This document shows, one piece after another, positions 1-64,000 of a stretch of DNA of 64,000 bases; the first letter of the stretch is position 1; each line of letters starts with the position of its first letter. The position numbers and the translations under genes are program-made. The stretch comes from a virus: the IMG/VR virus record IMGVR_UViG_3300025120_000001, positions 1-64,000 of that record. One strand, written 5' to 3'. The notes under the pieces were generated by a model. The model did no database searches, had not been told where the DNA came from, and saw nothing but the letters and a program-made list of their open reading frames with translations.

Positions 1-135
1 ACATTAACCAGTGATGGGCGGAGTCTAACCAGCTTAGCAACAGAAATAGGTTTAATTTAATTAAATGTGTGTTGCATTATTAATGTGACACCTCATTTGC
101 CATAATCATTGGGTTGGCATCCAATAAAATATTAG

Positions 136-278
136 TTAGTCCATAGTATATATATGGCTAACACAAGACATGGGTACCTTGAGCAAAGAGTTAATTACTT
201 GAAGCAAGACAGGATGGTTAACTCTGTGTAGTTGCAAATACATTAGAGGGGTTAGGAGGTAATTGTCCTAGCCTTTCT
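136..278 (+). other. RNA helices, 5' part of the ncRNA
   Basis: Three consecutive stems. 136-139 plus 141-145 pair with 153-157 plus 158-161 (9 bp, one bulge). 187-194 pairs perfectly with 218-225 (8 bp) and encloses a CTTG/CAAG mini-hairpin at 198-208. 245-257 pairs with 266-278 (13 bp including three G-U pairs) around an 8-nt loop. The G-U pairs fit the RNA of the + strand. Confidence 0.6.
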
Positions 279-487
279 ACCCATACGCATTATCTATTGT
301 CTTCTCTCTCTCTATAGAGTTTATATAATAGTAACCCGGAATCAAGAATTTATACAACTGCATTAAGGAGCCTTAACACGGATAGTTCTCTTTAAAAATC
401 CTCTCTGTAACGCATACCTCTAAGCTCATAGTACTATTACACAATAATAGGAACTGAGAGTAACAGAGATTGCCAGGTAAGAAACTT

Positions 488-608
488 ATTATATCTATGG
501 GAAACCAATTTATAATCTACGTGCAGTTAAAATATTACACGGGCACAGGATCCTTGAGGATTGATCACCTCATCCATTCTGTGCTTATCCAATTGGGGGA
601 TGTTCCCC
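488..608 (+). other. GAAA-capped hairpin and two further stems in the ncRNA
   Basis: 488-493 pairs with 511-516. The inner stem TGG/CCA (498-500/505-507) is capped by GAAA at 501-504. Next, GCACAG at 543-548 pairs with CTGTGC at 579-584 and encloses a TGAGG/CCTCA stem (555-559/568-572). GGGGA/TCCCC at 596-608 is closed by a TGT loop and followed by TTTT, so it could also act as a weak terminator. Confidence 0.55.
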
Positions 609-734
609 TTTTATAAGAAACCCATAATCGTAATTGATCACTACGTATATGGTCACAGGGACAAGATGCAGCATAGTCTCCTCGTTAGTTGAAAGAAGAT
701 ACATTGAATTCAGTCTTTACTAACTACCTGTGTA

Positions 735-807
735 ACACTAAGGTGAGAATCCTTGGAACGCTTAACATTGCCGTGGCTTATGTCTACCCTTGAGGTAGCA
801 TTAGTGT
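735..807 (+). other. multi-branched, cloverleaf-like junction in the ncRNA
   Basis: A perfect 7-bp closing stem (735-741 with 801-807, ACACTAA/TTAGTGT) encloses three small arms: GG/CC near 742-752, ACAT/ATGT (765-768/780-783), and CTACC/GGTAG (784-788/794-798) with a 5-nt loop. The 73-nt size and 7-bp outer stem recall a tRNA. The T-loop consensus and a 7-nt anticodon loop are absent, so it is not a normal tRNA. Confidence 0.5.
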
Positions 808-1080
808 CTAAAGAAATGTGGTCGCCATCAGACCGTTAAGATAAACCAGTAATGGTATAAAATGGGAAGGACTTGTAGTTAATCTTCCTGTGATGCATGT
901 AATATGCATTTCATAGAATGGCAATACAATATTTGTATTACGGCAGCGGTAAATCCCTCGGGTCCGTGAGTAGTACAAAGAGCATGACAGGCATTGCTCT
1001 TGAGACTGAAAGGTCAATAAGAACTGTATTGGGTAATGGTAGTATGGTGTTGTCGCACTTGAAGCTGTTATTAAATTGAA

Positions 1081-1110
1081 TACACTATGCGCTAGGAGAA
1101 ATCCTGTGTA
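1081..1110 (+). other. GAAA tetraloop hairpin in the ncRNA
   Basis: TACAC/GTGTA (1081-1085/1106-1110) stacks below AGGA/TCCT (1094-1097/1102-1105), capped by GAAA at 1098-1101. An 8-nt one-sided bulge at 1086-1093 separates the helices. A GNRA loop on an asymmetric stem is typical of tertiary docking elements in large RNAs. Confidence 0.55.
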
Positions 1111-1338
1111 TAAGTATGATGTTAGCAAGTAGCTTTGACAAGCAAAAGCAGGCGGGAGTTATAATCTAAAGTTCTCAAAAGGAACCATGGTTATAAAAAC
1201 TTCAAGCGTCTCTCGTTATTTACCTGTGCTATTTTAACTTAAACAAGAAAGAAAAAAAAGCAAAATTAGTTTGGAGACTATTGTGATGGCACTAACGCCA
1301 ACAATGTTCTTATCCTTCTGTAATATGGAGGCATGGAT

Positions 1339-1411
1339 AGCTCGCAAGGCTTACCATGAAGGAATCCAGTAGTATCTGTAGTGAGGGGACATCCTCTTTA
1401 GCTCGTAAGGC
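1339..1411 (+). repeat. duplicated loop motif AGCTCGYAAGGC in the ncRNA
   Basis: AGCTCGCAAGGC at 1339-1350 and AGCTCGTAAGGC at 1400-1411 lie 61 nt apart. Each presents the 7-nt loop TCGYAAG closed by G-C pairs, and ATGAA follows a short way downstream of both. The first copy sits on an extended stem with CATGG/CCATG (1332-1336/1354-1358). A repeated loop suggests a repeated contact or binding site. Confidence 0.5.
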
Positions 1412-1484
1412 ATGCGGTATGAAAGTGAACTTATGACCACTTTAGTAATGATGGCGGACATCTTAATCCGTGAACATGTGCAGT

Positions 1485-1504
1485 ACAGACCAGAAATGGA
1501 CTGT
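1485..1504 (+). other. GAAA tetraloop hairpin near the ncRNA 3' end
   Basis: ACAG/CTGT (1485-1488/1501-1504) and CCA/TGG (1490-1492/1497-1499) form a 7-bp stem with an A-A mismatch, capped by GAAA at 1493-1496. It is the third GAAA-capped stem on the + strand. Confidence 0.55.
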
Positions 1505-1541
1505 GTGAGATAATTGGGGAAACCTGTATTAATCTGTACGT

Positions 1542-1575
1542 AAAGAGTCAAGCTCTCAGCTCTTTTATTTTATTC
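1542..1575 (+). terminator. terminator-like hairpin ending the ncRNA
   Basis: AAAGAG (1542-1547) pairs with CTCTTT (1560-1565) around a 12-nt loop, followed by the U-rich run TTATTTTATT. The stem is short, so termination strength is uncertain, but it lies just before the first small gene. Confidence 0.45.
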
Positions 1576-1591
1576 ACTTAATCTAACCATT

Positions 1592-1663
1592 ATGAACATT
1601 TTATTAATCATCGGATTGTCTTCATTATTAGTATGGAGTCAATCAAAAATCAACCAATTATGA
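1592..1663 (+). CDS. 23-residue putative membrane micro-peptide
   Basis: The peptide begins MNILLIIGLSSLLVW and is nearly all one hydrophobic helix with a short polar tail. ATG follows the leader TAACCATT, the same kind of A/T-rich leader seen before other genes here. Its stop overlaps the next start as ATGA (1660-1663), which suggests translational coupling. Function unknown. It could be a chance frame; the coupled arrangement is the main support. Confidence 0.4.
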   Translation: MNILLIIGLSSLLVWSQSKINQL

Positions 1664-1809
1664 AATCTATTATTTATTATGTATGGTTTACCTTATTACT
1701 AGGGACCTTCACTGCATTGTGTGGTGGTGGAGAGTTAATGGCCTTTGTACTTTGTTATTGTTTTTGGGGTTGTATGTTAGCACCTATGTTACCTGGAGAA
1801 ACGGCATGA
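1660..1809 (+). CDS. 49-residue hydrophobic protein
   Basis: Starts MKSIIYYVWFTLLLG and has two hydrophobic stretches separated by GGGE, so a two-pass or hairpin membrane protein is likely. The start follows CAACCAATT. It ends in an ATGA overlap with the next gene (1806-1809). This frame is preferred over a longer frame from 1683 because the coupled starts and stops fit. Function unknown. Confidence 0.5.
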   Translation: MKSIIYYVWFTLLLGTFTALCGGGELMAFVLCYCFWGCMLAPMLPGETA

Positions 1810-1949
1810 CCCTTAAAAAGGTAACTGTAACTCAAGGTGAGATACAAGATGCTATGAAGCATAGAGTCTATAAAAACAAAAAAAAGTACACAAGAAAACA
1901 CAAGCACAAACAAGATCCTGGCAAAGAGTCAGGATCAATTACTCATTAA
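1806..1949 (+). CDS. 47-residue strongly basic protein
   Basis: Starts MTLKKVTVTQGE. The middle is crowded with Lys, Arg and His (HRVYKNKKKYTRKHKHK), so nucleic acid or membrane-surface binding is possible. The ATG at 1806 lies inside the stop of the preceding gene. A longer in-frame start at 1683 would add a tail that is just the other reading of the upstream membrane gene. Function unknown. Confidence 0.45.
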   Translation: MTLKKVTVTQGEIQDAMKHRVYKNKKKYTRKHKHKQDPGKESGSITH

Positions 1950-1961
1950 AACCAATGTATT

Positions 1962-2228
1962 ATGAAAAATCAATATCCTTTACTTATTGCCATATTCTTT
2001 ATGATATGTCAATTTATGGCACCTCTTTATTATTCTCTTTTTACCGGATATACAATTTCGGGTGATTCTGAATTTATGTGGTGTGGTATAACATCAGGCA
2101 TTATGGCTTGTATATTATTACCAGTATATGCAAAACGTGAAAAAAAATTAGCACTTATTGAAGCAGCTAAATCAGATGCCAGATTCGCCAAGTCTGTTAA
2201 AGACCTAGGTATAAGAAATGTAAAATAA
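1962..2228 (+). CDS. 88-residue two-pass membrane protein
   Basis: Two hydrophobic segments (about residues 6-26 and 42-56) are followed by a charged C-terminal tail of about 30 residues, predicted to face the cytoplasm. The start follows the leader AAACCAATGTATTATG, which recurs almost unchanged before the gene at 5814. First larger gene after the non-coding RNA. No family recognised. Confidence 0.65.
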   Translation: MKNQYPLLIAIFFMICQFMAPLYYSLFTGYTISGDSEFMWCGITSGIMACILLPVYAKREKKLALIEAAKSDARFAKSVKDLGIRNVK

Positions 2229-2233
2229 AAACC

Positions 2234-2464
2234 ATGATCAAAACAATAATATTTATGATAGGCACTGTATTAAATGGTGCCTATCAACAAGACGTTAAAC
2301 TGAATGAAGCTATTTCTGATGTAGAAGATATGATTGAATGGTCTGGTGAAGATCTATTTCAAGAAAGAATTACAGAAGAAGAACATGCTATAGCAGTTGA
2401 CAACTACAATCAATTAATATTAACCTTAAAATCAATCAAAAATGAAAAGTATTGCATTAAGTAA
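2234..2464 (+). CDS. 76-residue acidic hypothetical protein
   Basis: A hydrophobic first 15 residues (MIKTIIFMIGTVLNG) could be a signal or anchor, followed by an acidic helical region rich in Glu and Asp. It follows the previous gene by 5 nt and overlaps the next by 23 nt. No family recognised. Confidence 0.6.
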   Translation: MIKTIIFMIGTVLNGAYQQDVKLNEAISDVEDMIEWSGEDLFQERITEEEHAIAVDNYNQLILTLKSIKNEKYCIK

Positions 2465-2660
2465 AAAAGTAACTCCTAAAAGAACTAGGACAATTGAATT
2501 AGAAAGAGGACCATTCCTTGGTCTAGTCGTTGGCTATGAAAAACATAGCTATAAAAATTACAAAGAAAGAGATTTAACTATATTATTTCTATGTTTCTCT
2601 ATTAGATATCAAGTTAGAATTCATAAAGAAGTTAGTAATGAATATCAAAGACAATTATAA
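2442..2660 (+). CDS. 72-residue basic hypothetical protein
   Basis: A Lys/Arg-rich N-terminus (KKVTPKRTRT) is followed by beta-like hydrophobic segments. The start overlaps the preceding gene. No signature motif. It could fold as a small beta-rich protein; function unknown. Confidence 0.5.
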   Translation: MKSIALSKKVTPKRTRTIELERGPFLGLVVGYEKHSYKNYKERDLTILFLCFSIRYQVRIHKEVSNEYQRQL

Positions 2661-2661
2661 T

Positions 2662-2799
2662 ATGAAGAAGGAGATGGAAGAGGATGATAGATTATATATC
2701 TATATAAGAAATGGTATAGCTCACTACACACCATCAAGTGCATATGCATTTACAAGAAAGGATGAGAACACAGATGTATTGGTAGCCGAAAAAGAGTAG
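2662..2799 (+). CDS. 45-residue hypothetical protein
   Basis: The reading frame ATG 2662 to TAG 2797-2799 begins MKKEMEEDDRLYIYIRNG, with an acidic start and a short beta-like core. It begins 1 nt after the previous stop, the spacing typical of this operon. Function unknown. Confidence 0.5.
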   Translation: MKKEMEEDDRLYIYIRNGIAHYTPSSAYAFTRKDENTDVLVAEKE

Positions 2800-2827
2800 G
2801 CTACCATTTAAATTTAAATCAACAAAA

Positions 2828-3052
2828 ATGAAAAAATTATTATCAAACCCAGTATTTTACGCTTGCACATGGTTCACAGCTGTGTCAATATTTGCATTTT
2901 TAATGTCATCATGTAGTAGTTATGTACATTGTGATGCATATGGTCAAAATCGTTATGATAAAAAGCCAGACTTTGGAAAAACTATGATTACTTATAAAGT
3001 AATGACGCCTGAGAGAGCGGCATTTCTAGCAGAAAGAGATAGTGAGAAATAA
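2828..3052 (+). CDS. 74-residue putative lipoprotein
   Basis: N-terminal signal with a hydrophobic core followed by LMSSCSS, a plausible lipobox with Cys near residue 29, then a short polar domain. It is predicted to be secreted and lipid-anchored. The 3' end overlaps the next gene by 11 nt. No family recognised. Confidence 0.6.
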   Translation: MKKLLSNPVFYACTWFTAVSIFAFLMSSCSSYVHCDAYGQNRYDKKPDFGKTMITYKVMTPERAAFLAERDSEK

Positions 3053-3557
3053 TACCTATTGTAATCTATTAAAAGGTGACCCTGGAAAGTTATTCAAGGG
3101 TCATTCTTTTAATTTAACTCAAGAAACGTATGGTGAAAGTACAACATTAACATTAGTACAAAATTATTTTAACTCTCAAAATGTTATCAGTACATATTCT
3201 GTAAATGATAACACAACTAATGTAATATATACTTATTACCCGTTTGGAGGTGGTAGATTACCTCAATGGTTTCAAAATTATTGTAGGGAAATTGCAAAGT
3301 TAGATTTACCATCACAGCAAAAGTATCATACTGATAAGATTGAGTTAGTTATAATGAGTATGCACGCCCATGTATCAATAAATAAACTAATCAAAGGTCT
3401 TGCTTTTAAAACACATAGTGAAAACATAGACGCCTTTGCTGAAATTAGATATGAATGGGCTAAAATTAGACATTGGCTTAAAAACATTAATTTTAATGAA
3501 TTACTAAATGCTGATATAACCACAGCAAATCAATTAATACTACCTATTAACATTTAA
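3042..3557 (+). CDS. hypothetical protein, 171 aa, GTG start
   Basis: Open from GTG at 3042, overlapping the upstream stop; no in-frame ATG occurs before residue 106, so GTG is the best start. The protein has a beta-rich N-terminal half with many Asn/Thr/Tyr and a helical C-terminal half. No family recognised. The next 125 nt hold a palindrome and a terminator-like hairpin, so this may end a transcription unit. Confidence 0.6.
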   Translation: MRNNTYCNLLKGDPGKLFKGHSFNLTQETYGESTTLTLVQNYFNSQNVISTYSVNDNTTNVIYTYYPFGGGRLPQWFQNYCREIAKLDLPSQQKYHTDKIELVIMSMHAHVSINKLIKGLAFKTHSENIDAFAEIRYEWAKIRHWLKNINFNELLNADITTANQLILPINI

Positions 3558-3559
3558 GT

Positions 3560-3573
3560 TACGGTATACCGTA
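3560..3573. promoter_or_regulatory. perfect 14-bp palindrome, operator-like
   Basis: TACGGTATACCGTA is a perfect inverted repeat without spacer directly after the stop codon at 3557. Such symmetry fits a dimeric protein binding site better than an RNA hairpin, because no loop is left. No second copy noticed in the window. Confidence 0.4.
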
Positions 3574-3626
3574 CACTAACAACACCAGTATTTAGAGTCA
3601 TCATTTAGGTTAGGTTGATGAGTGGT

Positions 3627-3674
3627 AGATAATTGAACAGGGGCATTGGTTTGTCTCTGTTCTCTTATCTTTTT
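3627..3674 (+). terminator. terminator-like hairpin
   Basis: AGATAA (3627-3632) and GAACAG (3635-3640) pair with CTGTTC (3657-3662) and TTATCT (3665-3670), leaving a 2x2 internal loop, and TTTTT follows. Together this is a 12-bp stem with a U-run in the gap before a tiny membrane gene. Confidence 0.55.
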
Positions 3675-3685
3675 AAAATAAAACT

Positions 3686-3781
3686 ATGAAGAATAATGTA
3701 GAAACAGCGGGTATGGAAGCCCTTGGTATTTTTATAATCACAGCAGTAGTAATAATACTATTCGCATATATAACTCATTAA
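3686..3781 (+). CDS. 31-residue single-pass membrane micro-protein
   Basis: Starts MKNNVETAGMEALG and continues into one hydrophobic helix of about 18 residues (IFIITAVVIILFAYI). The ATG lies 11 nt after a terminator-like U-run, behind the leader AAAATAAAACT. The stop is 1 nt before the next start. Function unknown; typical of the many tiny membrane proteins in this region. Confidence 0.5.
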   Translation: MKNNVETAGMEALGIFIITAVVIILFAYITH

Positions 3782-3782
3782 T

Positions 3783-4241
3783 ATGAAAACTATTGATGCT
3801 AGAATAAATAGTCTAGTGCTTAACAAAATATTAAAAGAAGATGCAGATAAAAATGTAACGGAACTACTTGCAGGATCATTAAGTAGAGCGCAAATAGAAT
3901 ATTTAGCTAAAGCAATGACTGAAGATAATTTTGAATTCTTAACTGAAGGTTGTTATTTTAAAACTCCTTGGGATGAGAAAGAATTTGGTGGAGCAACTAA
4001 CTTAGATCAACTATATGACATGGGTTTATACCTTGATGGTTATGTTTATGGTCAAGTACAAACATCTGATGATTGGAATTCTGAATTTAATCCATATCAT
4101 AATAAAATGAAGTGTTGCTTATTTTTACATAATGATGATAAAAAACTTGTGCAAATGGACTGCACTGTATCATCTTATAAATTAACTAAGATAAATAAAA
4201 AGAACATAAAACATTTTAATTATGGCACAGATATCACCTAA
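3783..4241 (+). CDS. hypothetical protein, 152 aa
   Basis: A helical N-terminal third (residues 1-45) is followed by an aromatic- and acid-rich domain (TPWDEKEFGG, GLYLDGYVYG). No membrane segment or catalytic motif seen. It overlaps the next gene by 20 nt. No family recognised. Confidence 0.6.
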   Translation: MKTIDARINSLVLNKILKEDADKNVTELLAGSLSRAQIEYLAKAMTEDNFEFLTEGCYFKTPWDEKEFGGATNLDQLYDMGLYLDGYVYGQVQTSDDWNSEFNPYHNKMKCCLFLHNDDKKLVQMDCTVSSYKLTKINKKNIKHFNYGTDIT

Positions 4242-4431
4242 ACTATTTGAACAAGAATGGGAAACCTATAATGGCTTAAAAGGCTTTTTAAAAAATAAAG
4301 AAACTTCTTTTGGAGATGATATGAATCAAAAATATAAATTTAAGGATGATAAACTTCTTGAGTTGAATGATTATGATGCATATAGTTATATTAAAGAAAG
4401 ATATGTTATTGAAATAAAAGATATGAAGTGA
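4222..4431 (+). CDS. hypothetical protein, 69 aa
   Basis: Small acidic protein without a recognisable motif. ATG at 4222 lies inside the preceding gene, and its TGA (4429-4431) overlaps the GTG start of the following HTH gene. Coupled expression with the regulator-like neighbour is likely; function unknown. Confidence 0.5.
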   Translation: MAQISPKLFEQEWETYNGLKGFLKNKETSFGDDMNQKYKFKDDKLLELNDYDAYSYIKERYVIEIKDMK

Positions 4432-4667
4432 GAAGATTTGGTATAGTAAATTATGATGTAATGTCAGACCCTGAGTTATCAATACAAGCAAAAGGTTTAT
4501 ATTCATTATTAACTTGCTATGCTAATAAAGATAGAGAGTGCTGGCCATCAATTAATACATTAGCAGATATATCTAATAAGAGTACAACACAAATATCTGT
4601 TTATATTAAAGAACTTAAGGATCAAAACTATCTAAAAAGAGTTGGTCGCAAGATAAGACTTAAGTGA
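4428..4667 (+). CDS. winged-helix/HTH_36-like DNA-binding protein
   Basis: 79 residues. Residues 13-70 match the helix-turn-helix domain found at the start of replication initiators and phage regulators: a segment starting MSDPELSIQAKGLYSLL, then WPSINTLADISNKSTTQIS as helix-turn-helix and a wing near KRVGRK. GTG at 4428 overlaps the previous stop. The protein ends soon after the domain, so it is a stand-alone DNA-binding module. Likely a phage transcription regulator. A terminator-like hairpin and a promoter-like site follow. Confidence 0.65.
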   Translation: MRRFGIVNYDVMSDPELSIQAKGLYSLLTCYANKDRECWPSINTLADISNKSTTQISVYIKELKDQNYLKRVGRKIRLK

Positions 4668-4670
4668 GTT

Positions 4671-4714
4671 AGCTATAATACTATAATTTATTTTTAGTAT
4701 AGTAGCTTAATTTT
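4671..4714 (+). terminator. terminator-like hairpin
   Basis: AGCTA (4671-4675) pairs with TAGCT (4703-4707), and ATACTA (4678-4683) pairs with TAGTAT (4695-4700), 11 bp with a 2x2 internal loop, followed by TAATTTT. It ends the unit containing the HTH gene. Confidence 0.5.
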
Positions 4715-4724
4715 AGCTGTTCTA

Positions 4725-4756
4725 TTTATAAAATGAACGTTTAATTGTTATATTTG
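4725..4756 (+). promoter_or_regulatory. Bacteroidetes-type promoter
   Basis: TTTA at 4725-4728, exactly 20 nt, then TATATTTG at 4749-4756. The known Bacteroidetes consensus is TTTG, 19-21 nt, TAnnTTTG, so only one base of the upstream box differs. The start codon of the next gene is 14 nt downstream, implying a very short leader. Confidence 0.55.
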
Positions 4757-4770
4757 GTCATACTTATGTC

Positions 4771-5040
4771 ATGATAATACAATTACCATCCGGAAAGACC
4801 ATTGAATGTTCTGTTGAGATATACTTACAGTTATCTGATCAGGAAATCAATGAGCTAAATGGTTTGGGCGCTCAGTATACAAAAGAAGAATCTATAAATC
4901 CTTTCTCCAATTCGTTTGCATCAGAACTCAAAAGTGCCAAGGCAGTATTTGAAGAAGATGAAGAATATGAACCAAATCTATATGAAATAGGTGAAGGTGA
5001 GAAAAGAGTTGATCCAGATTTTTTCGCAGATGATATTTAG
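4771..5040 (+). CDS. hypothetical acidic protein, 89 aa
   Basis: A small N-terminal beta/alpha region (LPSGKTIECSVEIYLQL) is followed by a long, disordered-looking acidic tail (FEEDEEYEPN). First gene behind the promoter-like site at 4725-4756, so probably well expressed. No family recognised. Confidence 0.6.
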   Translation: MIIQLPSGKTIECSVEIYLQLSDQEINELNGLGAQYTKEESINPFSNSFASELKSAKAVFEEDEEYEPNLYEIGEGEKRVDPDFFADDI

Positions 5041-5084
5041 AGTAATTCTATTCTAAAGTAAAAAAAACAATTTAATTTATTATT

Positions 5085-5666
5085 ATGTCAAAAAACAAAG
5101 TAACCGTGGTTGCTGATGATAACGGTAATGTTATACGTCAATCACAAAATCCAGAAATTGGATATGTAAGAGTAACTCAAGAAGCAGTAAACTATAGTGC
5201 AACAGGATGGGTACAAAGAAAAACAAGAAGTGCTTTAATCCTTGGTAATCTAGAAGACTTAGCGGAGTTAAAATTCAAAAACAAACAAAAGTTAGATGGT
5301 AAAATTGTAGTAAAAGAATCTACAGAGCCGTTTAATCAAACAGATCCGGATAGAGATCTTAAAATTGCAGGTAGTACTGGTATTATTTGCTGTACTGCAG
5401 ATGGTGAACCTATTTATAGAACAACTTTCTATGATATGACAGGTGAACAACCAGATGTATTTGTTGCACATGCTAACGGTGATGCTATTAGACAAGCTAA
5501 TAGTGAAGGTGTTGGAGCTGAAACAATAGCAAAAGATGAATTTAAAGCAGAAGATGTAGAGAATTCAACAGAAGAAGATTCATTTTCAATGGAAGAAGAG
5601 GTTCAAGAAGAGCCTGAAGAAACCACAAATGAAGTAGAAGTAGATGAAGAATCATTTGAACTATAA
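5085..5666 (+). CDS. conserved-type phage protein with acidic tail, possibly ssDNA binding
   Basis: 193 residues. The first 135 are beta-rich with regularly spaced hydrophobics. The last 45 are almost entirely Glu, Asp, Ser and Thr and end in an aromatic acidic tip (DEESFEL), as in single-stranded-DNA-binding proteins whose C-terminal tails recruit partners. The OB fold is not proven. It is a single-gene unit that ends at a strong terminator (5752-5792). It could also be an abundant early regulator. Confidence 0.6.
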   Translation: MSKNKVTVVADDNGNVIRQSQNPEIGYVRVTQEAVNYSATGWVQRKTRSALILGNLEDLAELKFKNKQKLDGKIVVKESTEPFNQTDPDRDLKIAGSTGIICCTADGEPIYRTTFYDMTGEQPDVFVAHANGDAIRQANSEGVGAETIAKDEFKAEDVENSTEEDSFSMEEEVQEEPEETTNEVEVDEESFEL

Positions 5667-5710
5667 AAGCTAACCTCTCAGAAAAATATAAGTCCTTTGG
5701 GCATTTTACG

Positions 5711-5746
5711 CTGATGTTAGGCACTGTAAAGTCAGTGATGTTAAGC
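5711..5746 (+). other. hairpin flanked by direct repeats in the 3' UTR
   Basis: CACTG (5722-5726) pairs with CAGTG (5733-5737) around TAAAGT. It is flanked by near-identical GATGTTAGGC and GATGTTAAGC. Located between a stop codon and the terminator, it may be a 3' UTR stability or binding element. Confidence 0.35.
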
Positions 5747-5751
5747 ATACG

Positions 5752-5792
5752 GGGGTATCCTACAGTAAGAAGGCTGTAGGACCCCTTTTTTT
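5752..5792 (+). terminator. intrinsic terminator
   Basis: GGGG (5752-5755) and TCCTACAG (5758-5765) pair with CTGTAGGA (5774-5781) and CCCC (5782-5785), giving a 12-bp stem followed by seven T. A strong rho-independent terminator. Confidence 0.85.
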
Positions 5793-5813
5793 ATTAATTA
5801 AAACCAATATATT

Positions 5814-6329
5814 ATGTTATCACAGAACCAACAACAATTATTGCAAAATGAAAAAGCAATACTTGAATTAAATCAAAGAGAAAGCAGATTTATTTATTAT
5901 GGCATTTATGAGTCATACTGCGCAAACAAACCAAACATCCAACGTTTAAACTACACAAAACTTAATCCTAAACAACATTTTTTGTTTAAGCGTGTATTAC
6001 ATGGGTTAAACATGTATTCTAAAGAACAAGTTGCAGAAATGCATCCACAGAAAAAAAGAAGAATTAGTAAAGTATGGCGTAAAAGTCAGAATCTAATCAA
6101 TGAGTGGAAGCAGATGATATGCAATAAAAGAATAAATAAGTTTTTATTTATAACTTTTGGTGATAGAAGTCCTTTAGTAAGAGAACTTTTAGCTGTACCT
6201 GTTAATGAAACAGATTCTAATTATAAAAATACTCATTCTTTAAAAGATTTGGGTATAACATATGAGGATTTAATATTAAAATTCATGCAATCAGGTCTAT
6301 TACCTAAAAACTTTCTTGTAGTAAAATGA
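5814..6329 (+). CDS. hypothetical protein, 171 aa
   Basis: Mostly helical and basic: a Gln-rich N-terminus, a Lys/Arg cluster near residue 80 (HPQKKRRISKVWRK), and a C-terminal region starting HSLKDLGITYEDLI. The start follows the leader AAACCAATATATTATG just after a strong terminator. It overlaps the HNH gene by 4 nt. A DNA- or RNA-associated role is possible; no family recognised. Confidence 0.6.
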   Translation: MLSQNQQQLLQNEKAILELNQRESRFIYYGIYESYCANKPNIQRLNYTKLNPKQHFLFKRVLHGLNMYSKEQVAEMHPQKKRRISKVWRKSQNLINEWKQMICNKRINKFLFITFGDRSPLVRELLAVPVNETDSNYKNTHSLKDLGITYEDLILKFMQSGLLPKNFLVVK

Positions 6330-6592
6330 GAAAGGTAAGTAAAAAACTTGCACAACAACAAAGGGAATATAGTAAGCTGCGTAAAACGTGGCTTACTGAT
6401 CGCCCTGTTTGTCAAGCAAAAATTCATAGATGTACATTAAAATCTACAGATGTACACCATAAAAAAGGAAGAGGAAAGTATCTATTGGATACAAGTACTT
6501 GGTTATCAGTATGTAGAAATTGTCACAATTGGATAGAAGTACACCCAGAAGAATCAAAAGAACTGGGGTTTAGTATATCAAAATCAAAATAA
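6326..6592 (+). CDS. HNH-type zinc-binding endonuclease-like protein
   Basis: 88 residues. C29 and C36, the signature TDVHHKKGRG (residues 41-50, H44/H45), and CRNCHNW (C63, C66, H67) reproduce the zinc-binding HNH fold of small phage proteins. Such proteins nick or cut DNA in recombination, packaging or homing. The compact size and its place in an early operon favour a stand-alone nuclease or recombination accessory over a homing enzyme. Start overlaps the upstream stop (ATGA). Confidence 0.75.
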   Translation: MRKVSKKLAQQQREYSKLRKTWLTDRPVCQAKIHRCTLKSTDVHHKKGRGKYLLDTSTWLSVCRNCHNWIEVHPEESKELGFSISKSK

Positions 6593-6594
6593 TA

Positions 6595-7242
6595 ATGAAA
6601 GTTTTAATAAAAAGTATAGCAATAATAGCAACATGCATTGGATTGTCTTTCGGGGTATTAGCATTGTTGGCATTTGTAGCAGGACCATCTAAAAGTGAAA
6701 TAGAGTTTAATAGAAAAGCTGATAAATTAATATCTAAAGCTACTGAAGCAAGAATGTATTGTAACCAAAATTATTTTAATGAAGAATTTTGTATTCTTAT
6801 AGATATGAGTATTCATTCTGGTAAAAATAGATTTAGAGTTTATAATTTTAAGCAAAATAAAGTAACACATAGTTATTTAGTTAGCCACGGCTGTGGTGAT
6901 AACCAATGGACAAGTGATCAAAGCAAACGTTCTCCAGAATTTAGTAATGTAGAAGATAGTCATCTATCCTCTCTTGGTAAATATAAAATAGGAAAACGTG
7001 GTTGGAGTAACTGGGGCGTGCATGCAAAATATTCGCTGCATGGTTTAGAAGAATCTAATTCTAATGCATTTAAGCGTTGGGTTGTATTTCATTCATGGGA
7101 TATGATATCAGATGAGCCAACTTATCCTACAGGTACTCCAGAAGGTTGGGGATGTCCTGCTGTTTCTAATAAAAGTTTTAAGGAAATAGATAAATTAATT
7201 AAAAGTCAAACAAAACCCACATTAATGTGGATTTATAAATAA
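6595..7242 (+). CDS. murein L,D-transpeptidase-like protein (YkuD_2 family)
   Basis: 215 residues with an N-terminal membrane/signal segment (residues 5-28) and an extracytoplasmic catalytic domain. H166 in FHSWDM and C187 in GWGCPAVSN match the His and catalytic Cys of the L,D-transpeptidase family that cross-links or cleaves peptidoglycan peptides. Found early rather than in the lysis cassette, it may modify the wall during infection (exclusion, or preparation for lysis). The DUF1287 lipoprotein two genes downstream suggests a shared envelope task. Confidence 0.8.
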   Translation: MKVLIKSIAIIATCIGLSFGVLALLAFVAGPSKSEIEFNRKADKLISKATEARMYCNQNYFNEEFCILIDMSIHSGKNRFRVYNFKQNKVTHSYLVSHGCGDNQWTSDQSKRSPEFSNVEDSHLSSLGKYKIGKRGWSNWGVHAKYSLHGLEESNSNAFKRWVVFHSWDMISDEPTYPTGTPEGWGCPAVSNKSFKEIDKLIKSQTKPTLMWIYK

Positions 7243-7248
7243 TCAATT

Positions 7249-7497
7249 ATGAAAAAGATAATAGTAATAGTATGTATTCTGACTGCATTTTTTACCGGAA
7301 TATGTCTGACTTCACTTTTGAAGAAAGAAAAAGTAATATTTGTCCACAAACAGTGTGATGAAGGAAAATGTATCTCTTTTAAAGATTTATATATGATTGA
7401 AGAAGGCCTAGATGATATTAGATATTATACTAGTATGACGGGCTGGGAAGATAAAATAGTAAACAGAACAAGAGAAATTAATCAAATTATAAAATAA
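7249..7497 (+). CDS. 82-residue membrane-anchored protein
   Basis: One N-terminal hydrophobic helix (residues 3-24), then a short region with CDEGKC (two Cys) and a helical tail. Likely anchored with its C-terminus outside the membrane. It lies between two wall-active genes and could be a partner or spanin-like protein. No family recognised. Confidence 0.6.
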   Translation: MKKIIVIVCILTAFFTGICLTSLLKKEKVIFVHKQCDEGKCISFKDLYMIEEGLDDIRYYTSMTGWEDKIVNRTREINQIIK

Positions 7498-7502
7498 AAA
7501 TT

Positions 7503-8240
7503 ATGAAAAATTTAACAGGTATAATATTATTATCCATGCTACCACTATGTTTGGTGGCATGTGATTGGTATCCTTCAGAAGAACAATGGGGAGCATATGT
7601 TGATAAAGTTATTGAATCAGAAGTAGATTTATCAAAAGTTGATTCAACATATACATCTGGTGAAAAAGCAGCAGCACATGCATATAAACAAACAGTACAA
7701 AATACTGTATATGATGGTAGTTGGGTTAATATAGGATATCCCGGTGGAGATCCTGGTTATCAACAAGGTGTTTGTACAGATGTTGTAATTAGAGCGTTGC
7801 GTTTTATAGATATAGATTTACAAGAACTAATTTATAAAGACATGCAAGTTGCGCATGATGAATACAACAGAAGGTATCGTACTAAAAAGTTAGATAACAA
7901 TATTGATCATAGAAGAACTCAAAATATACAAACATTCTTAACAAGAATGGGCGCTAAGGTTAAAACATATAAGAATTTAAGAGATTCTTATCAGCCTGGT
8001 GATATAGTATTTTGGGATATAGCTGCGGGTCATACAGGTATTGTTAGTAATGACATGGCTCCAAATGGATATTATAAAGTTATTCATAATATAGGTGGAG
8101 GTGCTCAAAAAGAAGAGCTTTTATCTGATTGGATACCCATTGAAGTTTACAGACTTACTGAAGATAATGTAAAAAAGCTAAGTGAAGCTTGTACATTTAA
8201 GTATGATGAAACAAAAGATTTCAAGAGATATGTCCAATAG
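7503..8240 (+). CDS. DUF1287 lipoprotein (NlpC/P60-like cysteine hydrolase fold)
   Basis: 245 residues. The signal peptide ends in the lipobox LVAC with lipidated C20. Residues 75-215 match DUF1287: NIGYPGGDPG, GVCTDVVIRALR (C91), NNIDHRRTQNIQTF, YQPGDIVFWD, GHTGIVS (H177) and VIHNIGGG (H195). The Cys and His spacing fits a papain-like peptidoglycan amidase or peptidase. A secreted, membrane-tethered enzyme acting on the cell wall is inferred. The last 11 nt overlap the helicase gene. Confidence 0.85.
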   Translation: MKNLTGIILLSMLPLCLVACDWYPSEEQWGAYVDKVIESEVDLSKVDSTYTSGEKAAAHAYKQTVQNTVYDGSWVNIGYPGGDPGYQQGVCTDVVIRALRFIDIDLQELIYKDMQVAHDEYNRRYRTKKLDNNIDHRRTQNIQTFLTRMGAKVKTYKNLRDSYQPGDIVFWDIAAGHTGIVSNDMAPNGYYKVIHNIGGGAQKEELLSDWIPIEVYRLTEDNVKKLSEACTFKYDETKDFKRYVQ

Positions 8241-9366
8241 AGAAAAGATTCAAAGAGAAGCTTTAGAAATAACCCTAGGTCACAGACGCTGTGGCTTAGG
8301 GATTTCTATGGGTGTTGGTAAAACTAGAATAGCATTACAACATCTTATAAAGAATTACCATCCTGTATGTAAATATTTAGTTGTAGTACCAAAAAATACT
8401 GTAATAGACTCATGGAATGATGAAATGGACAAGATGGTAGATCAGTTTAAAGATCTATCAGATGAGAATTATAAGATAGATTTAGAAGTTATTAAACAAC
8501 AAATACAATTTGTTAATTATAGATCTATAAACAAACTTGATCCAACTCACTACAATGTAGTTTATTTAGATGAATGTCATAACTTATTATTTTCGCATGA
8601 AGAGTTTCTTAAAAACTATAATGGGAAGGTTTTGGGTTTAACTGGTACACCACCTAGAAAAGGATCAGAAAAGTATACAATGGTTCAAAGGTATTGTCCT
8701 ATTGTATATGAGTTTAGTGTAGATGAGGCAACAGATAGTAATATACTTAATGATTATAAAATTATCATACATCTTTTAGAATTATCTAATGGACAAAATC
8801 TCCAAAAGAAAAACAAAAATGGAGGGGTATGGTATACATCTGAGGTAAAAGACTATGCTTATTTAAATAGGCGTTGGCAAGAAGCTATGACCGGTAAGCA
8901 GCAGCAAATGGCTGCAATTATGAGAATGCGTGGTTTAATGGAATATACTACTAAAGAAGATTATCTAAAAGATATTTTAAGAGATATTTCATCTAAATGT
9001 ATCATATTTGCTAATACGCATAAACAAGCTGATAGAGTATGCTCTCATAGTTACCATTCTGGTAACTCAAAATCTGAAGACAACTTAGAATTATTTAGTG
9101 ATGGAAGAATTGATAAATTATCTTGTGTCTTACAGCTTAGTGAAGGTATATCTATTCCTAATTTGGGTCAAGGTATTATTATGCATGCTTATGGTAATAA
9201 TAGAAAATCAGCGCAAAGAATAGGTAGGCTATTAAGATTGTCACCAGATCAAAAAGCAACGTGTCATATATTATGTTATAAAGGCACGCAAGATGAAAAA
9301 TGGGTTGAAAAAGCATTAGAAACATTTGACCAAAATAAAATAGAATATTTTAATCCTTTAATATGA
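8230..9366 (+). CDS. SF2 (SNF2/DEAD-like) helicase
   Basis: 378 residues. Walker A GVGKT (residues 28-32), Walker B DECH (about 114-117), motif III-like LTGTPPRKG, and motif VI QRIGRLLRLS near residue 330 give both RecA-like domains. The ATG at 8230 is chosen over 8182 because it overlaps the upstream stop by only 11 nt and puts the Q-motif-like region at the N-terminus. It probably unwinds or remodels DNA in replication or recombination, as similar genes do in crAss-like phages. Confidence 0.88.
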   Translation: MSNREKIQREALEITLGHRRCGLGISMGVGKTRIALQHLIKNYHPVCKYLVVVPKNTVIDSWNDEMDKMVDQFKDLSDENYKIDLEVIKQQIQFVNYRSINKLDPTHYNVVYLDECHNLLFSHEEFLKNYNGKVLGLTGTPPRKGSEKYTMVQRYCPIVYEFSVDEATDSNILNDYKIIIHLLELSNGQNLQKKNKNGGVWYTSEVKDYAYLNRRWQEAMTGKQQQMAAIMRMRGLMEYTTKEDYLKDILRDISSKCIIFANTHKQADRVCSHSYHSGNSKSEDNLELFSDGRIDKLSCVLQLSEGISIPNLGQGIIMHAYGNNRKSAQRIGRLLRLSPDQKATCHILCYKGTQDEKWVEKALETFDQNKIEYFNPLI

Positions 9367-9638
9367 GTATAACAACAGAAGAATTAGAAGAATTATTAAA
9401 CGAAAGTGAGTTGGGTGAACAAGCAAAGCTCATATTATACAATGATGACGTGAACACATTTGATCACGTCATTAATTGTTTACAAATTTACTGTGATCAT
9501 TCTGAAATTCAAGCAGAACAGTGTGCTACAATAGTGCATCATAACGGTAAATGTTGTATAAAAAAAGGTTCTAAGTTTAAAATAAACATGGTAAATACAA
9601 TGTTAAACCTTAATAAGTTAAATTCAGAAGTAGAATAA
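9363..9638 (+). CDS. clpS: ClpS-like adaptor of the Clp protease
   Basis: 91 residues. The ClpS core is clear: YNDDVNTFDHVI (N27, D28, D29), QAEQCATIVHHNGK (H59 equals the conserved substrate-pocket His), then KKGS. In bacteria ClpS delivers proteins with N-terminal degron residues to ClpA/ClpC. No clp chaperone or protease gene is visible here, so the protein would act on the host Clp machine. Probably taken from a Bacteroidetes host. Its start overlaps the helicase stop (ATGA). Confidence 0.88.
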   Translation: MSITTEELEELLNESELGEQAKLILYNDDVNTFDHVINCLQIYCDHSEIQAEQCATIVHHNGKCCIKKGSKFKINMVNTMLNLNKLNSEVE

Positions 9639-9868
9639 TGGGAAGAATGAAAGAACTATACATTCAAAGTTTAGAAGAAGAATATGGAGATGATTTATCT
9701 GGATATTTTAATGAACAAAGAGTGTATGAAGGATTTTCAGTATCAGATATAACATGTCCTAATTGCATGAAAGAAAAGTTAGCTCAAGACAGTGAAACTG
9801 ATCTAAAATGTTTTAAATGTGGGCATGAATTTATCAAGATAGGTGAGAAAACAATAAAATTTAAATAA
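9638..9868 (+). CDS. zinc-ribbon protein, 76 aa
   Basis: CPNC near residues 41-44 and CFKC near 59-62, a CxxC/CxxC zinc ribbon, follow an acidic helical start; the tail is basic. Such small ribbons bind nucleic acid or proteins such as RNA polymerase. Start shares a base with the ClpS stop (TAATG). Confidence 0.65.
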   Translation: MGRMKELYIQSLEEEYGDDLSGYFNEQRVYEGFSVSDITCPNCMKEKLAQDSETDLKCFKCGHEFIKIGEKTIKFK

Positions 9869-9885
9869 CCACTAAACCAAACATA

Positions 9886-10452
9886 ATGAAAGTATTTAAA
9901 AAATTAATGAAATTCATATTACTAGCAATATTAATGACCAGTCTTAGTATATACTTATCACATTATATAACGGTTGGTGAGCATAACAAAAACGGCAGTA
10001 AAGAGATATATTTACATGATAATGGTGTCCATGTGGATATAATTATTCCATGTAAAGATGGCAGTTTTGCAGCATATGGATGGGGATCTAAAGTATTTTT
10101 CATGGATGTACCATCTTGGGATGATTTAACCTATAAAGTTGGATTTCAAGCTTTATTTACAAAACCGGCATCTTGCATGCGTGTAACTAAATACACAATC
10201 TATAATCCTAAGTGGAAAACAATAAAGTTATCTGAGGATCAATTGTTTAAGGTAAAGGCTGAAATAGATATAAAATTTAAATATACTAGTATAGGAAATA
10301 GAATTCATATTAGAGATGGATTTTATGAGGCAGAAGGATGTTACAATGCTCTTAACACATGTAATACATGGGCTAATGGAGTATTAAAGTCAGTTGGATT
10401 AAAATCCAGGTGGTATATATTAACCAGTGAATCATTAAGTGAATTATATTGA
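9886..10452 (+). CDS. DUF2459-like envelope protein (NlpC/P60-like fold)
   Basis: 188 residues with an N-terminal membrane segment (residues 8-27). NGVHVDIIIPCKDG (H49), the YGWGSKVFF region and CNTWANGVLKS (Cys near 159) match the TIGR02117/DUF2459 family, which shares the circularly permuted papain-like arrangement of His and Cys. Extracytoplasmic location inferred. Third wall- or lipid-directed enzyme of the early region. Confidence 0.7.
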   Translation: MKVFKKLMKFILLAILMTSLSIYLSHYITVGEHNKNGSKEIYLHDNGVHVDIIIPCKDGSFAAYGWGSKVFFMDVPSWDDLTYKVGFQALFTKPASCMRVTKYTIYNPKWKTIKLSEDQLFKVKAEIDIKFKYTSIGNRIHIRDGFYEAEGCYNALNTCNTWANGVLKSVGLKSRWYILTSESLSELY

Positions 10453-10640
10453 AAAGAAAAAAAAGAAACATATTGTCGTGGATAGGAGCATTGCTCTTGT
10501 CCATACCAATATTAGCATTAACAATGTGGGGTATTCAAGTACTTTCACCTTATACGGCATTTAGTTATGTAGTAATAGCATATTCTATTTTTACATGTTT
10601 ACAATTTTATATTAAAAAATCCACAAAAAATAAAAAATGA
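10449..10640 (+). CDS. 63-residue two-pass membrane protein, TTG start
   Basis: A basic N-terminus (KRKKRN) and two hydrophobic helices (about 10-30 and 36-54). No ATG is available, and TTG at 10449 overlaps the upstream TGA. Function unknown; possibly an inner-membrane modulator of infection. Confidence 0.55.
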   Translation: MKRKKRNILSWIGALLLSIPILALTMWGIQVLSPYTAFSYVVIAYSIFTCLQFYIKKSTKNKK

Positions 10641-10810
10641 CCTACAAATCAAGCAAAATAGTTAGAGCAAATCTAGAAAAACAAATAATTGATTTACAAG
10701 AAGAGTTGGAAAAATATAAAAAAGCATATGAGTCTTTGAAAAACCATTTAGAAACTATAGACTTAGAAAATTTTAAAAAACAACTTAAAAACCAAGTTAG
10801 AAATGAGTGA
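10637..10810 (+). CDS. 57-residue coiled-coil protein
   Basis: ATG 10637 lies in an ATGA overlap with the previous stop, and the frame runs to TGA 10808-10810. The region starting IIDLQEELEKYKKAYE forms a heptad-like coiled coil. Too short for automatic calls but well supported by the overlaps on both sides. Function unknown. Confidence 0.55.
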   Translation: MTYKSSKIVRANLEKQIIDLQEELEKYKKAYESLKNHLETIDLENFKKQLKNQVRNE

Positions 10811-11093
10811 AGAAGATAATTGGTGTCATTATTCAGGAATGCCATCACCAAATGCATATAATGAAAAAAAGATGAGTGAGGCAGATAACAAGAGTTTTTA
10901 CATTATAGAGGCTAGAGATTCAAAAACTAATCAACTAGAAAAGAAAAGAATATATACTACTTTAAAGCAGTATAAAAGTATAGGTTTGAAACAAGTTCAT
11001 AAGTTTAAAAAATATTATAATGTGAAAGTAACAAGGTATATATGTAACGAATCAATATGTATACTAGATAATAAACAAAATCAAGATGTGTGA
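10803..11093 (+). CDS. hypothetical protein, 96 aa
   Basis: An acidic Trp/His/Cys-containing N-terminus (EEDNWCHYSGMPSP), then a Lys-rich alpha/beta region with two Cys near the end (YICNESICIL). No family recognised. Overlaps both neighbours by 8 nt. Confidence 0.55.
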   Translation: MSEEDNWCHYSGMPSPNAYNEKKMSEADNKSFYIIEARDSKTNQLEKKRIYTTLKQYKSIGLKQVHKFKKYYNVKVTRYICNESICILDNKQNQDV

Positions 11094-11187
11094 TATAGAC
11101 AAATGGAAAGAGTATTGGGATCATTTTAATCAAGATCTTTATATTGAGTATTTAATTAAAAAACAACAGAGGGATGACAGAAAATGA
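11086..11187 (+). CDS. 33-residue hypothetical protein
   Basis: Starts MCDIDKWKEYWDHF; aromatic, charged and helical. ATG 11086 overlaps the upstream gene, and TGA 11185-11187 overlaps the next start (11174). Support comes only from this nested arrangement. Confidence 0.4.
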   Translation: MCDIDKWKEYWDHFNQDLYIEYLIKKQQRDDRK

Positions 11188-11452
11188 AATACAATTATTG
11201 GGTTTTAAGAAACAAATAATAACAGATGCTGAAAGTGGCAATGGTTATGACTTTCATTTTTATACATACAATATAGCAACGAATTTAACATTCGTATCTT
11301 GTGCTAGTGATGAAGCAGAATGTGATGATTTTGCAATAGAAAATTGGAATATTAAAATAGATGGGACAGTTCCACTAATTGAATTTCATAATTTTGGAGA
11401 AATGCAAAGTCTTATTAATTTATTAGAAAATAAAATAAAACAAAGAAGATGA
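11174..11452 (+). CDS. hypothetical protein, 92 aa
   Basis: An alternating beta pattern (YDFHFYTYNIATNLTFVSC) with an acidic middle and a C-terminal helix; a small alpha/beta fold is likely. Such short proteins are common in Bacteroidetes phages. No function assigned. Ends in an ATGA overlap. Confidence 0.55.
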   Translation: MTENEIQLLGFKKQIITDAESGNGYDFHFYTYNIATNLTFVSCASDEAECDDFAIENWNIKIDGTVPLIEFHNFGEMQSLINLLENKIKQRR

Positions 11453-11598
11453 GTAAAGATGAAGTAGTAAAAATGCTAATGTACTTTGCAAAATGGGAAT
11501 CAGAAATGTTTTATAAATACATGGATGATGATGATGGCGGAGAAGGAGCATTTACAGAATTTGTAGAAGATTATTTAAAACTAAACAAACATGAATGA
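11449..11598 (+). CDS. 49-residue acidic protein
   Basis: Starts MSKDEVVKMLMYFAKWE and contains a DDDDGGEG acidic stretch. ATG 11449 overlaps the previous TGA, and the stop 11596-11598 overlaps the next start (11591). Function unknown. Confidence 0.5.
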   Translation: MSKDEVVKMLMYFAKWESEMFYKYMDDDDGGEGAFTEFVEDYLKLNKHE

Positions 11599-11797
11599 AG
11601 GAATGTTAACAACAATTTTTATGTGGGCACTTGCTACAAGTGTTTACTTTTTTGGAAGATTAATGACATGGATGGTGTATAAGATTGCACCTCAAAATTG
11701 TAAAAAAGAGTTTACAAGAGCAGATATATTAAGAACTAACTTAATGATGATTTTCAGCATCCTATTATGGGGTGTAGTATTTTATAATTTAATTTAA
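11591..11797 (+). CDS. 68-residue two-pass membrane protein
   Basis: Hydrophobic helices at about residues 5-22 and 50-67, joined by a basic loop (KIAPQNCKKEFTRAD). No family recognised. One of the small membrane proteins interspersed in the early operon. Confidence 0.6.
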   Translation: MNEGMLTTIFMWALATSVYFFGRLMTWMVYKIAPQNCKKEFTRADILRTNLMMIFSILLWGVVFYNLI

Positions 11798-11811
11798 ACA
11801 AAAAGAAGAAG

Positions 11812-12135
11812 ATGAGTAGATCAGATGAAAATATAAGAGAATTATTAAAAGCATGTAGAGATGAAAAATCAATGCATGATATAGTTAGTAGGAATAAAAC
11901 TTTAGTTGACTATACTGGAGAAGAATTAGATGACATGGAAGATATTCCAGATTGGAAGTATTTGATGTCAGCTGCTGAAAAGCAGTATGAAGAATATGTA
12001 GAAGAGTTTGAGGACGGTACATATGAATGGGATATATTTGATTATGGTCCTGATAGATTTATGGTATGGGCTAGAGTATCAGATCTTATTGAAGGACTTA
12101 AAGAACAAGAAAAAATAGACGCAAGTTATGAGTAA
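11812..12135 (+). CDS. acidic hypothetical protein, 107 aa
   Basis: Very acidic (many Glu and Asp) and helical, with an aromatic patch (YEWDIFDYGPDRF). Acidic phage proteins of this size sometimes mimic DNA to block host DNA-binding proteins, but nothing here proves that. Overlaps the next gene by 8 nt. Confidence 0.55.
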   Translation: MSRSDENIRELLKACRDEKSMHDIVSRNKTLVDYTGEELDDMEDIPDWKYLMSAAEKQYEEYVEEFEDGTYEWDIFDYGPDRFMVWARVSDLIEGLKEQEKIDASYE

Positions 12136-12280
12136 ATCAGAAGTAAAAGAAAAAGTAATTTCCATATCAAAAGATGGAAAAATGAAACAAGTGGTGAGAC
12201 ACACTAAAGCAGGTTATAAAAACCGCCATGGTCAAGAGGCCGTTAATTCTCAAACCTTACATTTAAGGAATGAAAAATAA
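12128..12280 (+). CDS. 50-residue basic protein
   Basis: ATG 12128 to TAA 12278-12280. Starts MSKSEVKEKVISISKDGK and continues into a basic region (VVRHTKAGYKNRHGQEAV). The overlaps with both neighbours support it. Function unknown. Confidence 0.5.
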   Translation: MSKSEVKEKVISISKDGKMKQVVRHTKAGYKNRHGQEAVNSQTLHLRNEK

Positions 12281-12653
12281 TATTTTTTTAAAGCTCTCTG
12301 TCAAAGATGGAGAGCTTGATTTTCCAGCAAAAATCCAGAAAACAAGACTGGATGCATTTCTTAAAGATGTACCTGATGGTGCTAAAATGGAAGTGTTTAT
12401 AAGTGTTAGTACTAGAAAAGGTAGTAATGCACAGCTTGCAAGGTTGCATGCCATGATTAGAGAACTAGCAAATGATATAGGTTACACCTTTATGGAGATG
12501 AAGCTCATTGTAAAAAGACAAACCGGTCTTTGTTTTATGAAAGATAAGACAGAGTACTGTAAATCTTTTGCAGATTGTGATACAGATGAATTAAATCTGG
12601 GTATACAAGAATGTTTAAGAATAGGTGATGAACAAGGTATACAGTTAAGATAA
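12270..12653 (+). CDS. possible NinB/YbcN-like recombination accessory, 127 aa
   Basis: An N-terminal beta region, then STRKGSNAQLARLHAMIREL followed by a helical region with Cys/Asp. The run of Arg, Gln/Asn and a Met-containing helix resembles NinB-type single-stranded-DNA-binding recombination proteins, though similarity is weak by eye. An 8-bp hairpin (12291-12298/12310-12317) lies inside its 5' end. The 3' end overlaps, tail to tail, an opposing gene by 9 nt. Confidence 0.45.
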   Translation: MKNNIFLKLSVKDGELDFPAKIQKTRLDAFLKDVPDGAKMEVFISVSTRKGSNAQLARLHAMIRELANDIGYTFMEMKLIVKRQTGLCFMKDKTEYCKSFADCDTDELNLGIQECLRIGDEQGIQLR

Positions 12654-13067
12654 CTGATCATTTACATGTTTATCCATCTTAACATTCATTTCTTTAATTT
12701 TATCAAAGTCATTATCAGCAACTGCTTTAAACAGCTCATCAACCAGAGATTGATCTATGGTAGCATCAACAGATATGTTTAGACCTTGTTTATAAGCATG
12801 TCCTTTAAGAAGTTGTTGCAGTGAAAATATGGTGTATAAATGAGCCTGTTCTTCAGTAAAAGGTTCTTTTTCTAGATCTAGTGTTCCGTCAATGTATCTT
12901 TCAAACTTTTTAAAGTAGGATGTAAGGACACTAGGATCTTTCATCTTATCAATAAAAAATACCATGAGGTCTTCAAGGCCTTTTATATACGTGGTGCTTA
13001 GAACTACGTTTTCAATATTTTTTGAAAAATCATACGTATCTTGCACCTTAACTTTATCTTCAGACAT
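12645..13067 (-). CDS. inverted hypothetical protein, 140 aa
   Basis: Starts MSEDKVKVQDTYDFSKNIE; helical and acidic, without membrane segment or known motif. The ATG at 13067 is chosen because an upstream extension would run through the divergent uracil-glycosylase gene and is hydrophobic junk. It is the only minus-strand gene in the 30-kb early region. It overlaps the gene on its 3' side by 9 nt and has only 28 nt before the divergent gene. Function unknown; a separately timed regulator is possible. Confidence 0.6.
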   Translation of the reverse strand: MSEDKVKVQDTYDFSKNIENVVLSTTYIKGLEDLMVFFIDKMKDPSVLTSYFKKFERYIDGTLDLEKEPFTEEQAHLYTIFSLQQLLKGHAYKQGLNISVDATIDQSLVDELFKAVADNDFDKIKEMNVKMDKHVNDQLS

Positions 13068-13095
13068 AATTGTAAACTTTATAAATATAAATTTA

Positions 13096-13815
13096 ATGAA
13101 TAAAATCAATATAAACATAAATGACGTAAGAAAAAAATTTAAAGACTCTTTCCTTTCAACCGGGTGGAGTAAGATAATGAATCCTATTATTGATTCAGAA
13201 GAATTTGAGATTGCGGTATACAAGTTAAAGTCCTATGTAGAAAATGATCAAAGATTTACGCCTAAATTGTCTCAAATATTCAATGCATTTGTGTATTGTC
13301 CTTATGAAGATTTAAAAGTAATATTTATAGGACAAGATCCATATCCGCAATTAGGAGTTGCTGATGGTATTTCATTTAGTTGTAGTAATAATGATAAACC
13401 TCAACCTTCTCTGAGATATATATTTAAAGAATTAGAAAGACAGTATGCAGCATTTAGAACTAATGACTTACTGTATAATCCATTAGATTTAAAAAGATGG
13501 AGTAATCAAGGTGTGCTAATGTTAAATACAGCATTTACTGTAGAAATAGGTAAAATAGGATCTCATTATGATGTATGGAAACCAATTACTAAAATGATAT
13601 TAGATTCAATAAATGAAGATAAAAAAGATATTGCTGTTGCCTTATTAGGTAAAAAAGCAGAAGAGTGGCATTTGAGATTACATTCTCAAAAAATATTTAA
13701 AGCACCTCATCCGGCATCAGCTGCATATAAAGGTGGAGTATGGAATTCCGGTGATATTTTTCTTAAGATAAATGAGCATTTAAGAGCTCAAGGGATAGCC
13801 CCGATAATTTGGTAA
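13096..13815 (+). CDS. ung: uracil-DNA glycosylase, family 1
   Basis: 239 residues. The water-activating loop IGQDPYPQLGVADGISF (D81; the usual His of GQDPYH is Pro84), the MLNTAFTVE segment, and HPASAA (H205) as the minor-groove loop identify family 1 UDG. It removes uracil from DNA. The ATG at 13096 is used because an upstream in-frame extension to 12964 overlaps the divergent gene and has no family similarity. Uracil glycosylases are usual in crAss-like phages. Confidence 0.92.
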   Translation: MNKINININDVRKKFKDSFLSTGWSKIMNPIIDSEEFEIAVYKLKSYVENDQRFTPKLSQIFNAFVYCPYEDLKVIFIGQDPYPQLGVADGISFSCSNNDKPQPSLRYIFKELERQYAAFRTNDLLYNPLDLKRWSNQGVLMLNTAFTVEIGKIGSHYDVWKPITKMILDSINEDKKDIAVALLGKKAEEWHLRLHSQKIFKAPHPASAAYKGGVWNSGDIFLKINEHLRAQGIAPIIW

Positions 13816-13845
13816 AAACCTTAATATTTCGTAAATTTATATCTT

Positions 13846-14301
13846 ATGTTAAAACCAACAATAGCTGAAGAAGTTCAGCAAAAATTCAATATACGTGTTA
13901 AAAAATTTAGAGAAGAAATAAAGTCAAAGTATGGTATTACACTGTACATAGCTAGTTCTAGCTTTGAAGATGTACATCCTTTAGAATTAAATAAAGTATG
14001 GGATTTATTATTTGAAATAGTTGAAGAATTCCATCCGCAATATATAGATTGTTATAAAGATCCTTTATTAACAAGAGAACGGGAATGGATGAATTATATG
14101 CATGCATACTGTTTGATTGTGCATAGACAACTACATTATGGACCTAGTGTTATTGGTAGATTTTTAAAAAAGAATCATGCATCAATAATTCATTCAGCAA
14201 AAAAAGGTGAAGATCTTTTAGATTGTGAAGATTTTGACTTTTCACACAAGTATCATTTATTATTAAATAAAGTAAAAAATAATGTGGAATTTATTTCTTA
14301 A
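13846..14301 (+). CDS. DnaA domain IV-like DNA-binding protein
   Basis: 151 residues. The C-terminal half (starting REREWMNYMHAYCLIVH, then IGRFLKKNHASIIHSAKK) has the pattern of the DnaA C-terminal domain, in which a helix-turn-helix and a basic-H-x-S/T signature recognise DnaA boxes. No AAA+ domain is present. It lies just upstream of the helicase genes, so origin recognition or loading of the phage replication machinery is a reasonable inference. Overlaps the next gene by 20 nt. Confidence 0.55.
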   Translation: MLKPTIAEEVQQKFNIRVKKFREEIKSKYGITLYIASSSFEDVHPLELNKVWDLLFEIVEEFHPQYIDCYKDPLLTREREWMNYMHAYCLIVHRQLHYGPSVIGRFLKKNHASIIHSAKKGEDLLDCEDFDFSHKYHLLLNKVKNNVEFIS

Positions 14302-14863
14302 AATAAAACGGTATGGAATAACTCCCAATCAATGCATGATATTATTTGCATTTGATGAAGGAGTTACACCTTCAAATTGTGAAGCAGTAGACTTACTTGC
14401 TCTCTTTGAAGAAGGATATATGAATAAAGATAAGTCTATAACGGCTGAAGGTAAAAAAGTTATTGTAACATTAAATAATTATTTTACTGTAAATAAAAAG
14501 AAAACTAATAAGCAGTTATTAGGAAAATCAGGTTCATTAAATATAGATCAGTATAGAGCTATATTTCCTAAAGGTAAATTACCATCGGGTGTACCAGGTA
14601 GAAACAATGTCAAAATACTAACTGAAAATTTTAGATGGTTCTTTGCAGAATATGATTATACTTGGGAAGAAATAATGAAAGCAACTAAAATGTATGTAAA
14701 TGAATTTCAAAAGAATAATTACATGTATATGCAGAATAGTCAGTATTTTATTTCAAAACAAGACAAACATAAAGTAAAAACTTCAAAGCTTGCAGATTAC
14801 TGTGATATGATCCGTGATGGTGTAAGTATTGAAGAAGATCATTTTAAAGAAAACGTAGTATGA
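14282..14863 (+). CDS. hypothetical replication-region protein, 193 aa
   Basis: An N-terminal winged-helix-like region, then helices with YTWEEIMKATKMYVNEF and an aromatic segment starting YMYMQNSQYF. Placed between a DnaA-like protein and the DnaB-like helicase, it could be a helicase loader or primosome accessory; that is positional inference only. Ends in an ATGA overlap with the next gene. Confidence 0.55.
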   Translation: MWNLFLKIKRYGITPNQCMILFAFDEGVTPSNCEAVDLLALFEEGYMNKDKSITAEGKKVIVTLNNYFTVNKKKTNKQLLGKSGSLNIDQYRAIFPKGKLPSGVPGRNNVKILTENFRWFFAEYDYTWEEIMKATKMYVNEFQKNNYMYMQNSQYFISKQDKHKVKTSKLADYCDMIRDGVSIEEDHFKENVV

Positions 14864-15063
14864 TACATTCAGAATATAATGAAGAGGAAACTGATCAAGA
14901 TTTAGTCAGAGAGTATGCAGAAACTCTAATCAAAGAAATAAAAGACAGTACAATGAATAGACAACAGGCTATACACGCAGCATCAATAACTGTACAAAGA
15001 TTAGCTAAAGAAACTGCAAAAAAGTTTTATTATCAAGTAATGCAATATTTAATGGACAAATGA
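14860..15063 (+). CDS. 67-residue helical protein
   Basis: Acidic N-terminus and a helical rest without known motif. Couples by overlapping start/stop to both the upstream gene and the helicase gene. Function unknown; possibly a small helicase partner. Confidence 0.5.
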   Translation: MIHSEYNEEETDQDLVREYAETLIKEIKDSTMNRQQAIHAASITVQRLAKETAKKFYYQVMQYLMDK

Positions 15064-16016
15064 GTAAAATGAAACCGGCCTGGGATGGTCAATTTAGTGC
15101 TTTTAATGAAGCATTGAAATATATGGTAAAAAGACAATCCGGTGAGGAGAAGTCAATATATACACCTTGGCCTAAGTTTAATGACGCTATGACAGATGGA
15201 TTAGAGTGGAATACTCTAACTGTAATTGGTGGAAGACCTGGTTCAGGTAAGACTCTTATTAAAGATCAGATTATTAGAGAATCATTTACCTTAAATCCAG
15301 ATGATGACTTTAGAGTTTTAGAGTTTCAATTTGAGATGGTTGGTAGAACATCAGCATTGCGTGAATTTAGTTCTTTAACTGGTAAAACATATAAAGAATT
15401 ATGCAGTGCAGGTAGTAAAATATCTACGGATACAATTAACGCCTGTCATGTATATGCAAAAGATAGAGTTAAAAATCCAGTTGATATAGTAAGTAGACCA
15501 ATGACCGTTAATCAAATGCGTGAGCAGTTAGATGCTTATATGGATTTGCATAAGGGTAAAAAAACAATGATAACATTAGATCATACTATACTTGTTAAGA
15601 GAGCTCCGTATCAGAATAACAGATTAGATATGTTATTTGAATTAGGTGAGTTTTTTACACAAGCTAAAAGGGACTATCCATGTTTGTTTATAGCGTTATC
15701 ACAACTTAATAGGAATATAGATAACCCGGAAAGAGCCATAGATGGTAAGTATGGAAATTATGTTTTAGAATCTGATATATTTGGTTCAGATGCCATGCTG
15801 CAACATGCTGATACATTAATTGGTATCAACAGACCAGCTAAGCAGAAGATTAGATATTATGGACCAGATAGATATATAATTAAAGATGATAGAACTTTAG
15901 TATTACATTTTCTTAAAGCAAGAAATGGTGATGCCAGAATGAGTTTTTTCAGAGGTGAGTTTGAAAAGATGCAAATAGCTGAAATGCAAACTCCAGAACA
16001 ACAAGACAGAAGATGA
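15060..16016 (+). CDS. DnaB-like replicative helicase (RecA-fold domain)
   Basis: 318 residues. Walker A GGRPGSGKT (57-65); Walker B MITLDHT near residue 173; the DnaB-type sensor region ALSQLNRNIDNPERA. The N-terminal primase-interaction domain of bacterial DnaB is missing, as in several phage helicases. It should unwind the fork as a hexameric ring together with the primase encoded at 17983-18960. Confidence 0.88.
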   Translation: MSKMKPAWDGQFSAFNEALKYMVKRQSGEEKSIYTPWPKFNDAMTDGLEWNTLTVIGGRPGSGKTLIKDQIIRESFTLNPDDDFRVLEFQFEMVGRTSALREFSSLTGKTYKELCSAGSKISTDTINACHVYAKDRVKNPVDIVSRPMTVNQMREQLDAYMDLHKGKKTMITLDHTILVKRAPYQNNRLDMLFELGEFFTQAKRDYPCLFIALSQLNRNIDNPERAIDGKYGNYVLESDIFGSDAMLQHADTLIGINRPAKQKIRYYGPDRYIIKDDRTLVLHFLKARNGDARMSFFRGEFEKMQIAEMQTPEQQDRR

Positions 16017-16534
16017 TAAGTAGTAAAAATAAATTTATGACACCAACTGAACGTAAAGCAAAAGTTGCAAAACTCAAAGAAGAGCATGAAGATTATTTCC
16101 AAACAATAGGAAATATTAATGCATTATACATACCCAAAATGGCTTATAGGCCAAGTGGCAAAGATAACTTGCATATATCTTTTTTTCCTAGTGAATTAGA
16201 AAAAAAGCAAGATATATACACGGAATTTGTTAGTATATCCTATGATTCTGAAGATTCTAAAAGAACTTTATACAAGCATCTTTATAATCCTCACTGGAAA
16301 GAAGAATATGAACTTATAACAAGCAATTCAGGTTTTGAAAGACATCTGATACCTGTTGCTGAGCTTGAAGTTATAAGTGATATAACAACTAGAACAGTAG
16401 CTGATCTAAATTCACGTCATATTTTAAGTTTGGAAGATCTTCCAAATCCAGATGATGTTAATAAAAATGGTCAAGAGTGGTTAAAAAGAATAGCATTAGC
16501 ATTAGAATCAATAGCAAAATCAATAAATAAATAA
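16013..16534 (+). CDS. hypothetical protein, 173 aa
   Basis: A Lys/Glu-rich helical start, a beta-rich middle (NALYIPKMAYRPSGKDN, TEFVSISYDSED) and a helical end. No catalytic motif. Sandwiched between the helicase and Sak4-like genes, so a replication or recombination accessory is likely. No family recognised. Confidence 0.55.
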   Translation: MISSKNKFMTPTERKAKVAKLKEEHEDYFQTIGNINALYIPKMAYRPSGKDNLHISFFPSELEKKQDIYTEFVSISYDSEDSKRTLYKHLYNPHWKEEYELITSNSGFERHLIPVAELEVISDITTRTVADLNSRHILSLEDLPNPDDVNKNGQEWLKRIALALESIAKSINK

Positions 16535-16537
16535 CAT

Positions 16538-17221
16538 ATGGCACAAAGCACATTAATAATCGCGGAGTCAGGCTCCGGTAAATCTACATCAGGTAGAAAT
16601 TTAGATCCTAAAGAAACATTTTGGATCAATATTGCAAATAAACCATTACCTTTTAAAGGTTGGAAGAAAAATTATACGTTAATTAGTAAAAGTAATCCCA
16701 AAGGTAATATGACAAATGCGTCATCAGCTGCTGGAATTATTAAAGCTTTGAAACATGTTAATGAAAATATGCCTCATATAACTAATGTAGTTATAGATGA
16801 TTGGCAATACATGTCTGCCTTTGAGTATTTTGATAAAGCTCAAGAAAAAGGTTATGATAAATTCACCTCAATCGCTACTAACCTAGCTCAGGTTGCAAAA
16901 TATCCAAAGGATTTGAGGGATGATTTATACTGTTTTTTTCTTACTCATTCAGAAGATTCAACAGATATGAATGGTCGTAGAAAAGTAAAAGCAAAAACTG
17001 TTGGTAAAATGATAGATAATGCTTTAACTTTAGAAGGACTATTTTCCATTGTATTATTTGGTAGAGTTATCAAAGAAGAAGATGGTACAATAAAGTATGG
17101 ATTTGAAACACAAACCGATGGGAATAACACTTGTAAGTCTCCCATGGATATGTTTGAAGAATCCTTTATAGAAAATGATTTACAATATGTAAAGGATTGT
17201 ATAATCAAATATGAACAATAA
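16538..17221 (+). CDS. Sak4-like RecA-fold ATPase (AAA_24)
   Basis: 227 residues. Walker A ESGSGKST (10-17) and Walker B NVVIDDWQ (D87, D88); the body resembles the AAA_24/Sak4 family of short RecA-like phage recombinases. Known Sak4 proteins anneal single strands with the help of a single-strand binding protein, and such a protein (17244-17915) is the next gene. Role: recombination-linked replication or repair. Confidence 0.8.
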   Translation: MAQSTLIIAESGSGKSTSGRNLDPKETFWINIANKPLPFKGWKKNYTLISKSNPKGNMTNASSAAGIIKALKHVNENMPHITNVVIDDWQYMSAFEYFDKAQEKGYDKFTSIATNLAQVAKYPKDLRDDLYCFFLTHSEDSTDMNGRRKVKAKTVGKMIDNALTLEGLFSIVLFGRVIKEEDGTIKYGFETQTDGNNTCKSPMDMFEESFIENDLQYVKDCIIKYEQ

Positions 17222-17243
17222 TTAATTAAACAAAAAAAAGCGT

Positions 17244-17915
17244 ATGTTAAGTACTAAAGACATGTCTGCAGGTTCAGGCAAAGCAAGACCGGTAATTGGA
17301 GTTGGTAACCAGAAAATCAAAATTAATAGTATTACTTTTGATCAAACACCCTATGATAAAGAAGCATATAACGTTGTGTTACATGTAGAATCTGAACCAG
17401 TAGGTAGTGAATTTGAAGGATTTCTTATAGATCCTAATGATAAAACTGGGCCAAGATATAAAGGTCAAGTAGGAAGAGTAAGATTAAGCCCTTACCCATA
17501 TAAAGATACTACTTTACCAAGTGGTAGAGAAATCAGTAGAGATACTGAAGTATTGAAATCTATGATTTTCTTAAGTGAAGTTCTCAATAAGAGAGATGAT
17601 CTTGATAATATTGAAGCTGACACCGTTGAAGACTTTATGACTTCAGCTAATACAGTTTTATCAGGAGATACATATATCAATGCATGTGTTGGCGGAAGAG
17701 AATGGGAAAATAAAGAAGGTTATGTAAACTATGACCTATATTTACCAAGAAATTCTAAAGACGGAGTTGCATTGGAAACTTTGGAAATGGAAAACTCTAG
17801 ATTATATGAATTTTCTAAGAAAGATCATGTAAGAGAACTTCAAAATAAGAAGTCATCTCCAACAACAGACAACTTTGAACCTGCATCAACAGCAGGTGAA
17901 GATTTTGATCTGTAG
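17244..17915 (+). CDS. putative single-stranded-DNA-binding protein
   Basis: 223 residues. A beta-rich core (IKINSITFDQTPYDKEAYNV and following strands), then a disordered linker and an acidic aromatic tip (GEDFDL) typical of SSB tails. It follows the Sak4-like ATPase and precedes the primase, the classic place for an SSB. Gp32- or DUF-type SSBs look similar; the OB fold is inferred. Ends at a strong terminator. Confidence 0.65.
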   Translation: MLSTKDMSAGSGKARPVIGVGNQKIKINSITFDQTPYDKEAYNVVLHVESEPVGSEFEGFLIDPNDKTGPRYKGQVGRVRLSPYPYKDTTLPSGREISRDTEVLKSMIFLSEVLNKRDDLDNIEADTVEDFMTSANTVLSGDTYINACVGGREWENKEGYVNYDLYLPRNSKDGVALETLEMENSRLYEFSKKDHVRELQNKKSSPTTDNFEPASTAGEDFDL

Positions 17916-17927
17916 AATGTAAAATAT

Positions 17928-17968
17928 AGCAAGCAGCTGTCATTAATAGACACTGCTTGCTTTTTTTA
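17928..17968 (+). terminator. intrinsic terminator
   Basis: AGCAAGCAG (17928-17936) and TGTC (17938-17941) pair with GACA (17949-17952) and CTGCTTGCT (17953-17961), followed by TTTTTTT. A 13-bp stem with one bulge: strong. Confidence 0.85.
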
Positions 17969-17982
17969 TTAAATTTACAAAT

Positions 17983-18960
17983 ATGATAAATACTAAAAAC
18001 TTAGTTACTAATGAATCATCTGTTCCAAGTTACTGGGTCTTTCAGTATTATTTAAATCTCAGTGAACATCTAAATGGACAGGATATAAAGATAAAATCTC
18101 TTTGGAATCCGGCAGAACGTACTCCAAGTATGTGCTTATATGTAGATAAGCCAAAGCGTTGTTATATGTATAAAGATTTCTCTACAGGTAAAGGGGGTAA
18201 TAAAATTAATTTAGTTCAAGATGTATTTGATTTAAACTATTCAGGTGCTATTGAAAAGATGATTAATGATTACAACAAATTTGTAGCGCAAAATGGATGT
18301 GCTAAGATTGACTTTACACCTCAGCCTAAATGGGAGATAGAACTTATTAATAACCGTGAGTGGACACAAGATGATGCAAATTATTGGCTCCAGTATAGGA
18401 TTGGAAGTTCTGCATTATCTAAATATAATGTTAAACCTATTAATTACTATAATCTAGTAAAAGATGTATCCGGAGCTACAGAAAAGAAAACTATACGTGG
18501 CAAACATATTTATGGTTACTATAATAAGCATGGTCAGATATTTAAAATATATCAACCACTTAGAGATGGTTTTAAATTTTATAAAATTGAATCATATACA
18601 CAAGGATTAGATCAGTTAGAGTATAAACAGCCTTATTTGGTAATATGCTCATCTCTGAAAGATGCAATGTGTTTAAAGAGTTTCGGTTATAATGTTGAAG
18701 TAATTGCTCCAGATAGTGAGAACACAGTTATAAAACCTTATTTAATTGAAAATTTAAAATTAAAATACAAAAAAATAATTACACTTTTTGACAATGATAC
18801 TGCAGGTAAAGCTGCTATACAGAAGTATGAAAAACTTTACGGTATACCGGGTACTTTCCTGGAATTAAGTAAGGATATTTCAGACGCTGTAAAAGAACAT
18901 GGTTGGAAGAAAGTGCATGAAAGTTTAAAAGTTATACTTAAAAACACTATACACATATGA
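17983..18960 (+). CDS. DnaG-like primase with TOPRIM domain
   Basis: 325 residues. An N-terminal region resembling the CHC2/RNA-polymerase basic domain (KRCYMYKDFSTGKGGNKINL, 58-77) and a C-terminal TOPRIM fold: SLKD (224-227), APDSEN (242-247), and FDNDTAGKAA (D270/D272). The usual catalytic Glu of the first TOPRIM motif is replaced by Ser-Leu-Lys-Asp. It should lay RNA primers for the DnaB-like helicase and PolB. Overlaps RusA by 4 nt. Confidence 0.8.
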   Translation: MINTKNLVTNESSVPSYWVFQYYLNLSEHLNGQDIKIKSLWNPAERTPSMCLYVDKPKRCYMYKDFSTGKGGNKINLVQDVFDLNYSGAIEKMINDYNKFVAQNGCAKIDFTPQPKWEIELINNREWTQDDANYWLQYRIGSSALSKYNVKPINYYNLVKDVSGATEKKTIRGKHIYGYYNKHGQIFKIYQPLRDGFKFYKIESYTQGLDQLEYKQPYLVICSSLKDAMCLKSFGYNVEVIAPDSENTVIKPYLIENLKLKYKKIITLFDNDTAGKAAIQKYEKLYGIPGTFLELSKDISDAVKEHGWKKVHESLKVILKNTIHI

Positions 18961-19367
18961 AATGGTTTATCCCAGGAAATGTACCATCAAGTAAAAATGG
19001 AAGACGTTGGACAGGCAAGTACTTCATAGCTAGCAAAACAGTTATGAAATATAGAAAAGATACTAAATCTCTCTATCAAAAATATGCTCCGCAGTTTCAA
19101 AAGGAACTAAAGAAGCATAAACTACCGGTCAAAATTGCTTTTACTTTTATTCGTGGTACTAAACATAAGTTTGATTACATAAATCCTGCACAAACAGTGC
19201 AAGATGATATGGTAACCTACGGTTGGATTGAAGATGACAACATGGTTAACATATTACCTGTGTTTCATCCTTATAAATATGACAAAGAAAAACCAGGAGT
19301 AATAATTGAAATACTAAAAAATGGCAAAAGAACCAATGAAAATGCTTCCAGTAATAGGAAGACTTAG
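18957..19367 (+). CDS. rusA: RusA-like Holliday junction resolvase
   Basis: 136 residues. PSSKNGRRW near the start, then KFDYINPAQTVQDDMV and GWIEDDNMVNILP, contain the conserved Asp residues that bind Mg2+ in RusA. It cuts four-way junctions made in recombination or before packaging. The C-terminal 47 nt overlap the next gene in another frame. Confidence 0.85.
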   Translation: MKWFIPGNVPSSKNGRRWTGKYFIASKTVMKYRKDTKSLYQKYAPQFQKELKKHKLPVKIAFTFIRGTKHKFDYINPAQTVQDDMVTYGWIEDDNMVNILPVFHPYKYDKEKPGVIIEILKNGKRTNENASSNRKT

Positions 19368-19671
19368 AGATTACGGAGTTGCAACAGTTAGAGCAGACTT
19401 TGATGGTCAAGGTGATTCAGGAGAAATTCATGAAATAACATTTCTTGATGTAGATGATGATGAAATTGATGAGGATTTAAGATCAGCTGATCTTGAAGAT
19501 TATATATATGATCTCATAGAATCAGCAGTTAATGATGCTCACGGTGATTGGGTAAATAATGATGGTGGCTACGGTCATATCAACATGCGCCTAAATACTT
19601 GTGAAGTAGATTGCGCATTCTATCAAAGGACAGTTGAAGAGCATGATTGGTTTTGTAATTTATTTTACTAA
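19321..19671 (+). CDS. DUF6878-like protein, 116 aa
   Basis: A beta-rich, acidic protein. The region GDWVNNDGGYGHINMRLN resembles the Gly-rich signature I associate with DUF6878-type proteins, with low certainty. No function known. Nested start inside rusA; the final A of its stop is the first base of the next ATG (TAATG). Confidence 0.5.
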   Translation: MAKEPMKMLPVIGRLRDYGVATVRADFDGQGDSGEIHEITFLDVDDDEIDEDLRSADLEDYIYDLIESAVNDAHGDWVNNDGGYGHINMRLNTCEVDCAFYQRTVEEHDWFCNLFY

Positions 19672-20015
19672 TGCATCCTCATATTCATGCAAAATCCTCA
19701 GTAAAAAAGTGGGGAGGTATTCCAGAAGATTACATTAAAATACATGATTGGTTTGATGAAACAAAAAAATGGATAGGTCATTCTATGCATAGATTGTATC
19801 GTCATCACAGTGAAGGTATATTTGAATGTGAAATAATATTTGGAAAGAAATTTCAAAACTCAGACGGCAAGACCGTATATACAAGATATGTTGGTGAACA
19901 ACATGTCAAAGAAGATTGCAATAATTATGTGCCTTCAGCTAAAGAATGGATTGTACATATGAATAAGAAAGAAAAACCGCAATGGATGATAAAAACCTTA
20001 AAAATTGAAGATTAA
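19671..20015 (+). CDS. DUF6915-like protein, 114 aa
   Basis: HPHIHAKSSVKKWGG, EDYIKIHDWFDETKKW, HRLYRHHSEGIFECE and VGEQHVKED form the His-rich pattern I associate with DUF6915 proteins of bacteria and phages. The many conserved His (HxH, RHH, EQH) suggest metal binding. Function unknown. Directly follows the DUF6878-like gene, so the two may work together. Confidence 0.6.
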   Translation: MHPHIHAKSSVKKWGGIPEDYIKIHDWFDETKKWIGHSMHRLYRHHSEGIFECEIIFGKKFQNSDGKTVYTRYVGEQHVKEDCNNYVPSAKEWIVHMNKKEKPQWMIKTLKIED

Positions 20016-20396
20016 ATGGCAGAAACAAAAGAAATAGTAATAATAGACATAGAAGTTTTTAAAAATTTAAGCCAAATGCTGCAGTCAAGCACTAACGAAG
20101 ATGTACAAATGGCATTAGAAACAATAAAAAATTTAAATCCTTGTGATGAGATAATTAGATTATTTCTAAAAAAAACCACATATCGTGGCAGAAGTGAATT
20201 ATTGAATATGATTGGTCAAAATCAGTGGAATTATAATGATTTAACTATGAAAGAGATTTATGAATGTATAAAAACGTCAAAAAACTCCAATATTGAAAAT
20301 ATAAAAAAAATATATGAAACTTTGGTTGTTGAACATTTTGAACATTTAACTGAAGACTATAATTTCATAGAAGGAAAATATAAAATAATATGGTAG
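20016..20396 (+). CDS. helical hypothetical protein, 126 aa
   Basis: Entirely helical by pattern, with repeated amphipathic segments (VFKNLSQMLQ, DVQMALETIKNL), perhaps HEAT-like. It abuts the previous gene and overlaps the VWA gene by 7 nt, so it may belong to the VWA/MoxR group. No family recognised. Confidence 0.5.
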   Translation: MAETKEIVIIDIEVFKNLSQMLQSSTNEDVQMALETIKNLNPCDEIIRLFLKKTTYRGRSELLNMIGQNQWNYNDLTMKEIYECIKTSKNSNIENIKKIYETLVVEHFEHLTEDYNFIEGKYKIIW

Positions 20397-21544
20397 CAAA
20401 CTTAGTATCAAAAGCAAGTAAAACTTTAATATTCACAGAGCCCTTTTACGGGCTCTTTTTAGTTGGCCTTAATAAGGTTTATAGAGAAGATATTCCAACA
20501 GCAGGTGTTAGTAAACACGGTATTGGAGCACAATTAGCAATCAATCCAAAATTTTTTAATGATTTATCAGATAAACATAGAATTGGATTATTGAAGCATG
20601 AATTATTGCATATATCATTTGGCCATCTGCTTACACGTGAGCGTTATGATGACAAGAAGCTATTTAATATAGCAGCTGATATAGAGATAAATCAATATAT
20701 AGATTCTGATTACCTTCCAGATGGTGGTTTAACCTTGGATACATTTCCTGAATTAGATCTTCCGGTAAGAGCAGGTACAGATGTATATTATGATTTGTTA
20801 AGTCAAGCAAAGCAAGATGGAACATGCCCATCATTAGATGACTTACTTGGTCAAATGGATGGTACAACACCTCAATGCCATGGTACATGGGATGAGTTTG
20901 AAGACTTACCAGAAGCTGAGAAAAAGTTAATTGAAAAACAAATTGAACATAGGATCAAAGAAAACGCAGAACAAACTGAAAAAAGACAAGGGAATATTCC
21001 AGGTGAATTGCAAGATCTTATTCAAAGACTGCGTCATGTAGAACCGGCCAAGTTTGATTGGAAAGCGTACCTAAGAAGATTTGTTGGTAATTCCTCAGTT
21101 GTATATACAAAAAAGTTAAGACGTAAATACAATAAGAGATATTTTGAAAACCCAGGTTTGAAGATTAAGTTCAAAAATCATATATGTGTAGGTGTTGATA
21201 CATCCGGATCAGTAAGTAATGATGAATTGCAAGAGTTTTTCTCTGAATTGAGTCATATGCATAAGACTGGACATAAGATAACTATAGTACAGTGTGATAC
21301 ACAAATTAGTTCTGTAAAAGAATTTAATCCAAAATGTGATTGGGAAATACATGGTAGAGGTGGTACATCATTTCAACCAGTAGTAGATCATTATAATGAA
21401 AAAAAGAGTTATACAGCTCTTATATATTTTACAGATGGAGAAGCTTGGGCTCCGGAAAACTGTCCCAATAATACACTTTGGGTTCACAGCAGTCATTGCA
21501 ATGTCAATGAAGAACTACCAGGACAAAAAATACAATTAAATTAA
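20390..21544 (+). CDS. VWA-like / metallopeptidase-like protein (DUF2201 type)
   Basis: 384 residues. HELLH (70-74) inside LLKHELLHISFGHLL is an HExxH zinc site of the type found in the N-terminal domain of DUF2201 proteins. The C-terminal third has a von Willebrand A fold with the MIDAS motif DTSGS (about 269) and YFTDGEA. Such proteins pair with a MoxR ATPase, encoded next (21560), to remodel or activate other proteins. A 7-bp hairpin with a U-run lies within its 5' end. Confidence 0.8.
   Translation: MVANLVSKASKTLIFTEPFYGLFLVGLNKVYREDIPTAGVSKHGIGAQLAINPKFFNDLSDKHRIGLLKHELLHISFGHLLTRERYDDKKLFNIAADIEINQYIDSDYLPDGGLTLDTFPELDLPVRAGTDVYYDLLSQAKQDGTCPSLDDLLGQMDGTTPQCHGTWDEFEDLPEAEKKLIEKQIEHRIKENAEQTEKRQGNIPGELQDLIQRLRHVEPAKFDWKAYLRRFVGNSSVVYTKKLRRKYNKRYFENPGLKIKFKNHICVGVDTSGSVSNDELQEFFSELSHMHKTGHKITIVQCDTQISSVKEFNPKCDWEIHGRGGTSFQPVVDHYNEKKSYTALIYFTDGEAWAPENCPNNTLWVHSSHCNVNEELPGQKIQLN
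20437..20460 (+). other. terminator-like hairpin inside the VWA gene
   Basis: AGAGCCC (20437-20443), loop TTTTAC, GGGCTCT (20450-20456), then TTTT. A 7-bp GC-rich perfect stem with U-run within codons 16-24. It could attenuate transcription into the VWA/MoxR genes. Confidence 0.45.
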
Positions 21545-21559
21545 AAAGAAAGAAAGATT

Positions 21560-22834
21560 ATGGCACAAGTAAATTTAAATGTTGATGATTTAAACGGCTT
21601 CATGAAGCACATTATAAGTAATAATAGATTTCTACAGGAACAAGGTAAATTACCAGTTGCAGTAGAAGTTCTAGGTGAATCAGGTATTGGTAAAACATCT
21701 ACCGTAAAGCAGATTGCTGAGACTCACGGTATGGATTTTGTAAAATTAAATTTAGCTCAGATTGAAGAGCTTGGTGATCTTGTTGGTTTTCCAATAAGAG
21801 AGTTCCAAATGTATAAAGAAAAAGTTGTATCCGTAAATGGAAAAACTGACACTATAAACTATGGCGCTCAGTCTGCAGCATCAGAAGATGTAGCAAAATT
21901 GTCATCTAATAATACTGTTACAAAGAAGATTGGGCAGTGGGTAAGCGAGCTTGCAGTTAGTGATTACTTAAACAATGGTTACAAGATGACTGGTAAAAAC
22001 CGGATGTCATACTGTGCTCCGGAATGGATTGCAGGTAAAAAGAAAGGTGGTATCCTCCTTTTGGATGATTGGAACCGTGCAGATGTTAGATTTATTCAAG
22101 CCGTTATGGAGCTGATAGATCGTCAGACGTATATCTCTTGGTCACTTCCTGAAGATTGGCATATTGTATTAACCGCAAATCCGGACAACGGAGACTATAT
22201 GGTTAATTCTGTTGATGCAGCTCAAAAGACACGTTATATCACTGCTAATTTGCAGTTTGATGTAAACTGTTGGGCTCGTTGGGCAGAGGAAGCAGGTATT
22301 GATACAAGATGTATTAACTTTTTGTTATTACATCCAGAGCTTGTTACACAAGAAACAAATGCTCGTGCAATTACCACATTCTTTAATGCAATATCAAGTT
22401 TTGAAAACTTTGAAGATAGCTTACCTTATATTCAAATGATTGGAGAAGGTAGTGTTGGTGATGAGTTTGCGTCTATGTTTACCGTGTTTATTAATAACAA
22501 GTTAGACAAGTTGGTTACACCAAAAGATTTATTGACTCATGATAATGAGGCATATATTCTTGGTGAATTAACGGGATGTGTTGGTAAAGATGATGATTAT
22601 CGTGCTGATATTGCATCAACTATGGCAACAAGACTCGCTAACTTTGCTGTTGTATATTCAAAGGATAATACAATCAATCAAAAGATTACTGATAGATTGG
22701 AAAAACTATGTACAAAAGATTACTTTACAAATGATCTTAAGTATTTAGTTGTGAGAACTATATTTAACGGGAATAAGCAAAAGTTTAATAAACTTATGAT
22801 GAAACCTGAAATAATTAAAATGACTGTAAAGTAA
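21560..22834 (+). CDS. MoxR-like AAA+ ATPase
   Basis: 424 residues. Walker A GESGIGKT (39-46); Walker B ILLLDDWNRA near residue 170; sensor-like TANPDNGDYMVNSVDAAQKT; helical lid after residue 270. The Asp-Asp-Trp-Asn-Arg-Ala box is typical of MoxR ATPases. With the VWA protein upstream it forms the usual MoxR/VWA chaperone pair. Targets unknown; the two following genes are the obvious candidates. Confidence 0.85.
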   Translation: MAQVNLNVDDLNGFMKHIISNNRFLQEQGKLPVAVEVLGESGIGKTSTVKQIAETHGMDFVKLNLAQIEELGDLVGFPIREFQMYKEKVVSVNGKTDTINYGAQSAASEDVAKLSSNNTVTKKIGQWVSELAVSDYLNNGYKMTGKNRMSYCAPEWIAGKKKGGILLLDDWNRADVRFIQAVMELIDRQTYISWSLPEDWHIVLTANPDNGDYMVNSVDAAQKTRYITANLQFDVNCWARWAEEAGIDTRCINFLLLHPELVTQETNARAITTFFNAISSFENFEDSLPYIQMIGEGSVGDEFASMFTVFINNKLDKLVTPKDLLTHDNEAYILGELTGCVGKDDDYRADIASTMATRLANFAVVYSKDNTINQKITDRLEKLCTKDYFTNDLKYLVVRTIFNGNKQKFNKLMMKPEIIKMTVK

Positions 22835-22835
22835 T

Positions 22836-23873
22836 ATGGCAGGAAAAAATGTTTATCAAAAGCATGATGATGATGCACTGAAACATTTTGGTTTGGATAA
22901 TGACCCCTTTTATGGGGTCATTACTTCTGACCAAGTTGATGATGTGCTTATAACACAGGATGAAACTACTTTTAAAAAAGTAAGAGATATACTATCTGAT
23001 GAAAGTATAGATGGTACTCAAATAAAGAACCATAAAAGGGCATTTGTATTGCCTGGATGTTCTGTTACACTAGATAGATTGAAGGCTGCTTGCAAAGAGC
23101 ATAAAGTCACTATAACAAATGACTATGAAAAAGCAGATTTTGTAATAACTCATGATTCTTTTTATGAGAAGTTTAGTAATGGTGATAAAATAAAAATTAC
23201 CAAGCTTATGTATAGATTATGGAATTTTGAAGCTTTTAATGGTGAAGATATACCCTCTAATAGGTCTTGCAGTATAATTGAAAATCATCCTCAGCCTACT
23301 ATATGGGATGATAAATGGAATGATAGAAGTATTACTAGCTATAATTGTTCTAACCCTATAAGTTTAATGGACGAATGGGGTATTACAGGATTAGCTTTAA
23401 ATATTGCTTATCTAATAGATACAGGTGAGATGAATGTCATAAGTGAAGAGAGTATTTTGCATGCTTCTGCAAATCAGATAGATTTAACTGAAGATTTAAT
23501 TAAAGAATTAGAAACTTGGGTTCAATCATATGATGATGAAAATACAGCTATTGCAGCTAAAATATTACCTACTGTTGATTATTCAAAAAAACCCCATTTA
23601 TTATGGGAGCTAGCTAAATCTTTATGTAGTTATACATATAAATTTAATAGAGATAAAGATGTGAAATATTGGTTGGAAAAATCAGAACTTAATGATTTAT
23701 ATCATACTTCCGCAGAAGATATGATTATAAAACTTGAGGAAGAAGAAAAACTAACTAATGAATCATTTAGATATCTAGAAAAAATAGTACGTACAGAAAT
23801 CTCCATACACAACAGAGAACTTTATGTATTTAAAGTAAGTGTTAAACCAGAATATAAAAAATACTTAAAATGA
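22836..23873 (+). CDS. MoxR-linked protein A, 345 aa
   Basis: The middle of the protein reads VTLDRLKAACKEHKVTI then EKADFVITH, a pattern reminiscent of a BRCT-like fold. The C-terminal half is helical (LTEDLIKELETWVQSYDDEN and following), HEAT-like. The next gene (23870) shows the same order with matching ADxxIT and SDDD/SYDD segments, so the two look like diverged paralogues. Starts 1 nt after the MoxR stop. A 9-bp hairpin lies in its 5' end. Function unknown. Confidence 0.6.
   Translation: MAGKNVYQKHDDDALKHFGLDNDPFYGVITSDQVDDVLITQDETTFKKVRDILSDESIDGTQIKNHKRAFVLPGCSVTLDRLKAACKEHKVTITNDYEKADFVITHDSFYEKFSNGDKIKITKLMYRLWNFEAFNGEDIPSNRSCSIIENHPQPTIWDDKWNDRSITSYNCSNPISLMDEWGITGLALNIAYLIDTGEMNVISEESILHASANQIDLTEDLIKELETWVQSYDDENTAIAAKILPTVDYSKKPHLLWELAKSLCSYTYKFNRDKDVKYWLEKSELNDLYHTSAEDMIIKLEEEEKLTNESFRYLEKIVRTEISIHNRELYVFKVSVKPEYKKYLK
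22899..22922 (+). other. perfect 9-bp hairpin inside the 5' end of a CDS
   Basis: AATGACCCC (22899-22907), loop TTTTAT, GGGGTCATT (22914-22922), within codons 22-29. Same style of loop as the hairpin at 20437-20456. Confidence 0.4.
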
Positions 23874-25096
23874 AAGATTTAAGCAATGTGTATTTCCTAG
23901 ATATATTTCTAGGAGATGACACATATAAAAAAACAAACTCCGGGCTTCGTGCTTCAGGAGTGGCTACTGCAGAAGAACTTAATAATGCTTCATATAATAG
24001 CCCTATAAAAACATCAAAACAACTCTTTTCTCCTTGCGGAAACTTTGGCTATTTTAAAGCCATAGTTGAAACTAAAGATATACATAAAAGGAGGGGAATA
24101 TTTGCTAGTGTATTTCAAACAGGTTTTAAAGAATTAAATGCGGTTGATTTAAAGGATAAGTCCTTCTATAGGACTCCTAGTTTAGATCTACCACAAATGA
24201 AAGTTCAAAACTTAAAAGACAAACACAACATATCCATCACTAGAAAAAGAGATATAGCAGATTACATTATTACATCAGATAAATATATGGAAAACCTATT
24301 TAATTGGGCATACCAGGATGTATATACTATCAATCAGTATAAATCATATTTAAAACATATAGATAATAACATTAATGATGATGTTAGGTTGAAGTTAAAT
24401 AATTTAGCAGATCATATAGAAAATCATGATCAGGAAGCACACATTTACCTCAGCGTTAGATTTGAATCATGGAATTATTCTAGTCAGATTAAAAATGTAT
24501 TTCAAGTATCTTCAGGTCCTTTAAAAGACGGAGGTCAAACGCCTCATTATTGTAAAGATGAAGAGATGTTTTATTTATTACAAAATGCAAGTTTATCTGA
24601 TAAACTAGTCAAAGACACAGCTTTATTACATCTTTGTAATGAGGATTCGGTTGTTTTAACTGCCAAAGATTGTAAAACAATATCTGATATGATTAATTCA
24701 GATGATGATCAAAGTTCTAGTCTGGCATTAGAAATGATGGCTAACTGTAACGTTGAAGCATCTTATGATAAGATTGCATTAATATTTGCATTTTATGATC
24801 ATAAACTTAGATATTGCTCAAATTGGAATCATATTAATGTAAAATCATTGAGAAAAACAATGAATGGAGTTAATTCAATAGATGATAGGTCTGGTCACGG
24901 ATTTAATAGTTTGGTAAAACACTTGCATCAAAAAAATGTACTTACAGAATTTGCTGTTGGTGCCATTTCAAATAAAATGTGCAAGACAATACTAAAATAT
25001 GTTCATTTGACCAGTGAAGGTTCCGTGTTTGATGTAAAAGCATCAGATTTAAAGTTAAAATCTGAATTTACTGTTTCAGATGACTTACCATTTTAG
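23870..25096 (+). CDS. MoxR-linked protein B, 408 aa
   Basis: Paralogue-like partner of the preceding gene. LPQMKVQNLKDKHNISITRK and IADYIITSDKYME match the BRCT-like part; LTAKDCKTISDMINSDDDQS and the following helices match the HEAT-like part. The N-terminal 90 residues are specific to this protein. Possible client or effector of the MoxR/VWA pair. The stop codon TAG lies in the terminator stem that follows. Confidence 0.6.
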   Translation: MKDLSNVYFLDIFLGDDTYKKTNSGLRASGVATAEELNNASYNSPIKTSKQLFSPCGNFGYFKAIVETKDIHKRRGIFASVFQTGFKELNAVDLKDKSFYRTPSLDLPQMKVQNLKDKHNISITRKRDIADYIITSDKYMENLFNWAYQDVYTINQYKSYLKHIDNNINDDVRLKLNNLADHIENHDQEAHIYLSVRFESWNYSSQIKNVFQVSSGPLKDGGQTPHYCKDEEMFYLLQNASLSDKLVKDTALLHLCNEDSVVLTAKDCKTISDMINSDDDQSSSLALEMMANCNVEASYDKIALIFAFYDHKLRYCSNWNHINVKSLRKTMNGVNSIDDRSGHGFNSLVKHLHQKNVLTEFAVGAISNKMCKTILKYVHLTSEGSVFDVKASDLKLKSEFTVSDDLPF

Positions 25097-25158
25097 GGGT
25101 AGCCATAATTGATTGTTATGGGCAGGTGTTTCTGTGAACATCTGCCCACCCCTTTTTT
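25096..25158 (+). terminator. intrinsic terminator
   Basis: GGGCAG (25120-25125), a G-T pair and TGTT (25127-25130) pair with AACA (25137-25140) and CTGCCC (25142-25147), about 11 bp. GGGGT (25096-25100) can also pair with ACCCC (25148-25152), and six T follow. It overlaps the stop codon of the preceding gene. Confidence 0.8.
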
Positions 25159-25171
25159 AAAAATTAAAATT

Positions 25172-25537
25172 ATGAGAGATAAAATAATAAAAGTGATAGA
25201 AAGGCATGGCCTATGGTTTTTTTGCCTATGGTGTTTGTTTATAGTATTTGCGCTAACATCTTGCAATGATATAGAAAGAAACCAGGAGAGAAACAAACTT
25301 ATTGGTATTGCATGGGATAAAGCAGAAATGGTTGATGTTAAATACTATAAGAGTAAAAGTAGTGACCGATTTTTGCAAAGCTTTGAGATGGATGGATATA
25401 AGTTTGTGGTATTTAATAATGGATATGGCAGTGCCATGCAAGCAATACCTTTAAATAATAATGCAGAGTATATTCGTATGTTAGAAGAAGAGAATCAATT
25501 ACTAGGAGAAACATTAGCGGAGTATGAGTCAAGATAA
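25172..25537 (+). CDS. 121-residue putative lipoprotein
   Basis: Starts MRDKIIKVIERHG. A hydrophobic segment (about 14-29) ends in LTSC, a possible lipobox; a Gly/Tyr-rich periplasmic domain and a Glu-rich end follow. The ATG at 25172 is chosen because the upstream part of the open frame lies within a terminator. The leader AAATTAAAATT is typical. Function unknown. Confidence 0.6.
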   Translation: MRDKIIKVIERHGLWFFCLWCLFIVFALTSCNDIERNQERNKLIGIAWDKAEMVDVKYYKSKSSDRFLQSFEMDGYKFVVFNNGYGSAMQAIPLNNNAEYIRMLEEENQLLGETLAEYESR

Positions 25538-25691
25538 AAATAAATGCTGTATATGTAAAGAAGAAATAACGGGTTATGGAAATAATCCAGCACCAGTAGC
25601 TGAAGGTAGATGTTGTGATAGTTGCAATGCAACTGTTGTCATACCTGAAAGAATTAATAATCTATTAAAACATTATGAAGATGGGAAATAA
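25524..25691 (+). CDS. 55-residue zinc-finger protein
   Basis: CCICKEEITGYGNNPAPV and CCDSCN give two C-x(1-2)-C pairs. This layout (CC.CK..ITGYGNNPAPV) is familiar from small uncharacterised phage and bacterial proteins. ATG 25524 overlaps the previous gene; the stop 25689-25691 overlaps the next one. Function unknown, probably metal-binding. Confidence 0.6.
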   Translation: MSQDKNKCCICKEEITGYGNNPAPVAEGRCCDSCNATVVIPERINNLLKHYEDGK

Positions 25692-26085
25692 ACATCCAAA
25701 ACAAACCAGAGAGCATGGAAAAAAATATGCTCCTTATATAAAAGAGATAATTGCATCACATCTCAGTGGAATGACTGATTTAGAAATGTCTAACATTCTT
25801 GAAAGAACATGCACAAACATGTCAAGAAAAAGAACAGATGTAATGAGAGAGTATACTTTACAACAAGTACAAAATGTAAACTTTCTTTTATGGGAAGTTA
25901 CTAAACTTACATTAGAAAAAGAACTTCTAATGGAAAGACTTGATTCTGACTTTGGTGTAATTGGTATAGAAATTTCAGATAAAGACATAATAGAAAGATT
26001 AATGAAAAATTTTGAAATCTCTAAAGAAGAATTAAAAGAATTTAAAGATCAAAAATTTAAAGATTATTTAGAACAACATGATTGA
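25675..26085 (+). CDS. helical hypothetical protein, 136 aa
   Basis: Basic N-terminus (KHPKQTREHGKKY), a helix-turn-helix-like stretch (GMTDLEMSNILERTC) and a long charged C-terminal helix. A DNA-binding role is conceivable. Start could be 25675 or 25681. Overlaps the nuclease gene by 8 nt. Confidence 0.5.
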   Translation: MKMGNKHPKQTREHGKKYAPYIKEIIASHLSGMTDLEMSNILERTCTNMSRKRTDVMREYTLQQVQNVNFLLWEVTKLTLEKELLMERLDSDFGVIGIEISDKDIIERLMKNFEISKEELKEFKDQKFKDYLEQHD

Positions 26086-27064
26086 TAAACAAAAAGAAGA
26101 GGTGTTTTATGCTAAAGATTTTAACTTTAGTTATTCCTCTATAAACAAATTAATGTTTTCCCCATCCTTATTTTATAAGGAGTATATATTACAGGACCGT
26201 GAAGTGCGTACTGATAAACATTTAGTTGAAGGTAAGCTTGTACATTGTCTATTATTAGAGCCTGAAAATCTTGAAGAAAAATTTAAGATTGTACCAGGCA
26301 AGACTCCTACAGATAATGTAAGAAAAGTATTACATATTATATCTGAAAAATATACGTCTGAAAAATTAGCAGACATACCAGATTTTATGATAACAGATAC
26401 TTTAAAAGAAGTAAACCTATATCAGTCACTGAAGACTGATGAGGCAAGAATTAGTAAAATTAAAATTGATGATTATGATTTATATTGGAAGTTTATTCTT
26501 AATAAAAATGTGGACATTGTTGACCAAGATACCTTGGCTCGTTGCAATAGTTACGTTGACATATTAAAAAAAAATAAAGAAGTAAGTGATTTATTAAATA
26601 TAGAGAAGACTGATTTTGAACTTGATGATTCTGCAAAATTTGTAGAAAAATATTTAAAATGTGATCTTAAGAACCATAATTTTGGTTTACACGGTTATGT
26701 TGATTTTTACAAGATAGATCATGAAAATAAACAAGTTGTAATTGCTGATTTAAAAACAACAGGGAAGAGCATTGCTGATTTCCCAGAAAGCGTTGAATAT
26801 TGGAATTATTATATTCAGGCAGCTGTATATTTTAAGTTGGTTTATGAAAATTTAGATCCTAAATTTAAGGATGATTACAAAATTTTATTTAAGTTTGTTG
26901 TGATAGACAAGTATAATCAAGTTTATGTATTTGATGTACTTGACGAGAGCATGAGGGCATGGGCGTTTAGTTTAAGTGATATATTAAATAGAGCGGAATA
27001 CCATTATACAGAGAAAGATTATAGCCTTCCTTATGACTTTGCAACAAATAAAATAAGACTATAA
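26078..27064 (+). CDS. PD-(D/E)XK nuclease (RecB/YqaJ-like)
   Basis: 328 residues. FSYSSINKLMFSPSLFYKEY and VEGKLVHCLLLEPE near the N-terminus, HGYVDFYKID, VIADLKTTGKS (catalytic Asp and Lys) and YYIQAAVYFKLV match the RecB-type nuclease core: Glu-Gly helix, D...DxK, and QxxxY. It probably degrades or processes DNA ends in recombination, or attacks host DNA. Confidence 0.8.
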   Translation: MIDKQKEEVFYAKDFNFSYSSINKLMFSPSLFYKEYILQDREVRTDKHLVEGKLVHCLLLEPENLEEKFKIVPGKTPTDNVRKVLHIISEKYTSEKLADIPDFMITDTLKEVNLYQSLKTDEARISKIKIDDYDLYWKFILNKNVDIVDQDTLARCNSYVDILKKNKEVSDLLNIEKTDFELDDSAKFVEKYLKCDLKNHNFGLHGYVDFYKIDHENKQVVIADLKTTGKSIADFPESVEYWNYYIQAAVYFKLVYENLDPKFKDDYKILFKFVVIDKYNQVYVFDVLDESMRAWAFSLSDILNRAEYHYTEKDYSLPYDFATNKIRL

Positions 27065-27648
27065 TGACTGGAGCCTACATGCAGTATTTTCAAAAATCTA
27101 AAATTTTTTTATATCCTTTACTAGATATTAGAAAAGGAGAAGAATTCGTTCCGGTAGAGACATACATCTACTGGGACGGACTTTATGATGAATCAGATTA
27201 TAAATATATCTGCATTTATCATACAGAAAGATCTGAAAAATTTAAGACTTTTGATATAAGGCACTTATCATCTCACCCTTTATTTGAACACAATGAAAAG
27301 GGTGAGGATAAGCAAATATACGTGTTTGATTACTCACAATTTAAACATGACTATGAGATGTTTGTAAAAGGTTCCTATTCAAAATTTTCTATTGAGACAA
27401 AGAAAAAGATACTTACATACTTCGGTAGAGTAGGTAGAATAAGTGGTTATATAGAATCTTATTTAGATCCGGAATCACACCATAAAACATATGCAAAAGA
27501 ACTAGACGTAGACCTAAAATTAATTGAATCAACGTATGAACTTTGTTCACCACCAGACTTAATAAAAGAGACATTAATAGAAAAAATACCAAATGAGTTT
27601 GCGTTATTAAGGAATAATTCTATATCTTTAAACAAAAATAATCAATGA
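27064..27648 (+). CDS. hypothetical protein, 194 aa
   Basis: Alpha/beta protein rich in Tyr, Phe and His (YIYWDGLYDES, DIRHLSSHPLFEH), with a helical C-terminal region. No motif recognised. Follows the PD-(D/E)XK nuclease with a shared base (TAATG) and overlaps the next gene (ATGA); possibly a nuclease partner. Confidence 0.55.
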   Translation: MTGAYMQYFQKSKIFLYPLLDIRKGEEFVPVETYIYWDGLYDESDYKYICIYHTERSEKFKTFDIRHLSSHPLFEHNEKGEDKQIYVFDYSQFKHDYEMFVKGSYSKFSIETKKKILTYFGRVGRISGYIESYLDPESHHKTYAKELDVDLKLIESTYELCSPPDLIKETLIEKIPNEFALLRNNSISLNKNNQ

Positions 27649-28073
27649 GTACAAAAAAATCAATTGGTCAAAACATGATGTTAGTCTCTTCTTCGTTCAG
27701 AGGAGTTAAGTCATTTAATTTAATTTCAGTCACAGAAGACTGCCCATACGTAGAAGGAATGTTTGATCCGTCTACTGGAATACTTGTAATGATTTCTAAA
27801 ACAATGAAAGAAACATTTACAATGTTACCCAGGTTAGATGATAACGGCCAACCGCAAAGACTTAAGGTTCCTAGTAAGGAAACAGGTAAAGTTCATAAAG
27901 AGCAAAGAGTTTCAATTAATACATTTTCTGAATTTTATATTACAGAGAAAGAAGAAATTGAAAATTTCCTTGCAATCTTTTCAGTTAACTTTGCAGACTT
28001 TGATGTTGCTAAATACATGACTGAAGTTGATGCAAATGAAACCAAAACTTCATCTATCATTATGCCTGCATAA
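27645..28073 (+). CDS. hypothetical protein, 142 aa
   Basis: Beta-rich N-terminal two thirds (MLVSSSFRGVKSFNLISV, GMFDPSTGILVMISK) with a polar linker, then an acidic helical end. No catalytic motif. Size and fold could suit a DNA-binding or structural accessory protein. Ends 43 nt before a terminator. Confidence 0.55.
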   Translation: MSTKKSIGQNMMLVSSSFRGVKSFNLISVTEDCPYVEGMFDPSTGILVMISKTMKETFTMLPRLDDNGQPQRLKVPSKETGKVHKEQRVSINTFSEFYITEKEEIENFLAIFSVNFADFDVAKYMTEVDANETKTSSIIMPA

Positions 28074-28115
28074 TATTATATTAAAAAGGATATGCTTACA
28101 AGCATGCATCCATAA

Positions 28116-28149
28116 AGGCTCCTGGTATACTAACTAGGAGCCTTTTTTT
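28116..28149 (+). terminator. intrinsic terminator
   Basis: AGGCTCCT (28116-28123) pairs perfectly with AGGAGCCT (28136-28143), followed by TTTTTTT. A smaller hairpin ATGCT/AGCAT lies just upstream at 28092-28105. Confidence 0.85.
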
Positions 28150-28165
28150 ATGACTAAAAATTAAA

Positions 28166-28336
28166 ATGATGGAAACAATAGTTCAAATGAAAGAGAGACT
28201 AATGACTTTAGCTCTTAAAAAACATAAGACATTAAAAAAAGCAGCCGATGCTTTAGGAATTACTGATATAACATTACGCACATTTAAAAATAAACTTAAA
28301 AAAGAAAAAAATGAATCATTGGATAATGGATTATGA
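28166..28336 (+). CDS. 56-residue Fis-type HTH protein
   Basis: Starts MMETIVQMKERLMTLALKKH. TLKKAADALGITDITLRTF matches the Fis/NtrC C-terminal helix-turn-helix, with Ala-Ala-Leu-Gly-Ile at the turn. It overlaps the 5' end of the DNA polymerase gene by 26 nt in another frame. A tiny DNA-binding regulator is likely. Confidence 0.65.
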   Translation: MMETIVQMKERLMTLALKKHKTLKKAADALGITDITLRTFKNKLKKEKNESLDNGL

Positions 28337-30311
28337 AACCTTATCTAATTGTTTTGTAGCAGTTTTTCGTCATTATAAAACTTCTGAACAGAAGATTTAT
28401 ATAGTACATGACTTGCAAAATGATTTTGATAAATTCATAGAGTTTTTACATCAAAATAGAGATGAGAAGCAATGGCATATATCTTATAATGGATTAGCCT
28501 TTGATGCTCAAGTCACTCAGTATATACTAAACAACCATGAGTTGTGGTCTAATATGTCCGGTTGTGCAATAGCAGAAGTCATTTATGCATTTGCTCAAGA
28601 AACAATAGCTAGACAGAATAGAAAAGAATGGGGTATCTTTGCGCCATGGCATTTACAGATAGGTCAAATAGACATATTTAAAATGCATCACTGGGATAAT
28701 CCAGCCAAGCGTTCTAGTCTTAAATGGATACAGTATAGCATGGATTGGGAAAACTTACAGGACATGCCTATTGAGCATACTGCAAAAATTGAGACACAAG
28801 AAGAACTTGATATTATAGTTGGATACTGCATTAATGATGTAGAATCTACTAAAGCTATATTTGATAGATCTAAGTCTCAAATTAAACTGCGCAAAGAACT
28901 TACGGGTAAGTATAACATTGATTTATTTAGTGCGTCTGAACCACGCATTGCTAAAGAATTGTTTGCATACTTTTTAAGTAGAAAGTTAAATGTAAGCGCT
29001 AGAGAGATAAAGAGTATGAAAACTTATAGGAATGTGATTAAGGTTAAAGATCTTATACTTCCTTACATAGAGTTTAAGTCTCCTATATTTCAACAGGCTT
29101 TAAATAAATTTAATACTTTAGAGTTGGATGCAATGCAGCTAAAGGGTCAGTTTAAATATGAGCTTGAGCACAAAGGTGTTCACACTACTTTTGCATTAGG
29201 CGGCATACATGGCGCTAGAAAGAGCGGTGTTTATAAATCAGATGATGATCATATTATAATGTCTTCAGATGTTACCAGTTTCTATCCTAATTTAGTTATA
29301 AGGAATAACTGGTCACCAGCTCATTTCCCCAAGGAAGAGTTTTGTGCGCTATATGAATGGATTTTTGATGAAAGGGTTAAAATCCCAAAGTCTAATCTTA
29401 TGAATTACGTGTATAAAATTATACTTAATTCAATATTTGGTTTAAGCAATGAGGAAAATAGTTTCTTTTATGATCCGGAATTATGTATGCGTATAACTCT
29501 TAATGGCCAATTAAGCCTTATGATGTTGTATGACATGATACTTGACGGAATACCTGAAGCATTTGGTTTATTGCAAAATACAGATGGAGTTGAGATTAGA
29601 ATCCCAAGAGATAAAAAAGATCTTTACCTTAAGATTTGCAAAGAATGGGAGGATATAACTGATCTAAACCTTGAGCATGATACATATCAAAAGATCGTTC
29701 TTGGTGATGTCAATAATTACATTGGTATTAATGATTTTAAATCTGTAGATATAACTACATGGAGAAAAACTAAAGAGGATAACCCTCATTATTTATTTAA
29801 AGTAAAAGGTTCTGATTTTATGTATGCCCCTGTTAAACTCAAGGGTAGATATAACTTTCATGAACTTGCACTACATAAAAATAAGTCTAAGTTGGTAGTT
29901 AAAAAAGCTATCTACAATTATTTTGTTAAAGATATCTTACCTGAAGATTATCTTGCAAAGAATAGAAATATACTTGATTACTGTATAGGTATGAAATCTA
30001 AAGGTAAATGGAAACAAGTAGCTAGATCTACTCCAAATGGTAAATACCATGAGGAGGATTTGCAAAAGACTAACAGATATTATATATCTAAACAAAGTAG
30101 TAAGAGCGTTAAAATAACTAAAGTCAATAAAGATGACGGTAGGCAAATACAATGTGAAGCCGGAAAATGGATGCAGACTATATTCAATGAAATAAAGCTG
30201 CAGCCTAAGTGGGAAGATTATGATATTGATTTAGGATATTATAGTAAAGCCATTGAATCTGAAATAGACTCCATATTAAATGTTAGTATTAACCAATTAG
30301 AACTATTTTAA
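28311..30311 (+). CDS. family B DNA polymerase with 3'-5' exonuclease
   Basis: 666 residues. Exonuclease motifs: DYETLS (D7, E9), YNGLAFDAQ (D65), and YCINDVESTK (ExoIII) near 172. Polymerase motif A DVTSFYPNLVI (D320), motif B KIILNSIFGLS (K369), motif C NTDGVEIRI (D425; the usual DTD is TDG). Only 49 residues separate A and B, so no TPR insert of the protein-primed type is present. It should be the phage replicase, working with the DnaB-like helicase, primase and SSB-like proteins. Confidence 0.92.
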   Translation: MNHWIMDYETLSNCFVAVFRHYKTSEQKIYIVHDLQNDFDKFIEFLHQNRDEKQWHISYNGLAFDAQVTQYILNNHELWSNMSGCAIAEVIYAFAQETIARQNRKEWGIFAPWHLQIGQIDIFKMHHWDNPAKRSSLKWIQYSMDWENLQDMPIEHTAKIETQEELDIIVGYCINDVESTKAIFDRSKSQIKLRKELTGKYNIDLFSASEPRIAKELFAYFLSRKLNVSAREIKSMKTYRNVIKVKDLILPYIEFKSPIFQQALNKFNTLELDAMQLKGQFKYELEHKGVHTTFALGGIHGARKSGVYKSDDDHIIMSSDVTSFYPNLVIRNNWSPAHFPKEEFCALYEWIFDERVKIPKSNLMNYVYKIILNSIFGLSNEENSFFYDPELCMRITLNGQLSLMMLYDMILDGIPEAFGLLQNTDGVEIRIPRDKKDLYLKICKEWEDITDLNLEHDTYQKIVLGDVNNYIGINDFKSVDITTWRKTKEDNPHYLFKVKGSDFMYAPVKLKGRYNFHELALHKNKSKLVVKKAIYNYFVKDILPEDYLAKNRNILDYCIGMKSKGKWKQVARSTPNGKYHEEDLQKTNRYYISKQSSKSVKITKVNKDDGRQIQCEAGKWMQTIFNEIKLQPKWEDYDIDLGYYSKAIESEIDSILNVSINQLELF

Positions 30312-30394
30312 TGAACGATGACATATTAAAATTAGTAAAAGACATAGGTTTTGTCATTTTATGTATATTAATTCTTTACCTGGTTATAATGTAA
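30311..30394 (+). CDS. 27-residue membrane micro-protein
   Basis: Starts MNDDILKLVKDIGF, then one hydrophobic helix (VILCILILYLVIM). The ATG shares its first base with the polymerase stop (TAATG), indicating coupling. The stop sits in a terminator stem. Function unknown. Confidence 0.45.
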   Translation: MNDDILKLVKDIGFVILCILILYLVIM

Positions 30395-30413
30395 CCGGGT
30401 AAGAATTTGTTTT
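30376..30413 (+). terminator. intrinsic terminator overlapping a promoter
   Basis: TTACC (30376-30380), a T-G pair, GGTT (30382-30385) and A30386 pair with T30392, AACC (30393-30396) and GGTAA (30398-30402). This 11-bp stem is followed by GAATTTGTTTT, whose TTTG is also the upstream box of the next promoter. Confidence 0.65.
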
Positions 30414-30437
30414 AAACAAAAATAATTTATATATTTA
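30406..30437 (+). promoter_or_regulatory. Bacteroidetes-type promoter
   Basis: TTTG at 30406-30409, exactly 20 nt, TATATTTA at 30430-30437. Matches the Bacteroidetes consensus except for the last base. The start codon at 30456 lies 19 nt downstream. Same spacing as the site at 4725-4756. Confidence 0.6.
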
Positions 30438-30455
30438 CACTTATAAAGTTTACAT

Positions 30456-31373
30456 ATGAAAAGTAAAATAGAAGTAACAAGAGATTTTGTTATAAATGCA
30501 CCGTTGCCATCTCATGGAGATACATACACGGTTATATCACACAAATTTGTAATTGATAACACTAAGCAAATGCTTGCTAATAGTGGATTTCTAATTACAA
30601 ATGAAATTTATAGAGCTAACAATCGCGGAGAAGTAGCTCAAGGAATATATCATATAAAGCCAATATCAGGACAATCTGATAGTGAGCTGGGTATGATGTT
30701 TGCTTGGACAAATTCTTATGATAAATCAATAAGATTTCAGTGCGCTATTGGAGCACATGTATTTGCATGTTCTAATGGAATGGTTTGCGGTGAGTTAAAC
30801 TATGCTAGAAAGCATACAGGAACTGCAGATGAAGAGATTAAAATGCAGATATCAAGTCAGATTAAGAATGCTCAGAAAGCTTTTGACAGAATAACGAAAG
30901 ATAGAGATAGTCTAAGAACTGTAGTTCTAAATAAGCAGCAACAAGCAGAGTTATTAGGGCGTATGTATTTTAATGAAGATCTTATTAGTCCTAGACAAAT
31001 GACTTGCGTAAAAGATGAAATGGAAACCCCTTCTTTTGATTACCAATGTGATCAAGAAAATGCATGGGCTTTCTATAATCATATAACGCATTCATATAAG
31101 TCTGTGCACCCTAGATCTTGGTTAAGTGATACTAAAAACTTTCATGATTTTATGATGGCCAATGTATTAAAAGGTATGGGTATTACCCAACAAGATACCA
31201 TTAATACAGAGGAGGAAGTAGAAACTATGACTGAAGAAGAATTATCATCACAATTACATGGTGTAGATAATAACCCTGAAGTAGTTATGGTTGATTCTGA
31301 AGAGCCAATAGCAGATAGTATAGGTAACGTAGATTACCAAGAAGTTGATGAAGATTTTGACTTTGAAATTTGA
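30456..31373 (+). CDS. DUF932-like protein, 305 aa
   Basis: The central FQCAIGAHVFACSNGMVCGE and a following His-rich segment (YARKHTGTADEEI) match DUF932 proteins, common in phages and plasmids and of unknown function. The C-terminal 55 residues are acidic and end in EDFDFEI, a tail resembling those of SSB proteins. It stands alone behind its own promoter, so it may be abundant. A DNA-linked role is plausible. Confidence 0.72.
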   Translation: MKSKIEVTRDFVINAPLPSHGDTYTVISHKFVIDNTKQMLANSGFLITNEIYRANNRGEVAQGIYHIKPISGQSDSELGMMFAWTNSYDKSIRFQCAIGAHVFACSNGMVCGELNYARKHTGTADEEIKMQISSQIKNAQKAFDRITKDRDSLRTVVLNKQQQAELLGRMYFNEDLISPRQMTCVKDEMETPSFDYQCDQENAWAFYNHITHSYKSVHPRSWLSDTKNFHDFMMANVLKGMGITQQDTINTEEEVETMTEEELSSQLHGVDNNPEVVMVDSEEPIADSIGNVDYQEVDEDFDFEI

Positions 31374-31456
31374 TAGTAGCAGGCCTGATATTTAAAGCTA
31401 TTATAGCTTTCCTTTTAATCTATTTAGTAGCTAGTAGAAAGGACCCGCAGGCTTAG
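31370..31456 (+). CDS. 28-residue membrane micro-protein, TTG start
   Basis: TTG at 31370 overlaps the upstream TGA; the frame runs to TAG 31454-31456. Starts (M)IVAGLIFKAIIAFLLIYL with one hydrophobic helix and a short polar tail. The arrangement mirrors other tiny membrane genes here (e.g. 30311), but the non-ATG start keeps this tentative. Confidence 0.35.
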   Translation: MIVAGLIFKAIIAFLLIYLVASRKDPQA

Positions 31457-31491
31457 CGGTTTTAAAAACGTCATCCATGATAAATAAATAG

Positions 31492-31538
31492 GGCAAACCA
31501 ACCTCGCTAGTTAAGACGTTCTAGTGGGTATGCCTTTT
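31492..31538. terminator. bidirectional terminator between convergent units
   Basis: GGCA (31492-31495), ACC (31501-31503) and CGCTAG (31505-31510) pair with CTAGTG (31521-31526), GGT (31527-31529) and TGCC (31531-31534). TTTT follows on the + strand and a looser TATTTATTTA follows on the - strand. It separates the early + genes from the late - cassette. The 31457-31612 gap holds nothing else recognisable except T-rich tracts near 31590. Confidence 0.65.
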
Positions 31539-31612
31539 ACTAATTCTTAAAAGCTTATCACTTGTTTTTGAAAGATGTCTTAAGATTCTTTTTTTAAGAT
31601 ATATCTTTTTCA

Positions 31613-33454
31613 TTAAGCTGGTGGATCAGATGGTTGATTAACCTTTCTCATTGCAGCTGTAATTTCATGAGCTGTAAATGTGATTGGTCCAGGAGAAGGT
31701 TGAGAAGTTGATGACATAGCTACACCCCATTGCTTTCCTACATAAACATCAGTGGTACTACTTGAAGATGAAGCTACTAAAAAGAAGAAACAAAACTCCC
31801 CATCTGCAGCAGGATTACCTGCCCAGTCTAATAAATCACTTACAAGTATATCAAATGTAAAATGATATATTGAAACATCTGATGCATCTCCATCTGCACC
31901 TACAGTTTCCCAACCATATGTTGGGAGTGTTGTACTTGATGAAGTATGATGTAAACCACAATGTATAAATTCTCCAGAAGATGTTCCGGTTCTTACAGAC
32001 ATTTCAACAAATATTCTTACATAATTTGCTGTATTTGATGGTCTGTCAATATGCATAACAACATTATGTGTTGGAGCAGCCAAAGAAGGAACAGCAGGAT
32101 TAAATGGAAGTAATTCAAATGTAGTACTATTTGCTAATGAAATAGTAGCATAATCAGTAACAGCTGATGTATTTACTTTACAAACAGAAGTTTGCAAAAA
32201 CTTAAAGTCATCAACAGTGTCAAACTCAATATCCATTTTATTTTCTAAAGTATCATCTGTTATAGTAACTCCAACAGTAGTTGTATCTTTAAAATTTAAT
32301 CTAGATGAATCCCCAACAATTACATTATTTTCTAATATATCAATTGTTGCTGTATTAGTTGTAGGTCCATAACCTGTTTGAAATTTAATATCATCTAAAG
32401 CAAATCCAGCCGGTGCAAGTGAGGGTCTATTTGGATATAGTGTAAACCATAAACCACCTATAGTTGTATTTTGCGTAAACATTGAAAAACCAGATAGAGG
32501 AAGATTTACAAGTTGCCATGTTCCAATTGCAGAAGCTGTCATATCTATAAGACCTTCAATCTTTCTATAACCAATTCTCGTATTACCATCAGTAAAAACC
32601 GTATCAGCCCAACCAAAAACATAAAATCTAGATACGCCTGCAGCAACTAAGTCTTCTGTTATCTGAATTCTAAAGCTTAAAATACTATACTGAGATCTAC
32701 TTATAGGCGAAGGTGCTACAAATCCAACACCTCTGTTCCATCCATATTGTCCTACACTGCCTAAAACACATTCTGTACCTTGAAAAGGTGTAGGTGTTGT
32801 TGATGAAAAATCAGCAGTATTATTAGTACCAAATGTTGCTCCTGTCCAATCTGGAGTAGATCCTTCTCTATAAACATACTCTGTAGTAATGTTTGGAGTT
32901 GAAGCATTTGTTCCTACTAATATAAATTGAACTAAAACTTGATCAATGCCAACTGTTGGTGTAATTGGTGTTGCAGAAGGAGTTCCTTGAACTACAGATA
33001 CAACTCCGCTTACGTCAGCAACAATTGCATCAAATCTTCCATTAGTAGGATCACCATTATTTAAAGTAACTGAAACTGCAGTACTACTATAGTTATTGCC
33101 ATCTATTATATAAGTTAAATTACTAACATCAAAAACTAAACCTGTTCCTGAATATGAGGCAAATCCTGATAATAGTTGGGTACCTGTTGATGATCCTCCA
33201 TTAATAGCAACTAATGGATTAATTGCTGTACCATCTCCTGTTATTGTAGAACCATCTGTAACAACATCTGTTAATGCTTGAGCATCGTATGCACCTATTA
33301 TTGTACCAGCTGCATCTTTATAATTTACAAGTTCTGTATTTAAATCATAAAAGTATGTATCATTTGGTACACTAGGCCAATCTACTGAACTGTCTGTAGT
33401 GTGTGTATAAAGCACACCGGCCCCCATCTTTGTTGTTACTACTACTACTGCCAT
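31613..33454 (-). CDS. tail fibre / adhesin-like structural protein
   Basis: 613 residues, rich in Ser, Thr, Gly and Asn with very few charged residues and many short beta segments. The central part (GWNRGVGFVAPSPISR and FRIQITEDLVAAGVSRFYVF) looks like a jelly-roll carbohydrate-binding module; the last 150 residues form another beta domain. Typical of adsorption fibres that bind surface glycans. Low confidence on the exact module, good confidence on a virion role. Confidence 0.7.
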   Translation of the reverse strand: MAVVVVTTKMGAGVLYTHTTDSSVDWPSVPNDTYFYDLNTELVNYKDAAGTIIGAYDAQALTDVVTDGSTITGDGTAINPLVAINGGSSTGTQLLSGFASYSGTGLVFDVSNLTYIIDGNNYSSTAVSVTLNNGDPTNGRFDAIVADVSGVVSVVQGTPSATPITPTVGIDQVLVQFILVGTNASTPNITTEYVYREGSTPDWTGATFGTNNTADFSSTTPTPFQGTECVLGSVGQYGWNRGVGFVAPSPISRSQYSILSFRIQITEDLVAAGVSRFYVFGWADTVFTDGNTRIGYRKIEGLIDMTASAIGTWQLVNLPLSGFSMFTQNTTIGGLWFTLYPNRPSLAPAGFALDDIKFQTGYGPTTNTATIDILENNVIVGDSSRLNFKDTTTVGVTITDDTLENKMDIEFDTVDDFKFLQTSVCKVNTSAVTDYATISLANSTTFELLPFNPAVPSLAAPTHNVVMHIDRPSNTANYVRIFVEMSVRTGTSSGEFIHCGLHHTSSSTTLPTYGWETVGADGDASDVSIYHFTFDILVSDLLDWAGNPAADGEFCFFFLVASSSSSTTDVYVGKQWGVAMSSTSQPSPGPITFTAHEITAAMRKVNQPSDPPA

Positions 33455-33457
33455 GTT

Positions 33458-33676
33458 TTATTTCTTTTTTCTCAAAGTTCTTTTCTTAACTGGAGATTTT
33501 CTAGCACGGCTAGTTACAGCACCGCCAAGTTTCATTAAGTTATCTGCTTGACTTTTAGCTGCCTTTTTAACATCTCTCATTAAAGAAGTATTTTTTTTAA
33601 TTTCTTCTGCTCTTTGTAGAGTTGATATAGCAGATTCAACTTCCCATTTTTTCATTTCACTTTTGCTTGGTTTCAT
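33458..33676 (-). CDS. 72-residue basic protein
   Basis: A helical, Lys-rich protein ending in ARKSPVKKRTLRKKK. Lies between two fibre genes with short gaps. Could be a minor virion protein that touches DNA or an assembly factor; no family recognised. Confidence 0.6.
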   Translation of the reverse strand: MKPSKSEMKKWEVESAISTLQRAEEIKKNTSLMRDVKKAAKSQADNLMKLGGAVTSRARKSPVKKRTLRKKK

Positions 33677-33686
33677 AATTTATATT

Positions 33687-35474
33687 TTAAACATACATGT
33701 TTCCTTGCGGATCCGGTGTATTAGTTGTTGTTTGTGTTATACTTACTAATGGTGTACCAAGGCTATTATCGCCTGTTCTAAATGAACAGTTAGCATAAGC
33801 CAAGTCTTGATTTGTATTAGTTCCTTCAATGCATATACCAGCATCTTGATCAGTACTAAAACTAGAGTTTAATATTGTAATTAAATTTTTATATGATAAG
33901 CCTGAGTTGACTGAATCAAGTTCACAAGCAAGACTTTCCCCTGCAGCTGAACAATTTTCAAGTGTAAGGATATTATCATTAGTACCTTTTATATTATTTG
34001 CTATAATGACTAGACCTGTGGTATTTAATACACTAGAAGATCCTGAACAATTTAAAATTTTTGTTTTTTGGTTAGAACCACCTTGTTTAACTATTACCAA
34101 ACCAGATGCATTCACATCTCCGTTGCTAAATCCATGACAATCCTGAGCTGAGAGTACATCAATTAATTTAACACCACCGTGTATATACGGTTGCGTACCT
34201 GCAGTAATTGTTGTAGTACGGCCCGTACAATTATTTACACTTTTTCCTTCTATAATGACGCCACTGCCTGTAAGTGAATATCCTTTTATACCTACAGTAT
34301 TACAATTTTTTAAATATGCACCTGCCTCGTTATCACTACCTTTGTGATAGCCAACGCAATTCACAACTTCAGCTTCTTCTAAGTTAAGACCAATAGATTG
34401 TGGGCTTTCGCCTGTGCAATTAATAACAAGTCCATCTCTACTACCAGCTGTTGTACTTATACCGGCAGATTCTGTACCATATCCATAGCAATCCCTTAAT
34501 CTATAATCATTTGCTAATGCAATTCCTCCTTTATCTCCAAAAGCTTCCGCACCATATATTTTTGAAGCTGATACATATATAGCCCAACCATCCAAATTTA
34601 TAAACTTAACGCCAAAACAAGCTATACTACTTTCATTTATTAATTCAAGAGCTAGAGTATTACTTTCTATTCCCGGGTTATTCTGACCTGTTCTTACAAC
34701 ATTTCCATTATACATACTTAACTGGACTGCTCCAGATACAGTATCAGTAAATGCACTTGATGTATCAGTATTTGAATAAGTAACCGTAAAGCCATTTAAA
34801 TTTATATTTACTTGATCTTTAAAATCAAAACCAGTTCCAGTTGATAAAGTATAGTTTGCATGTAATGTTATAGTATCACCGGCTACAGCTGCAGCAACAG
34901 CGGCAGAGTATTCAGAATAATAAGTAAGCTCACCTAGAGCGTCTACTGTGGACCATACACCAAAAGAAGAAGATCCTGCAGAAAGATCAATTGTATCTGC
35001 ATTGTCAGTTATCGTTACAGTTCCATCTACACTAGTAAGACTTTTAAATTCAAAGTCTTCTCCTGTTTTTTGTTTGAAGCATCCAGCACCAGTTCCAATA
35101 TTAGATGCGGTGTTTGCTTCAGCTAAGTTATCAAATTCAACAAAGTCTCCATTTTCAGTTATAGTAAGATTTAAGCTAAGAGATTTAAGTTTGCGGAAAT
35201 TATCAAAACAATCACCGGTTATTGGATCTGTAGTTGTGTCTTTAAATACCCCAGCGCTTGGATCACCTAATGGTATATTTACATTTTCACATTCAGCACT
35301 TGCTAAAAAATCTTTATACTTAACTAGTTTTACGTCTTTATAGGGAACCGGAGAAGCAATACCCTCTATATCTGGTTCTTCACTTATGCCTATAACTAAG
35401 ACATCGTCTGGTTTAACATGATTTCTAAATTTCTTTCTTTTGAAAAGACTTAATATGTCAGTTAGAATATTCAT
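33687..35474 (-). CDS. tail spike-like protein with beta-helix
   Basis: 595 residues. The N-terminal 60 residues could attach to the virion. Residues from about 215 on show regularly repeating short strands with Asn/Gly/Cys turns (INLNGFTVTYSN, LRDCYGYGTESAGI, VVNCVGYHKGSD), the hallmark of a right-handed parallel beta-helix as in polysaccharide-degrading spikes. Catalytic residues cannot be assigned by eye. Begins in an ATGA overlap with the gene before it. Confidence 0.72.
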   Translation of the reverse strand: MNILTDILSLFKRKKFRNHVKPDDVLVIGISEEPDIEGIASPVPYKDVKLVKYKDFLASAECENVNIPLGDPSAGVFKDTTTDPITGDCFDNFRKLKSLSLNLTITENGDFVEFDNLAEANTASNIGTGAGCFKQKTGEDFEFKSLTSVDGTVTITDNADTIDLSAGSSSFGVWSTVDALGELTYYSEYSAAVAAAVAGDTITLHANYTLSTGTGFDFKDQVNINLNGFTVTYSNTDTSSAFTDTVSGAVQLSMYNGNVVRTGQNNPGIESNTLALELINESSIACFGVKFINLDGWAIYVSASKIYGAEAFGDKGGIALANDYRLRDCYGYGTESAGISTTAGSRDGLVINCTGESPQSIGLNLEEAEVVNCVGYHKGSDNEAGAYLKNCNTVGIKGYSLTGSGVIIEGKSVNNCTGRTTTITAGTQPYIHGGVKLIDVLSAQDCHGFSNGDVNASGLVIVKQGGSNQKTKILNCSGSSSVLNTTGLVIIANNIKGTNDNILTLENCSAAGESLACELDSVNSGLSYKNLITILNSSFSTDQDAGICIEGTNTNQDLAYANCSFRTGDNSLGTPLVSITQTTTNTPDPQGNMYV

Positions 35475-35665
35475 CTTCTTTTTCCGTGATATGTGTTAGC
35501 TGTTGGAACAGTGCCTCCCATATTCATTTTTTTACTACATCCGCAATCTTTACCTTTCATATATGCATTATTAGCAGATCCAGGCATTGTCATATCTAAT
35601 CTTCCAGACATTGATGTTAAAAGAGAAGGTTGACCTCCTTGTTTATATTTTATTTTCTTAGCCAT
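35471..35665 (-). CDS. 64-residue Gly/Lys/Met-rich protein
   Basis: Low-complexity, with CGC and repeated Met/Gly (NMGGTVPTAN). Belongs to a run of small basic proteins in the late cassette. May be a minor virion or assembly protein. No family recognised. Confidence 0.55.
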   Translation of the reverse strand: MAKKIKYKQGGQPSLLTSMSGRLDMTMPGSANNAYMKGKDCGCSKKMNMGGTVPTANTYHGKRR

Positions 35666-35667
35666 AA

Positions 35668-35811
35668 TTATATGTTTAATGTTAAAGTTACTATTACTAA
35701 ATATAACTTAAAAGTATTATAGTCATATTCCTCGTCAGCTCTTATAGATTCCCATCCTAATGCGCATCTATCATGCGGCCAATGAAATACTACTAGTAGT
35801 TCCCAGTCCAT
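35668..35811 (-). CDS. 47-residue small protein (HWPHDR motif)
   Basis: Minus-strand frame from ATG 35811 to TAA 35668. Starts MDWELLVVFHWPHDRCALGW and ends in a hydrophobic beta-like strand. I recall this FHWPHDR..LGWE pattern from small uncharacterised proteins of Bacteroidetes phages. Its start overlaps the upstream stop (TAATG). Function unknown. Confidence 0.55.
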   Translation of the reverse strand: MDWELLVVFHWPHDRCALGWESIRADEEYDYNTFKLYLVIVTLTLNI

Positions 35812-35993
35812 TATACTCTATATCTTACTTTTGCACCACATCCCTTTCTCTTGCATTTTTTTACCGCTCTTTTCCTTCTACGGTTAGTGCCTCGGTTACC
35901 ACCTCTTTTTTTACCAGGACCAGAACCTCCAAATTGACTTTCCATGACGTCTCCGCCATTCATGAATTTTTTAGTTAAAAGTTTATCATTCAT
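35811..35993 (-). CDS. 60-residue Arg/Lys/Gly-rich protein
   Basis: PGKKRGGNRGTNRRRKRAVK and the Cys-containing end KKCKRKGCGAKVR suggest a nucleic-acid-binding protein, perhaps zinc-assisted. Overlaps the next gene by one base. A packaged DNA-condensing protein is possible. Confidence 0.55.
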   Translation of the reverse strand: MNDKLLTKKFMNGGDVMESQFGGSGPGKKRGGNRGTNRRRKRAVKKCKRKGCGAKVRYRV

Positions 35994-35997
35994 TTTA

Positions 35998-36099
35998 TTA
36001 CAATTTACTTTTAGTTTTATGGCAAAGACCTATACGGCAATGTCCTAAACAAACCTTGCCTCTAGTTAACCATTGTAAAAATATGCATATATTTCTCAT
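35998..36099 (-). CDS. 33-residue Cys-rich basic peptide
   Basis: Minus frame ATG 36099 to TAA 35998. Starts MRNICIFLQWLTRGK and contains CLGHCRIGLCHK with three closely spaced Cys. ATGA overlap with the upstream gene supports translation. Function unknown. Confidence 0.45.
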   Translation of the reverse strand: MRNICIFLQWLTRGKVCLGHCRIGLCHKTKSKL

Positions 36100-36230
36100 T
36101 TTCCTTGACCTTTATATTTTTTTAAATAGTACTTACTACTTTTTAATTTAGAAGTCTTGCTTTTAGAGTGTATGCCTGGTCTAGTCTTCCTTGTCTCTTT
36201 TTCTAAACCACCCTTTTCTTTTAGTCTCAT
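36096..36230 (-). CDS. 44-residue Lys-rich peptide
   Basis: Starts MRLKEKGGLEKETRKTRPG, and almost every third residue is Lys or Arg. A longer start at 36287 is possible but would overlap the holin more. Overlaps the holin end by about 50 nt in another frame. Function unknown. Confidence 0.4.
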   Translation of the reverse strand: MRLKEKGGLEKETRKTRPGIHSKSKTSKLKSSKYYLKKYKGQGK

Positions 36231-36639
36231 TATGCATTTGTGCTTTTGCGTTTGTATCTTTAACCTTTTCAATGGACCTTCCTCCAAAGTAAGCTCCTAT
36301 TACAGTAAGCAATGTAATCTCTAAAAAGCTAATCCATTTATCTTCTACTTTAAAATCTAAAAAGCCCGCATCAATAAAAACTAAAATCATAGTACACACT
36401 ACTAAGAATATCAAAACCATTGGCCTAACATTCTTAGATAGCCAAGAGTCTGAATTCATATCAGCCTCCCATCTTTTTGTTACGTTCTCTTGAATAGTAT
36501 CTTCACTATCCAGTAACATTTTCTGCATAGCATTTTTGAGAGTCATCTTCTCTTCTTTAGAAGTAACTACCTCATCAATGATCTTATCAGCTTTTCCAAA
36601 AAGACCTCCTAATAAATTGCCTATCCAAGGTGCTGCCAT
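36181..36639 (-). CDS. holin, 3-TM family (GTA-type)
   Basis: 152 residues. Amphipathic start, then DSWLSKNVRPMVLIFLVVCT and two further hydrophobic segments up to about residue 125, ending in a charged tail. The WLSKNVRP motif before the first membrane helix is typical of the 3-TM holin family first described in gene transfer agents. It should permeabilise the inner membrane at the end of infection. Its presence in the - strand unit marks that unit as late. Confidence 0.8.
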   Translation of the reverse strand: MAAPWIGNLLGGLFGKADKIIDEVVTSKEEKMTLKNAMQKMLLDSEDTIQENVTKRWEADMNSDSWLSKNVRPMVLIFLVVCTMILVFIDAGFLDFKVEDKWISFLEITLLTVIGAYFGGRSIEKVKDTNAKAQMHNETKRKGWFRKRDKED

Positions 36640-36642
36640 AAT

Positions 36643-37308
36643 CTATCCTTTTTTCTTCATTCTAGACTGCATCTTTCTACCTCTCTTTTGAGATACTTGC
36701 TTGTTAGAGCCTTTACTTTTTACAGTTCTCTTTTGAGACATTCCCATTGGGCCTTTAGGACCAGCTTTAGAAACAGTTTTACTTTTACTTACTGTTGATT
36801 TAAATGGACCTATTGGATTTCTAACTGATTTTGTTTTAGTAATTGTTTTATCACCTCTCCTTTTAGTAACAGTTTTTGTAGTTACCGGACTTCCACCTAC
36901 AGTTCCTGGTCTAGGATTTTTTGTAGTAACACTTACAGTTCTTCTTTTTGCTTTTGGCTTACTTACAGTACCACTCGGCTTACTTACAGTGCCACTTGGT
37001 TTTCTATCTTCTGGTTTACTTACAGTGCCGCCAATTTGCATCTTAGACATTTGCTCTTTTCCGTACATTGCCTTATCATTATAGTAACCCATTGGATTAC
37101 CTACATAACTAGATGCTTTAGGACCACCACCGTGACCATATTTCTTTGTAGCAAGTCCTTTACCAAGCTTACCTTCTTTGGCCATTTTCTTAATTTTACG
37201 TTTAGTAGGGGTTTTTGTACCCATTCTACCTTCCATCATACCCTTTACTTTTCTAATTGTACCGCCACCTTGGTACTTCATTCCTGCTTTTTTCATATTT
37301 GCTGGCAT
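36643..37308 (-). CDS. 221-residue Lys/Ser/Thr-rich basic repeat protein
   Basis: Very low complexity: many Lys, Arg, Gly, Thr and Ser with repeats SGTVSKP and KTVSK (DNA repeats at 36956-37031). No enzyme motif. Histone-like composition suggests DNA condensation in the capsid or a disordered virion component. Starts MPANMKKAGMKYQGGG. Confidence 0.6.
   Translation of the reverse strand: MPANMKKAGMKYQGGGTIRKVKGMMEGRMGTKTPTKRKIKKMAKEGKLGKGLATKKYGHGGGPKASSYVGNPMGYYNDKAMYGKEQMSKMQIGGTVSKPEDRKPSGTVSKPSGTVSKPKAKRRTVSVTTKNPRPGTVGGSPVTTKTVTKRRGDKTITKTKSVRNPIGPFKSTVSKSKTVSKAGPKGPMGMSQKRTVKSKGSNKQVSQKRGRKMQSRMKKKG
36956..37031 (-). repeat. tandem 20-21 bp coding repeat
   Basis: The segment GGCTTACTTACAGTACCACT recurs with one or a few changes at 36956, about 36977 and about 37012, encoding the SGTVSKP repeats. 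Slippage in this low-complexity gene could change repeat number. Confidence 0.6.
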
Positions 37309-37331
37309 AGCTTTAAATTTTAATTGTTTAT

Positions 37332-37547
37332 TTATTTTTTGTTTAACTTCTTTAGAGTTAATGCAAATCTAGCACGCTGTGCAGTTTTACTATTTCCCCC
37401 TTTAGCTTTTTCACGCAACCAAGAAACTTTAATAGTACCGTCTCCTTTTATAGCTCCTGCTCTTTTTGCAGTTGCAGTTAAAGAACCAGGCTTCTTAATA
37501 GCTTTTTTAATATTAAGTTTACTACTTTTTCTTTTTTGGGCTGCCAT
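37332..37547 (-). CDS. 71-residue basic phage protein
   Basis: Starts MAAQKRKSSKLNIKKAIKKP. KKPGSLTATAKRAGA and KTAQRARFALTLKK resemble a small basic protein seen repeatedly in phages of Bacteroidetes. ATG 37547 is chosen over 37580 because the leader TTTAATAAAA precedes it. Possibly a virion protein; function unknown. Confidence 0.6.
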   Translation of the reverse strand: MAAQKRKSSKLNIKKAIKKPGSLTATAKRAGAIKGDGTIKVSWLREKAKGGNSKTAQRARFALTLKKLNKK

Positions 37548-37848
37548 TTTTATTAAATTTCTTTCCTTTGATTGCATCAACTACATCATCCATTTCATTG
37601 ACTGCATTCTTAGTTCTGCGTCCAACCTCTTTAGCCGCAGCAACTGTTTTTTCATCTACTGTAGTTAAAGACCATAACCACTTCCAACCAGCTAAGGCCC
37701 AGAGACAAATGTTTTGCAGTGATATTGTCCATATCACTTTAAAAATAATTTTTACAATTTTCATAATATTGATATTTTTATCAGCTAATATTATAGCTGT
37801 AGTATAGTATAAGATAACAAAAATTAATAACATTACCAAAAGAGCCAT
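37522..37848 (-). CDS. 108-residue membrane protein
   Basis: Two hydrophobic segments (residues 1-20 and 29-65, starting at 37848) and a cytoplasmic tail ending in KNGSPKKKK. A start at the internal Met (37764) would leave one membrane segment. It sits between the holin group and a coiled-coil membrane protein; a lysis accessory is possible. Confidence 0.55.
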   Translation of the reverse strand: MALLVMLLIFVILYYTTAIILADKNINIMKIVKIIFKVIWTISLQNICLWALAGWKWLWSLTTVDEKTVAAAKEVGRRTKNAVNEMDDVVDAIKGKKFNKNGSPKKKK

Positions 37849-37851
37849 AGT

Positions 37852-38157
37852 TTAGATATTTCTTAGTCTTTCATTTTCTCTTTCAAGAAATGCAACTTTA
37901 GTTCTTAACTCAGCAACCTCTTCAGTAAGTGATAATATTTGTGCACGCATCTCATCTTTTTCTTCTGAACTTTCTTTTAAAAGAGTTTCAAGAGTGCGGA
38001 CTCTAGATCTTAAATCATCTCTATATAGATTTTGATCATCCTTCTTATCTTTCATTTGCTCTGATCTTAATTGTATTCTTTTTTCATAAAACTTCCAGGC
38101 CCCTGCTGAGAAGAGTACAGTTACAATTGTTACTATTACGGTGGTTAAGTTATCCAT
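37852..38157 (-). CDS. 101-residue membrane-anchored coiled-coil protein
   Basis: N-terminal membrane helix (residues 5-21), then a long heptad-patterned helix (LETLLKESSEEKDEMRAQIL, LTEEVAELRTKVAFLER). The layout resembles spanins or holin-associated membrane proteins. Late cassette, next to other lysis-like genes. Overlaps the upstream gene by 8 nt. Confidence 0.6.
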   Translation of the reverse strand: MDNLTTVIVTIVTVLFSAGAWKFYEKRIQLRSEQMKDKKDDQNLYRDDLRSRVRTLETLLKESSEEKDEMRAQILSLTEEVAELRTKVAFLERENERLRNI

Positions 38158-38518
38158 TCTCTGATCTATAATAATGATTACATATTCTTTTTAAGTTGAA
38201 GAAGGCGCTAAGTGATATTACAATCCAACCCCAATGAGTAGGACATACATAGTTTCCTTTAATATAATACATAACAACTACTACTAGAGAAAATAAAAAA
38301 ACACCCAGAGATAAAGTTTTTCTAGTCTTTAGCGGGTGGTAACAAACAGAATATATTGTGGTAAATCCTATGATCATTGATATAATTACCAACCATAGGT
38401 TTAAGCCGTGTTCTGCACTGTATACAACAGGGAAAAATATTAACCATATTATTCCTTGTGTTATTTCAGTAGGTTCAGAATCATAATAAGTTAAAATGTT
38501 TTTTATCTTTGAAAGCAT
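38150..38518 (-). CDS. multi-pass membrane protein, 122 aa
   Basis: About four hydrophobic segments (IIWLIFFPVVYSAE, LWLVIISMIIGFTTIY, LGVFLFSLVVVVMYYIK and a last one). Start taken at MLSKIKN (38518); an upstream ATG at 38539 is possible. First gene of the late - unit, beside a palindrome-rich divergent region. Possibly a lysis or inner-membrane protein. Confidence 0.55.
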   Translation of the reverse strand: MLSKIKNILTYYDSEPTEITQGIIWLIFFPVVYSAEHGLNLWLVIISMIIGFTTIYSVCYHPLKTRKTLSLGVFLFSLVVVVMYYIKGNYVCPTHWGWIVISLSAFFNLKRICNHYYRSENG

Positions 38519-38543
38519 TTTACAATAAATTAGAAACAAATGT

Positions 38544-38576
38544 GTACTAATACTTAGTACCCTATATTATAATATA
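38544..38576. promoter_or_regulatory. two palindromes in a divergent promoter region
   Basis: GTACTAA-TAC-TTAGTAC (38544-38560, 7-bp arms) and TATATTATAATATA (38563-38576, perfect 14-bp palindrome) lie between the leftward cassette and the rightward gene at 38633. They fit operator sites controlling divergent transcription, or AT-rich melting sites. No clear consensus promoter box is visible here. Confidence 0.45.
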
Positions 38577-38632
38577 CAAAAATCTAATTAATTTTTGTAG
38601 TTTAAATCATATAACTTTAAAATTTTTTACGT

Positions 38633-38821
38633 ATGAGTAGAAACCAATTTCATTTAATCATGTTTCCAAAAGAACCTTTAGTTGGAATACAGATTTTTAA
38701 TACAGAATTTCATTTTGATGATGAAGATAATAATCTCCGTATACATAGGTATTACGGTATTGAAATAGGATTATTATTTTTTAGATTTTCTTTTATGAGA
38801 ATTGGAGACAGAATCTCTTGA
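38633..38821 (+). CDS. 62-residue hypothetical protein
   Basis: Short beta-rich protein with hydrophobic and aromatic residues (LIMFPKEPLVGIQIFNTEFH, LLFFRFSFMRIG). Starts the + unit that leads to ribonucleotide reductase, followed by its own terminator-like hairpin. No family recognised. Confidence 0.55.
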   Translation: MSRNQFHLIMFPKEPLVGIQIFNTEFHFDDEDNNLRIHRYYGIEIGLLFFRFSFMRIGDRIS

Positions 38822-38855
38822 TTTTGATCCTTATTTTTCTTAAATTATAGTACAC

Positions 38856-38887
38856 AGCCGTACCATTCAAATAGTATGGCTTTTTTT
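38856..38887 (+). terminator. intrinsic terminator
   Basis: AGCCGTAC (38856-38863) pairs with GTATGGCT (38874-38881, one G-T pair) and is followed by TTTTTTT. Separates the small gene from nrdB. Confidence 0.75.
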
Positions 38888-38909
38888 ATCAATCCTTTAA
38901 AAATTAAAT

Positions 38910-39890
38910 ATGAACGGAGATATCTTTATGCCGAGAGTAAATATTTTGCCTTATGAATACCCACAATTATTAGATTACAAAGACGCTATCAGACATTCCT
39001 ATTGGATTGATACTGAATATAATTTTACAGAAGATATTTCTGATTTTAAAACAAAGATTACTGATCAAGAAAGAGAAGTAATTAAACGCACAATGTTAGC
39101 CATTGCTCAAATAGAAGTAAAGGTTAAAACATTCTGGGGTGATTGTTTTAAAAGAATGCCTATAGCCGAAATTGGTGATGTAGGTATGACATTCGCAGAG
39201 TCTGAAGTTAGACATAAAGATGCCTACGCCAGGCTGCTTAGAATCTTAGGTTTAGAAAAAGAGTTTGAGAATGTAATTAATGTTCCTGCTATAAAAGGAC
39301 GTATGGATTATCTGAACAAGTATCTTGATGGTACTAGAAGTAAAGATAATAAAATGTATACCAAATCTGTACTGTTGTTCTCATTGTTCATTGAACATGT
39401 AAGTCTATTCAGTCAGTTTCTTATTATGATGAGTTTTAATAAAGAGAAGAACCTTTTCAAAGGGATCTCAAACGTTGTTGAAGCTACCAGTAAAGAAGAA
39501 GATATACACGGAAACTTTGGTGTTGAGTTAATCAATATCATTAAGAAAGAAAATCCGGAATGGTTTGATGCTGAGTTTGAGGGATTGGTTTATTCTGCGT
39601 GTAAGAAAGCTTACGCTGCAGAAACTGAGATCTTAGATTGGATATTTGCAAAAGGTGAGTTAGACTTTCTACCTAAAGAAACAATAACTAATTTTATTGC
39701 AAATAGATTCAATAACTCATTAAGTAAGATTGGTATGGACAGTTTGTTCAATGTTGACCAAGAATTATTAAACAAAACTAAGTGGTTTGATGTAGAGTGC
39801 ACTGCCACTAAAGAAGGAGATTTCTTCTATAAAAAACAAATTGATTATAACAAAAAAAGCAAGAGTATAACACATGCAGATTTATTCTAA
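38910..39890 (+). CDS. nrdB: ribonucleotide reductase small subunit, class I
   Basis: 326 residues. Helical diiron fold with ligand motifs MLAIAQIEVKVK, ESEVRHKDAYARLL (E...H, with Tyr 7 residues after the ligand Glu, as for the radical Tyr of NrdB), LFIEHVSLF, and EEDIHGNFGVEL. It makes the tyrosyl radical used by NrdA to make deoxyribonucleotides. A start at the second Met (38928) is possible. NrdA follows after 1 nt. Confidence 0.92.
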   Translation: MNGDIFMPRVNILPYEYPQLLDYKDAIRHSYWIDTEYNFTEDISDFKTKITDQEREVIKRTMLAIAQIEVKVKTFWGDCFKRMPIAEIGDVGMTFAESEVRHKDAYARLLRILGLEKEFENVINVPAIKGRMDYLNKYLDGTRSKDNKMYTKSVLLFSLFIEHVSLFSQFLIMMSFNKEKNLFKGISNVVEATSKEEDIHGNFGVELINIIKKENPEWFDAEFEGLVYSACKKAYAAETEILDWIFAKGELDFLPKETITNFIANRFNNSLSKIGMDSLFNVDQELLNKTKWFDVECTATKEGDFFYKKQIDYNKKSKSITHADLF

Positions 39891-39891
39891 T

Positions 39892-41520
39892 ATGAAATAC
39901 CCTAAATATTATTGGCTCAATGATGAGTCCCGCCTCTTTCTTTCAAGAGGATATATCAGTGAAACACCTGAACAAAGAATAAAAGACATAGCAATTACAG
40001 CCCAGAAGTACTTAGGTATTGATGGGTTTGCTGAGAAGTTTGAAGACTATATGGCACGTGGCTTTTATAGTCTTTCAACTCCGGTCTGGATTAACTTTGG
40101 TAAACAAAAAGGTTTACCCATTAGCTGCTATGGATCTAACGTAGATGATTCATTAGACAGTATATTAAACGCAGGACGTGAGATTGGCATGATGTCAAAG
40201 TATGGCGGAGGGACAAGCGCTTACCTAGGTAACCTTAGATCTCGTGGTACAGAGATATCAACAGGAGGCCATGCAGATGGCCCCGTGCATTACGCAAAAA
40301 TTTATGACACAGTTGTAGATGTTTGTAAACAATCAGAAGCCAGGCGTGGAGCATGCGCTGTATACTTGCCTGTAGAACACGCAGATATAATGGACTTTTT
40401 AGATATTGGAACAGAAGGTAACCCCATCCAAAACTTACAGTACGGTATAACCGCAGGTGATGATTGGATGAAAGAGATGGAAGCCGGTGATGAGGACAAG
40501 CGTAAAGTTTGGGCCAAGATTCTCCAGAGACGTTCTGAGTTTGGATTTCCGTATATCATGTTCCGGGACAACAGTAATAATCATACCACTCCTTATAAAG
40601 AATTGGGCATGGAGATTACCGCATCTAATCTTTGTTCAGAGATTCAGCTGCCAACTGATAGCTACAATTCTTTTGTATGTTGTCTTGGCTCACTGAACCT
40701 GCTGCACTGGGATGAGATCGAAAGATGTGACGCAATAGAAACGTATGTCATGTTCTTGAATGCCGTGATGGATGAGTTTGTATCTAAAGCTCGTACTCTA
40801 CCCGGAATGAAAAGAGCGTATAACTTTGCTAAGGAACACAGGGCCATTGGTCTAGGTGTACTTGGTTATCATTCGTTATTGCAGTCTAAGCTACTTGAGT
40901 TTGATTCGTTACAGACTAAAGGTTTAAATGAACATATGTTTAAACTGATAAAGACTAAAGCGGAGGCGGCCTCTGAATGGCTCCATGATAACTTCGGTTA
41001 TAAGTCAATACGTAAAGGATATGCTAATACAACCTTAATGGCTGTGGCTCCAACTAAATCTAGCTCCTTTATTCACGGTGCCGTGAGTATGGGTATAGAA
41101 CCTATAAAGTCTAATTACTTTATAAAGGATTTGGCTAAGAGTAAAACTGTGTATCAGAATCCCTTCTTAAGAGAAGAGTTGCAAAAGTATGGTTTAGATA
41201 CCCCGGAAATTTGGGATAGTATCTTAAAGAAGGACGGATCAGTTCAACATCTAGACTTCCCTACTAAAGCTGTATTTAAGTCTTTTGTTGAGATTACTCC
41301 AAAAGAACTTGTACTTCAAGCAGCTCAAAGACAGAAGTATATTGATCAATCTCAAAGTCTTAACTTGATGATTGACCCAAGTGTATCAGCTAGAGATATA
41401 AATCAACTCTATCTATATGCCTGGAAAGAAGGTGTAAAAACTTTGTACTATCAATTTAGTCAAAGTTCAGCTCAAGCCTTTTCAAGGAACATTCTTGAAT
41501 GTGCATCTTGTGAAGGTTAA
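39892..41520 (+). CDS. nrdA: ribonucleotide reductase large subunit, class I, short form
   Basis: 542 residues, shorter than the usual 700-800 because the N-terminal ATP-cone and part of the regulatory domain are missing. Active-site motifs are present: STPVWINFGKQKGLPISCYG, NLCSEIQLP, and VCCLGSLNL with redox Cys; CASCEG at the C-terminus gives the tail Cys pair. Without the ATP-cone, overall dATP inhibition should be lost. ATG 39892 is chosen because a start at 39874 lies inside nrdB. Confidence 0.92.
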   Translation: MKYPKYYWLNDESRLFLSRGYISETPEQRIKDIAITAQKYLGIDGFAEKFEDYMARGFYSLSTPVWINFGKQKGLPISCYGSNVDDSLDSILNAGREIGMMSKYGGGTSAYLGNLRSRGTEISTGGHADGPVHYAKIYDTVVDVCKQSEARRGACAVYLPVEHADIMDFLDIGTEGNPIQNLQYGITAGDDWMKEMEAGDEDKRKVWAKILQRRSEFGFPYIMFRDNSNNHTTPYKELGMEITASNLCSEIQLPTDSYNSFVCCLGSLNLLHWDEIERCDAIETYVMFLNAVMDEFVSKARTLPGMKRAYNFAKEHRAIGLGVLGYHSLLQSKLLEFDSLQTKGLNEHMFKLIKTKAEAASEWLHDNFGYKSIRKGYANTTLMAVAPTKSSSFIHGAVSMGIEPIKSNYFIKDLAKSKTVYQNPFLREELQKYGLDTPEIWDSILKKDGSVQHLDFPTKAVFKSFVEITPKELVLQAAQRQKYIDQSQSLNLMIDPSVSARDINQLYLYAWKEGVKTLYYQFSQSSAQAFSRNILECASCEG

Positions 41521-41586
41521 CCGGGTGTTACACCGGTAGGATGAGGAAGTGTAAAGCTATGTGGGTTAAAGCCCCAAGCCTCATCC
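41521..41586 (+). ncRNA. structured RNA element between nrdA and tRNA-Arg
   Basis: A first small hairpin, CCG/CGG with GTG/CAC (41521-41536), is followed by GGATGAGG (41539-41546) pairing perfectly with CCTCATCC (41579-41586) around 32 nt that include a GGG/CCC mini-stem near 41563-41574. The tRNA begins 5 nt later. It could be a processing signal, a regulatory element or a small RNA. It does not match a hammerhead or a tRNA by eye. Confidence 0.5.
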
Positions 41587-41590
41587 ATAT

Positions 41591-41664
41591 ACACCCATAG
41601 CTCAGATGGATAGAGCACCTGCCTTCTAAGCAGGCGGTCTTAGGTTCGAATCCTAATGGGTGTA
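41591..41664 (+). tRNA. tRNA-Arg(TCT)
   Basis: 74 nt. Acceptor ACACCCA/TGGGTGT, D stem GCTC/GAGC, anticodon stem CCTGC/GCAGG with loop CTTCTAA (anticodon TCT), T arm TTAGG-TTCGAAT-CCTAA, discriminator A. CCA is not encoded. It reads AGA codons, which are abundant in this AT-rich genome. Confidence 0.96.
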
Positions 41665-41691
41665 CAATACTAGCTACAGTATATTAAAATT

Positions 41692-41717
41692 GGGGAGTGA
41701 TATTACTCCCCTTTTTT
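41692..41717. terminator. terminator between convergent units
   Basis: GGGGAGT (41692-41698), loop GATATT, ACTCCCC (41705-41711), then TTTTTT. On the other strand the same stem is followed by AATTTTAA, so it may serve the leftward gene as well. It overlaps the stop codon of the 1926-residue gene. Confidence 0.85.
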
Positions 41718-44700
41718 ATTTAATAAAGAAGTTCTTCATATCAAGATAATTCTGCCATTTTTTAATACTATATAAAATAGGAATAGTATCCTGCCATTGT
41801 TTGGCTAATTTAAGCATTCCTTTTCTTCTACCTCTTTGGTATACTACTGCAGAGTTTTCGTAAAATGAATTTCTATCTTGTGTAATAGCATAGAAAGGAG
41901 TTTCTATTAATGAAAACATAGCTTCCCCAAGCTCACCCATTGTTCTTGTAGATGCAATTGGAGATTTTATCATTTGCATTTGTTCTTTAGATCCTAAAAA
42001 AGGGACAAATAGTATAAGTTCTTTTAATGTTCTGTCTGCTTGATACATTAAAATGTTTTCCATTCTCTTCTCAAGATCTCCTTCATCTCCATCATCCGCC
42101 CACATACTTTGCATTACTTCTTTTATGAGAACTGTTAGCAGCATGATTCCTATTTCACCCATAGACCTATAAAAGCCTTGCAATCTATTAAGAGCTCTTT
42201 CGTTGTCTTGGTAATCTCCATTTTCTAAATAGCCATTATCTTCTAAGAATCCGGCTGCATATTCATTAAATTTAAAATTACCTTTAGCAAGCTGTCTTCT
42301 AGTATGACCCATGAAGCCCCACCAAGATTTATACCTACCTTCCATCCAACCTAGATTTTCATCATAGTATTCTTTATCAAATCTTGCTCTCATTGCTGGA
42401 GCAATCCATTTGTGAAACTGAGCTGCAAGTTTACCAACAGTACTGGATTGCATAACCATTCTATCTTCATAGGCATAGTTACCGTGAATTTGTTTGTTTA
42501 CTTCACGCATTTGATTTCTAAGTTGATATCTAAACTGATCATTGTACTCACCCATATCTCTAAGAACTTCAGGATTGCCTTCTTCATTTAAGTTTTTATT
42601 ATCAACTTTAACTACAGTCCAATTACCTTCTTTCATTTTTAGATCATGAGAATCAGCACTAAAATCATGAGCATCATACAAAGATAATATCTCACCTGTA
42701 TCTTCATTTCTAACCATTGTATCTATCACCATGGCCATACCTACTTTAGTTTGAACATTCCACTCAGCGGCATCTTGTAAAGTATAACCCCATTCCATAA
42801 ATCTTTTAAAGTAAGACTTCCCTACTCTATCAATATCAGATCCTGACTCTCGTATTTCAGCATCACTATCCATCATTCTATATAGTTCTACAAAAGCTTC
42901 ATATTTACTATTCGCTTGCTCAGGGTCATAGCCACCTTTAGGTCCACCTAGACCTTTTGCAGATGAGGCTAATCTTTTAATCATGTCTGGTATACCTCTC
43001 TTGTTATACTCTAAAGATGATCTTAAGTAAGCATCCTTAGAATAAAATCTACCACCTATTGCTTCTATGTTATCATTGATACGGCCCAGGACGTAATTAT
43101 TAAAGTTACCAAATGGGTTAAATGCAACATAAGATAAAGATGATAACTGTATAAGACCATCTGAAACTTTTTCAAAAAAGCCTTTAGTCATTTGATCGTT
43201 GTCATAGTAAACCATATTCATCCATTTCTTAGCTCTTCTAAGGATATTAGAGTCGGTTCCTTTTATTGTTGCCTTTTCTTCAAAGCCTAATTTACTTTTA
43301 ACAACTTGTTTGATTTTTCCATCAGGAGTTTTATATTGACGTCTTTCAATTTGCTTTAGCATTGCTTTCATTGTATCATCAACAGATCCCATTGTTTCAT
43401 AATGTTCTGCCATTGATGCAAACTTGAGCAATGCATTTCCCATATCTTTATTTAACTCTCCTTTGGCCGGTTTACTTTCTTCAGCCATTCTTAAACCTTT
43501 AAGCTCAGCTATTTGCTTCTTATACGGATCAAGTTTTATTTTACCATCTGATCTATTTTGATTAAGCTCTTCAATTTTTGCATCAATTCCTTTTAAGACT
43601 TCATCATTTCTAGTTGAACCTGTATAAAATATTGGCATACTATCTACAATTTGGCCCTTCTCATCTGCAAATACAGTTCTCTGCTGCATTGTAGTTGTAA
43701 AAAGATTTTTAATACCACGGGTTGTTTTAGCAAACAGTTTAGTTCCTAAATTTGGTTTTGCTTTTAGATCTTGAAAGATTTTACCTCTCATTACAGGAAC
43801 TTTACCAAGCATTTGACCTCGTTGACTTGCTGGTATTTTATTTAAAAGATCATCCTCAAATAATTTTTTAAACATTAAATAAAACTCTTTTTTAGCTTGG
43901 CCAAGTGCTGTATCATCATTCATGATTGCTTCATACTTCTCACTTCTCAAACTATTACTAATCACATTTCCGGCATCATCTCTAAGAGATTGTTCTACTC
44001 TTACTTCTCTAAATTCAGGTCTTGGGTATGGTGATACATTATATATGGTTTTAACTTCTCCTGTAAATTGACCATTCTTACCTCTTTTAGCAACCGTTTT
44101 GCCATCTTGTTCTAAGCTTGTTCTAAAGTATTTAGCCATAAATCTATCATACGCTCTATCACTTATATCACTTTTTCTTTTCCAATAACCGTGCTTACCT
44201 CCAGCAACAAAGTATTGATACTTGGATCTTTCAGCTTTGAACTCTTCTGTATATTTATGATAACTTCCATTTGCGGGTTGATCATTTAAGCCTATAGTTT
44301 CAGCTCTAAAAAAATCTGCAAACTTTTCCTTAGCTTCAGCTAACTTAATGTTATACTCTATATCTTCTAAACTTGCCGAAGCTCTATCTGATATATCTCT
44401 AAATTCTTTTGGTTGTCCAGTAGAATCATACAAAGCATCTCTTAATTCTTGCATTCTAGCATAATACTGAGGTCCTATTTCCTGAACATACATTCCTGTA
44501 AACTCACCATCTTTGTCAAACTCTAACATAAAATCATACAAATCTTGAGGATCTTTGATACCTGCAAGTTTTTGTAATTTAGAAGCTGAACTCTGTATTA
44601 TTCTTTCCCTATCTTGTATCTTATCAAGAAGTTCTTGTTTCTTAGATTTATAAATTTTATCCATCAATGCTAACAAAGTATCTTTGGATGTAGCAAGATC

Positions 44701-47496
44701 CCTTGTTTGTAATTCTATTACGTCTATGTCTTCCCCAAACTTCATTAAATCATCTAACATATCTTCAGTAAAGTTTCTAGATGAAGTATTTTTAACAATG
44801 GTTCTTACATAATTTTCAATAGCGTTATCTATAATACCGGGAGTATAGTTATCAAAACTGCCAACACCTACTAAATCATTTGCCTGTATTTGTAGATTTA
44901 AAACTAAACTCTTTTGAGTTGCGTTTAATTCTGCAGAATCTTGAAGTTTATATAAACCCTGGAATGTTTCCATGAATCCATCAAAATTTAACACATATGA
45001 TATATATTCTGGTTTAGCAAAGTTTTTTGGATCTTCTACGTATGTTTTAAATTCATTTATTTGTCTAAGAGCATCGCGCATTAAACTGCTAAATATTCTA
45101 GATCTAGCACTTGGTCCTGATCCTAATGCAATATTAATAGCACTAATTGAATTAAGAATTTGCTCTTCAAGTTGGGCTGTAGTTTGATGTCTTCCTAAAT
45201 AAACTTGTTTATTAAGTTGATTTAAAGCTTCTTGCTTTTTGATAAGCCCAATTTGATAAGTTCTTAATGCCTGAGTTATAATAGAAAACTCAGGTGCAAC
45301 TTCAATATTTTCAGGCTGACGCTCTTCACCATCTAGAAGTTCTTCTAAAGTAGCTTCTTGAATAGACTCTGGAGATTGATTCATTGTTTCATCAATTTCT
45401 TCTTTTAAAGTCTGATCAATATTAAGTGGAATAAGCGCATCTACATAAGGTTGATTTTGACCAGGAGGATGTGTCTGTTCTCCTTCATAAGTAAACTCAC
45501 CTGTAAAACTTTGATTTTCAGCTTTTCCTTTTATACCTACTTTTACATGTATAGTACTAACAGCATCTTTATCAATGGACATGGTGTATCCCATGTTCTG
45601 CAACATTCTTTTATACATGTTTACCTGAAGACTATGCTTTTGTCTTTTTGATAATTTGCCTTTTCCGTTTTTACCTTTCTTTAATAAACCTTTTTCAACA
45701 AGCTCACTATTTTCTTCTACATCCCACTGTTTATCATACATCAGTTTTTTGCCCGCAATACCTTGATAATCATTAACTCCATCTTTAGAAGTTTTAAGAT
45801 CTACTATTTTTAATGTACCATCTGGTTTCACAATTAATAAATCTATTGTACCTGCTGTACCTGTAGCTTCATCGTAAACTGTTACCTGCGGTATTGCAAC
45901 ACTACCATCTCTTAATAACCCGGAGTCTTTATTATACAAGGCATCGTCTATATCATCAAATGCTTGACCTGCTTGTTCTTCTGTAAGAATTACTTGCCCT
46001 CCAACTTCTTCTGCATCTTGCTTAACTCTTTCAAAAGCTTCTTGTTTAGTTAAGCCTGCTGCTAATGCTTCTGTAATGCTATCAAAATTATTACCAAGGG
46101 CCATATTAATTGCATACTTCTCATCCATCTCTGCTTGCTTATCCGGACTCTTCTTTCCGCCAAATCTTTCAGTAGTGCTTTTCCAAGATCTCTCTATATC
46201 ATTTATGTCTTTATATGTATGTGTCTTTTGGTCTAGGACCAGCATTGGACTTTTTCTATTATATGCAGAAGCAGCAAGTATGCCTATATCATTTGGCGAA
46301 TGTACAGCCCCATGAAACAGTTGTCTTACTATTTCTTTTTGTACAGCATTTCCTGAGTTTGTTGCAGAATCATATGCTATCTTTGCGCCACTTGTAAGGT
46401 TATATCTAACTTTTCTATCAGCAACCCTATCTATTTTAAATTCAATACCTGATGTATTCAATAGTCTTGCTATACCACTTAGCGTAGCATTCTGTGATAT
46501 TGATCTAGCAGAAAATGCTTTTCCTGTTAAGTATTCAGATAAATTTTTAATTATATCCATAAACCAATTCAGAAATTCTTTTACTGCAGTCTTGAATGGT
46601 CTAGTTTCATTTTCAGTAAACTCTTTATTAAAGTGTCTAGATAATGCCTGGGTTACTAATTCAAGTTGTCTATGCTTTTCTGAAAATCCTCTACGGTTAT
46701 TATATGCATCATTTATTTCTTGAGATAACTCAGGAAAACTTTTCCTTGCCTCTTTTAATAATTTACCAAATAGTTCGTTATTATCTATATAAACACTATC
46801 TATAAAAGGATGGAGTATTTCTTCTATTGCTACATCATCTGTAACACGTCCTTCTATTAAAACAGCTTTGCCGTCTACGTAAAAAGATCTTATATCTTTA
46901 AATGGGACCTTTGATTTTTGTTCCATTGGTAAATCATCATATGCTTTTTTAGCATCTGCTGGGGATAACATAACAACAGAAAGTTGAGGAAACATTCTCA
47001 TCAAATGCCTCACTACTTCCCTAGAATGTGGTGTATTAAAATTCCTTGCTGACGGTATTACATCGCTTGGTGTAAATACATTTCGTTCTATATCTATAAC
47101 TAGACCTTTACCTTTACTCCTTCTAGATATGGCTTCTTTAGGTATATGATTTACTCTTAGGTAATTGTATAACCTATCTAAATTATACTTTCTTATAGCA
47201 GGATCATACGTTCTATTACGTGATGACACAACATAATAGTCTCCCTTAAACTTACTTATTATACCCAATCTAGATAAGTTTGCATATAATGCTCCTGTAA
47301 ATTCTTGAGTCTTTAAGTTATTGTAAACTTTCTGATCTTTTTTATACTGCATTACTTCAGACACTGTAGGTAAAGCATCCGTACTGTTTGCTTTTTGCCA
47401 TTTATTCATTAAGTAATTTGCTTCAATTGGTGAACCCAATGCTTCCGCAACATTTTTAAATTCAGCAGTACTTCTATTTATACATGTTTGTGCCAT
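41716..47496 (-). CDS. 1926-residue large polyvalent protein with PD-(D/E)XK domain
   Basis: Start ATG 47496 overlaps the stop of the upstream giant gene (TAATG). Residues 225-229 read EEILH, followed by ELVTQAL with Glu at about 279: the layout of an HExxH zincin whose first His is replaced by Glu. Residues about 550-570 contain GTIDLLIVKPDG and IVDLKTSK (D552, D566, K568), a PD-(D/E)XK nuclease core. The remaining 1300 residues are mainly long charged helices. The mix is typical of large polyvalent phage proteins packaged in the capsid and injected. Specific roles unknown. Confidence 0.75.
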   Translation of the reverse strand: MAQTCINRSTAEFKNVAEALGSPIEANYLMNKWQKANSTDALPTVSEVMQYKKDQKVYNNLKTQEFTGALYANLSRLGIISKFKGDYYVVSSRNRTYDPAIRKYNLDRLYNYLRVNHIPKEAISRRSKGKGLVIDIERNVFTPSDVIPSARNFNTPHSREVVRHLMRMFPQLSVVMLSPADAKKAYDDLPMEQKSKVPFKDIRSFYVDGKAVLIEGRVTDDVAIEEILHPFIDSVYIDNNELFGKLLKEARKSFPELSQEINDAYNNRRGFSEKHRQLELVTQALSRHFNKEFTENETRPFKTAVKEFLNWFMDIIKNLSEYLTGKAFSARSISQNATLSGIARLLNTSGIEFKIDRVADRKVRYNLTSGAKIAYDSATNSGNAVQKEIVRQLFHGAVHSPNDIGILAASAYNRKSPMLVLDQKTHTYKDINDIERSWKSTTERFGGKKSPDKQAEMDEKYAINMALGNNFDSITEALAAGLTKQEAFERVKQDAEEVGGQVILTEEQAGQAFDDIDDALYNKDSGLLRDGSVAIPQVTVYDEATGTAGTIDLLIVKPDGTLKIVDLKTSKDGVNDYQGIAGKKLMYDKQWDVEENSELVEKGLLKKGKNGKGKLSKRQKHSLQVNMYKRMLQNMGYTMSIDKDAVSTIHVKVGIKGKAENQSFTGEFTYEGEQTHPPGQNQPYVDALIPLNIDQTLKEEIDETMNQSPESIQEATLEELLDGEERQPENIEVAPEFSIITQALRTYQIGLIKKQEALNQLNKQVYLGRHQTTAQLEEQILNSISAINIALGSGPSARSRIFSSLMRDALRQINEFKTYVEDPKNFAKPEYISYVLNFDGFMETFQGLYKLQDSAELNATQKSLVLNLQIQANDLVGVGSFDNYTPGIIDNAIENYVRTIVKNTSSRNFTEDMLDDLMKFGEDIDVIELQTRDLATSKDTLLALMDKIYKSKKQELLDKIQDRERIIQSSASKLQKLAGIKDPQDLYDFMLEFDKDGEFTGMYVQEIGPQYYARMQELRDALYDSTGQPKEFRDISDRASASLEDIEYNIKLAEAKEKFADFFRAETIGLNDQPANGSYHKYTEEFKAERSKYQYFVAGGKHGYWKRKSDISDRAYDRFMAKYFRTSLEQDGKTVAKRGKNGQFTGEVKTIYNVSPYPRPEFREVRVEQSLRDDAGNVISNSLRSEKYEAIMNDDTALGQAKKEFYLMFKKLFEDDLLNKIPASQRGQMLGKVPVMRGKIFQDLKAKPNLGTKLFAKTTRGIKNLFTTTMQQRTVFADEKGQIVDSMPIFYTGSTRNDEVLKGIDAKIEELNQNRSDGKIKLDPYKKQIAELKGLRMAEESKPAKGELNKDMGNALLKFASMAEHYETMGSVDDTMKAMLKQIERRQYKTPDGKIKQVVKSKLGFEEKATIKGTDSNILRRAKKWMNMVYYDNDQMTKGFFEKVSDGLIQLSSLSYVAFNPFGNFNNYVLGRINDNIEAIGGRFYSKDAYLRSSLEYNKRGIPDMIKRLASSAKGLGGPKGGYDPEQANSKYEAFVELYRMMDSDAEIRESGSDIDRVGKSYFKRFMEWGYTLQDAAEWNVQTKVGMAMVIDTMVRNEDTGEILSLYDAHDFSADSHDLKMKEGNWTVVKVDNKNLNEEGNPEVLRDMGEYNDQFRYQLRNQMREVNKQIHGNYAYEDRMVMQSSTVGKLAAQFHKWIAPAMRARFDKEYYDENLGWMEGRYKSWWGFMGHTRRQLAKGNFKFNEYAAGFLEDNGYLENGDYQDNERALNRLQGFYRSMGEIGIMLLTVLIKEVMQSMWADDGDEGDLEKRMENILMYQADRTLKELILFVPFLGSKEQMQMIKSPIASTRTMGELGEAMFSLIETPFYAITQDRNSFYENSAVVYQRGRRKGMLKLAKQWQDTIPILYSIKKWQNYLDMKNFFIK

Positions 47497-50400
47497 TAAA
47501 AACAAGATTTTAGTTGTTCAATAAATTCTTCCATTGTACTTGATGTTTTTTCAAACTCTTTCATTAGAGCATCTATACTACTATAGTCTCTGTTAAAAGC
47601 TTCACCAACTTTCTTCAAGCTCATCAAGTTGCCCATTGATAGTGTTGATACATATGCTTCAAGCTTTTCTTTATTATCAATTGTATCAAGGCCTTCATTT
47701 GCATTTTCTCCAGACTCTACAGGATTACCATCTGAATCAATGCTAAAGGTATCTAAATCTTCCGCATCATCCAAGGCATCTGCTAAATCATTCTCAGTAG
47801 TTACTTCATTGCCATCATTATCTATTGAAAATGAATCCGCTTCCTCTGACTCATTGACTTGATCAGCAATGCTTGTACCGCCAATCTTTATATCTTTTCC
47901 GTCTATTTCAATATCAGAAGATTCATTGGATATTTTTTCTTGATAATTTTGTATTATATCTTTAGCTACAGGTGTATTTAACCAACCAGCTTTATCAAGC
48001 TTATCTTTAAATATAAAATTATCATATGCTTTATCTAACATTGCATCTAAAGTTGAATCTGTTCCATATTCATATTCTACTGCATCATATACTACACTAG
48101 GATCTCTACTTGATCTTCCTGAACCATCATCTGAACTATCTTCTCCTGGGTTAGCCTCTTTAACTGTTTCTTTTACTGAGTTATTTGTAGGTCTTTCTCC
48201 AAATATAAAACCAACAGGAGTTTGCGCAACTGATCCCATGATATCAACTTCTATGTATTCAGCAAAAGTACCTGTGGCAATATCTTGAGATAATCCTTCT
48301 CCTATATTACCATACTCTGGACCAGCATGTCTAACTAATTGGAAATATCTTGTTTGACCATCTACCATGAATCCCATAACTTGCGGAAACTCAGCAATAG
48401 ATCTCTCTCCTTTTCCTTCATAAACAGTTCTTAGCTTAAATCCTTTCTTTACTTGCGTTACATTTGATCCATATTTCTTTCCTTTATCTTTAGCTATTTT
48501 AGCAAACTTTCTAGTTTCAAACTCATCATTCTTTTCAAACTTTGGTCTAGCTGAAATACCCTTATATAAATCTACTGTGATAGTAGCTCTGTCAAATTGA
48601 TCATTTAAATATAAAGCTTGATTCTTTGCTTTTCTATTTACTTCTTTTCCTTCTTTCTTTACTTGTTTATCTGTAAGTCCAACAGCTTGGTATCCAAAAT
48701 TGTCTTCCATTTTTTGAAGAAGGTCATCGTAAAGCTCTACACTAAATTCCTGGAGTCCCATTAATTCAGCATTATCTATTTCATTCTGAATCATTACACC
48801 TCCACTAAAGCTATCTATATTTTGCTTTATCTTTTCAATCTGTTGTTGTATCTCATTAGATGCTGTATTTATTTCAGCACCCGTGTAGTAGCTTTCTTTA
48901 TTATTAGATAAATCTTTTTTAATAACTATGCTGATAACATTATTAGCACCCCTAACAGCTTTACTATTTGAGGTACCTGTTCCGGATTCATTATCAAATA
49001 TAACAAATAGTTTATCCGGGTTGCTTTCTACATAGTCTAAAGTAAATGGTTTTCTAGCTTGATTAACTAATGACTTACCGTTAAATACAGCACTAGAAGA
49101 CATTGACTTTTTCTTTAAAAGTTTTGCCGTTTTAGGATGTAATCCATATTCTCTTATAAAGTTTAATTTTAGATCTCTAAATGACATTCCAAAGTTGGCC
49201 ATCATTTGAGCATCATCCATTGCAGCAAATGCTTGAGATGTACTTGGTAAAGTAGACATATAATCAGCAAACATTTCCGGGTTTATGGAAGCTATTATAC
49301 TTCTATACACAGGTTGCAATCCATCTTTCACTATCATATAGTTTAAGACTTTCATTGATAACGCTCTAGTTAATGGATCCGCATATAACTCTTGAAATCC
49401 ATTTTGCACATCCAGCTTTTGAGAGTCATTTAAAGGAGTAAGTGTATTTGCAGTAAGCATGCTAATACCAGTCTTGTTACCTTCAGACGTAGCAGATTCA
49501 GGTCTTATAAACCCATCTAAAAAGAAGTTGTACTTGTCTCCGTTCAATTCTTTTATTTCGTCATATGTATCTACAATATCTTTAGTTCCCTCTTCTGGAT
49601 ATAATAAAGTGTTTGTTGGGATTCCTAAAACAGACATTGGATTATTATTTAAATAATTTAAATAACCTTGCAATGTTATATAAGAAAGCATATCATTATT
49701 TATTACCGCTCTCTCATCTTTGGTAAATCTTTTATAGTTTGTGTCAAGTGATGAAAATATATTTTTAAAACCAGCGCTTTCATCTAAAAATACTTTTGGT
49801 AATATGCTGCCTACAAATTCATCATGTATATCTAACATTCCTCTTTGCCATCTATCTGCGGAAAATACAGGTCTTAAATCAAATATAGGCATCTCATTTG
49901 GTGGTAACATATCAAATTCAGCATCTGTTAAATCTATACCAAGGTCTTCTCTAGCTTTAGAAACTTTGTATACATCGTTTGTATCTTTACCAAATCCTTT
50001 TGCTAAATTAAGGAGATCCCCCATTGGTCTTAAGAAACCTGAAACATCAAATGCTTTTACAAATTGATCTAGAATGGCATAATCTCTAAGTACTTGTTCT
50101 CTAGTTATAGCTTCAACTCCATTGTCGGCAGCTCTATCAACTTTATCTTCAAGTTCTTCTTCTGATTTATATTTCAGCATAGGATCCTGAGATCCATCAA
50201 TTAAAGAAGCTTGACTAACACCAGTAGCTCCAAAATCTTCTTCTGTTGCTAAATCATAAGTTGCAGCCGCTGCTTTAAGACTATCCATCTTATCTTCAAT
50301 GAATTCCTTAACATCAAATTCAAAAGCCGGAGCTCTTTTTTCTAGTTGATACGCTTCTCTTATTGTTGGATGATTCATCATTGCTACAGATGTTCTAATA

Positions 50401-53400
50401 GGTACACCCATTGCACTCATTGTTGTAACAATAGCTAATGCATTTCTACTAAGACCAAGTTTAGCGGCAAGTCTTTCTTTAGCGTTATCCGTCATTGCCG
50501 TAATTAACGCAGATATAATATATTGTTTTCTTCTACCTAACGTACCATCTTCTTTTAACTCTTTAGATCTATCTACTGTTTTTCCATTTACCTTGTCTTC
50601 ATTAAATAGACCATTGTAAACTTGACCTCCAATATTTAGTTCATAGCCTCCACCTGGAATCATTTTAATGCCTTCTTCTTGAATAAGACTTAGATATAAG
50701 TTTGGTAGTACCGCAGCTCCAATTGATTTTGCACCCTCTTTATTGTTTGCAAAACCTTTCCATTTACCAAATAAATTATTAGCATCAATACCATCCTCAC
50801 TTAACATCTCAGCTAGCTGAGGAACTTCTCCACTTATCCAGCTCCAGGTATCTTTTAATATTTCCATATCAGCAGGCTCATAAGAAATAGCAGATTGATC
50901 ACCGTCTCTTGTAGTATTTCCAGCATGTCCCATCATAGAATATTTGAAATCTAATATCTCATTATTATATCCTGATGAAAATGGATATCTACCTGTTTTT
51001 TTATGATAGCTTTTAAAAGCTTTCTCATTCATTGGCAAGTTTAGCATTCTCAATGCTTTTATAGCATTAGGAGAAAACCCTAATTTTCTTGCTGCTTCTA
51101 GATCTTTATCTGATAGTGAATTTTTTGTTCTATCATTTGCTTTTGCCGCAGCTTCAGCAAAAGTACTTCCTGATTTTTGAACAGCTTTATTAACCCATTT
51201 AAGATAACTTTCAAAGTCATTAGTGTATTCCTTAATAACCTTTTGCATTTTAGGTTTTGTATAAGGCTTACCTTTAACTCTAAGTTTATCTTTTATTATT
51301 GAACGGCTTGGTTGTGTACCTCTTATATAGATTCTTTTATTATCACCTCTCTTGTGAGGAATTTCATAATAAGTAGCTCCATCTTTAGTTGTACCAAGAG
51401 CTTCTTGTATTTCTCCAAAGTTTTTACCTCTACCCCCGTCTTTAATTAAGTTTAATTGTTCTTGAGCTTGTGCTAGATTATCTACAACCCAAATATCAAC
51501 AGGATCTCCCGTAGCATCAACTTCTGTTTTATGCTCATACATATCAACAACAACATCATAAATTTTAGTTTTTTCTTTTGTTGCTTCTAATGTTGTATAG
51601 CCATCCTTCATTTGGATGTACAACTTATCAATATCAAAATCGGCCCCTGACACCTCAACCAGTTCTCTTGCTGAAACAATAGTTGAACCATAAAATACCG
51701 GTAGAAAATCTACAACTTTTATATTTACTGTTGAATGATTATCCTGAGATGGAATACGTATACCAAACATTTTAGATAAAACTTCAGGTATTGATTTACT
51801 AGGAACTTGATCATACATTGTATATGCATCCTTTGAATGAACCGGCATCATAGATTCTGTATACTTTATACCTGTATACTCGCCATCTTTATACTCTTTC
51901 ATATCAGGTCTAAGTCTATCTTTTACTATAATAAACTCACCCTCCTTCATATTTTTGAGTCTTTCATTAAGACTATCAAACTTATCTTGATTGTCATCAG
52001 ATAAATCTAAAACTTCATTTCCGTATTTCTGAACATCATCTATAGAATAATTATTCTGAAAATCATCAGTCCTTATAATCTCTTGTCTATCTATATAAGA
52101 TTTTCCGTCTACTTGTTCTGTGCTATATATCTTTCTATATTGCTTGAACCCATAATCAGAAAGCAATGCTGCTGCTGTACCTGGTAGCTTTTCAGACATT
52201 ACGCCTTTACTAAAATAGCTTAAGAATAGTTGTTTAAACTTTTGGGCTACTATAGGTGTATCCTGAGCAAAATCAAAATTTGGATTACCTTCTTCATCAA
52301 AGCTGAAGAACTCCAATAACTGAGCAGATGAAGCGCTTGCCTTTAATGCTGTTTGTGCATACTTAAGGAATGATATAAGATCCGGACTAAGTTTTTTAGC
52401 GTCTATAGATTTATGCAACTCATCCATTGCATAGTCAGATTCCATATCAAAATTAAGATTTCTTTTATCTAAATACTTCTGTTTAAGTCTTGAATCTACA
52501 GCTCTATTATAAGCTAGCTTAATAGCGCCAATAGTTGTAAGCTCACCATTAAGTATAACTTCTGTATTATCACTTTGCTCTCCTGTTATAAGAGTTTTGA
52601 TTTGAGTAGGATCAATGATCTCAGATTTATTTGATGGATTTAATACTTGAAGACCCATGTAATTAGCATCCAATTCCATAACTTGATCATCACCAAAACT
52701 TTCATCTGTTTCACTAGTTGATTCAAAGTCTAATCTTCTAGCCATGTAGCTACCTGTATTTGCAGGGCCCAATAACTTAGATTCTTTTTGAGTTATTGTA
52801 TTACCTGAACCAACAAGAGCATCAATTGGTGTTATGTTTTTCTTCATCATCTTTAGTGCAGATAATGGTGCAACCATTGCTACAGTATCTATACCTTTAT
52901 CTAACTGATCTTGCTCATATTGTTCCATCTTAACCCTCATATTATGAAGATCTTCTCTACCGGGCTTAGCTACCCAGTTACCGTTTTTATCTTTATAAGA
53001 AGTTAATGCTTTAGTAAGAGGTACAACTGAAAATTTATCAAAGACTTTACCATCACCATAAACAAGCTTTTTAGAGTTAAGCATTTCTTGTTTCTTAACG
53101 GCTCCTGCTGCACCAAATATTTCATCAACAGATATATCTGCGCCATCTTCTATTTTATTTAAAAGAGCTGATTGTGTTTCTGTTAATTTACCAAACCCAA
53201 ACCACATGTATCTAAATGCTTTAAGACTCATCCAGTTTTGGGCATCTGCTTGTTCTATATCTTCACCTGTATGTATTGATGTACCTATCGGATCTGTTGT
53301 AGCAAACATTGATATTTTTTGTAATGGATTTAGAATACCATGTTGAGGTGATGCAATTCTACTAGCCGCACTATAGTATGCGGCATTTTGCATCTTAGCT

Positions 53401-56400
53401 CTTTTAACTGCATCAACGGCATCTTTAAGAGTTAAAGCCTGATCTCCTAAAAGAACATCATTCATTGAAGAAGTATTAATCCAATCATTAATGAATATCT
53501 GTTTAGTATTGTAAGTCCTGTTTCCAGTTAAATTTAACTTTTCATTAGCTCTTTGAAACTCCGCTTCACTACCTGTAGAGTTTTCATTTCTTTGAACACC
53601 TTGACTTAAAAACTTTGGTAACTCTAATATTGGTTTACCATTTTCATCTATTCTGTAAAACTCACTATTAATATCTCTGTTAAATTGAACAAACTCTTGA
53701 TCAATTCTTGAACGCATATATGCTCTAAGTTGTTTTTTGTCTTTACCTATTTTACTGAGGGCGCTATCTAACGTTAACACTTCCCTTTGATCTGCAGGTA
53801 ATGCTGCATTTTCTCTTATTAATTTTTCTAATTCAGCCGCATAATTAAAGGTTCTAACATTTAATAAATCTCGTATAGCTGTAGCTATATCATAATCTTC
53901 TTGTTCAGCTGCTTGCTTCTCTCTTTCTACTAATTGTTCATTATCTAATTCTAAAATGTTTTCATCAACAAGTTCATATACATAAAATTCTTTATTACCT
54001 TCAATAAAGTCTTTCATCTTGTCTGATTCTACCCAGTATGTATTATTACCAACTGTTGCTTCTTTTATGTGAGTTGTTGTTTTATTATCAGATATAGCGT
54101 CTCCTAATTTATCATATATGTTTGTCATTGTCAGCTGACTAACTTTTCTAGATCCTACTAGTTTTACTCTGTTAAACGTTGCTTTATCTCCTTTCTTCTT
54201 TACAAACTTCTTTTTCTTTTTTATTTCCTTGACTTCACCTATTGACATTTCTAGGTTAGTTGATTCACCTTCAGCAAAGAACCCCATAGATGTTGCCCCT
54301 TGTTCATCTTTGATAAATATTTTTTGAGTTCCAGCTCTAAGTCTAGCAACGGTTGCTTCAGTATCTAGCAATCTTCCAGTTTCAAGCTGCGTAGAAGGGC
54401 TATCTTTTGGACTTAATACAAGCTTGTTGTTAGTAAATTTAAAAGCTCTATTGTATCCAATAATCTTACCGCTCTTGTCTCTTATTTCTACTTGTCTATT
54501 CTGACCATCTTTAGTAGCATTATACCCAGGATGAAGCTCTTCAGTTCTGGTAGCAGGATCTAACTCTCTTTGAATCCTTGCAAATTCCCCTTCAATATTT
54601 TTTTCATATGCATCTAATGCTGCATCAGTAACTTCAGCATCACCTTGAGCATTAGTCTTAACCGCTTGTATGATAGGTAATTCAACCATATCCCCTGTGT
54701 TAGATGCTTCTATTACTCTTAGTAATACAGGAGCCAATGCTATCATTTCATCTTGACCTTCTGGGATAACCCCTCTTTTAATTTTACCGGACTTAGGATT
54801 AACCCCTGCCGTATAAGCACTTAATAAAGCATGTAAAATTTGTTTAGGGTTAAAGTCACCGTAGTTTACACCTTCTTCATTTCTATCATATTTTTCAACA
54901 ACCCCACCATCTCCGTCTACTTCAATTCCTCTACTAGCCTTACTACCTGCTATTCTTGTTACTTTCAATAAACCTTCTCTAGACATTTGCCTAAATGCCG
55001 GGTCATTTAATAAATAATTACTAGCAAGGTATGGATCTTTGTCAATGAGATCTTGAAGAGCCTTAGCGTTATTATCTACATCATTTAATTGAGCTATTCT
55101 TTTTAAATGGAATGTGGGTAATTGATGAGCATAAACTAAATCTCCAGCTGGGTTTTTAAAGACCGAAGAACCAACTGTTTCATCAAACATTGAGTTACCT
55201 AAACCAAGTTTACGCAATCTATTGTAAACACCTTCTTCTCCAGTTTGAGACATTAGATTTTCATTTGCATCAAATTGTTCTTTCATGTAAACAATATCAT
55301 CCCACTCAATGCTTATTACATCTGTTCTAGAATTTAAAATTTGTTGTTGCCATTTTGTTGGGCCTAATCTTTTCTTTCCTTTAGCTGCTGTTTCTTTTTG
55401 CAACTTAGTAGGTTGTACTATATTACCTGCAATGCTATATTGTATGTAATCAGGGTGTAGCTTAATACCCATAGTTTTAGATAACACCTCTGAAACTTTT
55501 ACAGCAACTTCAGCTAATTTTTTATTTGATATATAACCAATTGGATCTTTTGGATTTAAGTAATCTAATAATACATCAAGCTGGTCTGATGCGTCATCTT
55601 TCAATGCCGGATCTGATAAATACAATCTTCTTCTATGTTTATATTCAGTTTCCCATTTTTCAACTTGAGTATGTGCATCATCTCTATTAGCAGCAGAGTA
55701 AGCTAAAGTTTGACCGTCTGCTGTATTAGTGTGTAAGAATAAATAATCAACTTTAAAGTTTTCAAAACCTTTAAGTAGCGCCTGAAATAATAAATTGTCA
55801 TTAGTTTCTCCTGGAATTATTCCATTTTCTAATTGATCTTCCCATACTAAACCTAAATCATTAAATAGTTTTTCTTGAACTGCTTTAGTTTGAGGATTAT
55901 TTTGAGAGAACATATAGATTTGCTGTAATATTCTTACGGGATCTGATGTACCACTAGCAGCTTTTAAGAATCCTGAATATGCAGAAGCAAAATCTACAGG
56001 AATAATAATTTTTATTCTATCATCCGGATCCGCCTCTGGGTTAATATATTCATTGCCAAATTCATCTTTTTCAGATAGTGTAGTTGTAGCTATATACTTT
56101 CTTAGGAATGATGATAATGATCTAGTACCTCCTACTTGAGACGCATCTTTTCCATACTGCTCAGTAGTTCTAAGACCATACTCCATTTCGTTCTCCATGT
56201 CAAGATCATCCATCATCTCTAACTTAATGTCATATAGCTCAAGTTCTTGAACAACTGAATCTACTATATCTTTTCTAAAGTTTTCAAATGCATTTGTAAT
56301 ATTTGACAAGTTTAACAATTGCTGCGTTGATACATTAGCATACTGAGCATTATCAATATTGTATAAAGCTTTAAATGCATCTATAGATTCCTCAACTGTA

Positions 56401-59400
56401 TCTACAATGTTAAAATTAGGATCTTCATTAAACATTTCTAAATCAACAACCCTTGCTGTTATAGCTGAAACTATTCCTCTACCTTGTTTATTAGGTATTG
56501 TTTTATATACTTCTTTACCTTTTGCTGGCGTTGATGAACTATATCTAAGCAGTTTACTTGCATCCAGCGTAATACCCATAGTAGCTGAATCTGTAAAAGG
56601 ATTAGATACTGCTTGACTATTCTTAAACTTTCCTGCACTGATATCTTTATATAAAGCTTGAAGTTGTGTAGCGTTATACTTTCCAAGAACGTTTCTGATC
56701 CACTCAAGTATTTTATTAAATAAAGACTTGATGAAAGAATCTGTTTTTGTTTTAGCTGGACTTTGTTTGAATATTTCAAACTGATCTGCCATATACTCTT
56801 CCAAGTACTCTTTCTCAAGACTTTCTTGACTCCAGTTTCTATATTTATTGATATCACCATTTCTTAATTTTTCTAGCTCTACTTTTAAGCTCTTACCTTC
56901 TGATCTTAGTTTAGATAATACTTCTGTTTTGGCCAGCTTGTAGTAAACATTTTGTTGATCTGAATTTAATAACATTCTAAATACAGCATGGAATGCTTCA
57001 TGGTATGCGTACTTAGATGTTGCACCTACGTATAACTTACCGTTTATTTTTTCATTACCTGCTATTCTACTCATAGCCATAACAAAAGCACCTACTCTTT
57101 CTCCTCCAGATTTCATATTGTCTCCTAGAGTTCTTATATCTTCTATAGAAATAAAGTCTGGGAGATTAGATGAAGCCCAAGATAAAAATTCATCTATATG
57201 TTTTAGATCTTCAAGATTTAAATTGTCTGATATTTTGTTTGCTGTATTACCTAAATCAGATTCTACTTTAGCTAATTGTTTTTGAAGTTTTATAATTTCT
57301 TTATCACTCAATAGCTTTTTCATGATCTCGCTATTCTTTAGTTTACCTACTGAGTCTTTTCTTATTTTTACTTGTCTTACTTCTATCTTAGCTAGTAAGT
57401 TATTTCTTTCTGCTATTAAAGCCGCTCTATCCTTTTGAACAGCGCCTGTATCTGAAGTAGCTGCATTAGATGTAGGATTATCTACATTGTACTTTGTTTT
57501 AGATAGCAATCTAATAGATGTTCCCATTGGAGAACCTAGTATCTCCAACTCTCTAATTGTTAAAGCCTTTTCTCCTTGTTCAGAAAGTTTTTGCGCTAAG
57601 TATTCTCTTTGATCTTTACTAAGACCCTGAAAGTCATTTGATTTTTGTTTATCATATTCTTCTTGACTTAGCTCTTCAATACTTGCAATCTCAGCAGCTG
57701 GGCCATCCGAAGCAGTTGGACCATCTTCAGTTTCAGCTTCTTCACTTGGACTAGTGTTACCATCAGCGCTTGTTGATCTACCTGTGGTAGTCATAGATAT
57801 TATAGCTGTATTTTTTATGTCTGAAACTTGTACCCCTTTAATGTTTGCTATTAATTTAGAAGCCCCTCTTACATTTGGAGATATTTGTGTAGTAACAGAC
57901 TGCTCAATTTCTTCTGTAGTAACATTCTTATCAAATGAAATTTTAAATGCATCCTTTTTAAGCTGACCATTTTTTTGAAGATTTTCAAAGAATACTTTTT
58001 TCTTTGCAAATGCTTTATCAGTAACATCTATATTACTTATGTAATCATTATAGTTAGTTATTAAAGCTTCTATAAATTTTTCTTTATTATCAAACTCAGC
58101 ATACTCTTGCACTTGTTCAGCTGACATTATAATATTATGAGACTGCTTTAATTTTCTATCATAAGCTCTAATAAATACTGAACCATTAGCTCCTACATTA
58201 ACTTCAAATGTATAGCCAGGTTTACTCGCCATATAAAATCCAGGTGAATCCTGTACTTCTCCAGCATTAACTTCTTGATTAAATATAGAATTAAACTTTA
58301 GATCTTTAGTTTGCTTTGTCTTCTTACCTTTCTTTACCTCTACCTCTTGTACATTTTCTTTTAATGTTTCCGCAGATCTTTTTATTAAAGTCTCCGCAAG
58401 TGCTGCCGTTCCTTCTGTACTCAAAGAGTCTGACTTGATTGGAAAATATGAATATACACCAGAAGAACTTTTTACAACCATCACATATCTAGAAGCATTA
58501 GATGCACCGGAATAAAGATTTGGATTTTGAGCATTCATTTCCGCTATAATCTTTTTCTTTACTTTAGATCCTTCTCCTCTTTCAGCATTAGTAATAAATC
58601 TAGTTGATACAGTACCGTCCTTACCTTTTTTGTTTTCTAAAACTACTGTTACACCATCAACACCTTGAACATTAAGATCTAATACCGGTTTATCTTTCTT
58701 GTCAAACACTAGTTCACCAGGTGTAGTAAAAAAGTTTACACCACCAATATCTTCTAAAGTTGTTACTAGAGATTCTGAGTCTCCCATTTTTTCTGCAATA
58801 GAGTTCATTATTTGAAACTGTATTGCAAAGTTTCTTTGTATATCGGAAGCTGCAGTTTCAGCAGGTCCTGAATAGTTAAACAAATCTTTTATTTGATCTT
58901 TAGTTATAGACAAAGGATTAATAGCCTGGCCATTTGCATCTGTTAATATCACATCCCCATTTGGTATATACCCAACCATTCCAGTTGCTTTTCCTTCCGC
59001 ATCCATAGCAATAGGTATCCCAGCTTCTTCAAGTTTTGCATTTATTCTTTTTGATGTTGAGCTTTTTAATTTTAATCCAATGTTATATGGTGACTTAGTT
59101 GTCCTAATAAATGGATTTTTTTCTTTATCCTCAAACTTAAGATAGCCCCCTTCTCTATCAAGTATTGCACCACCTTGTTCGTTTTTAGTAACTATAACTT
59201 CTAGCTCATTGAGTTCTTTCTCAGTTAGGTTTTTAAGTATAAAGTCATATCTTCTTCTACCTATCTCTAGAACTTCTTGGTAATTAGTTGTTGCATCGTT
59301 TCTATGTGGTATAGCAGCTGTTGCTTCATCCACTCTTAACTTACTTGCATTTGCTGGTAATTTTGCTTTACCTGCATTAAATACTTCAGGGGTAAACCTT

Positions 59401-62400
59401 TTTAAGAAGTCTCCTTCTTTTAGTCTTGTTGCTTTTTTAATACGTTGTTTAGGATCTAAAGTATAAGCCTTGCCTTCTTCTAGAACCAATAAGTTTCCAT
59501 ACTTTTCTACAGTTGGTTTAGTTGATACAACAACATACCATTTTTTAGTTTTTGAGTCTTGAATTCTATCTCCATAGTTTAATGTCTGACCATCAAACTC
59601 AAATGAATCCATTGTAGGTACATAGTTAGATAGTTTAGCTCTAGCACTTTCAGCTTTTCCTTTGCTTGTAAATCCTTCTGCTAATATTGGATCTAAACCA
59701 GCAGCCTCATACATAGCCTCATCTAGAATATTCCCGGCTTTATCAACTAATACATAAAATGAAGTAGCTTCTTCTGTTTCTGGATTGATAACTAATTTTT
59801 CTAAAATATCTATAGTAGCGTTAGATGAATCTTTACCTTTAGTTTTATCATCCTCTTCAGTTACACCTTGTTCATCCTTTAATTCTGGTAAAAATATCTT
59901 TAATGATATTCCAGTTCTACCGGATGATGCCTCTTTTAATACTTCACCAACAAGATCATTTGTTCTTTGAAGTGACAACCATTCCTTAAATCCTTTATCT
60001 GAATTAAAGACTTCCATTTTAGCATCTCCATCTAGACCTTGTAGAGTTTGAAACCAAACTTTCTTTAATCCATTGTAGCCTCTCATAATATCTTTTGATA
60101 AAGACTCCTCTAAGAATTGCTCCCATGTAGGAATTTTTTTAGCTCCTAGTTTCAGCAACATTCCTCTTTTTTCTTGATATACCCTTTTTAAAACTTCATC
60201 AAGATATGGCGATTCACCTGCTGTTTTACCTACCATTTTAGAATCTGGTCCTTCTATACCAGCATCATCCAATATAGAGCTTACACTTTGATCTCTTTTA
60301 ACCGGATCTTGAGCTGACTCTTTTGCTTCTTCAGCTCTTGTTTCAGCGTCTTTTTTTAATATGTCAGATGCAGTTTGTCTATATACAGAAATAGCAGCTT
60401 GAACTTTTTCATATAATACGGGATCATCTATTTGATTAACCGGGCCGTCTTGATTAAAGAAGTTTGTTAAATATTTAGGATCTCCTGTAGCTCCAAACAA
60501 AAGCATATCTTCTTGACCTAAATATACACCTACATTAGCAAATTGATTTAAAAGAACATTTATCTCTTCTTTGTTTATAAATCTTTCAATAGACTCTCTG
60601 AATAGGCTCATTTTATTTTTATAAGCAAATTGAAAGTATAACTCAGATCTTTTTAGCATGTCATTTAAGTACTCGGGATCAGTCATAACCCTAAGCGCTT
60701 TATCATACATAAATTGTCTTGCATTCAAATGATCTGAATCTATAATAAGATCAATGACATCTTTAATCATTTCATTATTAACAAATGCTTTTTTATCCTT
60801 ACCTATATATTCTAAATACTTTACAATAGCCGGTGTCAGTTTAGTCTGAAGACTTCTTCTATCAAAGCCTCCGTCTTTTTTCTGACGTTTAGGATCATAT
60901 AGTATTGCTGAAATATCTTCAAGAAGCTTTAGTTTTTTAGCTCTTCTATTTTTTTCTCTCTTTGCACCAGGTTGATCTAATACTTCTACCTCAGTTCTAA
61001 GAGCAGCCATCTCTTCCATCATGGCTTCTTTTGTAGTAAGTACAGTTAAATCATTTGCAGCTAGTTCTTTAATAATAGGGTGAGATGCTAACTGATCATA
61101 TATTTTTTCAGTTCTTTCAGCAGCTCTTTGGAAGCCATCTTTTGTAAATAGGTATAAATCTCTAGCATGTCTTTGAGCTAAAAACTTTAATGTTTCTTTT
61201 TCATGTTGTTTAGACCCCGGTTCATACAAACTTGGATCTGCAGTAATGGTAAGTTTATCTTTATTTTCATTAAAGTCTTTTTCCATTTGCTCCAATCTCC
61301 CCAAATTTTCTTGGATTTGAGATCTTAACTTTCCTTCTTTAGCTCTAGCTTTTTCAGAAGGGAATGCTTCTGCTAATTCTTGATCGGTTAACTCTAAATA
61401 ATCTTGAAGTTGCTCTTTAAAAAATTCTTGTTTACCTGTTTCAAATAAAGTTTTTAAATTTTGGAACTCTGCCATATCACGAGTATCCATAAAATTCATA
61501 ATGTCCCCTTCAGATTGAGCTTGCTCCATTGCTTCACTCGCTTGCTTTTGCACAATGAAATTCATTTGATCTGGATTCATCAATGGATTAGACGGATCCA
61601 TGGCCATAGAATCTCCATGCTTATTCATGTAAGAAACAAGATTATCTAAAGTTGTCTTTTTGTTTGCTTTATGTTTATCAAATGCGGCTTTATCTGTACC
61701 TATTGTATACAGTGTAGGTATACCTTGGAATATTGCCTTCTGAGGTAAATTAATTACACCACCCATAAAGAAACCTGACATAAATGTCTCTAAACCTTGA
61801 GAGCCCATTTGAGCACCTAAACCAGATGAAAGGGATGATGAGAATAAAGCTGAACCGCCAGCCATAGGATCAAATTGTATTGCAGTATAATAATCTTTAA
61901 CACCTGCAGATACAGCTTCTTGATAAACTTCTTGCAAACCTTCTGAAATATTTGCAGCCGAATATCTTAAAGCACCATAAGCAGCCATAGTAGCCCCACC
62001 TCTTAAACCATCTGATTTTAGTTTTTTAGCTATAAACTTCCAATTTAGAAAGCTGTCTTCAACACCCTCATAGATACCTTTTTGGACTTGTCTTTTACCT
62101 GCATTAGCTCCTTCTTTTACAACTTTTGTTGCAGCCTTACCTCTTACAATTCTACCAAAGCCTGAATCTATTGATTCTTTAGCTATTTGAGAAAAGCTTC
62201 TTTTAAATCCACCAAAAGCATTTCCAAGTAACAACTGATTAGACAAGTAAATTACAGGAGCATTCCACATTGTTGTTGTGAATGCGGCTGACTTAGCATC
62301 TTGTTCTACCTTTGCCATTTGCTCTGTACTAAGTTCTTCTCCTAATCCAGCTAGCTTATTCTTTTGTCTTTGTATTAAATAGTTCTTTTGCCATTGCTCT

Positions 62401-63596
62401 TTATATACAGAACCACCTTCCATTCTACCTTCTGATAAAGCAAAGTTTAGAGATCTTGCATCTCTATAAAATCCACCAGCAGTTTTAGAGAACCTAGCCA
62501 TATTAGTTACATTCTCACCTGCTTTTTTAGTTGTATTTAGTGCTTTAAAGGCACCCATTGTTTCAGGCAAGAGTATTTTACCTAGTATATTATCCCCTGA
62601 CTTTACACCTTGAAAAATATCTCTAACCTTTTCAATCTTTTTCATTCCTTGGACAAAGTCTTTTGTTGCTTTGAAAGCTTTACCAACTTTAAAACTTTGA
62701 CCAATTCTACCTAATGCTTTAGTAAGCTTAGCAACATTGTAACCAGTTCTTGCTACAGCTGCTGCACCAGTTGCGGCTGCTGCTGGAGCTCCAACACCAC
62801 TTGCAGCTAATAATGCAGTACCTCCCCACATTATAGCTTCTTCAATTGCAATTGAACCAATGATACCTAAAGTATATCCGGCATTTAAAACAAAATTGTT
62901 AAACCCAGCTCCAAACCCATCTCTACTTGAGCTACCTATTCTAACAGCATCTTCATATTCTATGGCGCTTTTAAGATCCATTACATCATCTTCAAACCAA
63001 CCTCTATAAGAGCTTAAATAACCTGTACCTACAAGTTTAGTAAGCTGACCAAACATTCTACCTGTATCTTCCCATCCACTAGAATTTTCATTATAATATG
63101 CTTCATTATCTCTATAAGCATGAAACCCCAATCTGCTAAAGGCTGGAGATGCATAGTATCTATCAAATTGAGTTGCCGCAACACCAGAGTAAACTGGATC
63201 TACTATGTTTGTATTAGCATCTCCAAATGTAGAATCCTGCTTTCCATATGTAGGTTTTAGTTTTTCTACATTTTCAAAAGCTCTAATCTTACCTTGCATT
63301 GTAGCTGTATTAGGCGGATTACTTTGAGAGTTTTGATTAAATCTACCCATTGACGGAGCAGGAAGAGGTGAGTTAATATTATGCGTAGGCGGAGGAAAAA
63401 ATCTATTAATACTTGCTGAAGCATTGCTAAGCATAGCTTCATACTCCGGATCTACAGATTGATCAAAAGCTTCCAAATCAGTTGGGATTTCTAAATCAGC
63501 TATTGTTTCAAAAACAAATTGATCTTCGGGTACACCAACTGGTGTATTAGCTATCTCATTGTTAAACATTATATTATCAAACTTATCTTCAACCAT
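47496..63596 (-). CDS. 5366-residue giant protein: virion RNA polymerase-like, with zincin motif
   Basis: Start ATG 63596, 17 nt after the preceding gene. A hydrophobic Ala/Gly-rich region (about residues 230-290) could cross or perforate a membrane. HEAFH (2199-2203) in KYAYHEAFHAVFRMLL is a zincin site with a later Glu in LEEYMADQFE. GADFDIDKLYI (DFDID, residues 3986-3990) resembles the DxDxD metal-binding loop of double-psi beta-barrel RNA polymerases, with Ile instead of the usual Gly. crAss-like phages package such an enzyme to transcribe early genes. Long helical stretches fill the rest; the C-terminal 300 residues are acidic with repeated FSIDxDGN. Whether it is cleaved into smaller units is unknown. 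Confidence 0.75.
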   Translation of the reverse strand: MVEDKFDNIMFNNEIANTPVGVPEDQFVFETIADLEIPTDLEAFDQSVDPEYEAMLSNASASINRFFPPPTHNINSPLPAPSMGRFNQNSQSNPPNTATMQGKIRAFENVEKLKPTYGKQDSTFGDANTNIVDPVYSGVAATQFDRYYASPAFSRLGFHAYRDNEAYYNENSSGWEDTGRMFGQLTKLVGTGYLSSYRGWFEDDVMDLKSAIEYEDAVRIGSSSRDGFGAGFNNFVLNAGYTLGIIGSIAIEEAIMWGGTALLAASGVGAPAAAATGAAAVARTGYNVAKLTKALGRIGQSFKVGKAFKATKDFVQGMKKIEKVRDIFQGVKSGDNILGKILLPETMGAFKALNTTKKAGENVTNMARFSKTAGGFYRDARSLNFALSEGRMEGGSVYKEQWQKNYLIQRQKNKLAGLGEELSTEQMAKVEQDAKSAAFTTTMWNAPVIYLSNQLLLGNAFGGFKRSFSQIAKESIDSGFGRIVRGKAATKVVKEGANAGKRQVQKGIYEGVEDSFLNWKFIAKKLKSDGLRGGATMAAYGALRYSAANISEGLQEVYQEAVSAGVKDYYTAIQFDPMAGGSALFSSSLSSGLGAQMGSQGLETFMSGFFMGGVINLPQKAIFQGIPTLYTIGTDKAAFDKHKANKKTTLDNLVSYMNKHGDSMAMDPSNPLMNPDQMNFIVQKQASEAMEQAQSEGDIMNFMDTRDMAEFQNLKTLFETGKQEFFKEQLQDYLELTDQELAEAFPSEKARAKEGKLRSQIQENLGRLEQMEKDFNENKDKLTITADPSLYEPGSKQHEKETLKFLAQRHARDLYLFTKDGFQRAAERTEKIYDQLASHPIIKELAANDLTVLTTKEAMMEEMAALRTEVEVLDQPGAKREKNRRAKKLKLLEDISAILYDPKRQKKDGGFDRRSLQTKLTPAIVKYLEYIGKDKKAFVNNEMIKDVIDLIIDSDHLNARQFMYDKALRVMTDPEYLNDMLKRSELYFQFAYKNKMSLFRESIERFINKEEINVLLNQFANVGVYLGQEDMLLFGATGDPKYLTNFFNQDGPVNQIDDPVLYEKVQAAISVYRQTASDILKKDAETRAEEAKESAQDPVKRDQSVSSILDDAGIEGPDSKMVGKTAGESPYLDEVLKRVYQEKRGMLLKLGAKKIPTWEQFLEESLSKDIMRGYNGLKKVWFQTLQGLDGDAKMEVFNSDKGFKEWLSLQRTNDLVGEVLKEASSGRTGISLKIFLPELKDEQGVTEEDDKTKGKDSSNATIDILEKLVINPETEEATSFYVLVDKAGNILDEAMYEAAGLDPILAEGFTSKGKAESARAKLSNYVPTMDSFEFDGQTLNYGDRIQDSKTKKWYVVVSTKPTVEKYGNLLVLEEGKAYTLDPKQRIKKATRLKEGDFLKRFTPEVFNAGKAKLPANASKLRVDEATAAIPHRNDATTNYQEVLEIGRRRYDFILKNLTEKELNELEVIVTKNEQGGAILDREGGYLKFEDKEKNPFIRTTKSPYNIGLKLKSSTSKRINAKLEEAGIPIAMDAEGKATGMVGYIPNGDVILTDANGQAINPLSITKDQIKDLFNYSGPAETAASDIQRNFAIQFQIMNSIAEKMGDSESLVTTLEDIGGVNFFTTPGELVFDKKDKPVLDLNVQGVDGVTVVLENKKGKDGTVSTRFITNAERGEGSKVKKKIIAEMNAQNPNLYSGASNASRYVMVVKSSSGVYSYFPIKSDSLSTEGTAALAETLIKRSAETLKENVQEVEVKKGKKTKQTKDLKFNSIFNQEVNAGEVQDSPGFYMASKPGYTFEVNVGANGSVFIRAYDRKLKQSHNIIMSAEQVQEYAEFDNKEKFIEALITNYNDYISNIDVTDKAFAKKKVFFENLQKNGQLKKDAFKISFDKNVTTEEIEQSVTTQISPNVRGASKLIANIKGVQVSDIKNTAIISMTTTGRSTSADGNTSPSEEAETEDGPTASDGPAAEIASIEELSQEEYDKQKSNDFQGLSKDQREYLAQKLSEQGEKALTIRELEILGSPMGTSIRLLSKTKYNVDNPTSNAATSDTGAVQKDRAALIAERNNLLAKIEVRQVKIRKDSVGKLKNSEIMKKLLSDKEIIKLQKQLAKVESDLGNTANKISDNLNLEDLKHIDEFLSWASSNLPDFISIEDIRTLGDNMKSGGERVGAFVMAMSRIAGNEKINGKLYVGATSKYAYHEAFHAVFRMLLNSDQQNVYYKLAKTEVLSKLRSEGKSLKVELEKLRNGDINKYRNWSQESLEKEYLEEYMADQFEIFKQSPAKTKTDSFIKSLFNKILEWIRNVLGKYNATQLQALYKDISAGKFKNSQAVSNPFTDSATMGITLDASKLLRYSSSTPAKGKEVYKTIPNKQGRGIVSAITARVVDLEMFNEDPNFNIVDTVEESIDAFKALYNIDNAQYANVSTQQLLNLSNITNAFENFRKDIVDSVVQELELYDIKLEMMDDLDMENEMEYGLRTTEQYGKDASQVGGTRSLSSFLRKYIATTTLSEKDEFGNEYINPEADPDDRIKIIIPVDFASAYSGFLKAASGTSDPVRILQQIYMFSQNNPQTKAVQEKLFNDLGLVWEDQLENGIIPGETNDNLLFQALLKGFENFKVDYLFLHTNTADGQTLAYSAANRDDAHTQVEKWETEYKHRRRLYLSDPALKDDASDQLDVLLDYLNPKDPIGYISNKKLAEVAVKVSEVLSKTMGIKLHPDYIQYSIAGNIVQPTKLQKETAAKGKKRLGPTKWQQQILNSRTDVISIEWDDIVYMKEQFDANENLMSQTGEEGVYNRLRKLGLGNSMFDETVGSSVFKNPAGDLVYAHQLPTFHLKRIAQLNDVDNNAKALQDLIDKDPYLASNYLLNDPAFRQMSREGLLKVTRIAGSKASRGIEVDGDGGVVEKYDRNEEGVNYGDFNPKQILHALLSAYTAGVNPKSGKIKRGVIPEGQDEMIALAPVLLRVIEASNTGDMVELPIIQAVKTNAQGDAEVTDAALDAYEKNIEGEFARIQRELDPATRTEELHPGYNATKDGQNRQVEIRDKSGKIIGYNRAFKFTNNKLVLSPKDSPSTQLETGRLLDTEATVARLRAGTQKIFIKDEQGATSMGFFAEGESTNLEMSIGEVKEIKKKKKFVKKKGDKATFNRVKLVGSRKVSQLTMTNIYDKLGDAISDNKTTTHIKEATVGNNTYWVESDKMKDFIEGNKEFYVYELVDENILELDNEQLVEREKQAAEQEDYDIATAIRDLLNVRTFNYAAELEKLIRENAALPADQREVLTLDSALSKIGKDKKQLRAYMRSRIDQEFVQFNRDINSEFYRIDENGKPILELPKFLSQGVQRNENSTGSEAEFQRANEKLNLTGNRTYNTKQIFINDWINTSSMNDVLLGDQALTLKDAVDAVKRAKMQNAAYYSAASRIASPQHGILNPLQKISMFATTDPIGTSIHTGEDIEQADAQNWMSLKAFRYMWFGFGKLTETQSALLNKIEDGADISVDEIFGAAGAVKKQEMLNSKKLVYGDGKVFDKFSVVPLTKALTSYKDKNGNWVAKPGREDLHNMRVKMEQYEQDQLDKGIDTVAMVAPLSALKMMKKNITPIDALVGSGNTITQKESKLLGPANTGSYMARRLDFESTSETDESFGDDQVMELDANYMGLQVLNPSNKSEIIDPTQIKTLITGEQSDNTEVILNGELTTIGAIKLAYNRAVDSRLKQKYLDKRNLNFDMESDYAMDELHKSIDAKKLSPDLISFLKYAQTALKASASSAQLLEFFSFDEEGNPNFDFAQDTPIVAQKFKQLFLSYFSKGVMSEKLPGTAAALLSDYGFKQYRKIYSTEQVDGKSYIDRQEIIRTDDFQNNYSIDDVQKYGNEVLDLSDDNQDKFDSLNERLKNMKEGEFIIVKDRLRPDMKEYKDGEYTGIKYTESMMPVHSKDAYTMYDQVPSKSIPEVLSKMFGIRIPSQDNHSTVNIKVVDFLPVFYGSTIVSARELVEVSGADFDIDKLYIQMKDGYTTLEATKEKTKIYDVVVDMYEHKTEVDATGDPVDIWVVDNLAQAQEQLNLIKDGGRGKNFGEIQEALGTTKDGATYYEIPHKRGDNKRIYIRGTQPSRSIIKDKLRVKGKPYTKPKMQKVIKEYTNDFESYLKWVNKAVQKSGSTFAEAAAKANDRTKNSLSDKDLEAARKLGFSPNAIKALRMLNLPMNEKAFKSYHKKTGRYPFSSGYNNEILDFKYSMMGHAGNTTRDGDQSAISYEPADMEILKDTWSWISGEVPQLAEMLSEDGIDANNLFGKWKGFANNKEGAKSIGAAVLPNLYLSLIQEEGIKMIPGGGYELNIGGQVYNGLFNEDKVNGKTVDRSKELKEDGTLGRRKQYIISALITAMTDNAKERLAAKLGLSRNALAIVTTMSAMGVPIRTSVAMMNHPTIREAYQLEKRAPAFEFDVKEFIEDKMDSLKAAAATYDLATEEDFGATGVSQASLIDGSQDPMLKYKSEEELEDKVDRAADNGVEAITREQVLRDYAILDQFVKAFDVSGFLRPMGDLLNLAKGFGKDTNDVYKVSKAREDLGIDLTDAEFDMLPPNEMPIFDLRPVFSADRWQRGMLDIHDEFVGSILPKVFLDESAGFKNIFSSLDTNYKRFTKDERAVINNDMLSYITLQGYLNYLNNNPMSVLGIPTNTLLYPEEGTKDIVDTYDEIKELNGDKYNFFLDGFIRPESATSEGNKTGISMLTANTLTPLNDSQKLDVQNGFQELYADPLTRALSMKVLNYMIVKDGLQPVYRSIIASINPEMFADYMSTLPSTSQAFAAMDDAQMMANFGMSFRDLKLNFIREYGLHPKTAKLLKKKSMSSSAVFNGKSLVNQARKPFTLDYVESNPDKLFVIFDNESGTGTSNSKAVRGANNVISIVIKKDLSNNKESYYTGAEINTASNEIQQQIEKIKQNIDSFSGGVMIQNEIDNAELMGLQEFSVELYDDLLQKMEDNFGYQAVGLTDKQVKKEGKEVNRKAKNQALYLNDQFDRATITVDLYKGISARPKFEKNDEFETRKFAKIAKDKGKKYGSNVTQVKKGFKLRTVYEGKGERSIAEFPQVMGFMVDGQTRYFQLVRHAGPEYGNIGEGLSQDIATGTFAEYIEVDIMGSVAQTPVGFIFGERPTNNSVKETVKEANPGEDSSDDGSGRSSRDPSVVYDAVEYEYGTDSTLDAMLDKAYDNFIFKDKLDKAGWLNTPVAKDIIQNYQEKISNESSDIEIDGKDIKIGGTSIADQVNESEEADSFSIDNDGNEVTTENDLADALDDAEDLDTFSIDSDGNPVESGENANEGLDTIDNKEKLEAYVSTLSMGNLMSLKKVGEAFNRDYSSIDALMKEFEKTSSTMEEFIEQLKSCF

Positions 63597-63613
63597 ACTA
63601 TATTAAATTAAGA

Positions 63614-64000
63614 TTATGAGTTTTCTTCCACTTGCTCTGGCGTAAGTTTGCCGAACATGAAGTTAAAATTATCTCCTTCTTTTGGATCAGTTATTTTATC
63701 TGGATTAGTTTTTTTCCACTTATCCCTTTGACTTTTATTCTGAGATCCTATTTTTTGTAATTCATATAAATACTTTCTCATATAATAATCTAATTCCTGT
63801 CTTGATCCTTGACCGATTGCAATGCCTTCATCATTAACTAATTGCTTAGTAAACTGAGCAGCATCATATTCTCCAGTATCACCGTTGAATTGTAGTATTT
63901 GATAGTTCATATTATAACCACCTTCAGTACCTTCTGTTATAGAGAATGAGCCACCGGCAGGAACAGCTCTTTGAAAACTAGCATCTTCACTACTTGCTAT
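63614..64000 (-). CDS. C-terminal part of a protein cut by the window edge
   Basis: The open frame continues past the ATG at 63910 to the edge without a stop (residues IASSEDASFQRAVPAGGSFS lie before the internal Met), so the gene probably starts beyond 64000. The visible 128 residues have a Gly/Ser-rich strand part, then helices starting LDYYMRKYLYELQKIG and a Lys-rich end. Just upstream of the giant polymerase-like gene, so a virion or cargo protein is likely. No family recognised. Confidence 0.6.
   Translation of the reverse strand: MASSEDASFQRAVPAGGSFSITEGTEGGYNMNYQILQFNGDTGEYDAAQFTKQLVNDEGIAIGQGSRQELDYYMRKYLYELQKIGSQNKSQRDKWKKTNPDKITDPKEGDNFNFMFGKLTPEQVEENS

Follow-up and report, generated by a model that had tools for sequence, protein, structure and literature searches.

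A lone ClpS gene of Bacteroidota type in crAss-related phages

The clpS gene and its neighbours

The stretch of DNA analysed here (the window, 64 kb) is part of a 112,134-bp virus record that is classed as linear and possibly incomplete. On its plus strand, clpS (9363–9638, +; 91 aa plus stop) lies between the gene of a superfamily 2 (SNF2-like) helicase (8182–9366, +; Pfam ResIII and Helicase_C) and that of a 76-aa zinc-ribbon protein of the MGRMKE family (9638–9868, +), whose zinc-ribbon matches are weak and under the cut-off. Both neighbours had been named in an earlier, sequence-only reading of this DNA, and both overlap clpS: the helicase gene by 4 bases (ATGA, with the clpS ATG within the helicase stop) and the zinc-ribbon gene by 1 base (TAATG, where the clpS stop meets the next ATG). 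These overlaps suggest that translation of the helicase, clpS and the zinc ribbon may be coupled. The reading of clpS as a tool of host takeover, put forward at the same time, draws on gene position only. Promoter and terminator scans gave no usable result.

Proteins of cell-wall or envelope type, namely a YkuD_2 L,D-transpeptidase, a DUF1287/CHAP-like protein and a DUF2459 protein, are encoded within the helicase-clpS operon, at 6595–7242, 7503–8240 and 9886–10452, and have hydrophobic N-termini. A minus-strand ORF of 192 aa (12645–13223, −) is embedded in the plus-strand operon, and in the related locus L173 a minus-strand ORF (7104–7571) is found at the matching place.

The sequence-only reading had called the ORF at 9363–9638 (+) a ClpS, with exact coordinates, and the Pfam search, the AlphaFold2 model and the PDB matches all agree. 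The 91-aa product scores 59.1 bits with Pfam PF02617 (ClpS; E 3.7e-16), above the cut-off of 23, and among the PHROGs its top match (E 7e-6) is to a family labelled 'ATP-dependent protease'. Direct comparison with E. coli ClpS gives weak similarity (E 0.0022). Scores against the NCBIfam ClpS equivalogs (PRK13019 and PRK00033 groups), models that may not cover ClpS of the Bacteroidota type, lie far under their cut-offs (best 34.3 bits against 117), and the window ClpS is therefore a divergent one. Its AlphaFold2 model has a pLDDT of 90.2, the leading PDB matches of this model are all ClpS (Foldseek probability 1.00), and the model fits the crystal structure of Mycolicibacterium ClpS within 0.8 Å over 72 columns.

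The residues expected of the N-degron pocket are in place. N27-D28-D29 (codons 9441–9449, +), the motif that binds the α-amino group of the N-degron, aligns with E. coli N34-D35-D36, and the pocket histidine H59 (codon 9537–9539, +) aligns with E. coli H66; the sequence-only reading had pointed out both the motif and the histidine. Comparison with cellular and viral ClpS showed histidine at the H59 position in 100% of the cellular set compared and of the full-length viral ClpS. At the gate position F33 (codon 9459–9461, +; E. coli M40), 98% of the cellular set has phenylalanine, as do all of the full-length viral ClpS. The N-terminal extension ahead of the core (9363–9425, +) is host-like in length, with 21 residues compared with a cellular median of 22 and minimum of 19; such a length should suffice for contact with the ATPase pore. 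Residues 5–16 are predicted to form a helix (pLDDT about 63–74).

The third helix (α3), which in E. coli ClpS bears the ClpA-contacting residues, is diverged in the window ClpS, where residues 70–84 carry a net charge of +2 compared with a cellular mean of −0.65; within this stretch K73 aligns with E. coli K84 (phmmer alignment). This charge reversal was rejected as proof of an altered Clp contact and the argument was dropped, because +2 falls inside the cellular spread, with some cellular ClpS equally basic.

Between the window and its relative L001, clpS has a dN of 0.092 and a dS of 0.33 (dN/dS about 0.28), and the helicase gene a dN of 0.034 and a dS of 0.437. By this ratio, clpS is under purifying selection.

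The phage, its relatives and the history of clpS

The terminase and portal are 20–33% identical to those of Bacteroides crAss phages, Cellulophaga phages and Flavobacterium FpV4-like phages, and the helicase beside clpS has matches in FpV4-like phages and in the Crassvirales member Cellulophaga phi14:2. Further genes of the phage include those for DnaB, a uracil-DNA glycosylase and a DNA polymerase, together with a 5366-aa ORF. Judged by its terminase, portal and helicase, the phage is crAss-related. The cellular ClpS relatives from a genome scan are nearly all labelled Bacteroidota. A Bacteroidota host is thus probable, since both the phage relatives and the type of ClpS point there. Among the rows listed, the highest-identity portal (33%) is that of H54, Leptolyngbya phage Lbo-JY46 (PP438436.1), whose recorded host, unlike those of the other relatives, is cyanobacterial.

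Absence of clpS from all related phages had been named beforehand as one result that would refute a role in redirecting host proteolysis; instead, when viral contigs were scanned with a profile, at least 389 viral stretches proved to encode ClpS relatives. The best 80 of these were fetched. In 76 of 102 viral loci, the direct upstream neighbour of clpS is this same helicase gene. Since the scan patterns included the letters NDD and QAEQCA, the conservation of these motifs in the fetched loci is inflated and was not used as proof of constraint. A second sample was drawn by the DnaB marker, which carries no ClpS bias, and covers the best 80 matches only. There, clpS is present in 1 of 41 close relatives bearing the helicase, a few of which hold the helicase end only; these relatives are presumably marine. 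Given this count, the view that clpS belongs to the core gene set of the lineage was rejected, and its absence from most close relatives makes it accessory. In many relatives without clpS, the MGRMKE zinc-ribbon gene comes straight after the helicase gene, which leaves the empty site visible. Combined, clpS is an accessory gene, yet one under selection.

On the helicase tree, the presence of clpS requires six changes, one of which is due to a mislabelled row: L168 was marked as lacking clpS in error and is the L001 contig, in which clpS is present. In L002 (798–2034), clpS lies directly upstream of DnaB rather than behind the helicase, and thus appears to have moved within the phage genome in that lineage. 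In the ClpS tree, viral and cellular rows interleave with 8 label changes, and the starred branches are compatible with one origin. A single-donor phylogeny was tried and set aside, as 75 columns are too few and the deep forks stay unresolved; of the proposal that phylogeny would find the host donor, the Bacteroidota type of ClpS was recovered, while the tree resolves no single donor.

These data bear on two other explanations. If clpS were a host gene picked up recently and without any selected role in the phage, its patchy presence among the closest marine relatives would be readily understood. However, the purifying selection (dN/dS about 0.28), the deep viral clades, the conserved gene slot and, across one large clade, the shared inheritance of clpS and the helicase all disfavour this explanation, which we consider very improbable. 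Alternatively, ClpS might be a chaperone or regulator that works independently of Clp by binding the N-terminus of a phage protein, for instance within a replication complex that includes the helicase. Such a role would suit the tight linkage of clpS to one helicase gene, with the genes overlapping or nearly touching, as well as its linkage to DnaB in L002. Gene linkage by itself, however, is common in phage operons, and 40 of the 41 marine relatives (DnaB-drawn, best 80) retain the helicase although they lack clpS, which means that the helicase has no need of clpS. This role is therefore an unlikely one. Taken together, the window encodes a genuine ClpS, Bacteroidota in type, that crAss-related phages have long kept.

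Proposed action on the host and a shortened sister clade

Searches for ClpP, Clp_N, ClpB_D2-small and Aat gave no match across the 112,134-bp record, while the controls matched, so the earlier remark that no ClpA, ClpC or ClpP gene lies nearby holds for the whole record. Likewise, each of 14 other ClpS-bearing virus records (100–164 kb) contains a single ClpS and neither ClpP nor Clp_N. With no phage Clp ATPase or ClpP, the phage ClpS must therefore act alone or use the host machine. An ATPase of ClpC type, bearing two Clp_N repeats plus a UVR motif, is encoded in a flavobacterial genome. Furthermore, of 61 genomes from the Capnocytophaga phylum, 59 have ClpS and 57 have Aat, the transferase that makes N-degrons; this draw may take in some distant members because two of the genomes contain an unusual second ClpS. 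In view of these counts and of the flavobacterial ATPase, the phage adds its ClpS to hosts whose Leu/Phe N-degron route is very likely already complete.

ClpS is a small host adaptor that selects proteins for degradation according to their first amino acid. The E. coli protein binds the ClpA N-domain while its pocket grips the N-degron; its extension passes into the pore, where pulling on it drives the hand-over (PMC9663308). On ClpAP, ClpS promotes the degradation of N-degron substrates and inhibits that of ssrA-tagged ones (PMC9663308). By analogy, we propose, with a probability of roughly 55%, that the window ClpS docks on host ClpC as a surplus N-degron adaptor that competes with the host ClpS. 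Owing to the overlapping genes, its production would go hand in hand with that of the helicase and the zinc ribbon, and in the host it would bind proteins whose first residue is a primary N-degron (Leu, Phe, Tyr or Trp). Docking on the N-domain of the ClpC-type ATPase would then let the N-terminal extension enter the pore, and ClpCP would be shifted toward N-degron substrates and away from others, to the benefit of the phage. Because nearly all sampled genomes of the likely host phylum already own ClpS and Aat, the phage protein would act by dose and competition. We consider the surplus adaptor the best reading because every adaptor part that can be read from the sequence is kept in the window ClpS; the intact pocket and the host-length extension favour a working adaptor. 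Two observations count against it, namely the diverged α3 and the lack of clpS in most close marine relatives, the latter indicating that the gene is dispensable in some settings.

The relatives include a viral clade of shortened proteins outside the window, here called mini-ClpS (37 rows, SH-aLRT 98; L003–L015, L140, L142, L150–L153 and others). Counted from the ATG, the N-terminal extension is 7 aa in nearly all of them and 6 and 2 aa in two, and a longer form is ruled out in about half by an in-frame stop within about 10 codons. These proteins have gained a conserved C-terminal tail of about 7 aa, often YESxMH/Y. In the helicase tree, the mini-ClpS phages form one clade with a support of 100, except L014. 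The mini-ClpS model keeps the ClpS fold (pLDDT 92.6), and two pairs tested gave a dN/dS of about 0.17–0.21, in line with purifying selection. The pocket histidine is replaced by aspartate in 11 of the 37 rows. Aspartate also occupies this position in two cellular ClpS, L195 and L198, from genomes with two ClpS copies.

The main rival for the window ClpS is that it serves as an anti-adaptor or sponge, which would occupy host ClpC, N-degron substrates or both but hand nothing over, thereby protecting phage proteins or paralysing N-degron proteolysis. Here the sister group in the same helicase-adjacent slot lends some weight, as it has cut down to 7 aa the extension that in E. coli ClpS is the delivery part (PMC9663308) and in part carries the aspartate in the pocket; the diverged α3 of the window ClpS points the same way. 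The window ClpS itself, however, retains a host-length extension and an unchanged pocket, and we regard this role as rather unlikely for it. For the mini-ClpS clade, the anti-adaptor is the leading reading, since the lost delivery extension and the exchange of histidine for aspartate are what would be expected of an inhibitor. Tentatively, a large group of crAss-related phages may turn ClpS on the host N-degron pathway along two lines, one of full-length adaptors and one in which mini-ClpS has become an inhibitor or has gained a new client. If this is true, mini-ClpS would be a natural counterpart of the laboratory ClpS constructs without the N-terminal extension.

Relation to known systems

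Few tested cases of phage control of host proteolysis are known. The group described here offers hundreds of viral stretches with a lone, well-understood adaptor whose residues are directly readable, in a series from host-like to extension-less forms. With such a readable natural series, it is a simple matter to test if phages promote N-degron degradation or obstruct it, and which proteins are their targets.

Among the closest known systems is the cellular ClpS of Bacteroidota (PF02617), with which the window ClpS shares the fold, the pocket residues, the gate phenylalanine, the QAEQC motif, the extension length and the C-terminal strand. The two are about 43–67% identical over the matched part and at best 51% over the full length. 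They differ in the diverged α3 and in that no clp gene surrounds the phage copy. Among phages, the Crassvirales (Cellulophaga phi14:2 and gut crAss phages) and the Flavobacterium FpV4-like phages have a related terminase, portal and helicase. In phi14:2, the helicase gene is followed by a gene for a dATP/dGTP pyrophosphohydrolase, and ClpS was not found in the stretches of phi14:2, FpV4 or cr111_1 that were searched. No paper on ClpS together with crAss-like phages was found in the literature searched, which leaves most subscription papers outside.

The Bacillus phage SPO1 provides a likeness by role: its Gp53, a 25-kDa adaptor-like protein, acts on host Bacillus ClpC (PMC6873191), and both would be phage proteins that modulate host ClpCP. 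ClpS of jumbo phages has been published, with the suggestion that it brings proteins to host ClpAP (Iyer et al. 2021; PMC7824862), and gp708 of Agrobacterium phage Atu_ph07 is a ClpS (PMC6102473). The latter matches the window ClpS in fold and is just 13% identical to it. Moreover, those are jumbo genomes, and Atu_ph07 carries several other Clp proteins, whereas here a lone ClpS is found in crAss-related phages of about 100–125 kb. Since a jumbo-phage ClpS with the same proposed role has been published (PMC7824862), the window gene is not the first of its kind. It is one of a large group of lone ClpS genes in phages that had gone unreported, and in this group the mini-ClpS clade would represent a form of phage ClpS not described before.
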